Part shown: positions 1 to 64,000 of the stretch, in pieces
Numbering within the stretch: position 1 is the stretch's first letter
How the letters are laid out: each line of letters begins with the position of its first letter
From: an archaeon
GTDB lineage: Archaea; Thermoproteota; Nitrososphaeria; Nitrososphaerales; Gagatemarchaeaceae
Direction: 5' to 3'
Assembly (NCBI GenBank): GCA_902812495.1
Contig: CADDZR010000005.1
Span: forward strand, 1-64,000
Length of the DNA: 64,000 bases
Position numbers and translations under genes: made by a program
Notes under the pieces: generated by a model
What the model saw: only the letters and a program-made list of their open reading frames with translations
What the model was told of the DNA's origin: nothing
The model's database searches: none

Positions 1-90
1 TGCCCCTACGTATCGCTTTGCGACAGGACGTCAGTCTCTGTTAGCTGCCTTTGTGGGGAGCACTCTGAATCCTTCGCTGCTTACAAGGCA

Positions 91-420
91 TTATTCATTA
101 GCCTGGTCGATTGATATACTCCTTGAGAGTGATGAGGCTTCCTTCCACTCCGAGAAGAAATTCTGGAGCACTGGTACAAGGGGAGAGGCGTAGTCAAGCC
201 TGAATATCCTTATCCTGTTAAACCTCTTCTCTTTAACGATTCCAGCCTTAACAAGGAAGGAGAGATGACTCGAGACTGTTGTGTGTGAAAGACCAGACTT
301 TTTTATTATCTCAGTTATGTTAAGTTCTCCATACTCCAAGAGTATCCCAATTATTTTTGACCTGCCGTATGAAGAGAAAAGCCTTTCAACCTCTAGCGTC
401 TGCGACAATTCCCCTTTCAA
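91..420 (-). CDS. ArsR-like winged-helix transcriptional regulator
   Basis: Small 109-residue DNA-binding protein. A winged helix-turn-helix spans about residues 15-75: the recognition-helix region reads GLSHTTVSSHLSFLVKAGIV, the classic ArsR/MarR-type pattern, followed by a basic wing (KEKRFNRIRIFRL). No metal-binding cysteines are present, so metal sensing is not supported. Its start lies inside the 3' end of the Orc1/Cdc6 gene (35 nt overlap, same strand), so the two are probably cotranscribed. The effector and targets cannot be read from the sequence. It could autoregulate the cdc6 unit, which is inference only. Confidence 0.8.
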   Translation of the reverse strand: MKGELSQTLEVERLFSSYGRSKIIGILLEYGELNITEIIKKSGLSHTTVSSHLSFLVKAGIVKEKRFNRIRIFRLDYASPLVPVLQNFFSEWKEASSLSRSISIDQANE

Positions 421-1555
421 GCTCCTCGATCAACTCTTTTGCTGGGACTATCGAGAGACCTATCAGTGTTGTCCTTCCTCGGATGCCCTTCCCTGAGAGC
501 TGTGTCTCTATTATTCCCTTCCTCGAGAGCTCTGTAACATCGTTCCACACTTGGGTGTGATGGTTTGGTGTTACGCCAAAGCTCTCGCAGAGGGCACTGT
601 ATGTCTTCTCAACCTCACCTATTGTAACGTATGGAGAGCTATTATTCTTTAGAAGGTTAGATATTGCCATAAGAAGGAATTTCTGGTGCTTTGTTAGATA
701 GTTCAGCTCCTCCTTTCTAAGCTGCGGCGGAAGTGATGCCCTTGCCTGCCTTACATGCTCTGGAAATACCCTTCCAGATCCCGATGCCTCTGCAAGCTTT
801 CCAGCCCTGTAGAGTATATCTATCGCGTACCTTGCGTCCCCGTACACACTTGCCATATCTGCAACAAGACGGATGCATTCCTCATCTATGCACCCCTCGT
901 TAAAGGCCTCAGTGCTCCTTGATAGAAGAATATCAAAAAGCTGCTCCGATGAGTAAGGCTCGAGGTAAACTGTGTTCCACTGGAGTGAGCTTATAGTGCT
1001 TAAGTCGAGAGTCCTTATGTAGTCGAGTGTCTTTGATATTAAAAGTGAGGAGAAGACTTGGTAGTTTCTCGTTACCTCCCTCATCCTTGTTATTGTGTAG
1101 AGGGATGAGGGCTCGGAATAAACAAGGGAATCTACCTCGTCAAAAACAACAACCATGTGTATTTTCTTTAAGGCAAGTTCAGATACAAGAACGTGCAGTA
1201 GCTCCTCAAAACCGTACCCCCTTGAAGGATAGTTCTGCCCCAGATAATTCAGTGCCCTGACAAGAACTGAGTGAAGTGTTCTGTCTATCCTGCAGTTAAC
1301 ATGCAAGAACTTGACAAAGCATCCGTAAAGCATTGCTTTTTTCTCCATCATATCCCCAAGCTTCCTTGCAAGCATTGTCTTCCCTGAGCCTACAGGACCG
1401 TAAAGCATCACATTCTGGCTTACCTTGAGCGGGTTCTCAAGAACGTCCTGGAAGTAAAGTTCGAGAAGCTTTAGGTGCTTGTCCCTGTGTGGTGTTTCCT
1501 TTGGGATGTACTCTGGGTAGAGTATTGTCTCATCCCTGAACACACCACCTCTCAT
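386..1555 (-). CDS. cdc6: Orc1/Cdc6 replication initiator AAA+ ATPase
   Basis: Archaeal origin-recognition and helicase-loading protein of 389 residues, usual length for the family. Walker A GPVGSGKT is at about residues 53-60 and Walker B VVVFDEVD at about 135-142. A sensor-2 segment (YGDARYAIDILYRAG) lies near residues 240-255, and the C-terminal third is a winged-helix DNA-binding domain. The start codon is preceded at a leaderless distance by a TATA-like element. It is divergent from the alcohol dehydrogenase gene and overlaps the downstream wHTH gene. Archaeal cdc6 genes often sit beside an origin, but I see no clear origin-recognition boxes in the short divergent spacer. Confidence 0.95.
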   Translation of the reverse strand: MRGGVFRDETILYPEYIPKETPHRDKHLKLLELYFQDVLENPLKVSQNVMLYGPVGSGKTMLARKLGDMMEKKAMLYGCFVKFLHVNCRIDRTLHSVLVRALNYLGQNYPSRGYGFEELLHVLVSELALKKIHMVVVFDEVDSLVYSEPSSLYTITRMREVTRNYQVFSSLLISKTLDYIRTLDLSTISSLQWNTVYLEPYSSEQLFDILLSRSTEAFNEGCIDEECIRLVADMASVYGDARYAIDILYRAGKLAEASGSGRVFPEHVRQARASLPPQLRKEELNYLTKHQKFLLMAISNLLKNNSSPYVTIGEVEKTYSALCESFGVTPNHHTQVWNDVTELSRKGIIETQLSGKGIRGRTTLIGLSIVPAKELIEELERGIVADARG

Positions 1556-1578
1556 TGATTCATGAAATGCGCTTCAAG

Positions 1579-1592
1579 GAATATATAACCAT
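1579..1592 (-). promoter_or_regulatory. TATA box for cdc6
   Basis: Read on the minus strand this is GGTTATATATTCC, centred about 30 nt upstream of the cdc6 start codon. That spacing predicts a transcript starting at or next to the initiation codon, i.e. leaderless, as is common in archaea. Assigned by motif and distance only. Confidence 0.55.
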
Positions 1593-1668
1593 GATTGTTC
1601 TCTATAGTTTATTCTTACAGGAGGGTGGAGTGAAAGTATTTTTAGTACGATATTCCCGAAGCAGAGCA

Positions 1669-2697
1669 ATGAAGGCTGTAAGATTCCATCAACACGGAGG
1701 CACAGAAGTTCTTCAATACGAGGAAGTTGAAGACCCGAAACCTAACAGGGGAGAAGTAGTTGTCAGGGTTAAAGCATGCGCCCTGAACCATCTTGACATA
1801 TGGGCAAGGAAGGGGCTGCCGAACGTGAAGATACCCCTTCCCCACATCTCTGGCTCTGACGTGGCTGGAACTGTTGAGTGGGTTCCTGAAGATGAGAATT
1901 CAATAAAAAAAGGAATGGATGTGATTGTCAGCCCTGGGCTTAGCTGCGGTAGGTGTGAAAAATGCTTATCTGGAATGGACAACCAATGCAGAAATTACTC
2001 GATACTTGGATACCAGGTTGACGGGGGGTATGCCGAGCTTGTGAAGGTGCCTGTCCAGAACATAGTTGAGAAGCCTGAGAATCTTAGCTATGTTGAGGCC
2101 GCATCCTTCCCTCTTGTCTTCCTTACAGCACACCACATGCTCGTTCGGAGGGCGGGTATCCAGGCCGGGGAGTATGTTCTCGTTCTTGCTGCAGGGTCAG
2201 GAGTCGGTGTTGCAGCCATACAGATTGCAAAGCTTTACAATGCATATGTTATAGCAACAGCAGGAGATGAGGAGAAGATGAGGAAGGCAGAAAAGCTTGG
2301 AGCAGACTTCACTATAAACCATTACAAAGAAGATGTGGTTGAGAGCGTGAAGAAGATAACGGGGAAAAGAGGTGCTGATATTGTTGTGGAGCACGTTGGG
2401 AAGGCAACATGGGAAAAAAGCATAAGGGCATGCGCAACTGGTGGAAGGATTGTAACGTGTGGTGCCACTACAGGTCACGATGCAGTAACAGACCTGAGGT
2501 ATGTATTCAATAGGGAGATATCGATCCTTGGAAGCTACATGGGAGGCAAATCTGAACTTCTCAGGGTTGTCGAACTTTTCAGGAAAGGGAAGCTAAAGCC
2601 TGTTGTGGACAGTGTATTCAAGCTTTCAGATGCCGCACTTGCCCAGAGGAGAATGGAGGAAAGTGCCCACTTTGGAAAGATAGTACTCCAACCCTAG
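1669..2697 (+). CDS. MDR-family zinc-binding alcohol dehydrogenase / quinone oxidoreductase
   Basis: Medium-chain dehydrogenase/reductase, 342 residues from the chosen ATG (MKAVRFHQHG), which matches the family N-terminus; an upstream in-frame start would add about 38 residues of unlikely sequence. The structural zinc site is intact with cysteines near residues 93, 96, 99 and 107 (CGRCEKC...C). The GroES-like half is followed by a Rossmann fold with LAAGSGVGVAAIQIAK around residues 173-188. The usual catalytic-zinc cysteine position reads ALNHLD, as in quinone-oxidoreductase-like members, so the exact substrate is open. It ends with a 4 nt convergent overlap with the next gene. Confidence 0.88.
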   Translation: MKAVRFHQHGGTEVLQYEEVEDPKPNRGEVVVRVKACALNHLDIWARKGLPNVKIPLPHISGSDVAGTVEWVPEDENSIKKGMDVIVSPGLSCGRCEKCLSGMDNQCRNYSILGYQVDGGYAELVKVPVQNIVEKPENLSYVEAASFPLVFLTAHHMLVRRAGIQAGEYVLVLAAGSGVGVAAIQIAKLYNAYVIATAGDEEKMRKAEKLGADFTINHYKEDVVESVKKITGKRGADIVVEHVGKATWEKSIRACATGGRIVTCGATTGHDAVTDLRYVFNREISILGSYMGGKSELLRVVELFRKGKLKPVVDSVFKLSDAALAQRRMEESAHFGKIVLQP

Positions 2698-3263
2698 GAA
2701 ACAATTATCTCAGCAAACTTTGATTTTGATTCGACACTCCCTTTCTCTATGAAGCTTCTTCTGAACCATTTGACCCTTGCATCTATGTACAACTTGTGAT
2801 TCCCCCTTCCAAGTACCGAGGAACTAATTCTGAACTTACCCTCGAAGTCAAACATCCTTGATTTTGCATCGTCAACACCTGTAGGTATTATAGGCGCGCC
2901 ACCATCCTCCGGCACAATCATAGTCCATATCCTGTAGGGCAGGTCTGGGTCCCTGCTCCAATAGAATGTTGCCTTCCTGACCCTCTTTCCTGTTTCTGCA
3001 ACCTTCCTCGACCCAAACACCGTCCTTTCCCTGAGCTCAACATAGTAGTGTAGCCTTATGAACTTGTCATAGTCCTCCCATGCAATAGTCCATACATCCG
3101 GTCTAAAAGCTTCCCTCAAGCCACCCTTCAGCCTGAATGAGTAAGAGAGAACTATGTCCTCGTCGAGTGAATAGTTGTTCCTTTCAGGAATAAGCAGTAC
3201 ATTTGTTATTGCGGTTTCTTGCCAGCTGTACTCTGACCTCCTGTCCTTTAGTGGCATATGCAA
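2694..3263 (-). CDS. conserved hypothetical protein, probably beta-rich
   Basis: 189 residues, not recognised as a characterised family. No signal peptide or membrane segment. Alternating hydrophobic/polar strands with many aromatic residues (for example DVWTIAWEDYDKFIRLHYYV and PYRIWTMIVPEDGG) suggest a beta-sandwich. It is a single gene, convergent with the dehydrogenase (4 nt overlap) and divergent from the large wHTH regulator downstream. Codon use matches its neighbours, arguing for a native gene. Function unknown. Confidence 0.7.
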   Translation of the reverse strand: MHMPLKDRRSEYSWQETAITNVLLIPERNNYSLDEDIVLSYSFRLKGGLREAFRPDVWTIAWEDYDKFIRLHYYVELRERTVFGSRKVAETGKRVRKATFYWSRDPDLPYRIWTMIVPEDGGAPIIPTGVDDAKSRMFDFEGKFRISSSVLGRGNHKLYIDARVKWFRRSFIEKGSVESKSKFAEIIVS

Positions 3264-3371
3264 CCCCGGAGTTGGAGGTGCTTAAATCTTCAGCTTTAAT
3301 TTATTTTGGATTGCATAGATTTAATAACCAAATTTTAGCCGTAGCTAGCGCTCACGGGTGGGTTTTGGTAA

Positions 3372-4514
3372 ATGTCCATGCTTAAAAGCGAGACGAGAGA
3401 GGAATCGAACAGGCAGACAGTAAAACTCGTGAAGCTGCTGACGGAGATCGGACCAGACATTGCGGAGATAGCGAGGAGGCTCGGAATATTTAAGGAGTCT
3501 TTAAGATACAAGTACAAAGAAAAGATACTGAAAAAGGGTTTTTCCGTACACGCAAATGTTAATCATGAAGCTCTTGGCCTTAATAGGGAGATATACGTTG
3601 TAGAGATAGATGAGTGTTACAGAGAGTATGTAAACGTAATACTTTCAGCAATGAACAAAATGTGCTACCTTGTTGGTTTCTCAAAAACGTTACCTGACGG
3701 AAGATACATACTTCATGAAAGTGTTCCGCAAGAGTACAGCGAGGAGATTAACAGCCTCTTTCTAAGGCTGAAGGAAGAGGGTTTCTTCAGGAGGCTTGAT
3801 AGGTACAGGTTTGACTGGGTAAGACATGTACCTATGAGAGGTGAATACTACGATTTTGACACTGGAAGGTGGAATTTTGACTGGCTTTCTCTTCCTGAAC
3901 CTAGCAGCATTTTAAGCTTCACAAAGAGCGGAAAGGTAAGGTTCGACTATTCCGACTTACTTATAATTAAAGAGCTGCAGATAGACGCGAATAAGAAACT
4001 TGTTGAAGTTTCCAAGAAGACAGGGATAAACTACAAAAAGCTTGCATGGCATTACAACAAACATGTTCTCGGAGGCAATCTTATTACTGGATACAGGATT
4101 AATTGGCTTGGTACGAGGTACGACTACAAGCTTGAAAGGGCCCTCCACAGGAAGCACAGGTATGTTATATCGGATATTCTTGTAAGGGATCCAACAGAAG
4201 AAGAAAAGATGAAGTTATATGCAGGAATAGATAGGCTCCCATTTGTCTGGGGTTATGCATCTGGTGTTGACTTCTTCTGCGAAGTTGCAATACCGACAGA
4301 TATGTTTGTTGAAACCTTGCAGTATATCGAGAGATGCACAAGCCACATTAAGGAAAAGGTGAATTTCTTTATAGTTGACCAGACAAACTCCTTGAGTTTT
4401 ACAATACCGTATACCCTCTACGACCAGGAGAGAGCTGGATGGGTGCTGGATAGTGGGAAGGTTCTTGAAGCTTTCAGGAACGTTCTCTTAAAAATAAGAG
4501 GAGGTTCAGCGTAG
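3372..4514 (+). CDS. large transcriptional regulator with two helix-turn-helix segments
   Basis: 380-residue probable DNA-binding regulator. One HTH lies near the N-terminus (IAEIARRLGIFKESLRYKYK, residues about 35-54), a second in the middle (LVEVSKKTGINYKKLAWHY, about residues 210-228). Each is followed by a region resembling the ligand-binding or dimerisation part of Lrp/AsnC-like proteins, so the protein looks like a tandem duplication of an Lrp-type unit. Such double-HTH proteins occur widely in thaumarchaeal genomes without a defined target. Transcribed alone; the minus-strand 40-residue gene follows convergently. Effector unknown. Confidence 0.75.
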   Translation: MSMLKSETREESNRQTVKLVKLLTEIGPDIAEIARRLGIFKESLRYKYKEKILKKGFSVHANVNHEALGLNREIYVVEIDECYREYVNVILSAMNKMCYLVGFSKTLPDGRYILHESVPQEYSEEINSLFLRLKEEGFFRRLDRYRFDWVRHVPMRGEYYDFDTGRWNFDWLSLPEPSSILSFTKSGKVRFDYSDLLIIKELQIDANKKLVEVSKKTGINYKKLAWHYNKHVLGGNLITGYRINWLGTRYDYKLERALHRKHRYVISDILVRDPTEEEKMKLYAGIDRLPFVWGYASGVDFFCEVAIPTDMFVETLQYIERCTSHIKEKVNFFIVDQTNSLSFTIPYTLYDQERAGWVLDSGKVLEAFRNVLLKIRGGSA

Positions 4515-4517
4515 TTT

Positions 4518-4640
4518 TCAGCTGAACCCTGCGCCATTTATTGGTTCCAGCGGTGTTATTTTAATTCCAAGTGCCGGTAGTAACAGCCCCAGACCTGCGA
4601 GTGCTAGCATTCCGTACCTTATCTTTTCTTCCATTGTCAT
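4518..4640 (-). CDS. 40-residue single-pass membrane miniprotein
   Basis: A short ORF with a hydrophilic charged N-terminus (MTMEEKIRYG), one hydrophobic helix (MLALAGLGLLLPALGIKI, residues 11-28) and a short polar tail (TPLEPINGAGFS). Start may be the first or second ATG two codons apart. It occupies the gap between the wHTH regulator and the VIT1-like gene on the opposite strand, where nothing else is coded. The organisation charged N-terminus, one helix, short tail is typical of conserved small archaeal membrane proteins, but no homolog can be checked here. Function unknown. Confidence 0.5.
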   Translation of the reverse strand: MTMEEKIRYGMLALAGLGLLLPALGIKITPLEPINGAGFS

Positions 4641-4770
4641 GATGTCTATACCCAAGGAAATACTCAGATTTAAGAATGAGCAAATGCATATAAACGACTC
4701 TAGTTTTTATGCAAATTCTAAAGTTTCCAAAATATACATAAATAGAAGAAAACGTGAAGGTTAAACTAAA

Positions 4771-5478
4771 GTGAAAGCTTATACAGAAAAACATCCCCAT
4801 CAAAGGGGAAGGAGTATACTGGACAGGGTTGTTCTTGGAGGTAGCGATGGAATAATAGAGAGTCTCGCGGCAACATCAGCACTGAACGGCGTGCAGACAA
4901 TAAGCTACAGCACAATAATAGTTGCTGGTTTTGCATTTGCAGTTGCTGGTTCCGTTGCCATGTTCTTCAGCAGCTATCTTTCCAGAAAGAGCGAGCTCGA
5001 CAGCCTTAGGATAGATGTGGAGAGGGAGAGGTTTGAGATAGAAACAGAGCCCGAGGAAGAAAAGATGGAACTTTCTGAGCTTCTGAAGAAGGAAGGGTAC
5101 ACTGATGAAGAGGTTGGTATGATCCTGAACAGGCTTGAGAAAGACAAGGAGATGTGGCTTAGGGCACAGCTGAGACATGAGCTGCACATGCATATGGAGG
5201 AGCTCGAACGTGACCCCCTTGCAAAGGCTTTACCCGCTGGGCTTTCATTTCTTATATTTGCACTTGTTCCAATTCTTCCTTACTTCCTTGGACTCGAGAG
5301 GCTTCTTTCACTTGCTGTATCCGTTTGCTTCTCTGTGCTTGCACTCTTTGTACTTGGATCAACAAAGCTTTTCACTTTAGAACATTTTAACTTGAAAAGG
5401 GGGCTTGAATCCTCATTTATCGGTGCTGTTGCAGCCCTTCTTCTTTATATTGTAGGAAGGATTATCTCGCCTGGTTAG
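4771..5478 (+). CDS. VIT1/CCC1-family iron or manganese transporter
   Basis: 235 residues from a GTG start. The N-terminal signature VLGGSDGIIESLAATSAL is the characteristic first transmembrane segment of the VIT1/CCC1 family of vacuolar-type Fe2+/Mn2+ transporters. About five membrane helices are visible (around residues 25-45, 50-70, 150-172, 178-198, 210-230), with a long charged cytosolic helix between (about 75-140, rich in E and K), matching the family's metal-binding helical insert. In archaea these proteins move or store Fe/Mn. First of three consecutive plus-strand membrane-protein genes (22 nt gap to the next). Confidence 0.85.
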   Translation: MKAYTEKHPHQRGRSILDRVVLGGSDGIIESLAATSALNGVQTISYSTIIVAGFAFAVAGSVAMFFSSYLSRKSELDSLRIDVERERFEIETEPEEEKMELSELLKKEGYTDEEVGMILNRLEKDKEMWLRAQLRHELHMHMEELERDPLAKALPAGLSFLIFALVPILPYFLGLERLLSLAVSVCFSVLALFVLGSTKLFTLEHFNLKRGLESSFIGAVAALLLYIVGRIISPG

Positions 5479-5500
5479 GGAAGTTTAGAGGTAGGTAGCC

Positions 5501-6121
5501 ATGATGGAGTTGCTGGAAAGAAGGAGAACAGCAGCATACCTAGTTGCCTTTCTTGTTGAAATAGCCATATTCTTTATTGCTATATCCTACCCAGTACCTA
5601 GCAATAGGCTTCCTGAGCTCCAGCAGGAAGCAAGGAACATAACAAGCTACGCCCAGACGTCTGGCGGATTTGGACTTGTTGGCATAATCTTTGGAAATAA
5701 CATCAGAGTAGCACTTCTCGAGATGATCCCTGTATACGGAATCATAGTGTTTGCGGGTGTTATGTTCGAGACAGGGCAGGTACTGCAGGTAGCATCTTAC
5801 TCAACAGGTGTTCCTGGTTTAATTGTAGGGATGGCTCTTTTCTTATTTCCTTTCGCATTTGTGGAGCTCTTCTCATATGCAATAGCTGTGGCCTCGGGCA
5901 ACATGCTTGTTTTCTCAGCCCTGAGAGGAAGACTCCGCAAGGAAATAAGGGTATACGTGCTTGAGGCAATCTCAGTTGTCTTGCTTTTATTCCTCGCAGC
6001 ATCTATGGAAACGCTTACAATCATGGACTGGAGAATAGGACTTGTGCTCTGGCTCCCTGTTATCATGGCAATTGTCTGGCTTGCCATTTACAGGTCAAGA
6101 ATGCACAAGACTTTTATTTGA
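5501..6121 (+). CDS. SpoIIM/DUF95-family integral membrane protein
   Basis: 206 residues with about five membrane helices. The layout matches the SpoIIM-like (stage II sporulation protein M, DUF95) family found in many non-sporulating archaea: an N-terminal helix, a short external loop, then FGNNIRVALLEMIPVYGI, where the FxNN motif is characteristic. In archaea the role is unknown; the name is historical. Spacing of 22 nt after the VIT1-like gene and 21 nt before the ECF component suggests cotranscription. Confidence 0.75.
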   Translation: MMELLERRRTAAYLVAFLVEIAIFFIAISYPVPSNRLPELQQEARNITSYAQTSGGFGLVGIIFGNNIRVALLEMIPVYGIIVFAGVMFETGQVLQVASYSTGVPGLIVGMALFLFPFAFVELFSYAIAVASGNMLVFSALRGRLRKEIRVYVLEAISVVLLLFLAASMETLTIMDWRIGLVLWLPVIMAIVWLAIYRSRMHKTFI

Positions 6122-6142
6122 GTTCATGGCGTTAGTGTAGCA

Positions 6143-6907
6143 ATGCCATCGACAAGAAGGCTCGCTTCTGTTGCAGTCTTTACAGCGCTTGTTTTTGTTT
6201 GCACGATAGCCTTTAACTTCAGCATACCTGCAACCCAAGGGTACTTCAACATAGGCGAGGTCATGATCTACACAACCGCTCTACTCATGGGGCCATACAT
6301 AGGTGCAGTTGCAGGTGGCCTGGGCTCAGCACTTTCTGATGAGATATTGGCACCACAGTATGCTCCAGGAACACTCGTCATAAAGGCGCTGGAGGGTTTC
6401 ATTGTAGGAATGCTTGCCACAAGGGTGTTTGTGAGGATGTCGAGCAAAGCGTGGAAGGCTGCAAGCCTTGCATGTGGTGCTTTCTTTGCATTTCTTGTTG
6501 GCTTTATTGGAAGAACGTACTTAACTGGTTCCTATTCCTTCATAATAGGATTTAACGTTGGGCCGCAAGCACAGATTTCCTTTGTACTGCCTGAATTGTT
6601 CTGGTACGTGGTTGCGGCTGTCACATTTGCCCTGATAGTTTATGCTTCTCTTTCTGCAAGCGAGAGGGTCGGATGGACTGTTCTTTCAGCGACGCTTGGA
6701 GGGATGGAGATGGTGCTTGGATATTTTCTATACGAAAGTATTGGGCTACAGCTCGGATACGCAAGTGCACTTGTTGAGGTACCCTACAACATAGGACAGG
6801 TTGTGGTTGGTGTGCTTGTTGCTGTTCCGCTTGCCGCAGCTGTGAAAAGAATAACAAGAGGGATGAGCATACCTGTCGCAACTGAAACAAGGAAAGCTTC
6901 CCCTTAG
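6143..6907 (+). CDS. ECF-type transporter substrate-binding (S) component
   Basis: 254 residues with six or more hydrophobic helices. The N-terminus (RRLASVAVFTALVFVCTIAF, then GYFNIGEVMIYTTALLMGP and GGLGSALSDEIL) has the S-component pattern of energy-coupling-factor vitamin transporters: an early Ala-rich interaction helix and a loop ending in GxGxxxxDxL. The ATPase and EcfT subunits are not nearby, as is usual for group II ECF systems. The substrate cannot be read from sequence. Its 3' end overlaps the presumed start of the AIR-synthase-like gene. Confidence 0.75.
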   Translation: MPSTRRLASVAVFTALVFVCTIAFNFSIPATQGYFNIGEVMIYTTALLMGPYIGAVAGGLGSALSDEILAPQYAPGTLVIKALEGFIVGMLATRVFVRMSSKAWKAASLACGAFFAFLVGFIGRTYLTGSYSFIIGFNVGPQAQISFVLPELFWYVVAAVTFALIVYASLSASERVGWTVLSATLGGMEMVLGYFLYESIGLQLGYASALVEVPYNIGQVVVGVLVAVPLAAAVKRITRGMSIPVATETRKASP

Positions 6908-7853
6908 AGTTCTCAGGAAACTTCTGCGGTACTCCGGTGCAGAATCAAGAAGGGTAGTTATTGGGCCAAGAACGGGCGTTGACTTCGCTGTCGTAAAATT
7001 AGCTGGTTACTTCCTCATCACTTCCTCCGACCCTGTAACTGGAACCGATAGGGAAGCTGGTTGGTATGCAATTAACGTTAGCTGTAACGATGTCGCAACA
7101 AGCGGGAACAGGCCGGAGTTTGCAGAGACAGTTATTCTGATGCCAGAGGGCACTTCCGAGAAAGAGCTGGAAGAAATTTTTACCTCAGCTGATATGGCAT
7201 GCAAGAAGATCGGTGTATCGATCGTGGGTGGGCACACGGAAATTACTCCAGGCCTGAGCAGACCTATAGTGATGTGCACGTCTTTTTGTTTCGCAAGGAA
7301 TTATATTGCTTCTACGATGGCAAACGCAGGAGAAAGCATATTGATGACAAAGGCAGCAGCCCTCGAAGGTACGTCGATACTTGCTGGGCTAGAGAATATC
7401 AAAAACGTAGTTGGGGCAAAACAAGCAAAAAAGGCTGAATCATTCATGTCTGAGCTAAGTATAGTGGACGAAGCTGTTGAAGCTGCTTCAACAGGGTACG
7501 TAAGTGCGATGCACGATTGCACTGAGGGAGGGGTGCTTGGAGCTGTCTTCGAGATGGCAGAAGCATCTGGTCTTGGCTTTGTACTTTACAGAGAAAACGT
7601 GCCCCTTAGAAGGGAGACTGTCGAGATCTGCAGGATACTCAACATAGATCCACTCAAACTAATTTCATCAGGTTCACTTCTAATCTCTACGTCTCATCCT
7701 GAAGATGTGAGTAAAAAGCTCTCGAAAATATGTGAATGCGCTGTAATTGGAAGGTTCACAAAGGAAGACAGGATACTTGTCGAGAATGGAAGGAAAAAAG
7801 TTATCAGGGAACCTCCTCAGGATGAACTCTGGAGGGTCCTATCCAGAGCCTGA
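6882..7853 (+). CDS. AIR-synthase (PurM/HypE/ThiL-like) family protein, start codon non-canonical
   Basis: The frame is open from the TGA at 6864 and the family N-terminus begins around 6882 (LKQGKLPLRVLRKLL), giving about 323 residues, the family's usual size. The first ATG (7140) would remove the ATP-binding strand (VVIGPRTGVDFAVVK) and the SSDPVTG and CNDVATSGNRP motifs that bind ATP and metal in HypE/ThiL/SelD-like enzymes. No ATG, GTG or TTG exists in frame before these motifs, only CTG at 6873 and 6882. Downstream motifs GGHTEITPG and MHDCTEGG are intact. HypE proper ends in a conserved Pro-Arg-Ile-Cys tail, absent here, so this is a paralog of unknown substrate. Convergent with topoisomerase IB (15 nt overlap). 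Confidence 0.75.
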   Translation: MKQGKLPLRVLRKLLRYSGAESRRVVIGPRTGVDFAVVKLAGYFLITSSDPVTGTDREAGWYAINVSCNDVATSGNRPEFAETVILMPEGTSEKELEEIFTSADMACKKIGVSIVGGHTEITPGLSRPIVMCTSFCFARNYIASTMANAGESILMTKAAALEGTSILAGLENIKNVVGAKQAKKAESFMSELSIVDEAVEAASTGYVSAMHDCTEGGVLGAVFEMAEASGLGFVLYRENVPLRRETVEICRILNIDPLKLISSGSLLISTSHPEDVSKKLSKICECAVIGRFTKEDRILVENGRKKVIREPPQDELWRVLSRA

Positions 7854-9407
7854 GGCAACGACTTTCACAACCTCGCCCTCCTGCTGTGTCCACCTTGCCT
7901 TTGACCTCGCAACCCAGGCAAACTTCCTCTGGAGCGACTTTGTGTAAAGCTTTGTCCAGTCAAGACCAACAAAGTCGCACCATGCTTTGTAAACACGTGG
8001 ATCTATGTAGTTCTTCAGGGATGTGTTGAGGTTGTATGTCTTTGTTTTCTTCTTCAGCTCTATTTCAAGCTCGAGTTTCTTTACTCTTTCTCCCCTGTCC
8101 TTGCCTGTCGTCTTTAGCTCCTCTAACCTCTTTATCTTCTTTTCAAGGGACTCATCCCAGTTTTTTGGAGGTGTTCTCTGATGGTTGCAAAATATTGCTG
8201 CCTCCAGGTTCGCAAGCTTTGCGTAATGTATCTTCTCAATATCAGAGGCGTTCCTCATGTCCTTATTCCTTAGGAACTCCTGCACAACCCTTGTTGCATG
8301 GTAAGTTCTGAAGACCTTTGCTGTTAGACCTGGAACAATTGAAGATAGGAACCTGTTCACAGAATTTGAGTTTATCCCCTCGAAAACTTCCTCCCCCTCC
8401 TTCTTGTTTGATACGAATTCCCTCAGGTTTTTGAGAAATGCTTCATGCGGGTTCTCAAGCTTCTTGTTCCAGGGTACCGAATCCTTGCCAAGAAAGCTGA
8501 ACTCTACATGGTCCTTTGCTATCTTTATGTGCTCAACCCTTAATGTTGTTGCGCCAACTGTATCTGTCTCGTCCTCGTCCTTCTCATCTCCAACCCTCAT
8601 GCCAAGCGTGTCTATTAGATAGCAAACTGTTGCTATCTTCCTCTCCTTTTCGTCCTTCGAGGATAGCATCTTCATTATCTTCTCTCTGACCTTATCTATC
8701 TGCCTCCCAGCCCTCATTGCATTATCGTACTTCTGCCTGTTTCTTGACTGTTGTATTGGTGTACTCTCGTGAAGCCAAACATACTTTTCCTTATCTGTCA
8801 GCTTGTCTACCCACTTTGCAATCCACATCGAACTGTGATCGTGAACTACAGCCTTCCATCTACCAGGAGGTACTGGGGCATCCTCGCTCAAGTTTAGGAT
8901 TACGTCTTCCTCGCTTATCCTTGGCTTCCATCTTCCCCTTAAGGGATGCTGACCCCTTCCTACAAATATACCTGGGGGTTCAACCATCCAGTTTGCTATC
9001 TCAAGCCTGTTTCCGTCAAGAGTCGCATATCCATACTTCTCTTTTAGCCTCTCCCTCATCTCCTTCCTCTGTGCTGAGAGCTCCTTCTTCTTCTCCTTGC
9101 TCATGTTAAGCTTCTCAAGCTTTTCTCTATCAACCTTTGCAAATACCTCCGTGAAATCTATTTCATCAAAGGAGAGATCGCTGCACCATTCAGGAAGGAC
9201 CTTCCTGAAATCAAGCATGAAGTTTAACCTGAAAACACTGTCGCTGAAGTACTGTGTCTCCCTTTTCTTCGCAAGGTGATACGCCATCTCCTCTGCTAGG
9301 GGAGAGAGCTGAACCCTCTTTCCTCTAACCCTTATCGAGAGTCCTTCCGGAACATACTCAGGTGGAAAACAAACACCGTTGTGGTAGAGTGTCCTCCAGT
9401 ATGGCAT
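7839..9407 (-). CDS. DNA topoisomerase IB (eukaryotic type)
   Basis: Relaxes supercoils through a 3'-phosphotyrosyl intermediate. 522 residues from the chosen ATG (MPYWRTLYHNG), preferred over an upstream ATG at 9551 because a TATA box sits 25-30 nt upstream of it and homology-like sequence begins there. The N-terminal clamp contains GVCFPPEYVPEG. The core holds the active-site Arg/Lys/Arg/His region (for example VFRTYHATRVVQEFL). The catalytic tyrosine lies near the C-terminus in TSLKNYIDPRVYKAWC, the family hallmark. Among archaea this eukaryote-like enzyme is a lineage marker for Thaumarchaeota and relatives. Confidence 0.96.
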   Translation of the reverse strand: MPYWRTLYHNGVCFPPEYVPEGLSIRVRGKRVQLSPLAEEMAYHLAKKRETQYFSDSVFRLNFMLDFRKVLPEWCSDLSFDEIDFTEVFAKVDREKLEKLNMSKEKKKELSAQRKEMRERLKEKYGYATLDGNRLEIANWMVEPPGIFVGRGQHPLRGRWKPRISEEDVILNLSEDAPVPPGRWKAVVHDHSSMWIAKWVDKLTDKEKYVWLHESTPIQQSRNRQKYDNAMRAGRQIDKVREKIMKMLSSKDEKERKIATVCYLIDTLGMRVGDEKDEDETDTVGATTLRVEHIKIAKDHVEFSFLGKDSVPWNKKLENPHEAFLKNLREFVSNKKEGEEVFEGINSNSVNRFLSSIVPGLTAKVFRTYHATRVVQEFLRNKDMRNASDIEKIHYAKLANLEAAIFCNHQRTPPKNWDESLEKKIKRLEELKTTGKDRGERVKKLELEIELKKKTKTYNLNTSLKNYIDPRVYKAWCDFVGLDWTKLYTKSLQRKFAWVARSKARWTQQEGEVVKVVASGSG

Positions 9408-9429
9408 GATCAGATATTTTCCCCTTTGA

Positions 9430-9441
9430 TTTGGGTGTATA
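9430..9441 (-). promoter_or_regulatory. TATA box for topoisomerase IB
   Basis: Minus-strand TTTAATATAC lies about 28 nt upstream of the ATG at 9407, predicting a leaderless transcript. This decided the start of the topoisomerase gene. Motif and spacing only. Confidence 0.5.
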
Positions 9442-9620
9442 TTAAATGAGCTAAAAACTTTGGCACTTTTGTCCAATATATGATACAACGGGAGTCCGAA
9501 GACAAACTGTGTTTTTTCTTCCCAATGCTTGCTTACCAGTTTATTTATCACCTATGGTGAAAGCGTTCTACAGCCTAGGCATGTTAATTAGCTTCAAATA
9601 GGTGCAGCAGCACAATAAAA

Positions 9621-9924
9621 ATGGACTCGATAACATTCTGCGATATATTTGCAAAGGATGCAAAACATGCTTCACCCTTCTACAAACAAGTCTTTGACTG
9701 GAAGATAGAACAGTTTCCTAGCATTGGCTACTGAAGCCTCATAACCACCGAGAAGGATGAGGAGGCATTCCAGTTGTCCTAGGCTCGAGAAATGGAGGAA
9801 TGGGGAATGCAAGTGAAGTCCATAACTGTACCCTGTTGTAGAGATGGTCTTCAGAACATACTCTGAAGACGTAGAAGGAAATGTTGTAGGTCTGGAAGAG
9901 CAAGAAAGTGTAGACTCAGGATAG
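9621..9924 (+). pseudogene. decayed VOC (glyoxalase/bleomycin-resistance) family gene
   Basis: Translation starts MDSITFCDIFAKDAKHASPF, then FYKQVFDWKIEQFPSIGY, the typical VOC-fold opening (region, then FYxxVFGW). An in-frame TGA follows, reading resumes as SLITTEKDEE, continues in a shifted frame as IPVVLGSRNGGMGNASEVHN and again in another as EMVFRTYSEDVEGNVVGLEE before a TAG. The successive blocks follow the order of a VOC protein (GIP...GGMG is common in this family), so at least one nonsense and two frameshift mutations have inactivated it. The stretch to 10062 holds no intact gene; ETVSKNPNTMFKDAP at 10000-10040 may be a further remnant. Confidence 0.7.
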
Positions 9925-10062
9925 GTGGTTTGAAAGTTATCCTAGTTTCTGAACGAAGTCCTTTAAAAGCAAAATTAAAGCTTTAGTGGCCCTTCATTGA
10001 AACAGTTTCTAAGAATCCAAACACTATGTTTAAAGATGCGCCTGTGCTGGAGAAAAAATAGT

Positions 10063-10776
10063 ATGTGGTTTAGACTGAGGCAAGAGCTAGATGGGGGAGG
10101 ATACACTAGCATGATAGTATGCCTTTCAACCTCTGCCCCCCAGTACAGGGAGCTTTACTCTCAAGCAAGGGAGCTTGCATCTTACATGCTTGGAAAGATG
10201 GAATTTTCAATACACAGCATACTTTATTCTTCTGCTCTTGGTCCAGAGGTTATAGTAGATGGGGGTGTTGCCAGACTCCCGCAGTGCGTGTTCCATGCAC
10301 ACAAGGACCCTGACTTTATACTGCTTGCAGGTGACACAAGTCCCGTTGATGAGCAGTTTGAATTTACAAACCTTGTTCTCTCCCACGCAGCAAAGCTTGG
10401 TGTTAGAGAGGTGTACTCGGTCGGAGCAAGGTGGACTGAACAGCCCCTGCCACCAGATGCTGAGCCGGAGGTAAAGGGCTTCGCAAGCGACAACGAGGGA
10501 GTTGAGAGGCTTAAGAAGAACAACGTAAAGATAATTGCAAACGAACCAGCACCCTTCTTTTCGTCTATGATAGTTGGTTTGTCAGCTGATTACGGAATGA
10601 GAGGATACAAGATATCTGTAGACCACGGCGAGCCCAGACCCCATACGAGGTCTGTCTTGAAGATGCTGAGGGTCATTTCTTCAATGATTGGGTTCGAGAT
10701 AGACACAAGAGAGCTAGAGGAGAGGTTGAAGGAAGCTCAAGATTCAGACAGCAAACAGAGTGCTGTTTACAGATGA
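10063..10776 (+). CDS. PAC2-family (proteasome assembly chaperone-like) protein
   Basis: 237 residues from ATG 10063 (MWFRLRQELDGGGYTSMIV); ATG 10111 is the alternative. The central part (DFILLAGDTSPVDEQFEF, then LGVREVYSVGARWTEQPLPP, then GFASDNEGVERLKKNNVKI) matches the PAC2 alpha/beta fold used by eukaryotic proteasome assembly chaperone 2 and numerous archaeal proteins. The C-terminus (SVLKMLRVISSMIGFEIDTRELEE) is also typical. In archaea the precise role is not settled. Its end overlaps by 10 nt the minus-strand metallopeptidase pseudogene. Confidence 0.8.
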   Translation: MWFRLRQELDGGGYTSMIVCLSTSAPQYRELYSQARELASYMLGKMEFSIHSILYSSALGPEVIVDGGVARLPQCVFHAHKDPDFILLAGDTSPVDEQFEFTNLVLSHAAKLGVREVYSVGARWTEQPLPPDAEPEVKGFASDNEGVERLKKNNVKIIANEPAPFFSSMIVGLSADYGMRGYKISVDHGEPRPHTRSVLKMLRVISSMIGFEIDTRELEERLKEAQDSDSKQSAVYR

Positions 10777-11155
10777 AGACCCTTTGAGTATCTCTCCAGC
10801 GCCTTTATCTCTTTAGCAAAACCCCATCTTGAAGCAAGCCTGTTTGCCTCAGCCTCCCTTCTTTTCGATGCACTGGGGAATACGTTTTCATTTAGCCACG
10901 CATGTGCAAACTCATGTGCAATGACGCCTATGATAGCTTCTTCTGGCATTGAGAGAAGGATGCTCTTGTACAGCTTTATCGACTGTTTCCCTGTAGAAGT
11001 ATCGTATTCCGTTAAACCAACTATACCGTCCCTAGATTTACTTTGAAGGATTATCTTCTTGAGGCTTTCTCGCGTACGTTCCTGTTTCTGGACATGACGT
11101 GCTTAATTGCTGAAGAAATCCTCCTGTTTGAGACGAGAAGACTGAATGAATTCAT
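10767..11155 (-). pseudogene. frameshifted HEXXH-type peptidase-like gene
   Basis: The visible 60-residue ORF contains IIGVIAHEFAHAWLNE, an HEXXH zinc site, and REAEANRLASRWGF, which would supply the third zinc ligand (E in EAEAN), as in gluzincin-like SprT/minigluzincin families. Reading upstream, the same frame continues without stop (KKIILQSKSRDGIVGLTEYD, STGKQSIKLYKSILLS), but the expected N-terminus (MNSFSLLVSNRRISSAIKH from ATG 11155) lies in another frame, joined by one base shift near 11069. A single frameshift therefore separates the start from the active site. It could be a real mutation or a sequencing error. Confidence 0.6.
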
Positions 11156-11278
11156 CCGGCGGAGCAATACCAATCGCATAAGCCTCTGCTTTCAGGCAGA
11201 TTTAAACACTTCACGATAACTCAAATAAGTGCTGGGAATCGATTGGTTTATCCATGCCTAGGCACTAAAGAGTGATGG

Positions 11279-12028
11279 ATGGGGGAAGAAGAGAGCCTAG
11301 CACTTGAAGAGAAGCTCAGGAAAGCCATGGGAAAAATGCTTGAAACGGGGTACAAAATAAATTCTCCTGTAAAAATAAAGGTGGACAGAAAGCTGAACAT
11401 AATGGGTTATTCAAAAAAGGAGAAGGACTGCCATTTGATAGTTGTATCCGAGTGGTCCCTAGAATCAGGAATGGTCGAAGGGTTAATTCTCCACGAACTT
11501 GCACATATTTACTTCATGGAGAGGGGCGCTGTCACCCACAGGAGCGAGATACTTGAGAGGATACTTGAAAGGTTTTCAAGGTTAGAGGGTTTAAGGACAA
11601 GAGAAAGAGAGTACCTCATAGAGGCGTACAACCATCTCCAGAACATAATTGTTGATGACATTGTCTTCAGGGTGATAGACGAGAGGATGGTGGATGCTGT
11701 AAGAAGTTTCTTCCAGCAATGGGTTACAGATAAGACAACTGGCGACCCAGTGTCTGATGCAGCAATACTCTGCAGGAATGCATTTGCAATTGCTTCGTTA
11801 AAGAGAAGGAATTTGATAGACGATAACGACTTCGTACTGAAGGTAAACAAGAGGTTTATTGAAAAGCTCGGAGGAAACGCAAAAAGGGAATTTGAATGGA
11901 TAGAGAGATTCTTGGAGAATGCAAAGTCATCCGAGAACGAAGAAGAGTTTGCAGGAATGCTTGAGTCATATTTTGAAAGAATAATAGGTCTTATGAGGAC
12001 TGCACCATGGATAGAGGACCTGAAGTAG
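11279..12028 (+). CDS. HEXXH-motif predicted metalloprotein
   Basis: 249 residues with GLILHELAHIYFMERG around residues 70-85, an HEXXH zinc-binding motif in a helix, consistent with a zinc-dependent peptidase fold. It resembles the archaeal HELAH families still annotated only by DUF numbers. The rest is helical with several short basic segments and no signal peptide, so it is cytosolic. It is followed without a gap by a small exported protein (stop and next ATG adjacent at 12028/12029), suggesting an operon with that gene and perhaps the copper protein. The peptidase activity is inferred from the motif only. Confidence 0.7.
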   Translation: MGEEESLALEEKLRKAMGKMLETGYKINSPVKIKVDRKLNIMGYSKKEKDCHLIVVSEWSLESGMVEGLILHELAHIYFMERGAVTHRSEILERILERFSRLEGLRTREREYLIEAYNHLQNIIVDDIVFRVIDERMVDAVRSFFQQWVTDKTTGDPVSDAAILCRNAFAIASLKRRNLIDDNDFVLKVNKRFIEKLGGNAKREFEWIERFLENAKSSENEEEFAGMLESYFERIIGLMRTAPWIEDLK

Positions 12029-12466
12029 ATGAGGAATGCTATCTCGAGAGGGACACTTGTTGTATTAATAATGATGGTCGGCGCAGCAGCCTTTGGTACT
12101 GTTTTTGGATACCTGCAGTACATTAACAACTCTTTTCCTTCAAAGATAATGGACTTTCAAAAGTTCGCATCGTTGAAGGGCTACAGTTTTAACGGTACAG
12201 TCTTTAGCATCTATATACAGTGGTTTGATAAAGATAAATACATGCCTCTCTATGCTCAATTTATTTCTGACCAGTACGCGTCAAGGGTATATGATGTGGC
12301 GACGCAGCTACATCCAAACGGTACACTGCTACTTCCCTTTCCTGTGGAAGTGAGTTTAAGTTCAATGACAAATGTCGAGCTCCTTATCGCTGTGAAAAAC
12401 ATGACAGATGGAACAGACTTTACAGTTGTTTATTCGATAGGCAACGTGAACAGCAATAGGGCTTAA
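12029..12466 (+). CDS. signal-anchored extracytoplasmic protein of unknown function
   Basis: 145 residues. An N-terminal hydrophobic helix (residues about 9-28, TLVVLIMMVGAAAFGTVFGY) is followed by a polar domain with several N-x-S/T sequons (for example NGT, NMT), typical of archaeal surface proteins. No recognised domain. It starts immediately after the HEXXH gene and ends 31 nt before the cupredoxin gene, so the three may be cotranscribed. Confidence 0.65.
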   Translation: MRNAISRGTLVVLIMMVGAAAFGTVFGYLQYINNSFPSKIMDFQKFASLKGYSFNGTVFSIYIQWFDKDKYMPLYAQFISDQYASRVYDVATQLHPNGTLLLPFPVEVSLSSMTNVELLIAVKNMTDGTDFTVVYSIGNVNSNRA

Positions 12467-12497
12467 GGCTAAAAGTAACAAAGTTTAAGGTCTGGAC

Positions 12498-12953
12498 ATG
12501 AAAAAAATCTTGGTATTATTTTTAGCCTTGGCGCTCTTACCGGCTCTGGCACTCTCCCAGAACCCTCAAACAGTCACAGTAACGATAGTTAACGGAGCGC
12601 GCATCCAGTCAAATGCACCCGGCTTCTTCCCCCAGAACGTCACTGTGGTTATAGGTGTAAACAATACTGTCGTATGGTTTAACAATGACACGACAGTGCA
12701 CACTGTTACTTCAAACAGCAAGTTATTCGACAACACACTTAAGCCTGGAAACAGCACACAGTACACCTTTACAAGTCCTGGAGTATACCCTTACCATTGC
12801 ACTATTCATAACTGGATGGTTGGTTACGTAATAGTAAAACAGGTAACCCAACCAAATAACACCGCTTATCTTGTAGCAGGTGTTGTAATAGCAGCTATAA
12901 TAGTTATTGCTGCTGCCTTCTTTGCTTTAAGAAGAAGGAAGAAGACCGGCTAG
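12498..12953 (+). CDS. membrane-anchored type I (blue) copper protein, plastocyanin-like
   Basis: 151 residues: signal peptide (KKILVLFLALALLPALALSQ, cleavage near residue 20), one cupredoxin domain, a C-terminal membrane helix (about residues 123-142) and a basic RRRKK tail. The copper ligands are visible: His in TTVHTVTS, then Cys, His and Met in YPYHCTIHNWMVG, the canonical C-x(n)-H-x(n)-M loop. It would carry electrons on the outer face of the membrane. Thaumarchaeota encode many such proteins. The C-terminus overlaps the convergent TGS-domain gene by 27 nt. Confidence 0.9.
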   Translation: MKKILVLFLALALLPALALSQNPQTVTVTIVNGARIQSNAPGFFPQNVTVVIGVNNTVVWFNNDTTVHTVTSNSKLFDNTLKPGNSTQYTFTSPGVYPYHCTIHNWMVGYVIVKQVTQPNNTAYLVAGVVIAAIIVIAAAFFALRRRKKTG

Positions 12954-14006
12954 CCTTGTATGAACTTCAACTACATCCATGTCTTTGAGGACGAAATCTC
13001 TTCCAACCCTCTCACCAGAGTACTCCCCATGCCTCCATATCCTTGCATAACCGAATTCTAAAGCAAGCTCCTTGTGTATTTCTCTGGCTAGGTCAAGAGC
13101 CGTCGATCCTTGCTTCATCAGTATTGGCTTCTGCGCGATACCCTCTGTCGGGTCTCTCGTGAAGATTCTCATATAACCGAGTGAGTTTACTATACACTCC
13201 AAAAGCGTATGTCTGTCAGCCGAGTCTATGTACTCTATAGGAAGCTCAGAGCTTGCAGCCTCTTTAAATGCAAGGCATGTCTTGAATGTCTTCTGGAATA
13301 TTGCAGCTTCAAGGTCGTCGAGGCTTGCCTTGTTACCTATGAATACAACAGCATTCTTTATTCCGTAGCTCGATAAAAGCTGCCTCGCATCTCTCTCTAT
13401 CTCCTTCCTCGCAACTATCCTGATGCCGCCAGAGCTCGATGGTTCAAGGGAGACAAAGGATTCCCTGGAGGATAAGTGTATGTTGTTATCCTCGAGCCAC
13501 TCTGCTATCTCCTTTATCGATGCGTTGTCTCCAAGCAGAATTACGCCGTCAGCATTTCTTACTATGGATGAGAGCATTCTCTGCTTCTGCTCGGACATCG
13601 AAACACTGTATGGCACAAGCACAGCCTGGACTGACGTTCCCTCTGAGGTTATTGTCGATACACATGGTCTCTCGAGAACCTCATACTTTGAGAAGAACCT
13701 TCCAAGATACTTGGAGCTGAAATCCGAGAGAATCTCTGGCATGCCTATAACGGCAACCTGAAGTTCTTCCTTCTTGACGGACCACTTTAGCTGTGACGAA
13801 CCTGTCTTCTTTTTCTTTGCCTTCTCTATTTTCTCCTCAAGGGAGGATATCTGTTTCTTTATAGCTACCTCCAGCTTTTCCGTCGATTTGTGCTTCGGAA
13901 AGCTTGAGTAGAACTCCCTAAGTAGCTGCAGTTTCTTCTCCGGGTCTCTTTCAGCTATAGCCTTTGCCCATATAGCCTTCGACTTTTCAGGAAGGTTTGT
14001 CGGCAT
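12927..14006 (-). CDS. TGS-domain protein with degenerate GTPase domain
   Basis: 359 residues. The N-terminus (MPTNLPEKSKAIWAKAIAER, followed by a basic coiled coil to about residue 70) and C-terminal TGS domain (LMKQGSTALDLAREIHKELA to DVVEVHTR) follow the plan of DRG/Obg-like GTPases. The G1 position (LQVAVIGMPEILSDFSSKYL) lacks the GxxxxGK[S/T] P-loop, and no DxxG or NKxD is evident, so GTP hydrolysis is unlikely. A ribosome-associated role is possible, since TGS domains bind RNA or ribosomes. Convergent with the copper protein. Confidence 0.75.
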   Translation of the reverse strand: MPTNLPEKSKAIWAKAIAERDPEKKLQLLREFYSSFPKHKSTEKLEVAIKKQISSLEEKIEKAKKKKTGSSQLKWSVKKEELQVAVIGMPEILSDFSSKYLGRFFSKYEVLERPCVSTITSEGTSVQAVLVPYSVSMSEQKQRMLSSIVRNADGVILLGDNASIKEIAEWLEDNNIHLSSRESFVSLEPSSSGGIRIVARKEIERDARQLLSSYGIKNAVVFIGNKASLDDLEAAIFQKTFKTCLAFKEAASSELPIEYIDSADRHTLLECIVNSLGYMRIFTRDPTEGIAQKPILMKQGSTALDLAREIHKELALEFGYARIWRHGEYSGERVGRDFVLKDMDVVEVHTRLAGLLPSS

Positions 14007-14039
14007 TGCTTTGTTTTTACCTTTCGTTGCTTATATCCT

Positions 14040-14414
14040 TCACGATATCTTGCTTTCTATTTCTTTCTGGAGCTTCCTTATCTCCCTTATCTGAGACATC
14101 AGCCTCCTGACAAAGATAAGGTCACTTATCGCAACGTAGGCCCAAGCAGAAGCAAAGCCTATTAGTATCAGCCCGAAGATTACAAGAGCAGGTTCCGTCA
14201 GGTTAACTTCCTGCACCTTCTGTCCCAGATAGTAAGGAAGGATGAAAAGCTGGAAGATGTAGTTAACAAGTAAGAAAGATGAGACAAGAAGCGTTACCAG
14301 AGACAGGAATCTCAGCCTAAGGCTACCTTTCTCTATGTGCTGGATAAACTCCTCGTGTAGCTCAAGTGCCATGACACCTGGATGCCTCTCCTCCATAAGC
14401 ATTACATCAAGCAA
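14040..14414 (-). CDS. two-helix membrane protein of unknown function
   Basis: 124 residues with two hydrophobic helices (about 36-60 and 75-97) and a charged C-terminal helix (RRLMSQIREIRKLQKEIES) suited to a coiled coil. No known domain. Same strand as, and between, the TGS gene and a small wHTH gene, with short gaps, so the three may form a unit. Function unknown. Confidence 0.6.
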   Translation of the reverse strand: MLDVMLMEERHPGVMALELHEEFIQHIEKGSLRLRFLSLVTLLVSSFLLVNYIFQLFILPYYLGQKVQEVNLTEPALVIFGLILIGFASAWAYVAISDLIFVRRLMSQIREIRKLQKEIESKIS

Positions 14415-14446
14415 GAGGTTTAAAACGGTAACTCACTTTCCGTGAA

Positions 14447-14707
14447 TCATGGCCTGAGCTTTGAGAGTATCTCCTCTATTTCATGCAGGAGCTTCAGGCC
14501 CTCTGGTGTGATTGAATAGCTAAGCCTGCCCTCAGAAACTTCTGATTTAACAAGCCCTTTCGATAGAAGCGGGGATATGTATGCTTCAAGCCTGTCGTAC
14601 GGTATGTTGCAGAGCCTCGAGAGCCTTGTGGGTCCTGTTGGCCCGTCGTGTAGTACTCTGAGTATCTCTGCCCTTATCAGTATGTCTGACCTTTTCTGCA
14701 AACACAT
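14447..14707 (-). CDS. small winged-helix DNA-binding protein
   Basis: 86 residues forming little more than one winged helix: LIRAEILRVLHDGPTGPTRL, CNIPYDRLEAYISPLLSKGL, then a wing (EVSEGRLSYSITPEGLKLL). This is the single-domain PadR/ArsR-like or archaeal wHTH type, with no sensor domain. Divergent from the HerA-like gene, with 90 nt between, so it is placed to regulate that cluster or itself. Confidence 0.7.
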   Translation of the reverse strand: MCLQKRSDILIRAEILRVLHDGPTGPTRLSRLCNIPYDRLEAYISPLLSKGLVKSEVSEGRLSYSITPEGLKLLHEIEEILSKLRP

Positions 14708-14797
14708 GGGTCTATTGTTTACCTTATAATAAAACTCACAATAGGAGAGCTCATCAAGTGCGTCAGGTAAATATCTTGACTATTGTATTTTGGATAC

Positions 14798-15970
14798 ATG
14801 CAGTATTTAATTGGAACTGAAATTTCAGGGAAGCATGTATGTCTTGACGAGACAGACCTAGCTGAATCTGTACTCTTCTGTGGCAAGAATGCATCGCTCG
14901 CAGCATGCTGGCTTGCACTCGAATGCTCCAGAAAAGATAGGAAAATGGTTGTTGTTGACCTCTCAGGTATTGCTACAAATACGATATCAGGATATCTCAG
15001 GACAGTAGATGTTGTCTCTTTCATACCCGACGTCCTGAAAATACCAGAGGGGAGAATAGAATGCGCATCCTGTGTTTCATCACTTCTCTCAAACGTGCTC
15101 TCGCTTCCAAGGAATCAGAGGCTTATACTTCGCTCAGCAATATTACAGATTGCAAGAGAAAACGGATACGTAACACCAAGTTCAATCTTTGATACAGTCG
15201 ACCTCGTCGACGGTTTTAAGGCAACTGAAAAGGAAGAGGTTGAGGGAAAGGTTGCTACCTTTGGCCAGATAGAGATCTTTTCAGGAGAGGCTTCTCTGGA
15301 CAGCATTGTCGAGAGGTCATGCATTGTTTCGTTCTCTTCTTTAAACAATCCGCACCTTGAAGATTTTCTAGCATGTATGCTTACTTCAAGGGTTGCAATG
15401 ATATTACATGAAGTTCCTGATTCTGTTGTATTCATAACGGGAGCCGAGAGGCTGCTCGATTTTTTCAGCCCCGCGAGAGACATTTTCTTTGAGAGATACT
15501 TCCTTTCAGGAATGCACGGCAAGGTGTTGGCTACTTCATGGAAGAACTACCAGCAGCATTCATGGAAAGCATTCGTGGAAATCTCTGATTCTGAACTACC
15601 TCTTGGCTCCCTTTTGTTTGAGATTGGAGGAAGAACTACTTCCTATCCCATCTACGCAATCATACCAGAAAGGAAGGTAACAACGCCCGAGAGATTGATT
15701 GTCGAGAAAGTGCATGAAGGGAATATCGTGCACGAAATACTGAAGGCTGTATCCTCCAGCAGCACTGCAACAAGAGAATCTATAGTCAGCTGGTTATCTG
15801 CTGAATACCCAAGGGAATTGGTTGTTCAGGAGCTGGACAGGCTCGTTTCAGAGAGATTTCTTGTTTTAACAAGGCTTGATGAAAGGGGAAAGTTACTAAC
15901 ACTAAAGCTTACGGAACTGGGAAAGAAAGAGCTCGAGGAGATGGAGGGTAATGGAGAGAATAAGGACTGA
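14798..15970 (+). CDS. HerA/VirB4-like P-loop protein with degenerate nucleotide site and C-terminal winged helix
   Basis: 390 residues from ATG 14798 (MQYLIGTEISGKHV); ATG 14783 is also possible. The order of blocks recalls HerA/FtsK-type ATPases: a strand-loop (SVLFCGKNASLAACWLA) where the P-loop should be, VVVDLSG, a helical block starting RLILRSAILQIAREN, IVSFSSLNNPHLEDFLACML, then VVFITGAERLLDFF where HerA has a DEAH/DEAR-type Walker B. The P-loop lacks GKS/T and the Walker B acidic pair is missing, so catalysis is unlikely. The last 80 residues form a winged helix. Overlaps the RadA-like gene by 20 nt. Confidence 0.6.
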   Translation: MQYLIGTEISGKHVCLDETDLAESVLFCGKNASLAACWLALECSRKDRKMVVVDLSGIATNTISGYLRTVDVVSFIPDVLKIPEGRIECASCVSSLLSNVLSLPRNQRLILRSAILQIARENGYVTPSSIFDTVDLVDGFKATEKEEVEGKVATFGQIEIFSGEASLDSIVERSCIVSFSSLNNPHLEDFLACMLTSRVAMILHEVPDSVVFITGAERLLDFFSPARDIFFERYFLSGMHGKVLATSWKNYQQHSWKAFVEISDSELPLGSLLFEIGGRTTSYPIYAIIPERKVTTPERLIVEKVHEGNIVHEILKAVSSSSTATRESIVSWLSAEYPRELVVQELDRLVSERFLVLTRLDERGKLLTLKLTELGKKELEEMEGNGENKD

Positions 15971-16943
15971 AGTGGAAGCACTAGATATCATGACAGAAGG
16001 AGGGTTACCTCGCGGCACAATAACACAGGTCTTTGGTGAAAAAGCGCTTGGAAAGAGTATTATTTCGCTTCAGGTTGCACACAGGGCAGCTATTGAGGGA
16101 TGCTCAGCAATAATAATAGATACTGAGCAGTCATACACTAGCTACCTGTTACCCTACTGGAAGGAGAGGCTTGAGAAGAGGTTTTCAAAGGAGTTCAAGA
16201 TAAGTAGGGCATACTTAAAGCACGAACAAGGCAAGAAGAAGGGTATCTCAAGAAGCCAGGTTGTCTCAGCAATTGCTGGAACAGTGAAACAGCTTGGCCT
16301 GAACACCTCTGAGTCTGAGATAGGAGAGATAGCAAACATGCTTCTCAGCTCTGTTTCTGTCGAGGTTGAGGAGAGTGGGAACTCATTAATACTCATCGAA
16401 GTTCCAGATATAACTGAGCTGCTTGCACTTCACGGCTTTGACTGCTACATAACAGTGAGCGAGGCAGGTAGAGTTGAAATAAGGCTCAAAAAACCGCCTT
16501 CAATACCATCACCGCTCCAGGACCTTGTTGAGAGGGCAGGTGCATCGCTCATAGTTTATGACTCGATCTCTGCTCCTCTCAAGTCTGTATTTGCAGGAAC
16601 AGCGGACCTTCCTGCAAGGAGTTCAAGTCTCTCAATGCTACTTACAACAGCGCAGAGGCTCTGTTCGAAGTACGGGTTGGCAGTGCTCGCTTTAAGCCAT
16701 GTGACAATCAACCCGATACAGGCTTGGGATAGAAGACCCTTCGGAGGCGTAATACTTGGGCACGAAGCAAAGTTCTCTTTTGAGCTGACAAAACACGGGT
16801 CAAAAAGGTCGGAAGATGCAGAATGTGTGAATCCAGATAAGGATGACAAAAAGTCAAGGGTAATCTGGGCTCAGAGGCACCCTGCAATAGAAGACTACTC
16901 AAGGTTTGGCTATTTTTCTATAGATGAGCTAGGTGTTCACTGA
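15951..16943 (+). CDS. RadA/RecA-superfamily ATPase paralog
   Basis: 330 residues. Walker A GEKALGKS is intact near residues 29-36, followed by AIIIDTEQSYTSYLL (the RecA-family I-D-T-E strand) and Walker B ASLIVYDSISAPL. Between the Walker motifs is an insert of about 100 residues not found in RadA. The C-terminus (FGGVILGHEAKFSFELTK then IWAQRHPAIEDYSRFGYFSI) follows the RecA core L2-like order. No N-terminal helix-hairpin-helix, so it is a RadB-like or diverged RadA paralog rather than the recombinase itself. Overlaps the HerA-like gene and is followed directly by the membrane-protein gene. Confidence 0.8.
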   Translation: MERIRTEVEALDIMTEGGLPRGTITQVFGEKALGKSIISLQVAHRAAIEGCSAIIIDTEQSYTSYLLPYWKERLEKRFSKEFKISRAYLKHEQGKKKGISRSQVVSAIAGTVKQLGLNTSESEIGEIANMLLSSVSVEVEESGNSLILIEVPDITELLALHGFDCYITVSEAGRVEIRLKKPPSIPSPLQDLVERAGASLIVYDSISAPLKSVFAGTADLPARSSSLSMLLTTAQRLCSKYGLAVLALSHVTINPIQAWDRRPFGGVILGHEAKFSFELTKHGSKRSEDAECVNPDKDDKKSRVIWAQRHPAIEDYSRFGYFSIDELGVH

Positions 16944-17885
16944 TTGAGGTACAGGGTGCTTGCCTCTGTACTACTTTTAATTTTGCTCATCCTCGGCATG
17001 TGGCCCTTAGCTCTCCTCTGTTTTCTTTACACTGCCTACCCACTTTTGAGAAGGATACCTAAAATTAGCCTGAGGTACTCTTTCAGTATTCTCATGCTTC
17101 TTCTCTTTACAGTATCAGCATTTTACGGAGGAAGAGTATCATCTATCCTTTTCCTTGCTTTGGCTGTAGTACCATTTGCCACTTACGTGGCTGGTAGGGA
17201 GGTTGTTGAAGAGAAGGATTCATTCCTAGTTAGAGGAAGGTTTGTCCCGCTTACATGGTACGGAGTTGCAAAGGTCAAATTTTCTTCACAGAGGTATGCC
17301 GAGTGTACAAGTCTTATGCCCGATGTTTCGTTCTTTGTAATCTGGAGAGGTAGCCTTTACGCTTTCTTTTCATGCTTTTCTTTTGGAAGGAAGGCCGCTG
17401 AGAAAAAGATACTGGATAAGATGGAAAATGCCCTTGACACAGTAATCCGTAGGGGTGCGTACCTGTTTCCTCTTTGCCCCTCCTCTTTTTCCGAGATACT
17501 GCGCTCTAGGCATATACGAGAGAAATCTAAAGGATACATGATAGGTGATGTAATTTCTTTCAAAAAAAGTGGAAATACTGTAACATACATTTCATTTTAT
17601 AAGAGATCTGAAGGGCCGATGATGGTTCCATACCCTAAAGTTGGCACAACGCAACCAGTTCAGGAAGTGCTTGCGTCTCTGGAAGATCCAGGCATGCCTG
17701 ATGGGGAGCTATCCCTACTTCTTGCAACACTAGCTGCCTTGAGGTCTGGCTTGCTGGACAGCATAAAGAAAGAAAAAGTAGAAGGGAACAAGGTTAATGT
17801 TCGTGTACTTTCTTCACCGAGTATCGAGATGGACGAGAAGCAATTCGACGCAATACTTTCAGTCTATGCAGGGATTAAGAGATAA
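16944..17885 (+). CDS. membrane protein of the HerA-like/RadA-like cluster, unknown function
   Basis: 313 residues starting TTG immediately after the RadA-like stop codon, so translationally coupled. Three to four hydrophobic segments cover residues about 5-30, 45-62 and 65-85; the remaining 220 residues are soluble, probably cytoplasmic, with mixed alpha/beta character. No recognised domain or catalytic motif. Its tight coupling to two ATPase-like genes suggests a shared function at the membrane, which is inference only. Confidence 0.65.
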   Translation: MRYRVLASVLLLILLILGMWPLALLCFLYTAYPLLRRIPKISLRYSFSILMLLLFTVSAFYGGRVSSILFLALAVVPFATYVAGREVVEEKDSFLVRGRFVPLTWYGVAKVKFSSQRYAECTSLMPDVSFFVIWRGSLYAFFSCFSFGRKAAEKKILDKMENALDTVIRRGAYLFPLCPSSFSEILRSRHIREKSKGYMIGDVISFKKSGNTVTYISFYKRSEGPMMVPYPKVGTTQPVQEVLASLEDPGMPDGELSLLLATLAALRSGLLDSIKKEKVEGNKVNVRVLSSPSIEMDEKQFDAILSVYAGIKR

Positions 17886-17889
17886 ATAC
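17880..17889 (+). promoter_or_regulatory. TATA-like box upstream of the phosphoesterase
   Basis: AGATAAATAC is centred about 27 nt before an ATA codon at 17912 that precedes the signal sequence of the phosphoesterase. The spacing is that of a leaderless archaeal promoter and is the basis for the proposed 17912 start. It overlaps the stop codon of the preceding gene. Confidence 0.35.
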
Positions 17890-17911
17890 ACTGCAGACTA
17901 ATCCCCCTCCG

Positions 17912-19273
17912 ATAAAAACGAACCGAAGAAAGAAGGGCCTGCTTGCAACGGCCGGTGCGATCACAGCATCGTTGATTCTCATCTTACTCCTGCTCCAAGG
18001 AATGAACAGGGCTTCTGTCCCATTTAACCACATCGTGGTACTGATGCAGGAGAACAGGACCTTCGACAACTATTTCTGGACGTACCCAGGGCAGGTTGGC
18101 TATAACCCATCCCTTTGCATGCCCCTTACAAGGACCCAGGGGTGCATGAGGCCCTGGCAAACTAACAGAACAGCTATACCCTCTGACCTGCCACATGACT
18201 GGGTATCCACCCACATTGCCTACGATAACGGCTCTATGGATGGTTTCATGCGCGCCGCATCAAACAATCCATATGTCATGAGCTACTACGACGAGGATAC
18301 ACTACCCTATCTCTGGTTCTTTGCAAGGAACTATGTTCTTGCAGACGAATTCTTCACTTCAGCAAAGAGTTACAGTCAGCCAAATCACTGGTACATGATA
18401 GCTGGAAGAGCACCTAACGTTTCCCTCTATGAGAATGCTGCAACAGAGAGAAACCAATGCTACAACCAGCTGACAGGTAAGCTCACTCTCCAGAGCTGCG
18501 AGTACATAAATCAGGCAAACGAGATAGAGACTATGGCTGAGATACTGACAGAGCATGGCATAAGCTGGAAGTACTACGATCTGCCTGCACCAGAAAACGC
18601 AACACTTGCTCAGGCTATCGAAGGTAAATGTAGGGGTTGCAACCCGTTTGACTACTGGAATCCGCTAATGGCAAAGAACGCAACTTATACAGACAGAGAC
18701 TTCAGCTCAAGTGTCGTACCAAGGATACAGTTCTTTTGGGACGTAGCAAACGGTACTCTTCCCCAAGTATCATGGATAATACCAAGCCCCCCGATAAGTG
18801 ACCACCCCCCTGCAAACATAACACTTGGGATGTGGTGGATTACGTATGTAGCGGACACGATAATGAAAAGCAAATACTGGTATGACACAGTGCTTATAGT
18901 ACTCTGGGATGACTATGGAGGCTTCTTTGACACTGTGAAGCCCCCAAACGTCGACAACTACGGGCTAAGCTTTAGATGCCCAGCCCTGATAATATCTGCA
19001 TACTCGAAGAGCGGCTTTCTCGACCACACTATTTACAGCTTTGAGTCCGTACTCAGGTTCATTGAGTGGAGGTTCAACCTACCCTTTCTTAGCGAGAGGG
19101 ACAAGAATGCAAACAACATTCTCAACGCTTTTGACCTTTCACATCCTCCTAGAGGGCCAAAACCAATAAACATGACAGATAAGCAGGTAGCCAGCATTAT
19201 GCCATATATATTTCAGGGCTACAGGAAATATGCTGCTCAACAGCTGCAGTTTGTGAACAACGACCCCGATTGA
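17912..19273 (+). CDS. secreted phosphoesterase (phospholipase C / acid phosphatase AcpA family)
   Basis: About 453 residues. The conserved NHIVVLMQENRTFDNYF motif holds the active-site region of the phosphoesterase (alkaline-phosphatase superfamily) family; later metal-ligand blocks are HPPANITLG and VLWDDYGGFFDTV. The N-terminus upstream of the first canonical start (TTG 17972) encodes KTNRRKKGLLATAGAITASL and a hydrophobic run, a twin-arginine-like signal, so translation should begin upstream, yet only ATA or CTG codons are available. Many bacterial relatives are Tat-exported. Substrate (phospholipid or phosphate monoester) undetermined. Confidence 0.85.
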   Translation: MKTNRRKKGLLATAGAITASLILILLLLQGMNRASVPFNHIVVLMQENRTFDNYFWTYPGQVGYNPSLCMPLTRTQGCMRPWQTNRTAIPSDLPHDWVSTHIAYDNGSMDGFMRAASNNPYVMSYYDEDTLPYLWFFARNYVLADEFFTSAKSYSQPNHWYMIAGRAPNVSLYENAATERNQCYNQLTGKLTLQSCEYINQANEIETMAEILTEHGISWKYYDLPAPENATLAQAIEGKCRGCNPFDYWNPLMAKNATYTDRDFSSSVVPRIQFFWDVANGTLPQVSWIIPSPPISDHPPANITLGMWWITYVADTIMKSKYWYDTVLIVLWDDYGGFFDTVKPPNVDNYGLSFRCPALIISAYSKSGFLDHTIYSFESVLRFIEWRFNLPFLSERDKNANNILNAFDLSHPPRGPKPINMTDKQVASIMPYIFQGYRKYAAQQLQFVNNDPD

Positions 19274-19316
19274 AACGTGCAATAAGATAAAATAACGTAA
19301 AGCTAAGGCATCTGGT

Positions 19317-20132
19317 ATGGAAGGAAGCGACGAAGGCTATACATTTCAGGACCCCTATAAGAAGTACAAGCTGGAGCTAAGGATTATTCCGGTTGATAAG
19401 CTTCAAGTTGTGAAACATCAGAGAAAGCCTAGTGAAGCGCACGTTAAGCATCTTGTATCTTCGATAGAAAGGATAGGTTTCCTTGTGCCTGTCATAGCTG
19501 TGCAGAAGCATGGAGGGGATGGGTACATGATAATCGACGGGCAGCACAGGTTTCTTGCTGCAAAGAAGCTCGGTATATCTGAACTTCCTGTTATCGTCGT
19601 TCCGGACAATCTTGCGGAAAAGATGATGAACTTTAACATAGAGAAAGAGCTGAACATAAGGGAGAAGGCACAAGTTGCCCTTGCAATATACAGGGAATAC
19701 CTGGAGACAAGGCCAGAAATGGAAGAGGCTGATGCTCTCCTAGTTGACTCGATAGAACAAGCATACTATGTTACTCTTGGCATTGGGTACGAAAAGGCTG
19801 AAAGGCTTACCGGCAGTGCTTTCGAGCCAATCCTGAAGAAATGCGATGGGTTCCTTGCACTGAAGCTAAAGGAGGCTGCGATTGAAAGGCAGGCTAGAGC
19901 CGAGAAGATTATAGAGGCAAACAATCACGTCAGGTCGATAGCTGACAAGATAAAGCAAATGGGTAGATGGCATCCCTTTGTATACCAGCAGATAATATCT
20001 GCCTCTAACCCGTTCAAGAGGAAGAGGAAGGTTGAAGAAGATTTCAACACAGCCATAAACAGGATGATAGAAAGGCTGAAGGAGATAGAGAACAAGCCGG
20101 AACAAATACTAAAAGAGTCTGTGGAAATATAG
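19317..20132 (+). CDS. ParB/sulfiredoxin-domain protein
   Basis: 271 residues. A ParB N-terminal domain covers about residues 20-120: IIPVDKLQVVKHQRKPSE, SSIERIGFLVPVIAV, and the catalytic-loop motif DGQHRFLAAKKLG. In this fold the loop binds CTP or ATP in ParB, SerK and Srx relatives. The C-terminal half is helical and basic (KRKRKVEEDF) and lacks a recognisable ParB HTH. No ParA ATPase is adjacent, so a standard plasmid-type partition role is not supported; a nucleoid, kinase or regulator function is possible. Monocistronic. Confidence 0.8.
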   Translation: MEGSDEGYTFQDPYKKYKLELRIIPVDKLQVVKHQRKPSEAHVKHLVSSIERIGFLVPVIAVQKHGGDGYMIIDGQHRFLAAKKLGISELPVIVVPDNLAEKMMNFNIEKELNIREKAQVALAIYREYLETRPEMEEADALLVDSIEQAYYVTLGIGYEKAERLTGSAFEPILKKCDGFLALKLKEAAIERQARAEKIIEANNHVRSIADKIKQMGRWHPFVYQQIISASNPFKRKRKVEEDFNTAINRMIERLKEIENKPEQILKESVEI

Positions 20133-20196
20133 GTTTATTCCTAAAGTAATATTTTCAATATAAGCATAAATAAAGTAGGAATTTAATAGGCGGGGC

Positions 20197-21426
20197 ATGA
20201 GATTTCATCTTGAATGCAGAGAATGCTCCACCCCCTATCTTCCCCAGAAGGTAGCAATATGCGAAAACTGTCTGGCGCCGCTCGATGTTGTTTACGAGAA
20301 TGTGAAAATAGAGAAGTCAGAGCTTGAGTTAAGGGAGAAGAACATGTGGAGATACTTCGAGCTTCTCCCAATTTCAAGCAAGAAAAGCATAGTTAACCTT
20401 GGTACAGGCTTCACACCACTTCTAAAAGCTGAGAAAATCTCAGAGAGCCTTGGAGTTTCTCTATACCTGAAGAACGACACAGTCAATCCAACACTCTCCT
20501 TTAAGGACAGGCCCGCAGGTGTCGCTGTATCCAAGGCAGTTGAGTTCGGCGATAAGGCTGTATGCTGTGTTTCAACAGGAAACCTTGCTGCATCTGTTGC
20601 TGCTCATGCGTCAAAGGCAGGAATAGAAGCATACGTAATAACGCCCCAGAATATTGAGAGAGAGAAGTTTACACAGATAGCCGCATACTCTGCTCATGTA
20701 ATTGCTGTGAAGGGAACCTACGACGACGCAAACAGGCTCGCAGCCCTTGCATCGCTGGAGCTTGGCTGGAATGTCGTAAACATAACTTCCAGACCGTACT
20801 ACGTTGAAGGTTCCAAGACAATAGCGTACGAGATATGTGAGCAGCTTGCATGGAACGTTCCTGACTTTGTTGTTGTACCGTGCGCAAGCGGTGCATTACT
20901 TAGGTCGATACACAGGGGCTTCAAGGAATTTTACGAAGCTGGGCTGATTTACTCGCTACCAAGGCTTGTTGGTGCCCAGGCAGCCGGATGTGCGCCCCTT
21001 GTGAAAGCATTTTACAGAGGCACAACGGAGATAGAACCTGTCAAGGAACCGGATACAGTAGCAAAGAGTATAGCAATAGGAGATCCAGCAGACGGCAAGT
21101 ATGCAATAAGGTCTGTACTTGAAACAGACGGATGCATGGAGGAGGCTGATGACAGGGAGATAGTAGAAGCAATAAGACTTCTCGCCTCGAAGGAGGGTGT
21201 CTTTGCTGAGCCCGCTGGGGGCGTAACAGTTGCTGTAACAAAGAAGCTAGTTGAGCTTGGTTTCATAGAGAAAGGGAGCAGTGTTGCGTGCTGCATAACT
21301 GGAAACGGCATAAAGGCACAGGAGCTGGTGCTAGAAGGTTTCTCTCCGCCTGTAATAGAGCCTGACATAAAGGAACTTGCAAGGGCAGTCTCTGGCGAGG
21401 TTGAAGAGCTACATGCCAAAAGTTAA
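20197..21426 (+). CDS. threonine synthase-like PLP enzyme
   Basis: 409 residues. N-terminal zinc ribbon (CRECSTPY and CENCLAPL, two C-x2-C pairs), then a fold-type II PLP domain: LGTGFTPLLKAEKI, and the PLP lysine in LSFKDRPAGVAVSKA near residue 110, with the phosphate-binding segment VSTGNLAASVAAHA. Threonine synthase makes threonine from O-phosphohomoserine. The operon partner genes (ubiquitin-like carrier and E1) raise the alternative that this paralog uses carrier-bound sulfur to make cysteine or homocysteine. Overlaps the Ubl gene by 14 nt. Confidence 0.85.
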   Translation: MRFHLECRECSTPYLPQKVAICENCLAPLDVVYENVKIEKSELELREKNMWRYFELLPISSKKSIVNLGTGFTPLLKAEKISESLGVSLYLKNDTVNPTLSFKDRPAGVAVSKAVEFGDKAVCCVSTGNLAASVAAHASKAGIEAYVITPQNIEREKFTQIAAYSAHVIAVKGTYDDANRLAALASLELGWNVVNITSRPYYVEGSKTIAYEICEQLAWNVPDFVVVPCASGALLRSIHRGFKEFYEAGLIYSLPRLVGAQAAGCAPLVKAFYRGTTEIEPVKEPDTVAKSIAIGDPADGKYAIRSVLETDGCMEEADDREIVEAIRLLASKEGVFAEPAGGVTVAVTKKLVELGFIEKGSSVACCITGNGIKAQELVLEGFSPPVIEPDIKELARAVSGEVEELHAKS

Positions 21427-21682
21427 GCTTTACGGACATATTGCAAGGTACTCTTCGCCCGAGCTGACAGTGGCATCAAGAAATGTAAGGGAGCTTCTTG
21501 AGGATCTATGCAAACTGTCTGGAAGCAGGCTAGGAGAGCTTATTCTAGACAGCCAGGGTAAGTTAAGGGAGTTCATAAGGATATACGTGAATCAAACAGA
21601 TATAAGGTATCTAGCAGGACTTGAGACAGAGCTTTCCTCTGATGATGTCGTTACAATAATGCCTGCTCTTGCAGGGGGTTAA
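21413..21682 (+). CDS. ubiquitin-like sulfur carrier (MoaD/ThiS/SAMP family)
   Basis: 89 residues from ATG 21413, beta-grasp pattern (MPKVKLYGHIARYS ... DDVVTIMPALAGG) with the diagnostic C-terminal Gly-Gly that an E1 adenylates. MoaD, ThiS and archaeal SAMP proteins share this. It begins inside the end of the threonine-synthase gene and is 33 nt before the E1-like gene, so the three form an operon. The choice between molybdopterin, thiamine, tRNA thiolation or amino-acid sulfur transfer cannot be made from sequence; the operon favours sulfur transfer to the PLP enzyme. Confidence 0.85.
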   Translation: MPKVKLYGHIARYSSPELTVASRNVRELLEDLCKLSGSRLGELILDSQGKLREFIRIYVNQTDIRYLAGLETELSSDDVVTIMPALAGG

Positions 21683-21715
21683 TTGGAATAATTTAAATCA
21701 AGGGGTAGGGTAATT

Positions 21716-22861
21716 ATGCATGTGAGTGTATTTGAGCTTGACGAAAATACCTTCCTGAGATACAGTAGGCACCTCATAATTCCAGAGGTTGGGCTTGAGG
21801 GTCAGAGGAAGCTAAAAAATTCCTCAGTTATTGTCGTGGGTGCCGGAGGGCTCGGGTCGCCTGCACTCCTCTACCTTGCAGCTGCAGGTATCGGAAGGAT
21901 AGGTATCGTGGATTATGATACTGTCGAGAGGAGCAATCTGCAGAGGCAGGTAATTTACACAGAAAAGGACTTGGGAAGGAGGAAGGTGGAGGCTGCTAAG
22001 GAAAGGATAGAATCACTCAACCCAGACGTCAGGGTTGAGACGTATGACCTCAGGATAGACAGCTCGAATGCCCTCGAGATTCTAAAGAACTATGACATTA
22101 TTATAGACGGAAGTGACAACTTCCCGACGAGGTACCTACTAAGCGATTCCTCCGTTTTACTATCGAAGCCTTTTATCTACGGCAGCATTTATAGATTTGA
22201 TGGACAGGTCTCTTTCATAGACCCAAGGCGGGGTCCGTGCTACAGATGTCTCTACCCAGAACCTCCTCCACCCGATGCTATCCCAACATGTGCGGAGGGA
22301 GGTGTCCTCGGCCTTCTCGCTGGTATAGTAGGCAGCATACAAGCCCTTGAGGCAGTTAAATACATTCTTGGGAGAGGGAGGCTTCTTCTTGGTAAGCTTC
22401 TTGTTGTCGATACCCTGAACCTCGAGTTCACAGTGCTGAACATAGAGAAGGACCCCGAATGCAAGGCATGTAGCAAGAAGGAGATAACAAACCTGATCGA
22501 TTACGACAATTTTTGCGGGATAGGAGAAGGAAGGAAGGAGATGCTCATATCTGTGCAGGAACTCGAAGAAAGGCTTAGGCAAGGAGCAAGGATAAGGCTT
22601 GTTGACGTACGGGAACCCTATGAGACAGAGCTTTACAGGATAGACGGTGCGGAAAGGATACCATTCTCAAAACTTGTAGAGAGTGCGGGCAGGTTTGATA
22701 GCTCAGAAGAGATAGTTGTGTTCTGCCATACAGGAATAAAGGGTGCAAGGGCTGCAAGGATTCTCAGGGAAATGGGCTTTTCAAAGGCAAGGAACCTAGC
22801 TGGGGGCGTACTCGCATGGGCATCATACAACGCAAGCCAGAAAGATAAAACCAATTCTTAA
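21716..22861 (+). CDS. E1-like adenylyltransferase fused to rhodanese (MoeB/ThiF-like)
   Basis: 381 residues. The E1 domain starts RYSRHLIIPEVGLEGQRKL; nucleotide-binding loop GAGGLGSPALLYLAAAG; then LQRQ. Zinc ligands lie in CYRC and CKAC, and PTCAEGGVLG holds the conserved cysteine region. The C-terminal 100 residues are a rhodanese domain with the active-site loop CHTGIKGARAA, which carries a persulfide. E1 and rhodanese in one chain activates the carrier's C-terminal glycine and supplies sulfur to form a thiocarboxylate. It follows the ubiquitin-like gene in the same operon. Confidence 0.92.
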   Translation: MHVSVFELDENTFLRYSRHLIIPEVGLEGQRKLKNSSVIVVGAGGLGSPALLYLAAAGIGRIGIVDYDTVERSNLQRQVIYTEKDLGRRKVEAAKERIESLNPDVRVETYDLRIDSSNALEILKNYDIIIDGSDNFPTRYLLSDSSVLLSKPFIYGSIYRFDGQVSFIDPRRGPCYRCLYPEPPPPDAIPTCAEGGVLGLLAGIVGSIQALEAVKYILGRGRLLLGKLLVVDTLNLEFTVLNIEKDPECKACSKKEITNLIDYDNFCGIGEGRKEMLISVQELEERLRQGARIRLVDVREPYETELYRIDGAERIPFSKLVESAGRFDSSEEIVVFCHTGIKGARAARILREMGFSKARNLAGGVLAWASYNASQKDKTNS

Positions 22862-22888
22862 ATTTAGCACAGCAACACAGATGCTACC

Positions 22889-23608
22889 TTGCAAAATGGT
22901 ACAGGATTAACATTAAGGTGGTTGCTCACATACGCATTTATCTTCTATCTCTTCGTTGCAGCAATTTTAGTTAGACTGAAAATCTCCATATTTCTCGACC
23001 TCCTTCCTGTGTTCCTTGTGCCTCTTTATCTGTTCCACTCTTTTAGCGAGATGAGTAGGAGGGACGCCATAATTTTCCTTGCCATCTCCTTCCTTGTTTC
23101 TTACTCCTTTGAGTATCTAGGTGTGACAACAGGGTTCCCCTTTGGGAGGTACAGCTACAACTCCTTTCTTGAGCCATTTATAGGTCCTGTACCTGCAGTA
23201 ATACCAATGATGTGGGCATCGTTGGGTTACTTCTGCTACATGGCTTCTGGTTCTTCCTTATTCTCTTCGTTGATGATGGTTACCCTTGACACAGCACTTG
23301 ACCCGAGAGTTTCACCACACCTCTGGAAATGGTTGGATGGAGGAGTTTATTTTGGCGTGCCACCACTTAACTTTCTTGGATGGTTTGTTACCTCCTTTGC
23401 CATCTTCCTTTCTTTCAGGGTGGTTTCAGGGTATTCTTGCAGGGGTTCAAGCAGATACCTTCTCTTTTACCTAATGTTTGGCTCTGCACAGTGCTTTACA
23501 GATGCGGTTGTCGGTCTTTACCTGCCTGCATTTCTCTCCTTCCTTTTCGTTTTATCGCTCTTTGCATCAGGAAGGTACCTTCTCAAATCTTCTCCGTTCC
23601 TGCCTTGA
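22889..23608 (+). CDS. carotenoid 1,2-hydratase-like membrane protein (CruF / bisanhydrobacterioruberin hydratase family)
   Basis: 239 residues from a TTG start, with seven or so hydrophobic helices. The family motifs are visible: TGFPFGRYSYNSFL, GPVPAVIPMMWASLGY, and a DTALDPRVSP motif followed by WKWLDGGVYFGVPPLNFLGW. The family hydrates terminal double bonds of C40/C50 carotenoids (CruF, CrtC-type and haloarchaeal hydratases) and sits in the membrane. No other carotenoid genes are in this window. TTG start chosen because it precedes the first helix and no in-frame ATG precedes it. Confidence 0.8.
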   Translation: MQNGTGLTLRWLLTYAFIFYLFVAAILVRLKISIFLDLLPVFLVPLYLFHSFSEMSRRDAIIFLAISFLVSYSFEYLGVTTGFPFGRYSYNSFLEPFIGPVPAVIPMMWASLGYFCYMASGSSLFSSLMMVTLDTALDPRVSPHLWKWLDGGVYFGVPPLNFLGWFVTSFAIFLSFRVVSGYSCRGSSRYLLFYLMFGSAQCFTDAVVGLYLPAFLSFLFVLSLFASGRYLLKSSPFLP

Positions 23609-23633
23609 AGACCTTTCCCAAAAGCAATAGGAG

Positions 23634-23645
23634 ATGTTTAAATCG
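23634..23645 (+). promoter_or_regulatory. TATA-like box before the small membrane gene
   Basis: TGTTTAAATCG lies about 22-27 nt before ATG 23663. This predicts a leaderless transcript near 23663-23667 and therefore initiation at that ATG, in a different frame from the long open frame downstream. Confidence 0.35.
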
Positions 23646-23662
23646 AGGCCAAAAGTCTTCTC

Positions 23663-24062
23663 ATGACGATAGAAAACGAACTCGCGGCTATTCGCCTTTG
23701 GTTTAATTCTTTTTATAGCTGGTCTTATATCAGGTTTTTATCCTGTCACCTTCTTTGGGCTTATCCTCGTAATCACTTCTTTAATTCCGAGACAAAAGGT
23801 AAAACAAACAGAAGTAAAACGTCAAGAGGTTACCCGAGAGCAGGAATACGGAACATCAAGACAAGAGAATGTGCAAGAAAAGATGAGTGCTGGACAAAGT
23901 GTCCGTGAAGTTCCTTACATTATGCCAGCCCTTTTCCCCGATCCAATACTTCCACCAATATCTCCAATAGAGATAAAGGAGAGAACAGAGGAAGAAAAAG
24001 GTAAGGATGATGAGGTAATAGAGCTACTCCTTCTTCTTTCTGCTCTAAGGCTGCTCAGCTAA
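23663..24062 (+). CDS. small membrane protein with charged tail, start/frame unresolved
   Basis: The frame open from 23673 to 24062 encodes two hydrophobic helices (RLFAFGLILFIAGLISG and FFGLILVITSLI), a charged linker (RQKVKQTEVKRQEVTREQE), and a tail rich in Pro, Glu and Lys ending VIELLLLLSALRLLS. That frame has no ATG, GTG or TTG before the helices and begins right after a TAG. The promoter-matched ATG at 23663 (MTIENELAA) is one base out of phase. Either a +1 frameshift has damaged the start, initiation is non-canonical, or the sequence has an error. Convergent with the HtpX gene (4 nt overlap). Unknown function. Confidence 0.5.
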
Positions 24063-24964
24063 GGGATGTAGATATTCATCTCTCTCGCTATTTTCTTCAA
24101 CCTTTCAATCCTGTGCTCCGTTGACGGGTGTGTTGAGAAGAGTTCGAGAAGGGAGCTTCCCTTGAAGGGGTTTACTATCCACAGTGCTGAAGTTGCTGGT
24201 GACGGTGTGCTTCCCTGAGGCTGCCTTGGAGGTGTCCTGCTGACCGAGGCAGATATCTTCTCCAGTGCTCTTATCAAACCAGCCGGGTTCCTGGTTACTT
24301 TTGCACCGTATTCGTCTGCATTGTACTCAGCGTTCCTGCTTATACCTAGCTGTATGAAAGAAGCGCCAAGAGGTATAAGGATTGCTGCGATGATCATTAA
24401 AAGTCCGGAGCTGTTATTCCTGTCCCTTCCTCCAACTCCACCAAACCACATAGAGTAGAAAGCAAGGTTTCCAATGTAGGATATAGCCCCTGCGATGGTT
24501 GCTGCAATACTCGTTAGGAGAACATCCCTGTGCACTACATGGCCTATTTCATGGCCTATGACAGCCTCGAGCTCGTCTGGAGAAAGTGTTTTGAGTATCC
24601 CTGTTGTTGCTACAACAACAGCCTTCTCAGGTCCCCTGCCTGTCGCAAACGCATTTGCCTGTTGTGTCTCAACTATTCCAACCCTAGGCATCGGTATTCC
24701 TGCCTTTTGGGATACATTTCTAACAATGCTGTAAAGCGTTGGGTTGTCGCTCTCGTTTATCAGCTTCGCTCCGCTCATCCTCAGGACAAGCGAATCGCTG
24801 TAGAAGTATGCAAAGAAATTAAAGACAGCAGCAAAGCCGAGGCCGACAAGCATGAATAGATATGGGTCGCCAAAGTAAAGTCCTATAATATAGCCTATAG
24901 CCATAAGCAGCCCTGTCAGTACAGCAAGCAAAACAGCAATTTTCAAGTATATCGAGAGGGCCAT
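24059..24964 (-). CDS. htpX: M48-family HtpX-like membrane metalloprotease
   Basis: 301 residues. Two membrane helices at the N-terminus (about residues 7-50), the cytosolic domain with ETQQANAFATGRGPEKAVVV then the zinc motif IGHEIGHVVHRDVL (HEXXH), a further hydrophobic pair, and the third zinc ligand region RNAEYNADEYGA. This is the HtpX arrangement. HtpX degrades damaged membrane proteins and works in membrane-protein quality control. It neighbours the Hsp20 gene, divergently, consistent with a stress role. Confidence 0.92.
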   Translation of the reverse strand: MALSIYLKIAVLLAVLTGLLMAIGYIIGLYFGDPYLFMLVGLGFAAVFNFFAYFYSDSLVLRMSGAKLINESDNPTLYSIVRNVSQKAGIPMPRVGIVETQQANAFATGRGPEKAVVVATTGILKTLSPDELEAVIGHEIGHVVHRDVLLTSIAATIAGAISYIGNLAFYSMWFGGVGGRDRNNSSGLLMIIAAILIPLGASFIQLGISRNAEYNADEYGAKVTRNPAGLIRALEKISASVSRTPPRQPQGSTPSPATSALWIVNPFKGSSLLELFSTHPSTEHRIERLKKIAREMNIYIP

Positions 24965-25055
24965 CTCGGGTCAGATTCCTTTTTCCAAAGCCACGTAAAT
25001 ACTTTACTCATGCAAGGTCAATTTGCTCCAAAAACTCCGAAGCTGTTAAATCATA

Positions 25056-25670
25056 GTGCTGGATAGCATTCATGAAATGAAAGATAGAGATGAGGAGGAA
25101 GAATGGAGAAAAAGGATGAGGAGGTTCCTGCCTGGTCCCTGGAGTTTTACTGATATAGATAAGATGATGGAGGAGATGGAAAAATTCTTTTCTGAAGAAT
25201 TCAAGGAAATAGAAAAGGTCGTACCCAAGGGTCTTGTAAGGGAGAGGATACTCCCTAATGGAACAAAGGAGAGGGAAATCGGCCCAATAGTTTACGGATA
25301 CTCAATAACAGTTGGCCCTGACGGCAAGCCTGTGATAAGGGAGTTTGGGAACGTTAGAAGAGGAAGGAGCATCTCAGGGCAGATTAAGGAGGAGAGGGAG
25401 CCTCTTGTTGACATTGTTACGTCTGATAACGAGGTGAGGATAATTGCAGAGCTTCCAGGTGTTCAGAAAGAGGACATCAACCTAACATTAAGTCAAGGTA
25501 AGCTTGTAATATCTGTGGAAACAGAGAGTAGGAAGTACTACAAGGAGGTAGAGCTTCCAAACAACGTTGATGCGGAGAAGGCTACCTCGAGATACAACAA
25601 CGGTATACTGGAGGTTACATTACCACTAAAGGGAGGGAGCACAAGACCTGTTAGGGTTAGAGTGGATTAG
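25056..25670 (+). CDS. Hsp20 / alpha-crystallin small heat-shock protein
   Basis: 204 residues from GTG 25056, or 197 from ATG 25077. An acidic and basic charged N-terminus (RDEEEEWRKRMRRFLPGPWS) precedes a helical region, and residues about 110-200 form the alpha-crystallin domain: LVDIVTSDNEVRIIAELPGV, then YNNGILEVTLPLKGG. It is longer than the usual 120-150 residues because of the N-terminal arm. Acts as an ATP-independent holdase for unfolding proteins. Divergent from htpX and convergent with a CBS gene. Confidence 0.92.
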   Translation: MLDSIHEMKDRDEEEEWRKRMRRFLPGPWSFTDIDKMMEEMEKFFSEEFKEIEKVVPKGLVRERILPNGTKEREIGPIVYGYSITVGPDGKPVIREFGNVRRGRSISGQIKEEREPLVDIVTSDNEVRIIAELPGVQKEDINLTLSQGKLVISVETESRKYYKEVELPNNVDAEKATSRYNNGILEVTLPLKGGSTRPVRVRVD

Positions 25671-26122
25671 CGGTATGGGCTCTCTGTCTTGGGGCTTATC
25701 CTTGCTATAGCATTTAACGCTTCATCCTTGAACTCCTTCTTGCTTGCAAGAGTCCTTGCTAGGTCTGTTGCTGTAACTATACCTATAAGTGCACCTTCCT
25801 TGCTAACAACTACTATCCTTCTTACCCCGTAAACAGACATAAGCCTTGCTGCCTCGCTCATTGTTGAGTCTGGGTCAATAGTTATTAGAGGGGATGACAT
25901 TATGTCTGAAGCTAAGACCTTTGTGGGGTCAACGTTATCCGCAAGGACCTTCCTAACAAGGTCTCTCTCAGTGACAATTCCAACTGCGAGCCCTTCGTGC
26001 GTGACAATAACAGAGCCAACGTCCTTCTTGAGCATTAGCCTTGCACAGTCTCTTGCATTTTTGTTTGATTCAACTGTTAGTATATTTTTCTCCATTATAT
26101 CCTTAACTTTTTCCTCTTCCAT
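25667..26122 (-). CDS. CBS-domain-pair protein
   Basis: 151 residues made of two tandem CBS motifs: VKDIMEKNILTVESNKNARD and SDIMSSPLITIDPDSTMSEA, each ending in a GIVTxxDL type strand. Such stand-alone Bateman modules bind adenosyl ligands and regulate partners; target unknown. One of two stand-alone CBS proteins in this stretch (the other at 28731-29162). Ends with a 4 nt convergent overlap with the Hsp20 gene. Confidence 0.9.
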   Translation of the reverse strand: MEEEKVKDIMEKNILTVESNKNARDCARLMLKKDVGSVIVTHEGLAVGIVTERDLVRKVLADNVDPTKVLASDIMSSPLITIDPDSTMSEAARLMSVYGVRRIVVVSKEGALIGIVTATDLARTLASKKEFKDEALNAIARISPKTESPYR

Positions 26123-26173
26123 AGCCTAAAGAGTAATTTATCTTTAATATACCCCTTTCGGAAGGCAAAAAGA

Positions 26174-27103
26174 ATGATGGAAGAGGTTATTAGGGTCAGG
26201 AATCTTTTCAAAAAATATGGAAACATAACAGCTGTTGACGGTATATCATTTGACGTTAGAAAGGGTGAGATATTTGCAATGCTAGGACCCAACGGTGCGG
26301 GCAAGACGACGACAGTAGAGATACTAGAATGCGTAAGGAAACCAACTTCTGGGGAAATTTCTGTCCTTGGAGAGGATATAGGCTCAAAGGAAGGTGCAAA
26401 CAGGATAAAGCGGAAAATAGGTGTTCTACCCCAGGACTTCAACGCACTCGGGAGGCTCACTGTAAGAGAGAACCTAGAATTCTTCGCTGGAATATACGAC
26501 AAACATCTTAGCATATCAGAACTTCTTGATATGCTTGGCTTGCAGGAAAAGGAGAAGGAGAGGTTTGACAAGCTCTCTGGCGGCCTGCAACAGAGGGTTG
26601 GTCTTGCTGCAGCGTTCATAAACGACCCTGACCTAGTTTTCCTTGACGAACCAACGACAGGCCTTGATCCGGAAATAAGAAGGGCAACCTGGCATTTCAT
26701 AAGGGAGATGAAGGCGAGAGGTAAGACAATTTTCCTTACAACACACTACATGGAGGAGGCAGAACAACTTTCCGACAGGATTGCAATAATTGTAAAGGGA
26801 AAGATTGCAGCTCTTGATACACCCTCAAATCTTATTTCATCTTACGGTGGTTCAAAATCACTTGTATTCAAGAACGCAGGAGAGGCAGCCTTCGGCACAC
26901 TGAGGAGGTTCTTTGAAACAGCTAGGATGGACGGTAATGATGTTATACTTCCTATCGAAAACCCGAGGGACATACAGATAGCACTTAACGCTCTGTTTGA
27001 AATGGGGCTGAACTTCGAGATGGAGGTAAAGTCCCCAAACATAGAGTACGTCTTCCTAAAGCTTACAGGCTACAGGATAAAGGAGACAGGTGAGGTAGAG
27101 TGA
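26174..27103 (+). CDS. ABC transporter ATP-binding protein (drug/ABC-2 exporter type)
   Basis: 309 residues. Walker A GPNGAGKT (about 36-43), signature LSGGLQQR (near 135), Walker B VFLDEPTTGLDPE (near 156). The C-terminal 80 residues are the extra domain common in DrrA-like ABC-2 exporters. It is followed by the permease gene with a 4 nt GTGA overlap, so the two are coupled. Start ATG 26174 is chosen from MEEVIRVRNLFK. Confidence 0.93.
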   Translation: MMEEVIRVRNLFKKYGNITAVDGISFDVRKGEIFAMLGPNGAGKTTTVEILECVRKPTSGEISVLGEDIGSKEGANRIKRKIGVLPQDFNALGRLTVRENLEFFAGIYDKHLSISELLDMLGLQEKEKERFDKLSGGLQQRVGLAAAFINDPDLVFLDEPTTGLDPEIRRATWHFIREMKARGKTIFLTTHYMEEAEQLSDRIAIIVKGKIAALDTPSNLISSYGGSKSLVFKNAGEAAFGTLRRFFETARMDGNDVILPIENPRDIQIALNALFEMGLNFEMEVKSPNIEYVFLKLTGYRIKETGEVE

Positions 27104-28209
27104 AAGTCGCTGCGATTTTCAAGGCAGTAACTAAGAACTGGCTAAGGAGCAGGAGCGGCCTCTTCTTCAGCTTCCTGTTTCCAGTAATATTCCTTCTTGT
27201 CTTCGGTAGTATATTTGGAGGGACTGGAAACACGAGCTACCAGCTCTACGTTCAGAATCTCGATATGGGATCAGGGCCTCCGGGACTCTCCCAAATTTTT
27301 GTGAAGGCGCTAAACTCTACACATGTGCTCTCAATTAAGATGCTCGACCCCTCTGTTAATGCAACATCTTTTATCAGAAACACAACAGCATTCTTTGGCT
27401 CTGAACCGAGGGTCCTTGTAATACCAAGCGGGTTCCAGCAGAGGCTCCTTGCAAAGGAAAATGTAAACCTTATTTTCATTTCTTCACCTGCGGACCAGTC
27501 TGCTCAGTTTGTATGGGGAATTGTAAACGACGTATCCTTCCGCTTTGAGATGTTCCTCCAAAACTCCACACAACTAATCAATGTTACAACAGTCTCATCT
27601 TCCTACAGATCCCTTAGGGCCGTTGATTACTATGTCGCAGGAATAACAGCTGCATTCATGATGACAAACGGTGTCATCGGTCTAACATCGGTTGCATCTG
27701 AATTTAGAAGGAGGGGATTTCTGAAGAGGCTCTTCTCCACACCTGTAACAAAGACAGACTGGATTGTTGGGAATGTTCTAAGCCAGACAGTGCTAGGTAT
27801 ACTTCTCACAGGAGTGATGATAGCTCTGGCAATTATAGTGTACCATTCAAGCGTCTCTATCAATATTTACACAGTCGCAAGCATATTTGCTGGTGCTGTC
27901 CTATTTTCAGGAATCGGTATGACCCTGGCAGGACTTGTCAGCGACCCGGAAGCAGCTTCGGGACTTGGCAACGCTGTTGCGTTTCCCATGATGTTTCTCT
28001 CTGGCACCTTCTGGCCGATCGATATAATGCCCCAGTTTCTCCAGTCCATTGCAAGGGCTCTGCCTCTAACTTACTTTGCGGATTCATTAAGGGATTCCAT
28101 GCTACTTCAGAATTACGGAGCAGCAACTCTCAACATCGCTATTACAGCAGCGTTTGCTGTCTTTTTCATGTTCCTTGGAAGCAGGCTGACGAGATGGGGC
28201 GAACCCTAG
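27100..28209 (+). CDS. ABC-2 type permease of the same exporter
   Basis: 369 residues from a GTG start overlapping the ATPase gene by 4 nt. One N-terminal helix (FSFLFPVIFLLVFGSIFG), a large external domain (about residues 45-160) and a five-helix C-terminal bundle with GLVSDPEAASGLGNAVAFPM and LSGTFWPIDIMP, the ABC-2 motif. With the ATP-binding gene it forms a two-gene exporter. Substrate unknown. Confidence 0.92.
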   Translation: MKVAAIFKAVTKNWLRSRSGLFFSFLFPVIFLLVFGSIFGGTGNTSYQLYVQNLDMGSGPPGLSQIFVKALNSTHVLSIKMLDPSVNATSFIRNTTAFFGSEPRVLVIPSGFQQRLLAKENVNLIFISSPADQSAQFVWGIVNDVSFRFEMFLQNSTQLINVTTVSSSYRSLRAVDYYVAGITAAFMMTNGVIGLTSVASEFRRRGFLKRLFSTPVTKTDWIVGNVLSQTVLGILLTGVMIALAIIVYHSSVSINIYTVASIFAGAVLFSGIGMTLAGLVSDPEAASGLGNAVAFPMMFLSGTFWPIDIMPQFLQSIARALPLTYFADSLRDSMLLQNYGAATLNIAITAAFAVFFMFLGSRLTRWGEP

Positions 28210-28298
28210 CACCAGATTTACACAGTTCAACGCAGAAATGTGCATCTGAACAGTCCATGTTTTATAGTTGAAGAAAATAGCAAGACAAGGGATGGATA

Positions 28299-28724
28299 AT
28301 GTACAAGAGGATTGTTGTTGGATATGACGGCTCCCAGAATTCAGAGAGAGCACTGGAAAGGGCAACGGAGCTTGCCAAGATATCAGGAGGGAGGATCAAG
28401 GTTGTAACTGCAGTTGATATCGCACCCTTTGCATCCTTTCAAGACCCTGGAGTCTACGCTAGGCTGATCGATTCTGCAAAAGAGGATGCAGAGAGGATGC
28501 AATCGGCAGCTCTAGAAAAGCTCAAGGAAGGAGGAATAAATGCTGAGGGAGGGGTGCTTGAGGGCAGCCCTGCAGATGCAATCCTAACATCTGCTTCAGA
28601 ATTCAAGGCAGACCTTGTTGTTGTGGGAAGGAGAGGCATAAGGGGGCTCAAGAGGTTCCTTATGGGCAGTGTTTCAGCAAATGTTGTTAACAACTCTAAC
28701 TGCGACGTGCTTGTAGTGAAGTGA
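28299..28724 (+). CDS. UspA-family universal stress protein
   Basis: 141 residues: MYKRIVVGYDGSQNSERALE at the N-terminus and the ATP-binding motif VVVGRRGIRGLKRFLMGSVS at about 110-129 (G-x2-G-x9-G-S/T pattern), ending NCDVLVVK. Binds ATP or AMP in this subfamily and senses stress or energy state. It is followed, 6 nt later, by a CBS-pair gene, so the two likely form an adenylate-sensing unit. Confidence 0.93.
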   Translation: MYKRIVVGYDGSQNSERALERATELAKISGGRIKVVTAVDIAPFASFQDPGVYARLIDSAKEDAERMQSAALEKLKEGGINAEGGVLEGSPADAILTSASEFKADLVVVGRRGIRGLKRFLMGSVSANVVNNSNCDVLVVK

Positions 28725-28730
28725 TGCAAA

Positions 28731-29162
28731 ATGATATACGTTAAAGACATAATGACAACAAACGTGAAGACTGTCCACCCAAGGATAAGTGCAAGGAAGG
28801 CAGCAGAAATCATGTCTAGGAACAGGATTGGTTCCCTGGTTGTCATGGATAAGGGAAGGCCCGTCGGAATTATAACCGAAGGGGACATCTCGAGGGCTGT
28901 TGCCAAGGGTGTTAACCTTTCAACCTGTCCAGTCAGAGATCTTATGTCCAAGAGTCTGATAACTATAGGCCCTGAGGCAAGGGTTGAAGAAGCTGCAAGG
29001 CTGATGGCTGAAGCAAGGGTAAAGAAGCTACCCGTGGTAGAAGAAGGCAAGCTCATTGGAATAGTTACCCAGACAGACATAGTTGCTACAACTTTTGACC
29101 TTGTTACTGCTTTGAAGGAGATGGTCGCTGCAAGATATAAGCCCCCTGAATTTCAGCCATGA
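28731..29162 (+). CDS. CBS-domain-pair protein
   Basis: 143 residues with two CBS motifs (VKDIMTTNVKTVHPRISARK and VRDLMSKSLITIGPEARVEE), each with GIIT/GIVTxxD strands. It lies 6 nt after the UspA gene and the two are probably cotranscribed. Likely an adenosyl-nucleotide sensor; target unknown. Confidence 0.9.
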   Translation: MIYVKDIMTTNVKTVHPRISARKAAEIMSRNRIGSLVVMDKGRPVGIITEGDISRAVAKGVNLSTCPVRDLMSKSLITIGPEARVEEAARLMAEARVKKLPVVEEGKLIGIVTQTDIVATTFDLVTALKEMVAARYKPPEFQP

Positions 29163-29452
29163 GAGAAAATAATACCATGTATTAGGCCAAAAAGAGCAAT
29201 GCTTATCGGTATTTCAGGGGACCTGGACAATTGTAGCTTGATTACTTGACCTTTCCATATAGCCATAGCATGGTTGAATTATTTGTCGCTCGAAACACTC
29301 CCCAACTTTTCGTATAGTAGTGCTTCGACCTAATCGTTTAAAGCATAGATATCTCAAACTCTGTAGGAAAACACAGTTAAAACAGAACGCACTTTAATGT
29401 CCCCAACTTTTTATTATGAGGATTCCACTACTTAAATACCGCATTATACTTA
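29163..29452. other. non-coding stretch
   Basis: No convincing gene on either strand. An AT-rich tract with CTTAAATACC near 29431 looks like a promoter for the pseudogene that follows. This begins the loosely packed region that continues to 38.6 kb. Confidence 0.5.
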
Positions 29453-29807
29453 ACTAAAAACTTAGATATATGTATCGCGTACTGCCCGCATCGTGGTGCA
29501 TAAGTAGATCGGGAGGCCGAGATCTGCATTAAATGTGGTGTAAGAATCAAGGCACCCTCTTTGCCTGCGGTTGTAGAGCACAAAAATCCAAGCATAGCTG
29601 CGGTGTTGTCTTTTCTGTTCACGGGTCTTGGACAAATCTATAATGGTCAGATTAGTAAAGAAATAACTTTCTTGATACTAGGAGTAGTCCTTGCCCTTAC
29701 AATACTAATAGGGTTCATATTGCATCCCGTGTTCTGGAATTTTTCAATATCTACGATGCATACAGGGCAGCCAAAAAATCAACGCAGGCATAGAAAAGCC
29801 AGACTAG
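29453..29807 (+). pseudogene. decayed zinc-ribbon/TM2-like membrane gene
   Basis: The reading frame gives TKNLDICIAYCPHRGA, then TAA, then VDREAEICIKCGVRIKAP and AAVLSFLFTGLGQIYNGQIS, FLILGVVLALTILIGFILHP. Restoring the frame downstream gives NIYDAYRAAKK and INAGIEKPD then TAG. The expected parent is a zinc-ribbon (C-x2-C, C-x2-C) plus TM2-domain protein; here the second cysteine of the first pair is Arg, a glutamate codon is a stop and two frameshifts follow. The start codon is also missing (ACT in its place). Confidence 0.75.
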
Positions 29808-30300
29808 TATGTTTCCAGTTGAGTTGAAGCTTTTTAGTATCAAACTTGTCTGACTAACAACTTGCTTTACGAGGTTAAGTATGTAGCACGTATTTTGCTG
29901 TCTAGCCTCTTTTATGTTGTTTTCGAAAACTGAACCTCTTTTGTTTTTAGCTCATCACCTCAGAAGTTTTTGTTAAACAATATTGCAAGAAGCATACAAC
30001 CTTTTTCAATCTATTTTAAAATCGCTATCCAATCGTTCTTTTTAATCTTCTGAGGAACCGCTTTATTTCGCAGTCATGTCTTGTTACCTTGTGTTACAAA
30101 TCTTCTGGAAATGAATCCGGCAACACGTCGAAATAAGCATTGAGGGTTAAGTTATAGCGAAGAATGCATGATCTTGCCGTAGAAGAAAAAGTCAAATTGG
30201 TAAATCATAGATAGATTGTCGGCACTAAAAGATGATGGTGGATCTAAAAGCAAACTTTCCTATAGTTGGAGAGGAAAAAGATAATTTGACCTAGCAGTTG
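29808..30300. other. non-coding stretch
   Basis: AT-rich, no convincing gene on either strand, no repeat that I recognise. Confidence 0.45.
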
Positions 30301-30783
30301 TTATTCTACTAAAACGTACTTCTTGAAAAAGATGTCAATCTTTTCTTGGTCCCAGCTGTCCCACTCTTCTTTCTTTTTGGGGATAAGACCTTTTTCTTCT
30401 GCTAACCTCCTTAACCTCTTATTTTCTGCAAGCATTGTAGATAGCATCATTGTTAGAGCCCTGTTATCGTTGAAAATTTGATGTGCTTCGAATCTCATTA
30501 CAGAATACTCCCTAACAATTGCAAACATCTCTGAGCGTCTTTTCTCGACATCAACACCAGCCTTCTCTGATACCCCATAAGAGAAGAGTATTGGCAGCAA
30601 GTCTTCCATCATAAATCCCATCTGCCTAGCAAAATTTGATATTTCCTTCAAACTCTTCCCCCCAAGCTTCACTGTAATCTTAACAGAATCCCCTGTATTA
30701 TGAATAGCAAGAATAGAATGTACGTCCTGCTCATCAGTTTCTCGTTTAACCTTAAGTTTGTCAAAGAAATGCACCGTTCTCAC
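30301..30783 (-). CDS. hypothetical cytosolic protein paired with the RHH-like gene
   Basis: 160 residues, soluble, mostly helical, with a charged C-terminus (LRRLAEEKGLIPKKKEEW). No recognised domain. It starts 4 nt after the stop of the upstream gene, so the two are coupled. Its position and the flanking decay suggest a mobile or accessory origin; function unknown. Confidence 0.55.
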   Translation of the reverse strand: MRTVHFFDKLKVKRETDEQDVHSILAIHNTGDSVKITVKLGGKSLKEISNFARQMGFMMEDLLPILFSYGVSEKAGVDVEKRRSEMFAIVREYSVMRFEAHQIFNDNRALTMMLSTMLAENKRLRRLAEEKGLIPKKKEEWDSWDQEKIDIFFKKYVLVE

Positions 30784-30787
30784 CTCT

Positions 30788-31081
30788 CTATTTATTTTCT
30801 GATTCTCCCAAAAGTCTTCTGAGCTCGTAGTTCTGAGAGAAAATTCTATTCAAGGTTTCGTTATCTCTGCGATATTCTTCAAGCCTTTGCTTAAGTTCAG
30901 TGTAGCCGCTCTCGATTTGTGCAAGCTGCTGAGACCAGTACCGATTCATTCCTTCGATTAAGGCAGTTCGAAGAGCCTCGTCCAAAGTGAGGCAACGAAC
31001 TTCCGCGAATCTCTGGAATCTTTCGTAGTCTTCTCTGTCGACTTTGAACTCCAGTACTTCAAACTCTTTCCTCTTCTTCAT
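30788..31081 (-). CDS. small coiled-coil protein, possibly ribbon-helix-helix
   Basis: 97 residues. The N-terminus (KEFEVLEFKVDREDYERFQR, then CLTLDEALRTALIEGMNRYW) has a strand followed by two helices, the arrangement of ribbon-helix-helix DNA-binding proteins, and the remaining half is a coiled coil (QIESGYTELKQRLEEYRRD). Four nt separate it from the 160-residue gene downstream. A DNA-binding plus partner pair, such as an antitoxin/toxin or plasmid-type operon, is possible but unproven. Confidence 0.5.
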   Translation of the reverse strand: MKKRKEFEVLEFKVDREDYERFQRFAEVRCLTLDEALRTALIEGMNRYWSQQLAQIESGYTELKQRLEEYRRDNETLNRIFSQNYELRRLLGESENK

Positions 31082-31478
31082 GTGGTTTTGCGAGACATGT
31101 GTTTATCACTACTGTTATATAGGAATATATAACTGACTTTCATCAGTAAGAAGCCGTTGAATCAACGTTTATAGCATTTGGCAGAAGTTAGAAGTAATTA
31201 GAGTGCTTGTTGCTATTTTACTATCTAAACGGATAGGAACGTCAAGGCGGCTTACGGATAGATGATAATTGTATGGTTCGGCTCCGTTCTCCAACTTGAA
31301 GCTTCTGCCTTGTTATTGGAAGTTGTTTGGAAGGTTGGTGGAGTATTGTACCCCAAGACCGCCTAGAAAATAATGTACTTATCATTTGATTAACATACTC
31401 ATGTCTTTCTTCCTGAGAAAGAATTTTATGCTTAAAACTTCTAATAATAACGGTCAAAGAATAAAAAGCTAGAGCTAG
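31082..31478. other. non-coding stretch
   Basis: About 400 nt between the RHH-like pair and the chloride channel gene. A 71-residue minus-strand ORF at 31242-31457 is open but has no recognisable features, so I do not call it. Confidence 0.4.
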
Positions 31479-33389
31479 GTGTTTGATGAGAATATGAGTA
31501 GCAGTAGTGCCGATGAGGATTCAAAAATTGTGAGAGCTATCAACAGGATTCTTCAACGAAGTTATCTAGGAAAGTGGGCCATACTAGGCTTGATGATAGG
31601 GGTTGTAGCCGGCATAGGAGCTACAATTTTCTATTTTCTCATCCAGCTAACAACAAGCTTAGTCATAGGTAATATTGCTGGATATTACCCTCCAAACCCG
31701 TCTGGGGAATCGTTTGCAATCGTATTATCAATTGCATCATCACCCCATCCAAGGCTTCTTTTAATACCCATCTCCACAGCTATTGGAGGATTAATTGCAG
31801 GTCTAATAGTTTACAAGTTTGCTCCTGAAGCTGAAGGGCACGGAACAGACGAGGCCATAGCTGCCTTCCATTACAGGGATGGTAAAATACGTCGCAGAGT
31901 CCCAGTAGTGAAAGCTATAGCATCTGCATTTACAATTGGTTCTGGAGGTAGTGGAGGGAGGGAAGGACCAACAGCCCAAATAGCTGCTGGTTTTGGATCC
32001 TTGATAGGAGACCTGTTACATCTTTCAGTTAGGGATAGGAGGATAGCTGTTGCAGTCGGGATAGGTGCAGGAATAGGTTCAATCTTCAAATCTCCATTTG
32101 GAGGTGCAGTCCTGAGTGCAGAGATACTCTATAGCGGTGGCGACTTTGAAGCTGATGTTCTGCTTCCTGGGTTCATTGCTTCCCCAGTTGGATACGTCAT
32201 CTTTGCTTCCTTTACTGGATTTACACCTATCTTTGGTAATTCAGTAAATTACACCTTCACAAATCCGTTAAACTTGGTCTTCTATGCGTTGCTAGGTATA
32301 ATATGTGGTTTAGTGGCAAGAACATACTCTTCAGCCTTCTACCGAGTTAAAGGCTTCTTCAGTTCCTCTACAAAAACTATGGTAGGTTCTATACCCCGTG
32401 TTTTAAGGCCTATGATTGGTGCAGCTACAGCCGGCTTAATAGGTATATTCTTTCCAGAGGTGCTTGGTATGGGGTATGGTTTTCTTCAATTTCTTATTGA
32501 CGGAACAATGTCTAACATCGTTACAAATTACTTTACTCTCCCTCTCTTTGCTACTCTTATTTTTATAGTAGTTTTGAAGATTATTGCTACTTCCTTGACT
32601 GTTGGTTCTGGTGGTAGTGCTGGAGTATTCGCACCTTCTTTGGTAATTGGAGGATTTGTTGGGGCGGCATTCTGGATGGTTCTTGACTCTACTATGCCAG
32701 GTAGGATACCTATACCAGCCCCTCTTGTTATAGTTGGAATGATGGCATTTTTTGCAGGTGTTGGAAGGGTGCCTATAGCAGTGATACTAATGGTTAGCGA
32801 AATGACAGGTACTCTCTCACTCATGGCACCGTCAATGGTAGCCGCAGTTTTATCGTATTTTGTTGCTGGTCCGAAGTACACTATCTATCGCAGCCAGGTT
32901 TTGAAGAGGTCTGATTCTCCAGCTCATCGAGGTGAATACAGCATCCCGCTATTGTCAAAGACGTTTGTATCTGATGCCATGAATACAAATGTTATAGTAC
33001 TCACACCAGAAGATACAGTCGAAAAAGCTGCAAGATTGATGTTTGAGAGGGGATTCAGGGGTATTCCAATAGTCGATATCAGGGAAAAAGCGGGTACAGT
33101 ACAAAGAACTGCAGTGGGAATTGTCACAATGAGTGACATAATGCGTGTTCCGATTGGTCAACGCGCTTCGACCAAGTTGAGCTCTATAATGACGAGGAAT
33201 CTAATTGTGGCTTACCCAGAAGACACGCTTTTGAGTGTTCTAGAGAAGATGACTATTAATGGAGTAGGCCGGTTACCCGTAATTTCTAAGGAGACCTCGG
33301 AACTTGTGGGAATCATCACTAGAACAGACGTAATACGTGCTTACGAAAAAGCCGTAAAACTGCTTGAGGAAGAGTCTATTACCAAATAA
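31479..33389 (+). CDS. ClC-family chloride channel/antiporter with C-terminal CBS domains
   Basis: 636 residues from GTG 31479, or ATG 31494. A ClC transmembrane domain with GSGGSGGREGPTAQIAAG (selectivity loop and gating glutamate in GREGP) near residue 150 and GGSAGVFAPSLVIGG near residue 380, followed by two CBS motifs (VSDAMNTNVIVLTPEDTVEK; LSSIMTRNLIVAYPEDTLLS). The CBS pair would couple transport to nucleotide or ionic state. It sits in the decayed region without partner genes. Confidence 0.92.
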   Translation: MFDENMSSSSADEDSKIVRAINRILQRSYLGKWAILGLMIGVVAGIGATIFYFLIQLTTSLVIGNIAGYYPPNPSGESFAIVLSIASSPHPRLLLIPISTAIGGLIAGLIVYKFAPEAEGHGTDEAIAAFHYRDGKIRRRVPVVKAIASAFTIGSGGSGGREGPTAQIAAGFGSLIGDLLHLSVRDRRIAVAVGIGAGIGSIFKSPFGGAVLSAEILYSGGDFEADVLLPGFIASPVGYVIFASFTGFTPIFGNSVNYTFTNPLNLVFYALLGIICGLVARTYSSAFYRVKGFFSSSTKTMVGSIPRVLRPMIGAATAGLIGIFFPEVLGMGYGFLQFLIDGTMSNIVTNYFTLPLFATLIFIVVLKIIATSLTVGSGGSAGVFAPSLVIGGFVGAAFWMVLDSTMPGRIPIPAPLVIVGMMAFFAGVGRVPIAVILMVSEMTGTLSLMAPSMVAAVLSYFVAGPKYTIYRSQVLKRSDSPAHRGEYSIPLLSKTFVSDAMNTNVIVLTPEDTVEKAARLMFERGFRGIPIVDIREKAGTVQRTAVGIVTMSDIMRVPIGQRASTKLSSIMTRNLIVAYPEDTLLSVLEKMTINGVGRLPVISKETSELVGIITRTDVIRAYEKAVKLLEEESITK

Positions 33390-34293
33390 CCTTGAGGTGT
33401 TGAGGTTAAATTCGGTATTGTCGGCTCGTCTTGTTAAAAAACGTCTTGATGAACTTTCATTGGCGAACCTCTCATTTACATTCTTTCAGACAAATGTTTT
33501 TCCTGTTAAACAGGTTCTAGACACCTCTATTAGTCATCAAAGACATTTATGACAGGACGATAATCCTAGATGACGAAGTGTCTGTAAGGGGACTGCTAAG
33601 GAGCCAATACTTGACATCCTCCCACGGCTAAATGATGTGTTCCCCATTATGTCATGTTGGGGGGATTCTGGTTTGTGCTTCTATTAGAAGCAAAGAATAT
33701 GCCATCACCCCGTTAATGGCTTCCGTAGACGCGGGTTATTTCTCTGCCTAAACCTCTTCAGCGTTTTCAGCTTGGAGTCTTATTCGGGCTTTTGTTTTTG
33801 CATCGAAGCAAGCCACATCTTAGAACCTGCCCAATAATAGGAGCCAACTGAGTAAAAGCACCCCTTAAGAGAATACACAATTAATCTCTTCCCTCCCTAA
33901 CTAATTGGTTGCATTTATCAAGGGCTAAATAAAGCAACTTGGCTTTCTGCTGCGACATCTGGGAAGCGGTATGATGGTAGAAACATTGAAACAGAAGTTT
34001 GTGTATAGTGAGCATAAGTAGGGCACCTGAAAATGACCAAGGAAATGAAGCGGACTTGTAAATCCAAACAGAAGTATATCGGCCGGTGAATTCCGAAAAG
34101 AAAGTTCAGGTAGAGAAAGGCTGGTATTTGGTTAGCGCCTACAACATCTGCCATAGCAGGAGAAAGTAATGTACCCGAAGGTTTTAATAGTAAGGTTTGT
34201 CTCGCAAAGTTTAATGCGTGAGTGGCTTGGCACACTGTGTCACACTCCTTCTGAACATGGACTTTAATAGGATGAAAGCCCAGGGCCAAAATC
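33390..34293. other. gene-poor stretch with remnants
   Basis: About 900 nt without an intact gene. Broken frames occur: VIKDIYDRTIILDDEVSVRG near 33540-33600 looks coding but is out of frame with the preceding open stretch. The possible transposon end at 33608-33670 lies here. A 131-codon minus-strand ORF at 33918-34313 has no coding character. Confidence 0.45.
33608..33670. repeat. possible IS200/IS605-type end remnant
   Basis: TACTTGACATCCTCCCACGG followed by an imperfect CCCC...GGGG hairpin resembles the subterminal ends of IS605-group elements in archaea, though the hairpin is degraded. On the minus strand beyond it, no tnpB frame longer than a few dozen codons survives. Weak evidence. 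Confidence 0.3.
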
Positions 34294-34830
34294 ATGGCCA
34301 AAGTATTGAACAATGTTAACCTAGATAGATTGGCAAAAACAATTGCAACAGCTAAGAATGATAAATCTGCTCTCAGAAAGAAGATAGGACTACATGGTAT
34401 GTGGATTCTCGATGAGTCGGCTGGATATCAGTTCAGGACTGAGATGAGTTATGAGACAGGTAAACAGACAATTGAGATAGACTCGCCTTCCTTCTTAGGT
34501 GGGAATGGGAATAGACCCGGACCAATGGCTTACTGCGTCACAGGTATGGCCTCTTGCTTTGTTTCGACGTTTGCAAGTGTAGCAGCAGTGCAAGGAGTGA
34601 AACTGGAGAAGCTAGAAGTAGAGGCTGAATGCATAGTGAATTTCTCGAAGACCCTAGATGTGGCTGATGAACCCATAGTTGAAGGGATAAAGATACGACT
34701 GATTGTTGAAAGCGAAGCAAATGAAGCAACTTTGCGCAAGATATTGGAGATGGCAGAAGAGCGGTGTCCTGCAATTTACACAATGAGCCACTTGATACCT
34801 GTTATTACAGAGATAGAGCGAAACAAGTGA
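34294..34830 (+). CDS. OsmC/Ohr-family protein
   Basis: 178 residues. The family motif GNGNRPGPMAYCVTGMASCF, with the first redox cysteine in YCVTG, and the second cysteine in AEERCPAI give the two-cysteine active site of OsmC-like peroxide-reducing proteins. It may reduce organic hydroperoxides. It stands alone in the decayed region. Confidence 0.88.
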   Translation: MAKVLNNVNLDRLAKTIATAKNDKSALRKKIGLHGMWILDESAGYQFRTEMSYETGKQTIEIDSPSFLGGNGNRPGPMAYCVTGMASCFVSTFASVAAVQGVKLEKLEVEAECIVNFSKTLDVADEPIVEGIKIRLIVESEANEATLRKILEMAEERCPAIYTMSHLIPVITEIERNK

Positions 34831-36230
34831 CAACTAACGCAGATAGGCTTAAGGAACAATTCAGTTATACACCATGGAAGATTCTTACTGGTCCCGCTGA
34901 CGGAGGATAGACAGGAAATCGTTATGTATTCAGAACGAGTTAACCCTTCCACACATTGAACACTCTCTTTGCCGAGTCCCTCCTCTTTTTGTCCGTTAAT
35001 AATGAGAACCTGCCGCTAATTGATAACTCCAAGTATTTCGTAGTTGGTATTTGCATATTTGATTTGAGTATGAAAGAAATTTTTCAATCCCTCGACCTAT
35101 CGTTAAAGCTGAGGAAGGAATTTCTCATTTATGATCAGGAAAGAGTCAAAATAGAAGTATAGAAGACTATGGTCATAAAGACAGTTTACATTACATAGAT
35201 ACAAAATGTACTTTATGAGAACTTGGTCATGGATACGAGAGCTTGTCACAACAGAATTCGGGTTGTGTTAAAGGGATTTCAATTATTTATGACAGAAGTT
35301 ATGGGTTTTTCTTTTGGTTGAGTCATTATTTGTACAGCAAAAACTAAAATGCACTAGCAGAGAATAAGCCGACCGACAGGAACTTTGCCATAGCAACGAT
35401 TTCACTCATCTATCTTAGCGAGTTTTTTTACATATTTGACTTGCTATTTTGAAGAACTAACGTGCAATTCTTCTTACGGCTAAAGCTTTATTTCTGAGGC
35501 TTAGTTGCGACCTGTTCGTGAATGAATATGGATTAATTTTTTTCTCTGATGATTTACGTTGCAACTCTAAATGGTGTTATTTGGATCAATGGTATAGACT
35601 CCAGTATCCATTGAATGCAATTTTCTATGTGGAAATATCATTCATTTTCGTTTAGTACACAGGTAGGTATGGTAATAGATAGCGTAGGTGTGGCTTTCTT
35701 AAATGGGAGATACTATAGTGCAGTATCTCCATGTTTGCGATCCTTGCCTTTCCATTTACTGCATTGGGTTTCATTCTAGACTGCGAAATTTTGAAAATGA
35801 ATGAGAATGCTGTAATCCATGGCGAGGTATTTTAAGTCCTCACAACGAAAGACCATGGCAAAGTGTAGGAATGCTCGGTTAATCATGAAAGATATTTTCA
35901 GTTGAGAGCTATCTTTAACGTTCAATCTAACACTTGGGTTGCTGAACAAGCCATAAGAGCGTAACTTCTGTTATCGTTCCACGTGCGGCATGGTTTTCAT
36001 TCCTTTCCTTTTTTATGACAAAACTAGTTAAGCTGTTGGTGGAGTTTCTCAAGACAATTAAGTTCTTCTAGATTCTCTTTTGCATATTCTAGTGAAGGTA
36101 CAAAACGCATTGGCAGATAGCTACAATTGAAATATACGCGCCAAAGCTTTCAGCTTATCTCTACATTCTTTTAGAATCTTCAAGCAAACATGAACCATCA
36201 CAAATTCTTGCCTCATCAAGCTGTCTGTGG
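34831..36230. other. long non-coding stretch
   Basis: 1.4 kb, AT-rich, with no convincing gene. A 68-residue plus-strand ORF (34956-35162, MNTLFAESLLFLSVNNENL) may be a fragment but is not called. A perfect 9-nt inverted repeat is at 35706-35730. No CRISPR-type or tandem repeats are seen. Confidence 0.45.
35706..35730. repeat. perfect 9-nt inverted repeat (hairpin)
   Basis: GGAGATACT and AGTATCTCC flank a 7-nt loop. It lies in the middle of the non-coding stretch, with no U-tract characteristic of a terminator. Purpose unknown. Confidence 0.5.
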
Positions 36231-36692
36231 TTATAACTTGACTCTAACTCTCCTACCTTCACCCTTTGCAACATCGTACAATATTCTCTGTATTACAGAA
36301 GGGACATTTGGCAGCCCCTTCGACACATCAACCCATGCGAAGTCTATGGCTTCACTAGTAGGCCGAGGTTCCTGAGACCCTTTAATCCTCCCTAAAAAAG
36401 CTACTATAACGTAATGTGTAGGTTTTGGGCCTTCTTTAACAAAGTCGTCGTAGACTCCAACTATGCCTTCAAGTTCAACGTCAACTCCAAGCTCTTCCAA
36501 AACTTCTCTTCTAGCTGCGTCGCTCACTGTTTCTTCTAGCTTAACATACCCTTGTGGAATAACCCAGAAGCCATTGTATGGCTCCGCCCGCTCGTTGATT
36601 AAGAGTATCTTCTTCCCTCGTTGAATAGCTACTGAGGCAATGACCCTTATTCCTTCTTCGTAGTTCTCTTTTCTTATCATGTCATTTCTCAC
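36231..36692 (-). CDS. Nudix hydrolase
   Basis: 153 residues with a complete Nudix box, GYVKLEETVSDAARREVLEELGV (near residues 50-72), the G-x5-E-x7-REUxEExGU motif that holds the metal and pyrophosphate-cleaving glutamates. Substrate (nucleoside diphosphate derivative) undetermined. Its start overlaps the previous gene by 4 nt, so it is the last of a three-gene operon. Confidence 0.92.
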   Translation of the reverse strand: MRNDMIRKENYEEGIRVIASVAIQRGKKILLINERAEPYNGFWVIPQGYVKLEETVSDAARREVLEELGVDVELEGIVGVYDDFVKEGPKPTHYVIVAFLGRIKGSQEPRPTSEAIDFAWVDVSKGLPNVPSVIQRILYDVAKGEGRRVRVKL

Positions 36693-37549
36693 TCATGATG
36701 ACGGGGCTCAACATGTTTTATTGAAGCTTCGGCTATCCTTCTTATTTCAGAATAGATATAACGCTCGCTACTAATGTCAACATAGATTTTTTCTTTCTTT
36801 AGTTTTGACATAACTTGTTTAATTGCCATATTCTGCCATGCCTCTACTTCCCTGTTTCTTTTTGCTGGAGGTAGCTTGAGACCCGAAATAATATGATCAA
36901 TTGCTTCACGAGCTGTCACCCAAACAATGGGAGGATTGTTAGATGATGGGTGAAGCAGTCGTATTGCCAACGCTTCGAAGAATACCTCGGCTGGAGCGTC
37001 CCAACCTGCTAAGGTCTTACCGCCCACTACCGTTAGGAAGGCAACCTCTACTGTATCTCCAAACCTCATCCCATGTGGAAGTATTCCTGGCGAGACGAAT
37101 AGGCGATATTCAATACCGTCGTCGTTTTCAAGGGTGAGAACCGCTTCGAAGCCCACTCTCTCTTCCAGCCTCTGGGCAGAGATAACTTTTGCTTTTTTGA
37201 TGTAAAAGAAACCAGCTTTGTTGAAATGAAACTCTGAGGACCCCAAGCACTTAAGCTTGTGTCCCTCCAATACATACTTAGTACCGTCTACCAAAACGAT
37301 GTTTCTGGTAATAGCTGGGTCCCATATTATATTCACTCCTTTGGAAGTAAGTTCTTTCAAAGTGTCCACTTCCTCCAAGCTAACGCGGTTGTTGAAGTTA
37401 ATATAGAACTCTGCTTTCAGTCCTCCCCCTAGAAGCTGGGTCAACTGAGTACCTAAATGCAAAGCTTCTCTCAAGTCTGAAAACCCAAAGACGGGAGGAT
37501 GCCGAGCTTTAGACAGGAGTGATGCTATCTCCTTAGCCAGCATAAACAA
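36689..37549 (-). CDS. hypothetical protein of the Nudix operon (middle gene)
   Basis: 286 residues, soluble, no signal. An N-terminal region (ARHPPVFGFSDLREALHLGT, then KGVNIIWDPAITRNIVLVDG) loosely resembles the fold of phospholipase-D-like domains but lacks the HxK motif, so I do not assign it. The C-terminal half is basic and helical with many charged residues (KRNREVEAWQ, KLKKEKIYVD). Overlaps the Nudix gene by 4 nt and is itself overlapped by the 126-residue gene by 17 nt. Confidence 0.55.
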   Translation of the reverse strand: MFMLAKEIASLLSKARHPPVFGFSDLREALHLGTQLTQLLGGGLKAEFYINFNNRVSLEEVDTLKELTSKGVNIIWDPAITRNIVLVDGTKYVLEGHKLKCLGSSEFHFNKAGFFYIKKAKVISAQRLEERVGFEAVLTLENDDGIEYRLFVSPGILPHGMRFGDTVEVAFLTVVGGKTLAGWDAPAEVFFEALAIRLLHPSSNNPPIVWVTAREAIDHIISGLKLPPAKRNREVEAWQNMAIKQVMSKLKKEKIYVDISSERYIYSEIRRIAEASIKHVEPRHHE

Positions 37550-37913
37550 TCACTTCCCAAAGTGGTAGCTTCTCAGATAACACACAACCTGTATCGTCTC
37601 CGATAAATCTACTCTCGATGCCGCTAAGCAGTGAATTGCTTGTGTCACCTGTTCTCTCGAGAACTTTTTTAAACTCTTTAATCGAGGAAGCCCTGCATTC
37701 TAACTCAGCAAACCTTGACAGCTTATTTTCTTTCTGGCATTCTTGGTGCGGCCTCTTCAGGCTTTCATAGTCAGACTTGATAAACCGGTTAGATGGGCAA
37801 AAACCCATTCCCTTCTTAACAACAACCCTAATCGCTGATCCTTCATCTAGAATGATATCTCTAGCAAAATTGTAAAGTAATCGATAAACTCCTCCCCTAA
37901 CCTTGGTCTTCAA
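37533..37913 (-). CDS. hypothetical protein of the Nudix operon (first gene)
   Basis: 126 residues; VRGGVYRLLYNFARDIILDE, then a strand with VVVKKGMGFCPSNRF. Cysteines at several places (FCPSNR, HQECQK, LECRAS) could bind metal but no standard motif is formed. No known domain. First gene of an operon of three, with 17 nt overlap with the next. Confidence 0.5.
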   Translation of the reverse strand: MKTKVRGGVYRLLYNFARDIILDEGSAIRVVVKKGMGFCPSNRFIKSDYESLKRPHQECQKENKLSRFAELECRASSIKEFKKVLERTGDTSNSLLSGIESRFIGDDTGCVLSEKLPLWEVIVYAG

Positions 37914-38603
37914 CCCTTTTGTTCCAACTTCGGTTATGGTTCTCTACCTTTTTAACCACGACCTCTTTTTTGTTTTTATTACTTTCGCTTGAAGGAAAAT
38001 TTGGTGGTTGCAATTAAACCTGAATGTAAATGAATAGTATGTCTCAAGGATAAATGTTGTAAGTTGAGAATCTTTCTCATCCTTGGCACCGCTCTAACAT
38101 TCCTGTATTGGGCGTTGTCTTAAACAAACATCCTCTATTTGACATTGCTAGAAACGGACTCAGGCTATCTGCACCAGTAGAATAGGATAGGATTGAGTTT
38201 GTTCAAGCCTTCCAAATAGAGTCCAATACTCTCCCGTATCTAGCAAGTTCGTAACAACCGATACCATCCGAGTGAAAAAAATGATTGAGAGTCTTGCTTC
38301 AAGAAGTAGTTAAGAGTGGACCAGAAGGGCTTTTGCTAGCGCAAAAAGCAATCTATAACGCTCTTAATGAGGGAACTTGAAGTTCATGAAAGTCACTCGG
38401 TTCCTTGCAAGCCTGCAGTATAAGCTTTCACATGACGGAGAGGAGAGATATTTCTAGAGCAGCAATAAAAGGGACAGACCATCTGAATCCCAGACCTAGG
38501 CTAAATTTTCTTTTATGCTCAAAGAATTGATTTCGCAAAAAAATATGCAAATATGTACACTTTAATGCATAGAGTTTTATAATCATCAAGCGGAAAAAAT
38601 ATC
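37914..38603. other. non-coding stretch upstream of the multicopper oxidase
   Basis: About 690 nt between the Nudix operon and the multicopper oxidase, divergent. No intact gene is visible; the promoter of the oxidase occupies the last 40 nt. Confidence 0.45.
38574..38584 (+). promoter_or_regulatory. TATA box for the multicopper oxidase
   Basis: TTTTATAATC is centred about 25-27 nt upstream of ATG 38604, predicting a leaderless transcript. Motif and distance only. Confidence 0.45.
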
Positions 38604-39590
38604 ATGCAGGTCAGAGCAAGAGCTCATGTTTATTATCTTGCCGTAGCTTTAATGATCTTTTCATTTATAGCAGGACTCTACATTGGAAATCCTTCAATAC
38701 TCATCCAAAAACAAGTGTCAAGTTACACACCCATAACAAGACATTATACGCTTATAATCACAGGGGCTGACATAAAAGAAGGACCAAATTCTGTTTGGCA
38801 TGCATGGACATACAACGGGACTGTGCCAGGACCAACATTGCATGCTAAGGTTGGAGATACTTTAGTAGTAAAGGTCGTAAACAAACTTAACCTAACACAT
38901 AGTTTTCATACACATCTCATAGATTATAATTTCATTTATGATGGGAGCCAGGCAAACGTAATTGCAAATCAAGGAAATGGGTCTATGGTGCCTCCTGGAG
39001 GTGAATATACATATATTTTCGAGGCAAAACAGGCAGGACTTTATTACTATCACTGCCATTCCTCTGACCACCATCCAATATCATATCATATACATCAAGG
39101 GCTGTATGGTGCCATAATTGTCGACGAACCCAACAGCCCTAACTTTGACCACGACTGGGTAATTTTCATGGGTGAGATGGGCCCAGAGGTATCTGGAACA
39201 GGTGCACCCCCATTCATTATGAACGGAAAAGGTATACCGGGAGGTGAAGCAGCGCTCATGAATGCTTACGAGAAAGCTGGTTTCAATGCAGTTGTTTCAA
39301 TGCTAAATGTCTCACTGCCAGCATTTTCCATGAAGGTTGGCGAGGTGGCAAGGATCAGTGTGATCAACATAGGAGACCAGATACACTCCTTCCATCTTCA
39401 CGAAATCAACATGGTTTCTCAGTGGGCTCTTGCTGGAAGACCCTGGCCTGCAGAGGTTATACCTCTCGTGCCAGGGGCAGCAGACTCGGTGATAATAAGG
39501 CCAACGCAGGCTGGAATATTCCTCTTCCACTGCCACGTTGTATTTCATGCTGATGCAGGAATGATTGGTGTTTTAGTAGTGAGCCAGTAA
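38604..39590 (+). CDS. two-domain multicopper oxidase / NirK-like copper protein
   Basis: 328 residues with an N-terminal membrane anchor or signal (YYLAVALMIFSFIAGLYIG, about residues 10-28). Copper ligands: domain 1 HSFHTH and YYYHCHSSDHH; domain 2 IHSFHLHEIN and LFHCHVVFHADAGM (Cys, two His and Met of the type I centre, with further His for the trinuclear or type II site). The two-domain length fits the small laccase/NirK-like group found in many Thaumarchaeota. Whether it reduces nitrite or oxidises another substrate cannot be told from sequence. Confidence 0.92.
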   Translation: MQVRARAHVYYLAVALMIFSFIAGLYIGNPSILIQKQVSSYTPITRHYTLIITGADIKEGPNSVWHAWTYNGTVPGPTLHAKVGDTLVVKVVNKLNLTHSFHTHLIDYNFIYDGSQANVIANQGNGSMVPPGGEYTYIFEAKQAGLYYYHCHSSDHHPISYHIHQGLYGAIIVDEPNSPNFDHDWVIFMGEMGPEVSGTGAPPFIMNGKGIPGGEAALMNAYEKAGFNAVVSMLNVSLPAFSMKVGEVARISVINIGDQIHSFHLHEINMVSQWALAGRPWPAEVIPLVPGAADSVIIRPTQAGIFLFHCHVVFHADAGMIGVLVVSQ

Positions 39591-39932
39591 AAAAGAAATT
39601 AAAGGTATGAAAATGGAATGACAGGAGGTCCTGCAGGAATCTAGCTGCCTTCAACAATGATATTTCAGGCTTCCCTAGGTTGTGTGAATAAGTCATTGTT
39701 CTTCTAAATCTTCTAGTATGTGTATGCTCGCCGACAGTATAACTGAAAAGTTGTTCTACCCTTAATCGAGCGCTAGAATTCAAATACATGCTCTCCTTTT
39801 ACTAGAATAAGCTCTTTAAGAGGGGACACAGAAAGGTAGAGGAGCTGGCGGTGAAGCTCGCCATCATCCGCTCGTCCAAGACGGGCCAATAGCTTCTACA
39901 CAGATGATAAAAAATGGCATGTGAGAAAATAG
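39591..39932. other. non-coding stretch
   Basis: About 340 nt. A plus-strand open run around 39810-39890 (KRGHRKVEELAVKLAIIRSS) ends in a stop and has no start of its own; it may be a fragment. No other features seen. Confidence 0.4.
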
Positions 39933-41042
39933 ATGGCAACGGACCTATATCCAACCATGGTTGTTGCGACAGCTACAATGGTAGCTGGTATTCTAGGAAT
40001 TAAGACAAGAATATCGTCTTCAATTTTTGAGGTTGGTGCAGGAATTCTCATTGCAAACCTACTTGGGATAGGAATAGCACCCTGGTTAGATTTTCTTGGT
40101 ACGTTTGGGGGCCTGATCCTGACTTTTCTTGCGGGTGCGGAGGTTGACCTTATACTTCTCCGAAAGCAGGCAAGACAAAGCATAATAATTGGCACAATGG
40201 CGTTCATCTCTCCTTTAATTGGGATTATCTTCGTCCTAACAGCCTTTACAGACTGGAGTCTGAATGCAAGAATAGCAGGAGCCCTTGCATTAACAACAAC
40301 CTCCGTAGCCGTGGTATATGCAGTACTTTCTGAATATGAATTGATAAAAACACCTGCTGCAAGAAATATAATCGCAGTTACATTCGTAAATGACATCCTC
40401 ACCCTCATAGGGATAAATTTTGTTCAGACCTCTTTCGACTTCTTTACAGTTTTATTTGTCTTAACTTTGGTTGCTTTAACACCTGTAATACCAAAGCTAA
40501 TTAGAAGAGTTGTGAGTAGTTTTGGGAAGAAAGCAGTCGAAGTGGAATTACGTCTTGTCCTTGCCATTTTGCTTGGTATCTCGTTCTTTGCTGATAAGGC
40601 AAGGCTCCATTCTGTATTCGGTGCTTTTGTCCTAGGACTTGTATTTTCGAATTCAATTCAAGAGAATCACGAGATTCTATCCAAGACAAAGACTGTTACA
40701 TTTGCTCTTCTTGCCCCTGCTTTCTTTATAAAGGCAGGTATGCTAATATATGTTCCTGCTGTTGCCATAAACTACCTTCTCGTTCTTTTATTACTGGTAA
40801 CAAAACTTACGTCGAAGTTTGCCGGAGTATACATCTTATGCAGAAAATGGATACCGGAGGCGCCTGTCTTTTCCACAATGCTCTTCAGCACTGGACTTAC
40901 TGTTGGAACGATAGTAGCTACTCTTGGGCAACAACTTGGATACCTCTCGTCTGGTCAGTTCTCCGTAGTAGTTTCAGCTGTGATAATGAGCGCAGTTGTT
41001 CCAACTTTAATCGCGAAGCGGTTCATTCCTGGAAAACAATGA
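39933..41042 (+). CDS. cation/proton antiporter (CPA2, KefB/NapA-like)
   Basis: 369 residues with about 11-12 membrane helices: the first (YPTMVVATATMVAGILGIKT), then FEVGAGILIANLLGIGIAPW with the family's gated-region glycine pattern, AEVDLIL, and the conserved TFVNDILTLIGI around residue 150 (Asp of the transport site). No C-terminal RCK/TrkA domain is fused. Followed, 15 nt later, by a UspA gene, a common pairing that may regulate the antiporter. Exact ion (Na+ or K+) undetermined. Confidence 0.88.
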   Translation: MATDLYPTMVVATATMVAGILGIKTRISSSIFEVGAGILIANLLGIGIAPWLDFLGTFGGLILTFLAGAEVDLILLRKQARQSIIIGTMAFISPLIGIIFVLTAFTDWSLNARIAGALALTTTSVAVVYAVLSEYELIKTPAARNIIAVTFVNDILTLIGINFVQTSFDFFTVLFVLTLVALTPVIPKLIRRVVSSFGKKAVEVELRLVLAILLGISFFADKARLHSVFGAFVLGLVFSNSIQENHEILSKTKTVTFALLAPAFFIKAGMLIYVPAVAINYLLVLLLLVTKLTSKFAGVYILCRKWIPEAPVFSTMLFSTGLTVGTIVATLGQQLGYLSSGQFSVVVSAVIMSAVVPTLIAKRFIPGKQ

Positions 41043-41057
41043 GAGGCTGAGAAAAAG

Positions 41058-41522
41058 GTGAAAAGAAGGATAAAGATGGGTACAAGAACCCTATTGCTTG
41101 TTGCCCTTGATGAATCAGAATATGCAGAAATTGTAGCAGAGAAAGCATCAAAGATTGCATTACAAACTAATGCGGATGTCATTTTGCTAAGTGTGGTTAC
41201 TATTCCAAGTCTTGTCGCGTCTGAAGGAGAATTAGATAAGGAATATCTTACGACTAAAGAAGAGGAGTTTAGAAGAATGCATGCGAATGTCATAGACAAA
41301 TATTTCAGCAATATTCACGGTGTGTTAATCGAGTCAAGGATACTTCATGGCAGACCCGCTCAAAAGATAGTAGAATACGCTGATGCTGTCGGTGCAGACA
41401 TTGTTGTGATTGGAACAAGAGGTTATGGTCGATTTACAAAGAGAATTCTTGGAAGTGTGTCCAGTTATGTCCTTAAAAACTGTAAATGTCAAGTTATAGT
41501 TGTAAGAGGAGGGAAGAATTAA
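41058..41522 (+). CDS. UspA-family universal stress protein
   Basis: 154 residues from GTG 41058; ATG 41076 is the alternative. N-terminus TLLLVALDESEYAEIVAEKA; ATP motif IVVIGTRGYGRFTKRILGSV near residues 127-146, ending KCQVIVVRGGKN. Second UspA in the window, here 15 nt after the antiporter and likely a regulatory partner of it. Confidence 0.9.
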   Translation: MKRRIKMGTRTLLLVALDESEYAEIVAEKASKIALQTNADVILLSVVTIPSLVASEGELDKEYLTTKEEEFRRMHANVIDKYFSNIHGVLIESRILHGRPAQKIVEYADAVGADIVVIGTRGYGRFTKRILGSVSSYVLKNCKCQVIVVRGGKN

Positions 41523-41830
41523 GAATTATGATTAAAATACTTACAGATAAAATTCATAATTTAAACGTGTTAAAGGTTTGGTCTCAGAAAGAGATCTTAC
41601 TTCTGGTTGAGATACAATAACCCATAAAGTGGGCCGGAAGGGATGCAGTTAATTAATTAAACGAATCCTAGAATAAGGCAGATTAGTGGCTCGGAATTGG
41701 TTACTTTGACTTTTTGCGGCGTCTAGGCGAAAGTCTCAACTGCTTCGAGACCTTGGATAGCCTGTTTCGGTTGGTATAAGAAAAGATTAGGAGAGTTACC
41801 CTAAAAGACTGAAGAAAATTCCCACTGTGG
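41523..41830. other. left end of the integrated element and its flank
   Basis: No gene. It includes the left attachment repeat (41635-41654), then about 175 nt of element sequence with no evident open frame. Confidence 0.45.
41635..41654. repeat. attachment-site repeat, distal copy
   Basis: TAAAGTGGGCCGGAAGGGAT is identical to 45394-45413, the 3' end of the tRNA-Ile gene plus 5 nt beyond it. Flanking bases then diverge. Direct repeats of a tRNA 3' end bounding an integrase gene mark the ends of an integrated element. Confidence 0.75.
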
Positions 41831-42516
41831 CTAGCTACCGACACGAAGGTGCAAAACTACAACATCACCCCATTCGTCTCCACAGATGAGGGAATAGAAG
41901 CCCGGGTCGAAGAAATGGAAGTTGCCGTCTTCGGACCAAATTCCGTTAAGGGTAAACGAAGTGTTCATATGCCTACCGGTAAGATAGTAGTATCTTTCGG
42001 CGAAGTCGCTCGAGGCGTTGAATACAAAGTAACCACAGGTACGTGAAATGGGCAGGAAGCCCCACTAAGCGTCGAATTTGCATTGGGACTCCCGGCTGGG
42101 AAAACGGTCAGAGGCGTCCCCAGGCTGAGATTGCTGCTCGTTAGGTACCCACGAGTCAGGACTATTCCATACGGCATTCCGACAGTCCCGCATCCCGAAG
42201 AAAGCGTTAGGTTGGGGAGGGGCCAATTCGCCGCGGAGGATATGTTGAGAGACCGGTCCTGCGTGTTGATCAAGTCAATCGTCACGGAGACCTTCTTGCC
42301 ATAGCCTAGATTTGTGGAGTTTACTGTAAGAACAAGTTTTAGCTGCGACGATGGATTAACCGCCGACGTTGAGGTCGAGTATGACACCTTGCTTGGGTTT
42401 GCGTTCAGATTCACTATCAACAAATCCAGCACGCCTATGACGATGATGACAATCACAGCCGCATAGATGCCTCGCCTTTTCCGGCTAGGACCAATCGTAG
42501 GGCTACGCGCCGTCAT
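41831..42516 (-). pseudogene. frameshifted membrane-anchored extracytoplasmic protein gene
   Basis: The intact frame (42516 to 41965) encodes a hydrophobic anchor (GIYAAVIVIIVIGVLDLLIV) and an extracellular beta-rich domain with N-glycosylation-like sequons (NST, NLS). Its frame closes early after STPRATSPKDTTILPVGI. Shifting one base near 42035 reads FVFNASSDFAERYYYLTGRH, then SFTLNGIWSEDGNFHFFDPG and FYSLICGDEWGDVVVLHLRV before a stop at 41831. The second block completes a domain-like sequence, so a single-base deletion has truncated the protein. Function unknown; a surface protein of the element. Confidence 0.7.
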
Positions 42517-42554
42517 CTACATTCAACCTCCCGCCACCCCTGTTGTTCTGAGCG

Positions 42555-43432
42555 TCAACAATAACCCGCCGAACTGTAGGTGTTCTCATTACTCTGAACT
42601 GTATAGAGATAATATCCATTGTAGGTTGTCCCGTAGCAGGATAGCGGTTGCTGGTAGAGATTCGATCCTTCCGCGGTCTGCGTCTGAAGATTCGTGCTAG
42701 ACATCTCGTTGAAGCTACTGAGCATATCGATGTACCCAAAGAATAGGTTCTTGTTCGCAGGCGTGAAGGTCTGTATTGGTCCGCACGGGCCACAGCCGGC
42801 GAGTACTCCTTCTAACTGGGTAAAGTAATACACAGCGTTTGCACCGCTGGGTTGTCTACAGCCGGCCGAAACGGAATAGAAGACTTGCCCAGTGTTCTGG
42901 TTACTTACACTGAGCCCGAGCGTCAGCGGTACTAATGGGTAGGTTGGATCTATGGTGATCTGCACCAGTACATTGTAGTTAGTCTGATTGATATTGATGT
43001 ATTGAGGAATCATCAGGGAACAGATGCTCTGACAGTTTCCCTCATACCCGCAATTACCGTTGGCCAGCCCCCACACATACTCTATGTGGGAATCATGCAC
43101 ATACCATCCAGACGTCGGTGGGCAGCCGCTGCACGTCCTGTCTATGCCTACGATTCCCTGCACCCAATAGGTATTTGAGCAGGGAGTTGGGAAACTCGTG
43201 CAGCCATTGACAACCGAATTCATCTGGTAGTGCCATGAAAAGGCAAGGCAGTGAATTCGGAAAACCGAATGAAAGGCATCCCACCCTCGAGCTAAGTGTT
43301 AGAGGATTTGATCTGCTGGTTGGGAGTCTGGTTGTTCTGGGCGGATACGACCGGGCTCGCAATCAATAACATTAGAACGATTGCGAACAGCATCGAAAGT
43401 ATAAGCGACTCTAGATCCTTGGCGCGTATCAT
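42555..43432 (-). pseudogene. frameshifted secreted cysteine-rich protein gene
   Basis: The start at 43432 gives MIRAKDLESLILSMLFAIVL, a clear signal peptide ending VVSAQNNQTPNQQ, then stops at 43292 (SSNT). A different frame continues without stop from there: LARGWDAFHSVFRIHCLAFS, WHYQMNSVVNGCTSFPTPCS, and runs through 42555 as a 222-residue ORF with 13 or so cysteines (CSGCPPTSGW, CGYEGNCQSIC, CGPCGPI). The signal peptide and the mature domain are thus in different frames near 43290, implying a single-base loss. It overlaps the 187-residue gene upstream by 4 nt. Function unknown. Confidence 0.6.
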
Positions 43433-43992
43433 TTGGAAATCGCTGTTCCATTCACGAAGAGTCCTGGTGTGTAATAGATGGTCATGTGCGCCAAGTCATA
43501 AGAGCCGTTCGCGTTCATGGGAACATCGACCCACAGCGCGCCGACAACCTTCTGATTCGGATATGGATTGCTCGCACAAGACACCTGGGCCGCGGTCCCG
43601 TAGGAATAGAACGCCAGCCTAGTCTTCGGCGGAGCGTAGAATGGCGTTCCGCCGACAATTCCATTTGAGAATTTCCCTGTCACATTCTGTGAATTCGCGC
43701 TACCAGTCTTGACGAGTGTTGCGTTTACCACGCCCGTCGTTGCGCTCGTGTTCTCAGCCGAGACCAAAGTGTAGCTGAAACCTCCCGCCTTCGAGGCAAA
43801 TACTGGGCTCTGTCTCACCTCAGCCGCCAGCCTCATAAGAGGGGCCGACACCTGGCAAGAGTTGGTGGATGGACCAGAACCATATGCAGAAGTTAAGCTC
43901 ATTACCAAGACCAAAGAACCAATTATAAGAGCGAAGGTTAGCAAGACGACTTTCGGAACTATTGTGGGTGAATGAGCTTTATTTCTCCTCAA
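43429..43992 (-). CDS. secreted/anchored protein of the integrated element
   Basis: 187 residues from a TTG start (its first codons are MRRNKAHSPT). A hydrophobic segment VVLLTFALIIGSLVLVMSLT at about residues 15-34 is a signal or anchor. The mature part has NAT, NVT and NGS sequons and a beta-rich sequence; one cysteine pair (SCQVS, VSCASN). The gene is intact and overlaps the next by 4 nt (ATGA). No homology recognised. Confidence 0.6.
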   Translation of the reverse strand: MRRNKAHSPTIVPKVVLLTFALIIGSLVLVMSLTSAYGSGPSTNSCQVSAPLMRLAAEVRQSPVFASKAGGFSYTLVSAENTSATTGVVNATLVKTGSANSQNVTGKFSNGIVGGTPFYAPPKTRLAFYSYGTAAQVSCASNPYPNQKVVGALWVDVPMNANGSYDLAHMTIYYTPGLFVNGTAISK

Positions 43993-43999
43993 TGTCTCA
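43977..43999. repeat. 23-nt direct repeat, first copy
   Basis: On the minus strand TGAGACATTGAGGAGAAATA plus AAG, overlapping the TTG start codon of the 187-residue gene. A second copy with one difference is at 44041-44063. Confidence 0.6.
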
Positions 44000-44040
44000 G
44001 CTCGCTCATAATTATAATGTTAGTAGTGTTGATATATTAA

Positions 44041-44063
44041 CTTTACTTCTCCTCAATGTCTCA
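44041..44063. repeat. 23-nt direct repeat, second copy
   Basis: Minus-strand TGAGACATTGAGGAGAAGTA plus AAG, one base different from the copy at 43977-43999, 64 nt away. Duplicated translation-start-like sequence upstream of the element gene; could be a duplication or regulatory site. Confidence 0.6.
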
Positions 44064-44333
44064 ACCGAAAGGATTTCGTAACGTTCAAACATATCGCTAG
44101 CTGTACTAAATGGTTCTTATGCAGGGACCGTACACTGATATGCTTCAAAAAATTACCCCTGTACTCCGCGGAGCTTAATTCTTCCTTTCTCTTTCCGATT
44201 TGAGTCGTTGTACCTTGAGACAAAAGCTACAAAGGGGCCGGAAACACTACTGTTGCCACAAACGGCTGATGCAAGTTCGCAACTCCAATAATTAGGATAA
44301 ACGCTAGAGCGACAGTTCCCTCGAATGAGGTCA

Positions 44334-44655
44334 TTTAGTCAGGTGCTGGCACAGTAACATATACTATGGAAGCATCAGTCGAACCGACAACTACTCCATT
44401 TTGCAAGTCGACCTGTTCGACGCACATAGAAGTAATACTCAATGTATACAAGTTTCGGAAATCCGAAGCATTAACTTGGGCTGCGGAATAACCTATTGCC
44501 ATCGGCAAAAGTGACTGGCAGAAATATGTGAGCTGTAAGTAATAGAAGCCCCGCGTGTTGTTTGGATCAGTGATAGAATAAGTAACGGTAACAATAATTG
44601 TGAGACCCTTTCTCGTCGTGACGGAACTCAGTTGTACATGAACGAGAAGAGGAGA
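44334..44655 (-). pseudogene. 5'-truncated secreted-protein fragment fused to the integrase end
   Basis: An open minus-strand frame without start runs into a stop at 44334: PLLVHVQLSSVTTRKGLTII, then VTVTYSITDPNNTRGFYYLQ and LTYFCQSLLPMAIGYSAAQV. It looks like the C-terminal half of an extracellular protein like those of this element. Its open frame begins where the integrase gene ends, so a deletion apparently joined the two broken genes. The gap to 43993 is otherwise non-coding. Confidence 0.5.
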
Positions 44656-45346
44656 GGGCTCTCAGGTGTCAGTTTCTCGCCTTGCTTGACCCGTTCCTTG
44701 AGGTGCTCTTGGATGTACGTGAGGCCCTCGCTGTTAACGAATGTAAAGTATGGATGCCTGGCCTTGCTCAGCGCCTTTCTCACGAGCAGAACTGTAGGAA
44801 CTTTGTCGAATTCAATCCCGTCGTTTCGTGCCTTCGCGTCGCTGAAGTCGCCCAGCCTTATCCCGCCCGTCCAGAGATAGTCACCAAGGCTTTCCGGCCT
44901 GACGCCGCTGAAAGAGAGAATCGCAATAGAGACTCTGCCTCTGGGTGATGCCATCCTAAGGATTTTTGATAGTTTGTCCTTACTCGGAACCCTCTCTGTG
45001 GCGACCGTTGGAGTGTCAGAGCTTCCCTTGATGTTCACCTTCAGCTTCACGTTAAGATTGTTGTACGAGGTCCAAGAGAGGATCACCTTCTTGAATCGCT
45101 CGATGTAGGAGCCTGCCTTGCCTTCCTTCTCCATCCTCCTGATGAAGCCGGTAAACTCGTCCCTGAACTTCTTGGTTCTCGCCTCTGTCAGAATCTCCTT
45201 TTGATTCGTTCTCTCGAGGTCGGAGTATAGCCCAGCGTCCTCAGGTAGACGGTTGCGGTGATGACGGACTTGGCTTCTAGGTTCTCATACCATCGCCTAA
45301 CGTCTTGGTCATCCAGGAGGTGCTTGTGCTTGCTGCCAGTGGGCAT
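44628..45346 (-). pseudogene. tyrosine recombinase (integrase), frameshifted and C-terminally truncated
   Basis: N-terminal part from ATG 45346: MPTGSKHKHLLDDQDVRRWY, ENLEAKSVITATVYLRTLG. One base is missing near 45228, after which the frame continues LYSDLERTNQKEILTEARTK, KFRDEFTGFIRRMEKEGKAG, then SYIERFKKVILSWTSYNNLN. The catalytic domain begins: AILSFSGVRPESLGDYLW carries the first catalytic Arg. It stops before the HxxR and Tyr motifs that would follow, so activity is lost. The core-binding N-terminus matches thaumarchaeal integrases. It lies directly inside the right attachment site. Confidence 0.8.
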
Positions 45347-45393
45347 TGTGTGCCATTAGGATGGCCAAGCTGATAAGGGATTCTTATAATGCT

Positions 45394-45413
45394 TAAAGTG
45401 GGCCGGAAGGGAT
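45394..45413. repeat. attachment-site repeat, tRNA copy
   Basis: Identical to 41635-41654; comprises the last 15 nt of tRNA-Ile plus 5 nt downstream. The tRNA remains intact on this side. Confidence 0.75.
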
Positions 45414-45473
45414 TTGAACCCTTGACCTCTCGATTATCAGTCGAGTGCTCTAGCCAAGCTGAGCTACCGGCCC
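45399..45473 (-). tRNA. tRNA-Ile (anticodon GAU)
   Basis: Full cloverleaf: acceptor GGGCCGG/CCGGCCC, D stem GCTC/GAGC, anticodon stem CTCGA/TCGAG with loop CTGATAA giving anticodon GAT, T stem AAGGG/CCCTT with loop TTCAAAT. No intron, no encoded CCA. Its 3' end is the integration target of the element on its downstream side. Divergent from tRNA-Ala 59 nt away. Confidence 0.95.
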
Positions 45474-45532
45474 CCTCGCAATCGGGAAAAAAGGGAAAGG
45501 CTATAATCACTTTGGTTTTGGAGTTGATAAAA

Positions 45533-45605
45533 GGGCCGGTAGTTCAGCGGTACGAACGCCCGCCTTGCACGCGGGAGGTCGGGGGTTCGAGTCCCCCCCG
45601 GTCCA
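45533..45605 (+). tRNA. tRNA-Ala (anticodon UGC)
   Basis: Cloverleaf: acceptor GGGCCGG/CCGGTCC with the G3:U70 pair diagnostic of alanine tRNA, D stem GTTC/GAAC, anticodon stem CCCGC/GCGGG with loop CTTGCAC (anticodon TGC), T stem GGGGG/CCCCC. No intron, no encoded CCA. Confidence 0.95.
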
Positions 45606-45629
45606 CTCTGAAAAAACTTGCCAAACTTT

Positions 45630-46934
45630 ATGCAATTTAGTTTTGAGGGTAGTGGTACAGTGCCAGTAACGATAGAGCTTGTGATAACAGCATTCCTTGC
45701 AATAATACTTGCCTCGCAAATTATAGCGCAGAAACTAAAGGTACCATACACGTTAATCCTTGTTCTGGTTGGTATCTTTATCGTAACTTTTTCTACTGTC
45801 CCGGTTCTCCAACCAGGTAATCTTGCAAGGGGTTTCCTCTCTGTTGTAATGCAGATAAGGTCCTTCTATAGCTCAATAGTGCAACAGGGTCTATTTGTTG
45901 GGCTTATTGTTCCTCCTCTGATCTTTGAGGCAATGGTACACATAGGAAGAGAAGAGCTGATGCGTGCAATAAGGCCCTCACTTGTACTTGCAACGGCAGG
46001 TGTTATGATATCAACAATTGTTGGAGGTCTAACTCTATTTTACGTTGCTGGTCTCTCTTTTGCTGTTTCCTTCTTATTTGCAGCTATCATCTCACCTACA
46101 GATGTTGTTACTGTTCTGGAGGTCTTCAGGAGGATAAAGGTTCCACCAAGGCTTGCAGCGATACTCGACCTCGAGGCAGCACTTAACGATGCAACAGGAA
46201 TTGTCATATTCAGCATTGTTCTCTCTTCGCTCTCTGTTTCAAGGGTTCCTGTTCTGAGAACTGCAGTTGAATTTGCACTAATTCTTGCAGGGGGTGCGGC
46301 AATAGGGATATTTGTTGGGTTTGGTGCATCCATTTTGAACAGGTACATTGAGGACAACATGGCAAAGATAGTTCTGACAGTCTCAGCTGTCTATGGGTCG
46401 TATGTTTTTGCGTCAGGAATAGGTGCTTCCGGGTTAATAGCTGTTGCAGCTGTAGGCCTTTACTTTGGAAACAGGATAATAAGTATGGAGAGGTCCGAGG
46501 AGACAAAGAGAACGATACTAACATTCTGGCAGATAGCTGCATTTTTAGGAAATTCCGTTGCCTTCCTCTTTATAGGTTTCCAGACTGACCTTCTGGCTCT
46601 CTTTGGCTCAATTTCTGCTATAATGATGGCTTATGTTGCCGTACTTGTAGCAAGGGTTGTCTCTGTCTATCCTATCTTTGGTGTACTATCACAGATTGGA
46701 GAGAATATACCCCTTAGCTGGAGCAATGCAGCGATGCTAAGTGGAGTGAGGGGTGCGATATCAATAGCACTTGTCTCAACACTGGAATCTATGAACATAA
46801 TCTCGGATCAGGAGTTTTCACTTCTTACTGCAATGGTTGTTGGTGTTGTATTCATATCAATAGTTTTGCAGGTCCCTGTACTTGTGAGATATTCGAGGAG
46901 AAGACTCGAGCAGCAGAGCAGGCTTGAAGGCTAG
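45630..46934 (+). CDS. Na+/H+ antiporter (CPA1, NhaP-like)
   Basis: 434 residues from ATG 45630; a TTG twelve nt upstream is the alternative. Twelve or so hydrophobic helices. Motifs ISPTDVVTVLEVFRRI (transport-site Asp of the SPTDVV motif) and DLEAALNDATGIVIFSIVL (second acidic site), then GVRGAISIAL. These are the CPA1 hallmarks. It exchanges Na+ for H+. It lies just after tRNA-Ala and ends 4 nt into the CsaA-like gene, convergently. Confidence 0.9.
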   Translation: MQFSFEGSGTVPVTIELVITAFLAIILASQIIAQKLKVPYTLILVLVGIFIVTFSTVPVLQPGNLARGFLSVVMQIRSFYSSIVQQGLFVGLIVPPLIFEAMVHIGREELMRAIRPSLVLATAGVMISTIVGGLTLFYVAGLSFAVSFLFAAIISPTDVVTVLEVFRRIKVPPRLAAILDLEAALNDATGIVIFSIVLSSLSVSRVPVLRTAVEFALILAGGAAIGIFVGFGASILNRYIEDNMAKIVLTVSAVYGSYVFASGIGASGLIAVAAVGLYFGNRIISMERSEETKRTILTFWQIAAFLGNSVAFLFIGFQTDLLALFGSISAIMMAYVAVLVARVVSVYPIFGVLSQIGENIPLSWSNAAMLSGVRGAISIALVSTLESMNIISDQEFSLLTAMVVGVVFISIVLQVPVLVRYSRRRLEQQSRLEG

Positions 46935-47257
46935 CTAACCCTTAGGCCTGGCTTAACGTTCCTTTCAGGGACTATCAGCGAGAGTGTATCTCCGTCGAAT
47001 GCAGCAAGTATCATGCACTCCGAAACCACACCGGCAACCGACTTCGGCTTCAAGTTTGTTACTGCAACAACAAGCTTGCCAAGAAGCTCCTCTTCCCTGT
47101 AGAATTCCTTTATTCCAGCAACACACTGCCTCGTAAAGCCCCCGAAATCTATTATAAGCCTGTACATGGGTTTCTTAGCCTGTGGTATATCGTCAACGGA
47201 TAGAACCTTTCCAACACGTATCTCAATTTTTCCAAAATCCTCTATGGATATAGACAT
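46931..47257 (-). CDS. CsaA-like tRNA-binding domain protein
   Basis: 108 residues forming one OB-fold tRNA-binding domain: DFGKIEIRVGKVLSVDDIPQ, AKKPMYRLIIDFGG, then EELLGKLVVAVTNLKPKSVA. This is the domain of MetRS C-termini, Arc1p and bacterial CsaA. Stand-alone proteins of this size act as tRNA or chaperone cofactors. A paralog with the same design is at 48845-49180. Confidence 0.85.
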   Translation of the reverse strand: MSISIEDFGKIEIRVGKVLSVDDIPQAKKPMYRLIIDFGGFTRQCVAGIKEFYREEELLGKLVVAVTNLKPKSVAGVVSECMILAAFDGDTLSLIVPERNVKPGLRVS

Positions 47258-47664
47258 GGCGCATTCCTCTTCTTAGGCTGGAGATAAGTGTTAACATCGA
47301 TGCTTTTTGTGCCCAGGAACTTAAGACCCTAAAAGGTCTAACATCCTATTTTATCTTGCTCTCTTATTTTCCTTGAGGACTGAGAGAAGAATCGATTTAC
47401 GCAATGAAATTATGCAAAGCTGCAGCTTGGATTTGAACCCTTGGAATCTAAAGGTAAGAAGTTTGGATGGCTGCTTCTTCCCATACAAAGAATTGGGAAG
47501 AATAACTGTACCAAAAACTTTCATTCAATAAAGATGTATAAGGGATGCGGTGCTACTTCTGTTCAAACTTGTTTTAGACGGGGAAAGGATAAATGAGCAA
47601 GCTTGAAAGGAAAAACCTTCTGGGAAATTAACTCTTTTAACTGGCTCTATCAAAGAGTATGTTT
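47258..47664. other. non-coding stretch upstream of a tRNA-Ala
   Basis: No gene. 14 nt (GATTTGAACCCTTG, 47430-47443) match the T-arm region of the tRNA-Ile gene, read on the minus strand, but no cloverleaf can be folded around them. The tRNA-Ala promoter lies at the right end. Confidence 0.4.
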
Positions 47665-47738
47665 GGGCCGGTCGTCTAGCCTGGTAGGACGCTACTTTGG
47701 CATGGTAGAGGTCGGGGGTTCGAGTCCCCCCCGGTCCA
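47665..47738 (+). tRNA. tRNA-Ala (anticodon GGC)
   Basis: Acceptor GGGCCGG/CCGGTCC with G3:U70, D stem GTCT/GGAC, anticodon stem CTACT/GGTAG with loop TTGGCAT (anticodon GGC), T stem GGGGG/CCCCC. No intron, no encoded CCA. A second alanine isoacceptor; acceptor and T arms are the same as in the tRNA at 45533-45605. Confidence 0.92.
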
Positions 47739-47778
47739 CTTACGTTGGGTGAGAAACTGGAAGACATGCCTTCAATAC

Positions 47779-48795
47779 TCAAACATAGACAGGAACTACA
47801 AGGCTTACAACAAGCCCAAGAATGAACAATGCTCCAAACCTTCTGTTGTGTGTAAAGACAGACCCGAGATACCATATTGGCCAGAACGAATATCCCTTGG
47901 GAGGCTCAGCTGGTCTTGGCGTATCAAGGAATCTGAATAAAACAACAGCTCTGGGAATTGCAAGAAAAGCAAGCAGAGAAGGCAGGGGCAGGAAGTGAAG
48001 AACAACAAGAACTAGTATTGATGAGTATGCCAGTGCAACCAGCACCTTTATGGCCTGCTTTGTCCTTTTTTCTCCAAGCACTACAGGAAGTGTCTTCACG
48101 CCTATCTTTGTGTCGTAGTCTATCTTGTCTATGTGCTTCCCAAAGAGAACAGTCGAAACTGAGACACCGTATGGGACAGAAGCAAGAAAGACCCAGGATG
48201 GAAGTGTGCCTGTGATGACGTAGAAGCTACCACCTATCATCAGCGGCCCCCATACAGCAAAGACAGCAATCTCGCCCAGGCCTATTTTTTTCAGTGGGAG
48301 AGGACCACCTGCGTAAGCTATGAGAAAGGCTGCGCCAAGAGCTGTGAATAGAAGGACCTGCGGTCCTCTCAGCATGAGTAGATACGCCGCAATTGTTAGC
48401 ATACCAAGGAGATGAATTAACCCTACTGAGAAAAGAACATTCTGGCTCATCATACCAGAGATAGAGGGATGCGGTAGGTATGCGGGCCTGAAGTAGCCCT
48501 CAGATGTATCTATACCGTGCTTTGCGTCCCAGTAATCGTTAAAGAGGTTACTTGCTGCATGTGCTAGTATCAGGCCAGCCATGCAAAGAACTGAGGGAAA
48601 GATAAATTCTTGTCTCAGGCCAAAGGTTATCGATGCAAGTAGCAAGGCTATTAAAACAGAATTTGCTGTCATCACAAAAACAACAGACCTTGTCGCAACA
48701 AGCCACCTGCTGAACGGGTCGAGCTTCTCCACAGGAAGTGACTTTGGGTCGTATGTACCGCTTAGTATCGAGTACCATATCTTTACAGGGTTCAA
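47779..48795 (-). CDS. UbiA-family prenyltransferase, MenA-like
   Basis: 338 residues with eight or nine hydrophobic helices. First prenyl-diphosphate site NLFNDYWDAKHGID (the NDxxD motif) at about 85-100 and second site DKIDYDTKIGVKTLPVVLG at about 222-240, the pattern of UbiA enzymes. The AGGPLPLKKIGLGE block is typical of MenA-type 1,4-dihydroxy-2-naphthoate prenyltransferases. It would attach the isoprenoid tail to a quinone or related ring, in the membrane. No other quinone genes nearby; assignment to quinone is by family. Confidence 0.88.
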   Translation of the reverse strand: MNPVKIWYSILSGTYDPKSLPVEKLDPFSRWLVATRSVVFVMTANSVLIALLLASITFGLRQEFIFPSVLCMAGLILAHAASNLFNDYWDAKHGIDTSEGYFRPAYLPHPSISGMMSQNVLFSVGLIHLLGMLTIAAYLLMLRGPQVLLFTALGAAFLIAYAGGPLPLKKIGLGEIAVFAVWGPLMIGGSFYVITGTLPSWVFLASVPYGVSVSTVLFGKHIDKIDYDTKIGVKTLPVVLGEKRTKQAIKVLVALAYSSILVLVVLHFLPLPSLLAFLAIPRAVVLFRFLDTPRPAEPPKGYSFWPIWYLGSVFTHNRRFGALFILGLVVSLVVPVYV

Positions 48796-48844
48796 CGTTC
48801 ATGGCAAGGAACTTGACTGGTTTATAATTTCTTTGCAAAGCAAT

Positions 48845-49180
48845 TCATGCAAGCCTTGTTCCGTTTGGAACCTGCCTCTCAGGTTGCGCTAGAACAACTG
48901 TTCCGTCATCAAGAACAAAGCCTGTTGTAAGAACCTCCGAGAGAAAGTTTGCGACTTGTTTTGGCTTGAAGTTAATTACACAGACCACTTGCTTGCCTAA
49001 GAGCTCCTCCTTCCTGTAGAGCTTTGTTATCTGTGCACTCGACTTTTTTACGCCGTATTTTCCAAGATCTATCCATAGCTTGTATGCCGGTTTTCTGGCT
49101 TCTGGAAAGTCCTCAACCTTTACGACAGTACCCGCAACGATAACTACCTTCTCGAAATCCTCCCATGTTATCGTCTCCAT
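48845..49180 (-). CDS. CsaA-like tRNA-binding domain protein, second copy
   Basis: 111 residues of the same OB-fold as 46931-47257: [40 protein letters not shown], then [20 protein letters not shown], with the typical KSSAQIT motif of CsaA. The two paralogs differ at most positions, so the duplication is old. 50 nt before the MenA-like gene on the same strand. Confidence 0.87.
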
Positions 49181-49408
49181 ACGCAGGGGGCATATGGTAG
49201 ATGATTATTAACAGAACGTGGATATATAAAAAGAGTTTTTTCTACTAGAAAAGATTAATATTTGGTACATAAATCGGGATTTATGGAAATAGCTTTAGAT
49301 AAGAGGGCCCTGGCACTTTTTTTGAAATTCAGGTTCTCAGCAATTATTTACTGGTGTCTAGGTTGAGGTTTTGCATTATAGGAAGGGCACTACGTTGGCG
49401 GGATAAAA

Positions 49409-50029
49409 TTGAGTAGTCAAGCTCCAATTCACTTGTTCATTCGGGGCGAAAAAAGCATGCCTACACTGCTAATGCTCCACGGAGAAGGTAGGAACGAGTA
49501 TGATATGGTCAGGCTTGCAAAATTTCTCTCTCCCAATTCATCTATACTAAGTATGAGAGGCAAGATTATAGAGGGAGGAAGGCCTCTTTTTATCCAGAGA
49601 GTCAAGGGAGGCCGAAATGCTGAAGAGATAAAAAAGTATGCAAGGGAGATACAAATCTTCCTTGATAATGCTTCTATGAAATATTCGTTCCAGAGGAACA
49701 ACGTTATTGGAGTTGGATACTTTGACGGAGCAGCCATGGCTGTTGCGCTTTCTCTTTCATTCCCCGCTTCCCTGAAGGGCCTAATTTTGTTCAGGGTTTT
49801 CATGCCATTCCATCCCGAAGGGAATCCTGACCTTGCAGGGTTGAAGGTAATTGTCATTTCAGGGAGGTACGACAAGTTCTCAAAGCTTGCAGAAGTAGAG
49901 GAGCTTGTTAAGATGATGTCTGGATGGGGCGCAAAGGTTAACCATGTAGTACTTGAAGTTGGACACGAGATCTCCAGCACAGATGTCCAGGTAGCGAAGG
50001 ACTGGTTTGAAAAGAACTTCAGTGCGTGA
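49409..50029 (+). CDS. alpha/beta-hydrolase-fold protein lacking the nucleophile serine
   Basis: 206 residues from TTG 49409 (ATG 49457 region also possible). The order fits carboxylesterase/phospholipase-type hydrolases: TLLMLHGEGRNEYDMV (oxyanion-loop H-G), VIGVGYFDGAAMAVALSLSF, VIVISGRYDKFSKLA (Asp loop) and VVLEVGHEIS (His). At the nucleophile elbow the usual G-x-S-x-G reads G-Y-F-D-G, with Phe for Ser. Unless another residue takes over, this protein should not hydrolyse esters. Overlaps the MFS gene end by 11 nt. Confidence 0.75.
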   Translation: MSSQAPIHLFIRGEKSMPTLLMLHGEGRNEYDMVRLAKFLSPNSSILSMRGKIIEGGRPLFIQRVKGGRNAEEIKKYAREIQIFLDNASMKYSFQRNNVIGVGYFDGAAMAVALSLSFPASLKGLILFRVFMPFHPEGNPDLAGLKVIVISGRYDKFSKLAEVEELVKMMSGWGAKVNHVVLEVGHEISSTDVQVAKDWFEKNFSA

Positions 50030-51290
50030 AATGCCCCCTAACATAGTACGTTATGTAGGCTGATAAGCCCAGAAGAAGTGCTGCAAGAAGGAAGGTAAAC
50101 TCGAAACCAATGTAGGCTGAGAGGAAACCCGAGAGAACGGAGCCTGCTGTGTTTGCTATCCCAACTATAGCGCTGTAAACACCTAGGTTTGACCCTGGAT
50201 TCTTATGTTGTAGGGAGTTAAAGATCATGACGTTTGATGCTGTGTAGTATATTGCAAAACCAACACCTGCAGCAAGCGGGTAGAAGATTGATGCTGGAAT
50301 GATGAAAAGACTGTTTGCAAGAACCATTGAAGAGATTCCTATGAACGCGTATGAGCTTCCTCTTAACACCAGTCCCTGTATTGCTGAGACAGATAGCGAC
50401 CTGCTTGCTATGTATTTACCTGCATACTGGAACGAAAGTGTTTGAACTGCCATGCCTGCTAGTGTAACAGCAAAAATTTCCTGCTGGGATAGATCGTGGT
50501 AGGAAAGGGCAGGCACGAATGAAGCATTAAAGAGGCCACTTGAAAAGTAAAAGCAAACAATTGAGACATAGAGAAGTGGGAGGTAGCTTGTTAAGCCATA
50601 CTTTAAACCCCTGAATATCCTCCTGAAGTCGCTGGCCTTCGGCATAGAGAGGAATATCATGGGCAGTGAAAGAAGTCTTGTGAAGAAGCTTTGCTTTGCT
50701 TTCACGATTGTTTCCCTCTCAAGTGTTATTTCCGGTTCTTCCAGCATCAGAAGTGAAAGAACTGATGATGCAAGGGATAGAAAACCAAGAGGTATTGTAA
50801 GGTCAAGGACTGGCAGGTAGGATGCCCAGAAAGTGCTTATTAAAAGGCCAGCCGTATTCCCAACACTTGATACCATTGAGAGCTTTGCAAAGCTCTCTGC
50901 CCATCTGTCCTTGGGCTCTGTCTCCATTATTAGAAGGTTGAGGGGTGTTGCTGCGGAAGCCGAGACGAAGGAGAATAAACCGTATGATGCGATAGCACCA
51001 GCTGTATTCCTTGCGAAAAAGAGGTAAAACAGGACGCATGATGTTGCTGCATATCCAGATACTATTATTGCCCTCCTGCTGTGTATCCTGTCTGTTGCGT
51101 AACCCCAGAACATGGATGCAGGTATAGTTACACCGCTTGCAACAGCTGTTGCAAGACCAACATAAATTGTTCCGAGGAACTTGCCGTTAAGCTCCAGAAT
51201 GTACAGTGAGATAACTGTGCCAACAGGACCTGTTGCTACAGCTGCAGGTAGGACAGAGTATGTCCAGTCAATCTTTTTTCTAGCTTTCAT
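50019..51290 (-). CDS. major facilitator superfamily transporter
   Basis: 423 residues with about twelve membrane helices in two six-helix halves and a long central loop (near residues 205-225, PEITLERETIVKAK). The loop after the second helix has GYATDRIHSRRAIIVSG, equivalent to the MFS G-x3-D-R-x-G-R-R motif A. The alternating pattern with drug-efflux-like families is clear, but the substrate is unknown. Confidence 0.85.
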   Translation of the reverse strand: MKARKKIDWTYSVLPAAVATGPVGTVISLYILELNGKFLGTIYVGLATAVASGVTIPASMFWGYATDRIHSRRAIIVSGYAATSCVLFYLFFARNTAGAIASYGLFSFVSASAATPLNLLIMETEPKDRWAESFAKLSMVSSVGNTAGLLISTFWASYLPVLDLTIPLGFLSLASSVLSLLMLEEPEITLERETIVKAKQSFFTRLLSLPMIFLSMPKASDFRRIFRGLKYGLTSYLPLLYVSIVCFYFSSGLFNASFVPALSYHDLSQQEIFAVTLAGMAVQTLSFQYAGKYIASRSLSVSAIQGLVLRGSSYAFIGISSMVLANSLFIIPASIFYPLAAGVGFAIYYTASNVMIFNSLQHKNPGSNLGVYSAIVGIANTAGSVLSGFLSAYIGFEFTFLLAALLLGLSAYITYYVRGHFTH

Positions 51291-51348
51291 TTCGTTTTCA
51301 GCTCCCCACTAATCTGTGAGTAAATCTACTTATCGCATTTAGGAAAAC

Positions 51349-52194
51349 ATGAATTACCCCTGCAGTAGCTCTATTGGTATGACTTTTGCTGGAAAGAGGA
51401 TAGCAGTTTCCCTTCCTGACACAGTGCTTGAGGAGGCCGAGACATTAAGGGAAAAGACAGTCAAGCTCGGCTTTATAGCCCGCGCATGCTCCATCTACGG
51501 TGTCGACAGGATAGAGATTTTCAACGATCCCAGGGGTAGAGGCGAGAGGGACCTTATACTCAAGATACTTCAATACGTTGAAACACCGCAGTATCTCAGG
51601 AAGAGGCTTTACAAAATAGATGAGGCACTTAGGTATGCAGGTTTGCTTCATCCTCTTCGAATACCTTCGCATAAAAAGAAAGCAAGCATGGACAGCATAA
51701 GGGTCGGGGAAGTTAGGGAAGGGGTTACAAACAGGGATGGTACAGCGTACATAGGCCTTGACATGGATATCAAGCTAACCTCCAAACTTGAACCTGGAAG
51801 GAGGGTAACTGTAAGAGTTGTTTCTCTTGAACCCTTTGTTGGGGAGGTGATACAGAAGGAAAAAGTTAGCGAATACTGGGGATACACAGTTGTTCCTTGC
51901 AGGGTACAAGAAATTTTTGAAGACAGGGAATTTAAGCTTAGGATAGCGACGTCTAGGTACGGCAGCTCACTAAAGTCTGTCATAGAGAACCTAAGAAAGG
52001 AACTCAACATTCAGGATTCAGTCAGGCTGATATTTGGTTCTCCATCAAGGGGGCTCTTTGAGATAGTTGGGCCTGAACTTACAAAGCTCTCAAGCTATGT
52101 TGTGAACTTATTTTTGGAGCAACACGTCGAGACTGTGAGAACTGAGGAAGCACTTTTTGCTGCCCTAAACCTTATCAATAACCTTCTTGCATGA
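51349..52194 (+). CDS. SPOUT-family RNA methyltransferase (putative RNA uridine methylase)
   Basis: 281 residues. The archaeal protein long found upstream of uL3: IAVSLPDTVLEEAETLREKT, then IEIFNDPRGRGERDLILKIL and a central insert of OB-like character (IRVGEVREGVTNRDGTAYIG), then SVRLIFGSPSRGLFEIV with the SAM-knot loop. SPOUT enzymes bind S-adenosylmethionine at a trefoil knot and methylate RNA. Its location right before the ribosomal genes, 52 nt from uL3, supports a role in rRNA or translation. Confidence 0.87.
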   Translation: MNYPCSSSIGMTFAGKRIAVSLPDTVLEEAETLREKTVKLGFIARACSIYGVDRIEIFNDPRGRGERDLILKILQYVETPQYLRKRLYKIDEALRYAGLLHPLRIPSHKKKASMDSIRVGEVREGVTNRDGTAYIGLDMDIKLTSKLEPGRRVTVRVVSLEPFVGEVIQKEKVSEYWGYTVVPCRVQEIFEDREFKLRIATSRYGSSLKSVIENLRKELNIQDSVRLIFGSPSRGLFEIVGPELTKLSSYVVNLFLEQHVETVRTEEALFAALNLINNLLA

Positions 52195-52246
52195 CATCAA
52201 AACTTAAAGCATGAGATGTGAAGGGTTAGACAAAGGTTGATCTCTT

Positions 52247-53185
52247 TTGGGCCACAGGAAACATAGTGCACCAAGAAGGGGAAGCCTTGCATTCAGGCCA
52301 AGGGCAAGAGCGTCGAGCATAGTCCCAAGAATAAGGAGCTGGCCGGAGATTGAGAGCGAAAAGCCACTACTTCTTGGCTTTCCTTGTTTCAAGGCAGGGA
52401 CAATACATGTCATAACTGTGGACGACAGGGAAAGAACACCAAACTACGGGAAGCCACTGTTCAATCCAGCAACTGTAGTTGCTCTCCCAAAGCCCAAGGT
52501 TAAGGCGGTTAGAGTTTACTGTAAGAAGGATGGCTACGAGTATGTTATAGCCGAGTACAAGGAGAAAAAGGAGGATAGCATTCCTAGGGGAGCGCAGAGG
52601 GTCGTGGCTGTTCTCGAGGTTGTGCCCCGAGAGGTTGGACTTTCACAGAAGAAGCCAATTCTTCTTGAGGTTGGCATTGGGGGCGCTGACATTGGCTCAA
52701 GGATTAAGTATGGTCTTGAGATGATTGGGAAGAAGGTTAGTTTCTCAGAAATATTCAAGGCTGGTATGTATGTTGACGTTATAGGTGTAACAAAGGGAAA
52801 GGGATTTGAGGGTCCTGTTACAAGGTTTGGTGTAAAGAGGAAGCAACACAAATCTAGGAAGAGTGTTAGGGCAATAGGTGTTCTTGGCCCATGGCATCCT
52901 GCAGCTGTAATGTACACTGCACCAAGGGCTGGACAAAGAGGATTCCACCAGAGGACAGAAACAGGCAAGAGGATAATTTTAATTTCAAATACAAAGGAAA
53001 GGGACATAACACCGCCTGGTGGTTTCATGCACTTTGGTGTTCTTAAAGGCGATTATGCTGTTCTGAGGGGCTCATGCCCAGGACCTGCAAAGAGGTTCCT
53101 TGTTGTAAGGTTCCCTGTTAGAACCAAGCATGTAAAGGTTGTACAGCCCCAGATAATTGAGGTGAGTACAAGGATTGGAAGCTAA
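52247..53185 (+). CDS. rpl3: ribosomal protein uL3
   Basis: 312 residues. TTG start inferred from MGHRKHSAPRRGSLAFRPR, the conserved archaeal/eukaryotic N-terminus; conserved KGKGFEGPVTRFGVKRKQHK and HQRTETGKRI follow. It helps assemble the large subunit near the peptidyl-transferase centre. First of a tightly packed ribosomal block; the uL4 TTG start is inside its 3' end (11 nt overlap). Confidence 0.97.
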   Translation: MGHRKHSAPRRGSLAFRPRARASSIVPRIRSWPEIESEKPLLLGFPCFKAGTIHVITVDDRERTPNYGKPLFNPATVVALPKPKVKAVRVYCKKDGYEYVIAEYKEKKEDSIPRGAQRVVAVLEVVPREVGLSQKKPILLEVGIGGADIGSRIKYGLEMIGKKVSFSEIFKAGMYVDVIGVTKGKGFEGPVTRFGVKRKQHKSRKSVRAIGVLGPWHPAAVMYTAPRAGQRGFHQRTETGKRIILISNTKERDITPPGGFMHFGVLKGDYAVLRGSCPGPAKRFLVVRFPVRTKHVKVVQPQIIEVSTRIGS

Positions 53186-53969
53186 CGTTATATCTCTCGA
53201 AGGTAAGGGAGAGAAGAAGGTTGAGCTGCCGGAGATCTTCAGCACACCCCCTAGGGAGGACGTTATAGAGAGGGTATTCTGGATTCTCTGGAGCCATAGG
53301 CTTCAGCCAAAAGGAAGAGACCCAACAGCGGGCAAGAAGACAACGGCCGAGACTTACAATCCACCTACTGGAAGAGGTATATCAAGGGTCCCAAGAGTTA
53401 AGGGGGAAAGATACTCAAGGGCAGGTCAGGCAGGGGGCATTTCAGGTGTTGTTAAGGGGAGGCTTGCACACCCACCAAAGTCAGAGAAGGTAATATACCT
53501 GAAAGTAAACAAAAAAGAGAAGAGGCTCGCAACAATGTCAGCCATTGCTTTAACAGCAAACAAGGATGCAGTCTCTGCCAGGGGGCACTTGCTTGATGGT
53601 TTGAAGCTTCCACTTGTAGTGAGCGATGAAATAGAGAAAGTAAAGAAAACATCCGAGCTTTTAAAATTCATGGAGGATCTTGGACTTGGAAAGGAGATTG
53701 AAAGGCTTTACAACGGAATAAGGATTAACTCGGGAAAGGCTAGGATGAGGGGCAGGGCATACAGGGAGAGGAAGGGCCCGCTGTTTGTTGTTAAGCATGA
53801 TAAGGGTTTGAAAAGGGCTGCAGCCTCGATTCCCGGCGTTGATGTCGTCGAAGTATCAAGCCTGAGTGTTCTAGATCTCGCACCTGGGGGAAGGGCTGGG
53901 AGGCTGACACTCTGGACAGAGTCAGCAATAAAGGAGCTGGCAAAGGAGGAGAAGAAGAATGAGGCTTGA
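53175..53969 (+). CDS. rpl4: ribosomal protein uL4
   Basis: 264 residues from a TTG start overlapping uL3 by 11 nt. Conserved segments [20 protein letters not shown] and [14 protein letters not shown] match archaeal/eukaryotic L4 with its long extended loop that lines the exit tunnel. Its stop overlaps the uL23 start by 11 nt. Confidence 0.96.
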
Positions 53970-54225
53970 GGATGCGCAGAAAGTGGTGAAGAGACCGTAC
54001 GTTACTGAAAGGACATTTGACCAGATAGAGAAGGAAAACAAACTTTGTTTCATAGTTGACGATAGGGCAACGAAGGAACAGATAAAGAGGGCTGTGGAGG
54101 CACTCTACGAGGTCAAGGTAATGAGTGTGAATACAGCCAGGACTATTAAAGGAAAGAAAGCATTTGTCAGGCTAGACCCAAAGAACTCTGCAGCAGAGCT
54201 TGCGTCAAGGCTTGGGCTGGTGTAA
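53959..54225 (+). CDS. rpl23: ribosomal protein uL23
   Basis: 88 residues: [20 protein letters not shown] and [20 protein letters not shown], typical L23 blocks. Part of the tunnel-exit site that binds SRP and other factors. Overlaps uL4 by 11 nt and ends just before uL2. Confidence 0.95.
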
Positions 54226-54226
54226 T

Positions 54227-54970
54227 ATGGGTAAGAGAATACTGCAACAGAGGGCTGGCAAGGGAGGAATACAGTTCAGGGCGAGAACAAAGGGAAAGAT
54301 TGCTCCTTCAAGATACCCGAATTATGTTAGTGAAGGTAAGGAGAAGGCAATTGTAACCTCGATACTCGATGAGAGGGGAAGGTCAGCACCATTAATGCAG
54401 CTCTGCTATGATGGAGGAAGCTATACCTATGTACCTGCAGTCGCAGGTGTTTACGTCGGAAAGGAAATATCGATGGGGCCTGATGCAGAGCCTCAGGTAG
54501 GGAATATCCTGCCCCTTGCAAGCATTCCTGAGGGAACAAGGATATGCAACATTGAGCTGAGGCCGGGTGACGGCGGAAGACTCGTAAGGGCTTCTGGAAC
54601 TTCTGCCATACTCTTTTCGAAGACAGAGGGAGGAGCACTTGTAAAGCTACCGTCAGGAAAGAGCATACTTCTTGACGGCAGATGCAGGGCAACTATAGGC
54701 GAGGTTGCAGGTGCAGGAAGGAAGGAGAAACCTTTTCTCAAGGCAGGGACAAGGCACCATGCAATGAGGGCTGCTGGAAGGGTCTATCCAAGGGTCAGGG
54801 GTGTTGCTATGGCTGCTGTCTATCATCCATTTGGAGGTGGAAGGCACCAGCACCCAGGCAAGTCAACGAGTACAGCCAGGAATACACCCCCAGGCAGGAA
54901 GGTAGGTCTTATAGCACCTAGAAAGACAGGAAGGAAGAGGATTGCAAGGGCTGTTGTGGAGGTGAAGTAA
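54227..54970 (+). CDS. rpl2: ribosomal protein uL2
   Basis: 247 residues from ATG 54227 ([20 protein letters not shown]), the standard N-terminus; an upstream ATG at 54200 is spurious. The conserved C-terminus [16 protein letters not shown] and [19 protein letters not shown] contains the peptidyl-transferase-associated loop. One nt overlap with uS19 (TAATG). Confidence 0.97.
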
Positions 54971-55365
54971 TGCCGAGAGAATACAGATACAGGGGTTATA
55001 CACTTGAACAGCTGAAGTCGATGTCAACCGAGTCTCTTCTGCAGCTCCTTCCATCTAGGGCAAGAAGGTCCCTGAACAGGGGTGTATCGGAGGAAAAGAG
55101 GAAGCTGCTTGAGGATGTTAGGGCAACCATTTCAGGAGAGTACAGCGGTCAGATAAGGACACATGCGAGGGACATGGTAATACTTCCGCTTATGGTTGGA
55201 TTAACAATACATGTTCACAACGGCAAGGAGTTTGTTCCTGTGGAAATAAAGCCGGAAATGGTTGGAAGGTACCTTGGAGAGTTTGCAATCACAAACAAGA
55301 AGGTTGTGCACGGTACACCTGGAATAGGTGCAAGTAGGTCAAGCCTATACGTCCCACTCAAGTAG
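54970..55365 (+). CDS. rps19: ribosomal protein uS19
   Basis: 131 residues: [20 protein letters not shown], then [20 protein letters not shown] and [20 protein letters not shown], the S19 head-domain motifs. Last gene of the block: uL22 and uS3, which normally follow, are absent, and the next gene is convergent with an 8-nt overlap. Confidence 0.95.
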
Positions 55366-56959
55366 AACCCTCTTTAACGTATGTCTGCGCCTGTTCCCTC
55401 ATGAATGTCAGGAGGTAGTTTGGACCCCCAACACCCTTTCCTGTTGCGCCGCTTGCCTTCCATCCAACGAATGACTGTGCCCCTGGCCAGGCGCCTGTTG
55501 TTGAGCCGCCCCTCCTGTTTGCGTAAACAACGCCAAACTGTATTCTCTTCATGAATAACTCTACCTCCTTTTCATCCTCCGAAAATATGCCTGCTGTAAG
55601 CCCGTATTCTGTGTCGTTCGCTTTCTCTATTGCTTCCTCGAGAGTACTGAAAGCATCCACAACAACGACAGGAACAAAGAGTTCCTCCCTGAAAAGTCTG
55701 TGGCCATGCGGCAGGCCATCTATTACTGTTGGCTCTACATAGTAGCCCTTCGAGAAAAGCTTTCCCCTAAGTACTTTTCCTCCAGCAAGTATCTTGGCCT
55801 TAGCCCTCCTAGCGTCAGAAACTGCCTTCCTATACTTTTCTAACGCTGAGTGGTTGATTACAGGGCCCATGAAAGTATCCCTCTCTCTTGGATCCCCTAC
55901 CTTTATCTTGCCTATGCGCTTAAGTAACTCAGAGAGAAACTTTCTCTTTATGCTCTTCTGGACATAAACACGGGATGTTGCACTGCACTTCTGCCCGCAG
56001 TACCCAAACGCAGCTCTTACAGTTCCCTCCACAGCCTTCTGTATATCTGCCTTTTCTGTAACAATTGTTGGGTTCTTGCTTCCCATCTCAAGAACTACAG
56101 GCTTTGGATATGGCTGCTTCTCCATAAAAGAGTGGAAAAGCTTCATCCCGACATCCCTAGAACCTGTGAATGCAATGCCAGCAACATCCTTGTTCGATGT
56201 GAACTCCTCTTCGAAGTTCTGGCCCGGACCTGTCACGTAGTTTATCACCCCCTCAGGCACACCTGCATCCCTGTAAACCATGTAAAGCATCAATCCAGTT
56301 AATGGCGCCTCGCTTGTTGGCTTTAGCACAACTGTGTTACCTGTTATAAGTGCCCCAGTAGCCATACCGTTTGCAAGCATGAATGGGAAGTTAAAGGGAG
56401 ATATGACAGGCCAGACACCAAGTGGCTTCATTACGAGGTTGCAGTCCTCCCCAGGACCTCCAGGGCCCATCTTCACTGCAAAGCCCTTCCTCTCTTCCAT
56501 GAGGTTTGAGTAGTACTTTATTGCATCTATAGCCTCCCAGCACTCCGCAAGTGCCTCAAGCCTGTTCTTCCCAACTTCATATGTTATTGCTGCAGCGATG
56601 TCGAACTTCCTTTCGTCTATTATTTCCGCAGCCCTTCTGAATATCTCTATCCTTTTTGTGTAGTCTGTGTCTGCCCATTTCTCGAAGGAATCTCTTGCAG
56701 CCTGTATTGCGAGCCTTGCATGTTCCCTACCTCCTTTCTGGAAGTATCCAACAACTATGGATGTGTCTATGGGGCTCCTGTGCTCGAACTCACCTTCTTC
56801 CGACCTTACCTCCTTCCCCGCTATGTACATAGGATAGTGCTTTCCAAGGTCCTTGCTGAACCTTGAGAGCGCATCTTCATACTTTGGATGTATTGACTCG
56901 TCTGCAAATAATGTGACGTATGTTACCTTTGCCTGAACCTTTGACATAGCAAGGGACAA
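55358..56959 (-). CDS. delta-1-pyrroline-5-carboxylate dehydrogenase-like aldehyde dehydrogenase
   Basis: 533 residues, typical for the PutA-type P5C dehydrogenase subgroup. [20 protein letters not shown] and [12 protein letters not shown] (NAD-binding), [25 protein letters not shown], and the active-site cysteine in [16 protein letters not shown] (near residue 312). It oxidises glutamate-gamma-semialdehyde in proline degradation. It is last in the minus-strand run that follows lipB (13 nt gap), but no proline dehydrogenase is in the window. Confidence 0.9.
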
Positions 56960-56972
56960 GTGGTCGGTATTC

Positions 56973-57602
56973 TTAATCTTTTTTTAAATGAGGAAGATCA
57001 AAGCTAACATTAAAAACACTTGAAAATGATTTTATTAGACTTGTTTTTACACTTTCCATATCAACCCTGTGTCCGAGTATCCTTTCCATGGATGTCATCA
57101 TAGAAGGCTCGAGGCCGCACGGCCTTATAAGCTCAAAGTATGATAGATCTGTATTAACGTTCAAGGCGAAACCGTGGTACGTTACCCAGTTCTCCACTGC
57201 AACACCTATCGATGCAAGCTTTTTGCTGCCATGCCAGACACCTCTGTGCCCCTCCTTCCTCTCTGCAACAATACCAAATTCAATCATAGACCTTATTATT
57301 GTTTCCTCCAGCCTGTAAACAAAGCCTCTAACATCCCTATCCTTAAGATACATTATTGGATAGAATAAAATCTGACCAGGCCCGTGATATGTTGCGTCGC
57401 CTCCCCTCTCAACTTGGTAGACTGGTATTGGCTGTTCCTTTATGTTAAAAGGGCTAGTCTTCCTTCCAAGAGTTATAACATGGTTGTGCTCAACAACTAT
57501 AAGTGTATCCTCTTCCCTTCCCTCTACCCTCTTCTTTACGGTATCCTTCTGTATCTGCCATGCATTGCTGTAGTCAAGCCTTCCAAGATCGAGAAGTTTC
57601 AT
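56973..57602 (-). CDS. lipB: octanoyltransferase
   Basis: 209 residues: HVITLGRKTSPFNI, RGGDATYHGPGQILFYPI (octanoyl-binding), KKLASIGVAVENWVTYHGFA (catalytic Lys) and IRPCGLEPSMMTSM (catalytic Cys). It transfers octanoyl from acyl carrier protein to the lipoyl lysine, and LipA then adds sulfur. Start overlaps the E3 stop by 4 nt, within the dehydrogenase operon. Confidence 0.95.
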   Translation of the reverse strand: MKLLDLGRLDYSNAWQIQKDTVKKRVEGREEDTLIVVEHNHVITLGRKTSPFNIKEQPIPVYQVERGGDATYHGPGQILFYPIMYLKDRDVRGFVYRLEETIIRSMIEFGIVAERKEGHRGVWHGSKKLASIGVAVENWVTYHGFALNVNTDLSYFELIRPCGLEPSMMTSMERILGHRVDMESVKTSLIKSFSSVFNVSFDLPHLKKD

Positions 57603-59002
57603 AGTCTCAGCTGATGTATTGGCCTTCCTGCCGCCAGTTCAGCTGCTTCCATGAGAGCTTCAGGTAGTGTTGGGTGTGGATGTATCGTTAGTGCTATGTC
57701 ATCGATCCTAGCACCCATTTCTATCGCAAGTGCTGCTTCTCCTATCAGGTTTGATGCCTCTGGTCCAACTATCTGTACGCCAAGAACTGTATCGCTTTTT
57801 GCATCTGCAACAATCTTCACAAAGCCATCCACCTCGTCGCTTGCAAGAGCCCTCCCTAATGCAGCGAAACTGAACCTTGCTTTCTTCACCTCATAGCCTA
57901 GCTCTGTTGCCTTTTTCTCCGTAAGACCTGCTGTAGCTATCTCTGGGTCTGTAAATACAGCATCCGGTATAACCTTCCAGTCAGCATGACTCTCTATCCC
58001 TGAGACATTTTCAGCTGCAACAATACCTTCCTTCGATGCCTTGTGTGCAAGCAAGGGCGGTCCCCTTATGTCTCCTATTGCGTATATCCCTTCAACACTT
58101 GTCATCATCCTGTCGTCTGTTAAAATGAAGCCTTTCTTGTCTGTCTTAATTCCGAGAGATGCTGTATCTATGCCGTCAAGTGAAGGCACCCTTCCGATAC
58201 TTAGAAGAACCTTTTCAACGCTCCTTTCCTTTTCCCCATCAGGTGTCTTTATTGAGAGTGTTGCTCCCTTCTCACCTTTATTGACTGAGCTGATGCTCGA
58301 GCTCAGGAATATCTCAGCACCCCTTGATTCAAGCTTCCTCTGCACAACTCTAACAAGCTCTGGGTCGTTTCCTGGGAGGAGCTGGTCCATAATTTCAACT
58401 ACACACACCTTTGAGCCAAGGTTCTGGTACATGCAAGCAAGCTCGAGCCCAATTACACCCCCTCCTACAACAAGCATACTCTCGGGAAGCCTGTCAAGGT
58501 CCATGGCATCCCTCGACGTTATAACAACCCTGCCATCCGGCTGGAGGTTTGGAAGTGCAGCAGGCTTTGTTCCTGTTGCTATTATTATGCTTGAAGTGTT
58601 TATCTCTATGTCCTCTCCTGCTCCCTTTACAGAAACTGTCTTCCTGTCCTTTATTGATGCCGTGCCGTAGACTATCTTTGCACCGTATCCTGTGAGAAGC
58701 ATCTCTATACCCTTCACGAGCCTTAAAACAACCTCGTTCTTCCACTCTCTCAGTCTCTGCATGTCGAGCGAGAATGTACCGACCTTGATGCCGTACTTTG
58801 AAGAGAGTCCGAGCTTTGAATAAAGCTTGGACGTGTTTATCATCGTCTTTGTAGGTATGCAGCCGTAGTTCAGGCACTCGCCTCCAAGCCTGTCCCTCTC
58901 TACAACTACAACATTTTTCTTCAGCTGTGCTGCCCTTATAGCTGCAACATAGCCTCCAGGTCCCGAACCTATTACAACTACATCTGCATTTAGTTCCTTC
59001 AT
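57599..59002 (-). CDS. lpd: dihydrolipoamide dehydrogenase (E3)
   Basis: 467 residues. FAD-binding VVVIGSGPGGYVAAIRAAQL, redox disulfide GGECLNYGCIPTKTM, NAD-binding VVGGGVIGLELACMYQNLG, a second FAD block GIYAIGDIRGPPLLAHKAS, and the C-terminal catalytic His/Glu region HPHPTLPEALMEAAELA. Regenerates the oxidised lipoyl group and yields NADH. Located between E2 and lipB, 13 nt after E2. Confidence 0.96.
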   Translation of the reverse strand: MKELNADVVVIGSGPGGYVAAIRAAQLKKNVVVVERDRLGGECLNYGCIPTKTMINTSKLYSKLGLSSKYGIKVGTFSLDMQRLREWKNEVVLRLVKGIEMLLTGYGAKIVYGTASIKDRKTVSVKGAGEDIEINTSSIIIATGTKPAALPNLQPDGRVVITSRDAMDLDRLPESMLVVGGGVIGLELACMYQNLGSKVCVVEIMDQLLPGNDPELVRVVQRKLESRGAEIFLSSSISSVNKGEKGATLSIKTPDGEKERSVEKVLLSIGRVPSLDGIDTASLGIKTDKKGFILTDDRMMTSVEGIYAIGDIRGPPLLAHKASKEGIVAAENVSGIESHADWKVIPDAVFTDPEIATAGLTEKKATELGYEVKKARFSFAALGRALASDEVDGFVKIVADAKSDTVLGVQIVGPEASNLIGEAALAIEMGARIDDIALTIHPHPTLPEALMEAAELAAGRPIHQLRL

Positions 59003-59015
59003 TAGGTGACAGCTC

Positions 59016-60221
59016 TCAAAGTATCTCTGCCATCAGCTTCTTCTTGTCTTGCAGTATCTCTACTAGCCTGGAAGTAAATCTCGCAGCATATGCGCCGTCG
59101 ATTATCCTGTGGTCAAAGCTCAGGGAAACATACATCATGTCCCTTGCTTCTATCCTTCCATCTCTAACAACTGGCCTCTTTGTTATCTTGTGAATACCAA
59201 GTATTGCAACCTCTGGCTGGTTTATTATAGGTGTTGCGAACAGCCCGCCTATTGTGCCTACGTTTGTTATAGTAAATGTTGATCCTCTAACCTCCTCTAG
59301 TGTGAGCTCCCCAGTCCTTGCCTTCTCTGCTAGCCTTTCTATTTCTGACGCGATCTGGAATATATCCTTCTTATCTGCATCCTTAACAACAGGAACAACG
59401 AGACCCTGCTCCGTGTCCGTTGCTATACCTATATGGTAGTATTTCTTTAAAATAATGTTTCCAGAGGAGAGGTCGACAGAGGAATTCATGTATGGGAATT
59501 CCTTCAAAGCAGGGATAAGCGCCTTGATTATTATCGGTAGGTAGGTGAGTTTCACGCCCCTCTTCTCAGCACTCCCCTTCAGAGCTTCCCTCAGCATGAC
59601 CACATCTGTCATGTCGACCTCATCCACATGTGTTACGTGTGCGGAGACCTGCTTTGATAACACCATCCTTTCGGCTATCAGCTTCCTTATTCCCCTGAGC
59701 GGTACTCTCTCCTCCTGCTGCTCGGCAGGCTTCTCCTTCCCGACTGCAAGCGAGGCAGCTGCAAGTTTTACATCCTCATCCGTAATCCTCCCGCCTGGGC
59801 CTGTTCCCCTGACTTTTGTTATGTCAACGCCAAGTTCCCTTGCAAGCCTCCTTGTTGCTGGTGTTGCAATTACAGACTGCTGTGCCTGCTGGACTTGCTG
59901 CGTAGCTACCTGAGAGCTCTCTTCTCTTGGAGCCTCCTCAACCCTGACCTGCTGCGACTGTGGCTCCTGCTTTGATGCTACGCCCTCTTCCTCTATCACA
60001 ACAATTGTCTGCCCCACCTTTGCAACCTCACCTTCCCTGACAAGTATCTTGGAGACCTTTCCAGTTCTGGGGGAAGGTATCTGTACGTTTACCTTGTCTG
60101 TCATTATCTCTACAAGAGGCTGGTCTTCCTTTACAAAATCCCCTTCCTTAACAAGCCATTTCAGTATCTCGCCTTCAGAAACTCCCTCCCCTATGTCTGG
60201 AAGCTTGAACTCGTATGCCAT
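59016..60221 (-). CDS. 2-oxoacid dehydrogenase E2 (dihydrolipoyl acyltransferase)
   Basis: 401 residues in three parts. A lipoyl domain at 1-80 with lysine 43 in EIMTDKVNVQIPSP; a Gln/Ala-rich linker; a peripheral subunit-binding domain (ATPATRRLARELGVDITKV and GTGPGGRITDEDV); and a catalytic domain ending in SFDHRIIDGAYAARF with the active His and Asp. Acyl chain (pyruvate or branched-chain) unresolved. Follows E1 by 60 nt. Confidence 0.95.
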   Translation of the reverse strand: MAYEFKLPDIGEGVSEGEILKWLVKEGDFVKEDQPLVEIMTDKVNVQIPSPRTGKVSKILVREGEVAKVGQTIVVIEEEGVASKQEPQSQQVRVEEAPREESSQVATQQVQQAQQSVIATPATRRLARELGVDITKVRGTGPGGRITDEDVKLAAASLAVGKEKPAEQQEERVPLRGIRKLIAERMVLSKQVSAHVTHVDEVDMTDVVMLREALKGSAEKRGVKLTYLPIIIKALIPALKEFPYMNSSVDLSSGNIILKKYYHIGIATDTEQGLVVPVVKDADKKDIFQIASEIERLAEKARTGELTLEEVRGSTFTITNVGTIGGLFATPIINQPEVAILGIHKITKRPVVRDGRIEARDMMYVSLSFDHRIIDGAYAARFTSRLVEILQDKKKLMAEIL

Positions 60222-60281
60222 CTAAACCTACCCGAGCATAAGGCTTCCTTGGCCCATTAGTAATTGTTGTGTTTGCATCGT

Positions 60282-62426
60282 CTAGTAGCTGAGGACATCA
60301 AGGCAGGCCTTGACTATCCTTTCCTCTCCTGGGAGGTAAAAGTCCTCGAGCCTTGCGAGGGGTACAACCGTATCGTAACCTGTTACCCTCCTTATTGGTG
60401 CTTTAAGGTACTCAACAGCCTTCTCTGCTATGATTGCAGATATCTCTGCAGCAACGCCGAGATTTTTAGGTGCTTCATGCACTACAACTATCCTTCCTGT
60501 TTTCCTCACTGAATTGAGAATTGTTTTCTCATCAAGGGGGGATATTGTCCTAAGATCTATCAGCTCAACCGACTTTGAGTACTTTGATGAAAGTGTATTT
60601 GCTGCGGCTTCCGCGTTTAATAGCATTGCACCGTACGATACTATTGTAATATCAGTACCATCTCTAAGAACCCTTGCCTTTCCAATCGGTACTGTGTACT
60701 CCTCCTCAGGTACACTCATCTTGGGTGTGTCGTAAAGCTTCTTTGGCTCCATGAATATAACTGGGTCCTCCGACCTAAGAGAGGATATCAAGAGACCTTT
60801 TGCGTCGTATGGGTTTGAGGGAACAACTACCTTTAGCCCAGGTGTGTGTGCAAAGTACGTTTCTGGAGAGTCTGAATGCTGTTCTGGAGCTTTTACACCG
60901 GCCCCGTAGGGAAAACGTATGACACCTCTTGCGTTGTACCTGCCCCTCGTCCTGTTCCTCATCCTTGCAATATGGCCGAATATTTGGTCGTATGCAGGTG
61001 GTGTGAAACCCTCGAACTGGAACTCTGCCACCGGTACCATTCCAGATACAGCCAGGCCTACAAATATACCTGCAATGCATGCCTCTGCAAGTGGTGTATC
61101 AAATACTCTCTCCTCCCCAAACTCCTCCTGCAGGCCCCTCGTTACCTGGAAAACACCACCATTCTTTCCAACGTCCTCTCCAAATACGACTATTTTCTCG
61201 TTTCTCCTCATTTCTTCCCTTAGTGCCATGTTTATTGCATTCCTTATGTTAATACCTTCTTTGCCTCCTTCGAGTCTTCTCTCCTCCTCTTCAGGTGGCG
61301 CGGGTTCTTTAATTCCTAGGGATTCTTCCAGCTGCTCCCTCAGCCTTTCTGTGGGGGAAGAGTAGAGATAGTCAAATATCGACCTCGGTTCCTGCTTTGG
61401 ATATGACCTAAACCTCGAGACGGCCTCATCGACGAAGTCTGACGCCATCTTTGATGCACTAGTGATGAATGATTCGTCTATTATTCCAGAATCCAAAAGA
61501 TACTTCTCGAACCTTTTTATCGGATCCCTCTTTTCCCAGAGTTCAACCTCTTCCGGTGCCTTCAGCCTGTTTGATACAAGCTCTGCTGTTGTATGTGGTC
61601 CCATCCTGTATGTGTAGAATTCAATTAATGTTGGGCCCTTTCCCTGCCTTGCTTTTTCTACTGCATATAATGTTGCCTCGTGGCATGCTATTACATCATT
61701 ACCATCAACAAGTATACCCTCAAAGCCATATGCAACAGCTTTTTGTGCAAGTGTCTTTGATGCTGTCTGCATCTCCCTTCTAACAGATATAGCCCACTGA
61801 TTGTTCTCAACAGCAAAAACAACAGGTGCCCTGTATACACCTGCAAAGTTTAGTGCTTCATGAAAATCACCTTTTGATGTACCACCATCACCTGTTGAGG
61901 TTAGAACGACAGAGTTCTCTTTTTTCTTTTTCATGCCAAGTGCAAGTCCGACTGCATGAGGCAGCTGTGTCGAAACAGGTACAGCAATTGGAAGGAGGTT
62001 TACTCCTTGGGGTATCTTCATACCCCTCTCGTCTCCTCCCCAGTACAGAAGCAAGTTTTCTGCTGGTAGGCCAAAAGCTATCATTGCCGCGCTGTCCCTG
62101 TACATAGGTACAAGCCAGTCGTCCTTTGACAGTGCAAGTGCAAATCCAACCTGCACAGCTTCCTGGCCCCTGCAGGGGGCGTAGGTTCCTATCTCCCTTA
62201 AAGTTGAGAGACTTGTTGCTTTCTCGTCAAACCTCCTTCCTATTAGCATGAGTTCGTACATTCTCTTCATAGTTGTGACAGGTATTGAAGGCTGCTTTCC
62301 TTTTAGCTTGCCGTCGTACGTAAGCCTCTGGTAAATTATGTCCTCAATTCTTTTGAGCTCGAGGTCTTCTTCCGAGATAACTTTCATGCCGTATGCTATT
62401 TCCTCAGGTCCGAGGAATTCACTCAT
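60282..62426 (-). CDS. 2-oxoacid dehydrogenase E1, alpha and beta subunits fused
   Basis: 714 residues, about twice a single subunit. N-terminal half = E1 alpha, with the thiamine-diphosphate motif GDGGTSKGDFHEALNFAGVY ... NNQWAIS and MGPHTTAELVSNRLKAPEEV. A Pro/Glu/Arg-rich linker spans about residues 365-390 (IKEPAPPEEEERRLEGG). The C-terminal half = E1 beta: INMALREEMRRNEKIVVFGE, then DVGKNGGVFQVTRGL and ERVFDTPLAEACIAG. Decarboxylates the 2-oxoacid and acylates lipoyl-E2. In most archaea alpha and beta are separate genes, so this fusion is unusual. Confidence 0.95.
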   Translation of the reverse strand: MSEFLGPEEIAYGMKVISEEDLELKRIEDIIYQRLTYDGKLKGKQPSIPVTTMKRMYELMLIGRRFDEKATSLSTLREIGTYAPCRGQEAVQVGFALALSKDDWLVPMYRDSAAMIAFGLPAENLLLYWGGDERGMKIPQGVNLLPIAVPVSTQLPHAVGLALGMKKKKENSVVLTSTGDGGTSKGDFHEALNFAGVYRAPVVFAVENNQWAISVRREMQTASKTLAQKAVAYGFEGILVDGNDVIACHEATLYAVEKARQGKGPTLIEFYTYRMGPHTTAELVSNRLKAPEEVELWEKRDPIKRFEKYLLDSGIIDESFITSASKMASDFVDEAVSRFRSYPKQEPRSIFDYLYSSPTERLREQLEESLGIKEPAPPEEEERRLEGGKEGINIRNAINMALREEMRRNEKIVVFGEDVGKNGGVFQVTRGLQEEFGEERVFDTPLAEACIAGIFVGLAVSGMVPVAEFQFEGFTPPAYDQIFGHIARMRNRTRGRYNARGVIRFPYGAGVKAPEQHSDSPETYFAHTPGLKVVVPSNPYDAKGLLISSLRSEDPVIFMEPKKLYDTPKMSVPEEEYTVPIGKARVLRDGTDITIVSYGAMLLNAEAAANTLSSKYSKSVELIDLRTISPLDEKTILNSVRKTGRIVVVHEAPKNLGVAAEISAIIAEKAVEYLKAPIRRVTGYDTVVPLARLEDFYLPGEERIVKACLDVLSY

Positions 62427-62447
62427 CGTTCTTTCTTTCTTTTTCCT

Positions 62448-63326
62448 TTATTTAAGACTAGCTTCTTTAACAATTGAATTTATGAAAAATTCTCCTGCCC
62501 TGTAGCTACTCCTAACAAGGGGCCCTGAAGCAACGTACAGAAAGCCCATTTCTTCCCCCATTCTCCTGTACCTCTCGAACTTCTCAGGGGAGACGTATTC
62601 CTCAACCCTTAGATGTCTCTTTGAAGGTCTCAGGTACTGGCCTATGGTTAGGAAGTCAACAGATGCGAGCCTCAGGTGGTACATTGCAAGCCTGACCTCC
62701 TCCTCCGTCTCTCCCAGCCCTACCATTATTGAGGACTTTGTGTATATCTTTCTGTTCAGCTTCTTTACGTTCCTAAGGACTGAGAGGGACTGCCAGTAGC
62801 CTGCACGTGGATCTCTAACTCTTGGAGTGAGTGAAAGTGTTGTTTCTATGTTGTGGGATATAACGTCTGGTCCTGCATCAACCACCTTCCTAAGAGAATC
62901 GAGATCGCCTTGGAAGTCAGGTATGAGGACCTCAACAAGAAGCTCATTATTTGCTTTCTTGAGCTCCTTAACTGTCTTTGCAAAGTGGGAAGCGCCCCCA
63001 TCCGGCAGGTCATCCCTGTCAACAGATGTCAGCACAACATACTTTAAGCCTAAAACAGAGAGGGCGAGAGCAACGTTCTGGGGCTCGAGCTCGTCAAGAG
63101 GTTTTGGTTTTCCAGGTGTAACCATGCAGAACCTACATGCCCTTGTACATATATCGCCCATCAGCATAAGTGTTGCTGTGCCACTGTTCCAGCATTCATG
63201 TACGTTTGGGCAGTGCGCCTCCTCGCATACTGTGTGTAGGTTAAGTGTTCTAAAAAGGTCTTTCAGCTGGCTGTATTTCTCTCCCTGGGGAGGAAGAACA
63301 GTAAGCCACTGGGGCTTTGCTTCCAA
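62448..63326 (-). CDS. lipA: lipoyl synthase
   Basis: 292 residues. Auxiliary cluster motif CEEAHCPNVHECW (C-x4-C-x5-C) and radical-SAM motif CTRACRFCMVTPGKP (C-x3-C-x2-C). Later VLTSVDRDDLPDGGASHFAK and the C-terminal VASGPLVRSSYRAGEF with the conserved RSSY. It inserts two sulfurs into the octanoyl group of E2. It lies just upstream of the fused E1 gene (21 nt). Confidence 0.97.
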   Translation of the reverse strand: MEAKPQWLTVLPPQGEKYSQLKDLFRTLNLHTVCEEAHCPNVHECWNSGTATLMLMGDICTRACRFCMVTPGKPKPLDELEPQNVALALSVLGLKYVVLTSVDRDDLPDGGASHFAKTVKELKKANNELLVEVLIPDFQGDLDSLRKVVDAGPDVISHNIETTLSLTPRVRDPRAGYWQSLSVLRNVKKLNRKIYTKSSIMVGLGETEEEVRLAMYHLRLASVDFLTIGQYLRPSKRHLRVEEYVSPEKFERYRRMGEEMGFLYVASGPLVRSSYRAGEFFINSIVKEASLK

Positions 63327-63327
63327 G

Positions 63328-63756
63328 TCAGTGCTGACCCGCTATTGCCTTTATCCTCTCAAATTCCCTTCCTGTAAGCGCCCCGTCGCAGGCATCGCAC
63401 CCGTTTATGTCAAAGTCAGGCTCTAGTGTACTGTGCAACGAGCACATGAGGTGCGTGAACCTTATGTAGTCGAGCACCTCCGTCATTGTCCTAACTACCT
63501 CCCTTCTGTCAGGACTCTCCTTTGACAAGAGCTCGGCTATCCTGTCTGCAGCACCTTTAACAACTGGGTCCTCTTCAAGGTTAACCATAACACCCCTTAT
63601 CCTTCTTGTGTAGTTGCTTATAGACGCCTGGGTAACACCAAGCTTCTTAGCTATGACCTGCTGTGTAAAGCCGTACCTCTCCCTCAGCCTTCTTGAAATC
63701 ATTGCTCTAAGTGCAGGGAGGGCACTTTTCGAAACAATTTCGTACGGATTTAGCAA
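63328..63756 (-). CDS. HTH transcriptional regulator heading the lipoate operon
   Basis: 142 residues. The HTH (RLRERYGFTQQVIAKKLGVT, then QASISNYTRRIRG) is the archaeal XRE-like type; the C-terminal part has two cysteine motifs (HLMCSLHSTL and NGCDACDGAL), suggesting a metal or redox sensor. It begins the minus-strand operon, 1 nt before lipA. A TATA-like element (ATTTATATATTGG on the minus strand) lies about 30 nt upstream. It may control the lipoate operon, by position only. Confidence 0.8.
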   Translation of the reverse strand: MLNPYEIVSKSALPALRAMISRRLRERYGFTQQVIAKKLGVTQASISNYTRRIRGVMVNLEEDPVVKGAADRIAELLSKESPDRREVVRTMTEVLDYIRFTHLMCSLHSTLEPDFDINGCDACDGALTGREFERIKAIAGQH

Positions 63757-63782
63757 TTCTTATCGCCAAACATAAGCCCTGC

Positions 63783-63796
63783 CAATATATAAATTA
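63783..63796 (-). promoter_or_regulatory. TATA box for the lipoate operon
   Basis: Minus-strand ATTTATATATTGG, centred about 33 nt upstream of the regulator's start codon at 63756, in the 125 nt divergent gap. Predicts a transcript with a short or no leader. Confidence 0.45.
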
Positions 63797-63881
63797 GTTG
63801 ATAATTTAATTTTGTTTTACCTTGAATAGATTTAATGCCCAGTAACGATTATTATAGAGCAGTGAGGGGGATGAAGAGAAT

Positions 63882-64000
63882 TTGTCAAACGTGTTCGAGC
63901 TCTTTTCTAAGCCACTGGCAGAAGCTCTCAGGGAGAGGGGTTTCTACGAGCCAACTGACCCTCAAATTATGCTTTTCCCTGTGATAAGCAGCGGAAAGAA
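63882..64000 (+). CDS. ATP-dependent helicase (Lhr-like), 5' end only
   Basis: The frame is open to the edge: SNVFELFSKPLAEALRERGF, then YEPTDPQIMLFPVISSGK. PTDPQ is the Q-motif-like start of superfamily 2 helicases and the SSGK region precedes the P-loop, off the edge. Start by TTG 63882 or GTG 63891. Divergent from the lipoate operon. Family assignment rests on this short N-terminus. Confidence 0.65.
   Translation, partial: MSNVFELFSKPLAEALRERGFYEPTDPQIMLFPVISSGK

Follow-up and report, generated by a model that had tools for sequence, protein, structure and literature searches.

A conserved five-gene set of soil archaea with a predicted VirB4-fold pseudo-ATPase and a Rad51-family ATPase, candidate for a DNA-handling apparatus at the membrane

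Can an ATPase, a pseudo-ATPase scaffold and a membrane anchor encoded side by side in an archaeal genome form a machine that handles or segregates DNA at the membrane? The question was raised by the initial annotation of three genes in a 64,000-nucleotide stretch of archaeal DNA (the window) and is approached here by computational analysis of the encoded proteins, their promoter and their relatives.

Gene layout and predicted proteins

The three genes lie on the plus strand and encode P1 (14798–15970; 390 aa), P2 (15951–16943; 330 aa) and P3 (16944–17885; 313 aa). The open reading frame calls agree with the arrangement first described, P1 and P2 overlapping by 20 nt and the TTG start of P3 following immediately on the P2 stop. 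The conserved unit is larger and comprises five genes at 14040–17885, the other two being on the minus strand: P4 (14447–14707), an 86-aa winged helix-turn-helix (wHTH) protein (Pfam HTH_45, 1.3e-13) divergent from P1, and behind it P5 (14040–14414), read from a TTG start with an internal ATG possible, a small protein with two transmembrane (TM) helices and a charged cytoplasmic tail by hydropathy. All five genes are under purifying selection. Outside the unit, a protein encoded at 12927–14006 has a C-terminal TGS domain (6.6e-11) and no recognisable GTPase domain, and a phosphoesterase-family (phospholipase C-like) gene lies directly downstream of P3 (17972–19273; Pfam 6.4e-72).

P1 has no matching family in Pfam, NCBIfam, PADLOC or PHROGs. 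An AlphaFold2 model built from 30 relatives (pLDDT 84.3, pTM 0.74) was matched by Foldseek to VirB4 of Thermoanaerobacter (4ag5; 1.6e-6), to DndH-C (2.3e-6), and to TrwK/VirB4 and SIR2/HerA structures, and the top match in a viral structure library was likewise a HerA-like protein. Profile comparison with archaeal HerA-like proteins by hhalign gave a probability of 94.6% (E 6.5e-8), the segment aligned to the P-loop being a shortened loop devoid of GKS/T. Not one of the 30 aligned family members has the P-loop signature at the corresponding position, and all 30 have another residue in place of the canonical Walker B aspartate; the one G[KR][ST] string that occurs within residues 1–70 does not lie at the P-loop site. 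Since the P-loop is gone from all 30 relatives and also from the P1 homologs of two other families, the loss of the ATP site is old, and dN/dS values of 0.07–0.23 in close pairs indicate that the protein is nevertheless maintained. P1 is thus predicted from its model to be a fold relative of the HerA/VirB4/FtsK superfamily and not an active motor. The HerA/VirB4-type assignment with replaced P-loop and Walker B residues, for which fold prediction had been named beforehand as the check, is borne out, as is the proposed C-terminal winged helix, that end of the model matching MarR/PadR winged helices in Foldseek.

P2 matches Pfam Rad51 at 8.5e-14 (51.8 bits, cut-off 22), and the closest PDB relatives of its family profile are RecA and Rad51/RadA. 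It scores 58.4 bits against the RadA equivalog model, under the cut-off of 259, and a canonical RadA is also encoded in the genome that carries P2. Alignment with this RadA revealed that P2 retains the DTE catalytic glutamate, an L1 region as long as that of RadA and, beyond L2, the segment containing GG. It has His in place of the Gln of the TNQV segment and is missing the N-terminal HhH domain, and DTEQSY is followed by an insert some 85 residues long. The Walker A motif is intact (GEKALGKS, fitting GxxxxGKS). P2 is also the most constrained of the five proteins, family members being about 50% identical to the protein of the window, with dN/dS of 0.03–0.22. Judged from these sequence features, P2 is an uncharacterised branch of the Rad51 family. 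The earlier description as a RadA paralog with an intact P-loop and an insert stands, the insert being about 85 residues long where roughly 100 had been given.

P3, whose orthologs follow P2, is predicted to consist of four TM helices and an alpha/beta domain with a conserved C-terminal motif (AlphaFold2 pLDDT 85). It matches no described family, its fold has no PDB match at 1e-3, and structure comparison established no fold identity; the soluble domain reached E 1.0 against TrwK/VirB4, which is not significant. Two genomes gave a weak match to P3 that proved to be TadC-like or unrelated. P3 is accordingly the uncharacterised membrane protein that it had been called, and the combination of ATPase, pseudo-ATPase scaffold and membrane anchor corresponds to the anatomy of P2, P1 and P3, respectively.

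Conservation and distribution

Conserved adjacency in related genomes had also been set as a check beforehand, and it was found in dozens of genomes and across families. The main sample covered 37 genomes of f1, the archaeal family of the window, and yielded 35 loci including extra copies in two metagenome-assembled genomes (MAGs); all genomes compared are MAGs, some with more than 5% contamination. MAGs SubAcS15-15, SubAcS15-57 and AcS1-13, represented among these loci, stem from a study of Gagatemarchaeaceae (Group I.1c; PMC10640624). P1 is present in 32 of the 37 genomes and a close P2 in about 30. Among the 35 loci P5 occurs in 34, P4 in 33, P1 in 34, P2 in 33 and P3 in 28, the missing genes mostly coinciding with contig ends, and P1-P2-P3 are collinear wherever contigs permit. 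The set is mostly single-copy and stable in position, and no other neighbour is conserved beside it across f1. P1 and P2 are missing from five members (G013, G014, G015, G027 and G035), and as two of the five are 96% complete, real losses are possible. One MAG contains a third copy (L060, G033:C66) in which P1 is broken and P2 is interrupted by a stop, either a decaying paralog or a binning artefact.

Among 400 genomes of the class, P2 was found outside f1 in ten genomes of families f18, f20 and f24, and weakly in f19; P1 adjoins P2 also in f18 and f20, and in f18 the set is located amid core genes. P2 was not found in the sampled ammonia-oxidiser-like families of the order, a label based on size and relatedness, and in a phylum-wide sample it occurred only in f1 members. 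A mobile or viral origin was dismissed, P2 relatives being absent from viral contigs and plasmids. The f19 locus (L142:5912-9808) encodes a 419-aa protein of P1-like layout, overlapped over 20 nt by the P2 relative, together with a TM protein of 123 aa and a further protein (442 aa) similar by eye to a VirB4 N-domain; profile comparison of the 419-aa protein with P1 was not significant.

Operator, regulator and accessory module

The divergent P4-P1 promoter (14708–14797) contains an operator-like stretch at about 14734–14766 (ACTCACAATAGGAGAGCTCATCAAGTGCGTCAG) and a TATA-like stretch at about 14767–14775, before P1. The element GTGCGTCAG is common to this promoter in the window and in relatives. 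Across 32 alignable loci the intergenic region is conserved, with a direct repeat just upstream of the P1 TATA box: a repeat at lag 13 with a score of at least 7/9 occurs in 19 of the 32 loci against 0.2 expected, and no other lag displays a comparable excess. The window holds a divergent version, with similar halves at lag 15, not 13. Operator copy number changes by 13-bp steps, and where unrelated genes lie between P4 and P1 the operator remains beside P1. A scan of 16 genomes for the double operator, with the reversed pattern as control, retrieved P1 promoters, the promoter of a gene termed M in G012 and one match inside a coding sequence (G029:C131:2467), treated as a probable chance match; the reversed control gave 0.

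Operator divergence tracks the P4 sequence (rho 0.78; partial 0.73 given P2 and 0.70 given P1), and the P4 helix correlates with the operator (Mantel p 0.002); as P4 and operator distances share phylogeny, the correlation is supportive and not proof. The winged helix of P1 was rejected as the operator binder, its partial correlation being about zero (-0.04) once P1 distance was removed. P4 is therefore probably, on these sequence comparisons, a dedicated regulator of the P1 promoter acting via the tandem operator. The initial annotation rightly noted a small divergent wHTH gene but treated it as a bystander, a view at odds with its near-constant adjacency and its co-variation with the operator. 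An Sso10a-like match of P4 falls below cut-off. Three f20 loci (L133, L134 and L135), devoid of P4, have another conserved pair, TTAGCTAA ... TTCGAA, 50–70 nt upstream of P1, suggesting another regulator in that family.

The gene M links the set to a further module. In G012, where its promoter carries the double operator, M is a 901-aa protein; it carries an intact HerA/VirB4-type ATPase and a TM region like that of P3 (1e-18 in single-sequence comparison, 3e-7 by profile). M is followed by N, most members of which have a PD-(D/E)xK-like motif at the C-terminus in an alignment read by eye, degenerate or lost in 2 of 7 members; N has no Pfam match to NurA. A small protein, O (about 190 aa, with conserved W, D and Y positions), often comes after N (L240, L242, L236, L238 and L241) and matches no family. 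P1-P2-P3-M-N are contiguous on one strand in G033 and in G031, where M is split into two frames. A second divergon in G007 combines M and N with paralogs of P4 and P5 and a remnant of P1, and a truncated M in G020 is adjoined by P4/P5 paralogs. Upstream of M in G036 and of the M operon in G007 lie operator-like repeats, with weaker ones before M in G018. M is thus co-regulated with or linked to the core set through a common operator, P4/P5 paralogs or operon linkage. A full-length or nearly full-length M occurs in about 9 of 36 relatives, and M is not in the window's genome; the whole module is missing from most family members, the window's genome included, so the core P1–P5 must do something without it.

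Candidate functions and known systems

The reading that we tentatively place first, at a little short of an even chance, is a membrane-tethered DNA-handling apparatus of the HerA/VirB4 kind, with P1 as scaffold and P2 as ATPase. P3 would anchor this chromosomally encoded, type IV secretion- or Ced-like apparatus in the membrane; P1, its usual ATP site unusable, would serve as a VirB4-fold scaffold and may touch DNA via its winged helix; and P2, derived from RadA and keeping Rad51-type DNA-loop regions, would supply ATP-driven DNA binding or movement. The tandem operator would let P4 control the P1-P2-P3 promoter, P5 would be a small membrane accessory, and the intact ATPase M, its partner N and the small protein O would work with the set in roughly one family genome in four. 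The folds, the loss of the ATP site in P1 and its retention in P2, the gene linkage, the operator, its co-variation with P4 and the regulation shared with M are computational results; that the products assemble into a single complex, that P2 has DNA as its target and that the membrane is where DNA is moved or processed is what we infer. Counting against the reading, the conserved neighbourhood yielded no channel or pilin gene, M-N-O is missing from most members, the soluble domain of P3 matches no fold that could be named, and the nuclease motif of N comes from reading an alignment. The DNA role first proposed is favoured by the DNA-loop region of P2, the operator and operon links to M and N, and the P3-like TM region of M. 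A wider claim, which we regard as possible but doubtful, is that the set represents a hitherto undescribed class of DNA machine at the membrane, with P1 as a VirB4-type protein turned permanently into an ATP-free scaffold and the RadA-derived P2 as its energy source; the machine would have its own wHTH regulator and tandem operator, be ancestral in part of Nitrososphaeria and be missing in the sampled ammonia oxidisers.

Among the alternatives, P2 could be a recombination mediator that aids RadA like RadB and the Rad51 paralogs, P1 providing a DNA scaffold and P3 a tether for the repair of incoming or damaged DNA. A Rad51-family core without the N-domain is the architecture of RadB, and a canonical RadA in the same genome would be there to be aided. 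However, P2 reaches 60.9 bits against the NCBIfam RadB model, under the cut-off of 172.4, and mediation leaves the obligate membrane gene and the link to a membrane HerA/VirB4 ATPase unexplained, so we consider this role unlikely.

HerA-nuclease pairs are frequent in defence, and the set could sense or degrade invading DNA at the membrane with M-N, a HerA-type ATPase and nuclease, as effector. Such a role accords with the patchy distribution of M-N-O and with matches of M to the PADLOC HerA and mad8 models (to 1.8e-11). Against it, P1–P5 match no PADLOC system convincingly (P4 gave weak matches to generic wHTH models only, and P2 reached mad8 at 0.036), and their mostly single-copy state, stable position and, in f18, location amid core genes, together with the absence of P2 from viral contigs and plasmids, render defence improbable.

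KaiC-like ATPases have been proposed as archaeal signalling hubs (Makarova 2017, as cited in PMC6393860), and P2 could be such a hub, controlling transcription via P1 and P4 with P3 and P5 as membrane sensors. Two wHTH domains and two membrane proteins in the set would suit a switch of this kind, as would a KaiC match of P2, which at 1.3e-7 is weaker than that to Rad51. The KaiC/ArlH-type reading of P2 was rejected because of its scores and DNA-loop anatomy, its profile being closest in the PDB to RecA and Rad51/RadA and its Rad51-type L1/L2 region being kept, and signalling leaves the VirB4 fold of P1 unexplained; we give it a slim chance. The other role suggested at the outset, that of segregating chromosomes or anchoring the nucleoid at the membrane, would fit the membrane anchor, the HerA/FtsK-superfamily fold, the DNA-binding domains and the stable chromosomal location, yet it found no specific support and is highly improbable: relatives do not conserve, in the vicinity of the set, the ParB-N-domain gene found two genes downstream in the window (19317–20132; Pfam 7.9e-10), and with no other gene conserved beside the set there is no linkage to known segregation genes.

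The archaeal family, abundant in soil and represented here by metagenomes alone, conserves no neighbourhood of these genes other than this set. If the membrane-tethered DNA-handling reading is true, a recombinase-family ATPase partners a dead VirB4-type protein at the membrane, which would offer a concrete entry to DNA exchange, DNA uptake or defence against DNA in Thaumarchaeota that do not oxidise ammonia; direct tests are possible by way of the operator and its probable regulator P4.

No described system of this composition was found, as the initial annotation had stated. Like the archaellum module ArlH-ArlI-ArlJ, the set puts a RecA-superfamily ATPase, P2, beside a membrane protein; unlike it, P2 scores 26 bits against the ArlH model (cut-off 215), and ArlI and ArlJ homologs are not in the set. 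P2 shares with RadA, RadB and the Rad51 paralogs the Walker A motif, catalytic Glu, L1 length and post-L2 GG segment, and differs from them in the absent HhH domain, the insert, the His for Gln and a fixed P1/P3 neighbourhood. M-N resembles HerA-NurA and HerA-nuclease pairs in that a HerA-type ATPase is joined by a protein probably of the PD-(D/E)xK kind, whereas M has a membrane region, no profile identifies N as NurA and the core P1-P2-P3 is without a recognisable nuclease. In type IV secretion and in the archaeal Ced and Ted systems of DNA exchange, the ATPases are VirB4, CedB-CedD and TedB (PMC9905601, PMC11868833); CedB and CedD have TM helices and share out the VirB4 N-domain between them (PMC11868833). 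In contrast to these systems, P1 lacks an ATP site, a RadA-family ATPase is involved, and the conserved neighbourhood holds no VirB6/CedA-like channel or VirB2/CedA1 pilin gene. Like them, P1 has the fold of the VirB4 C-domain and M is a membrane-anchored HerA/VirB4-type ATPase; M, with its intact ATPase, is no part of the core set and is linked to it or co-regulated with it in about a quarter of genomes.
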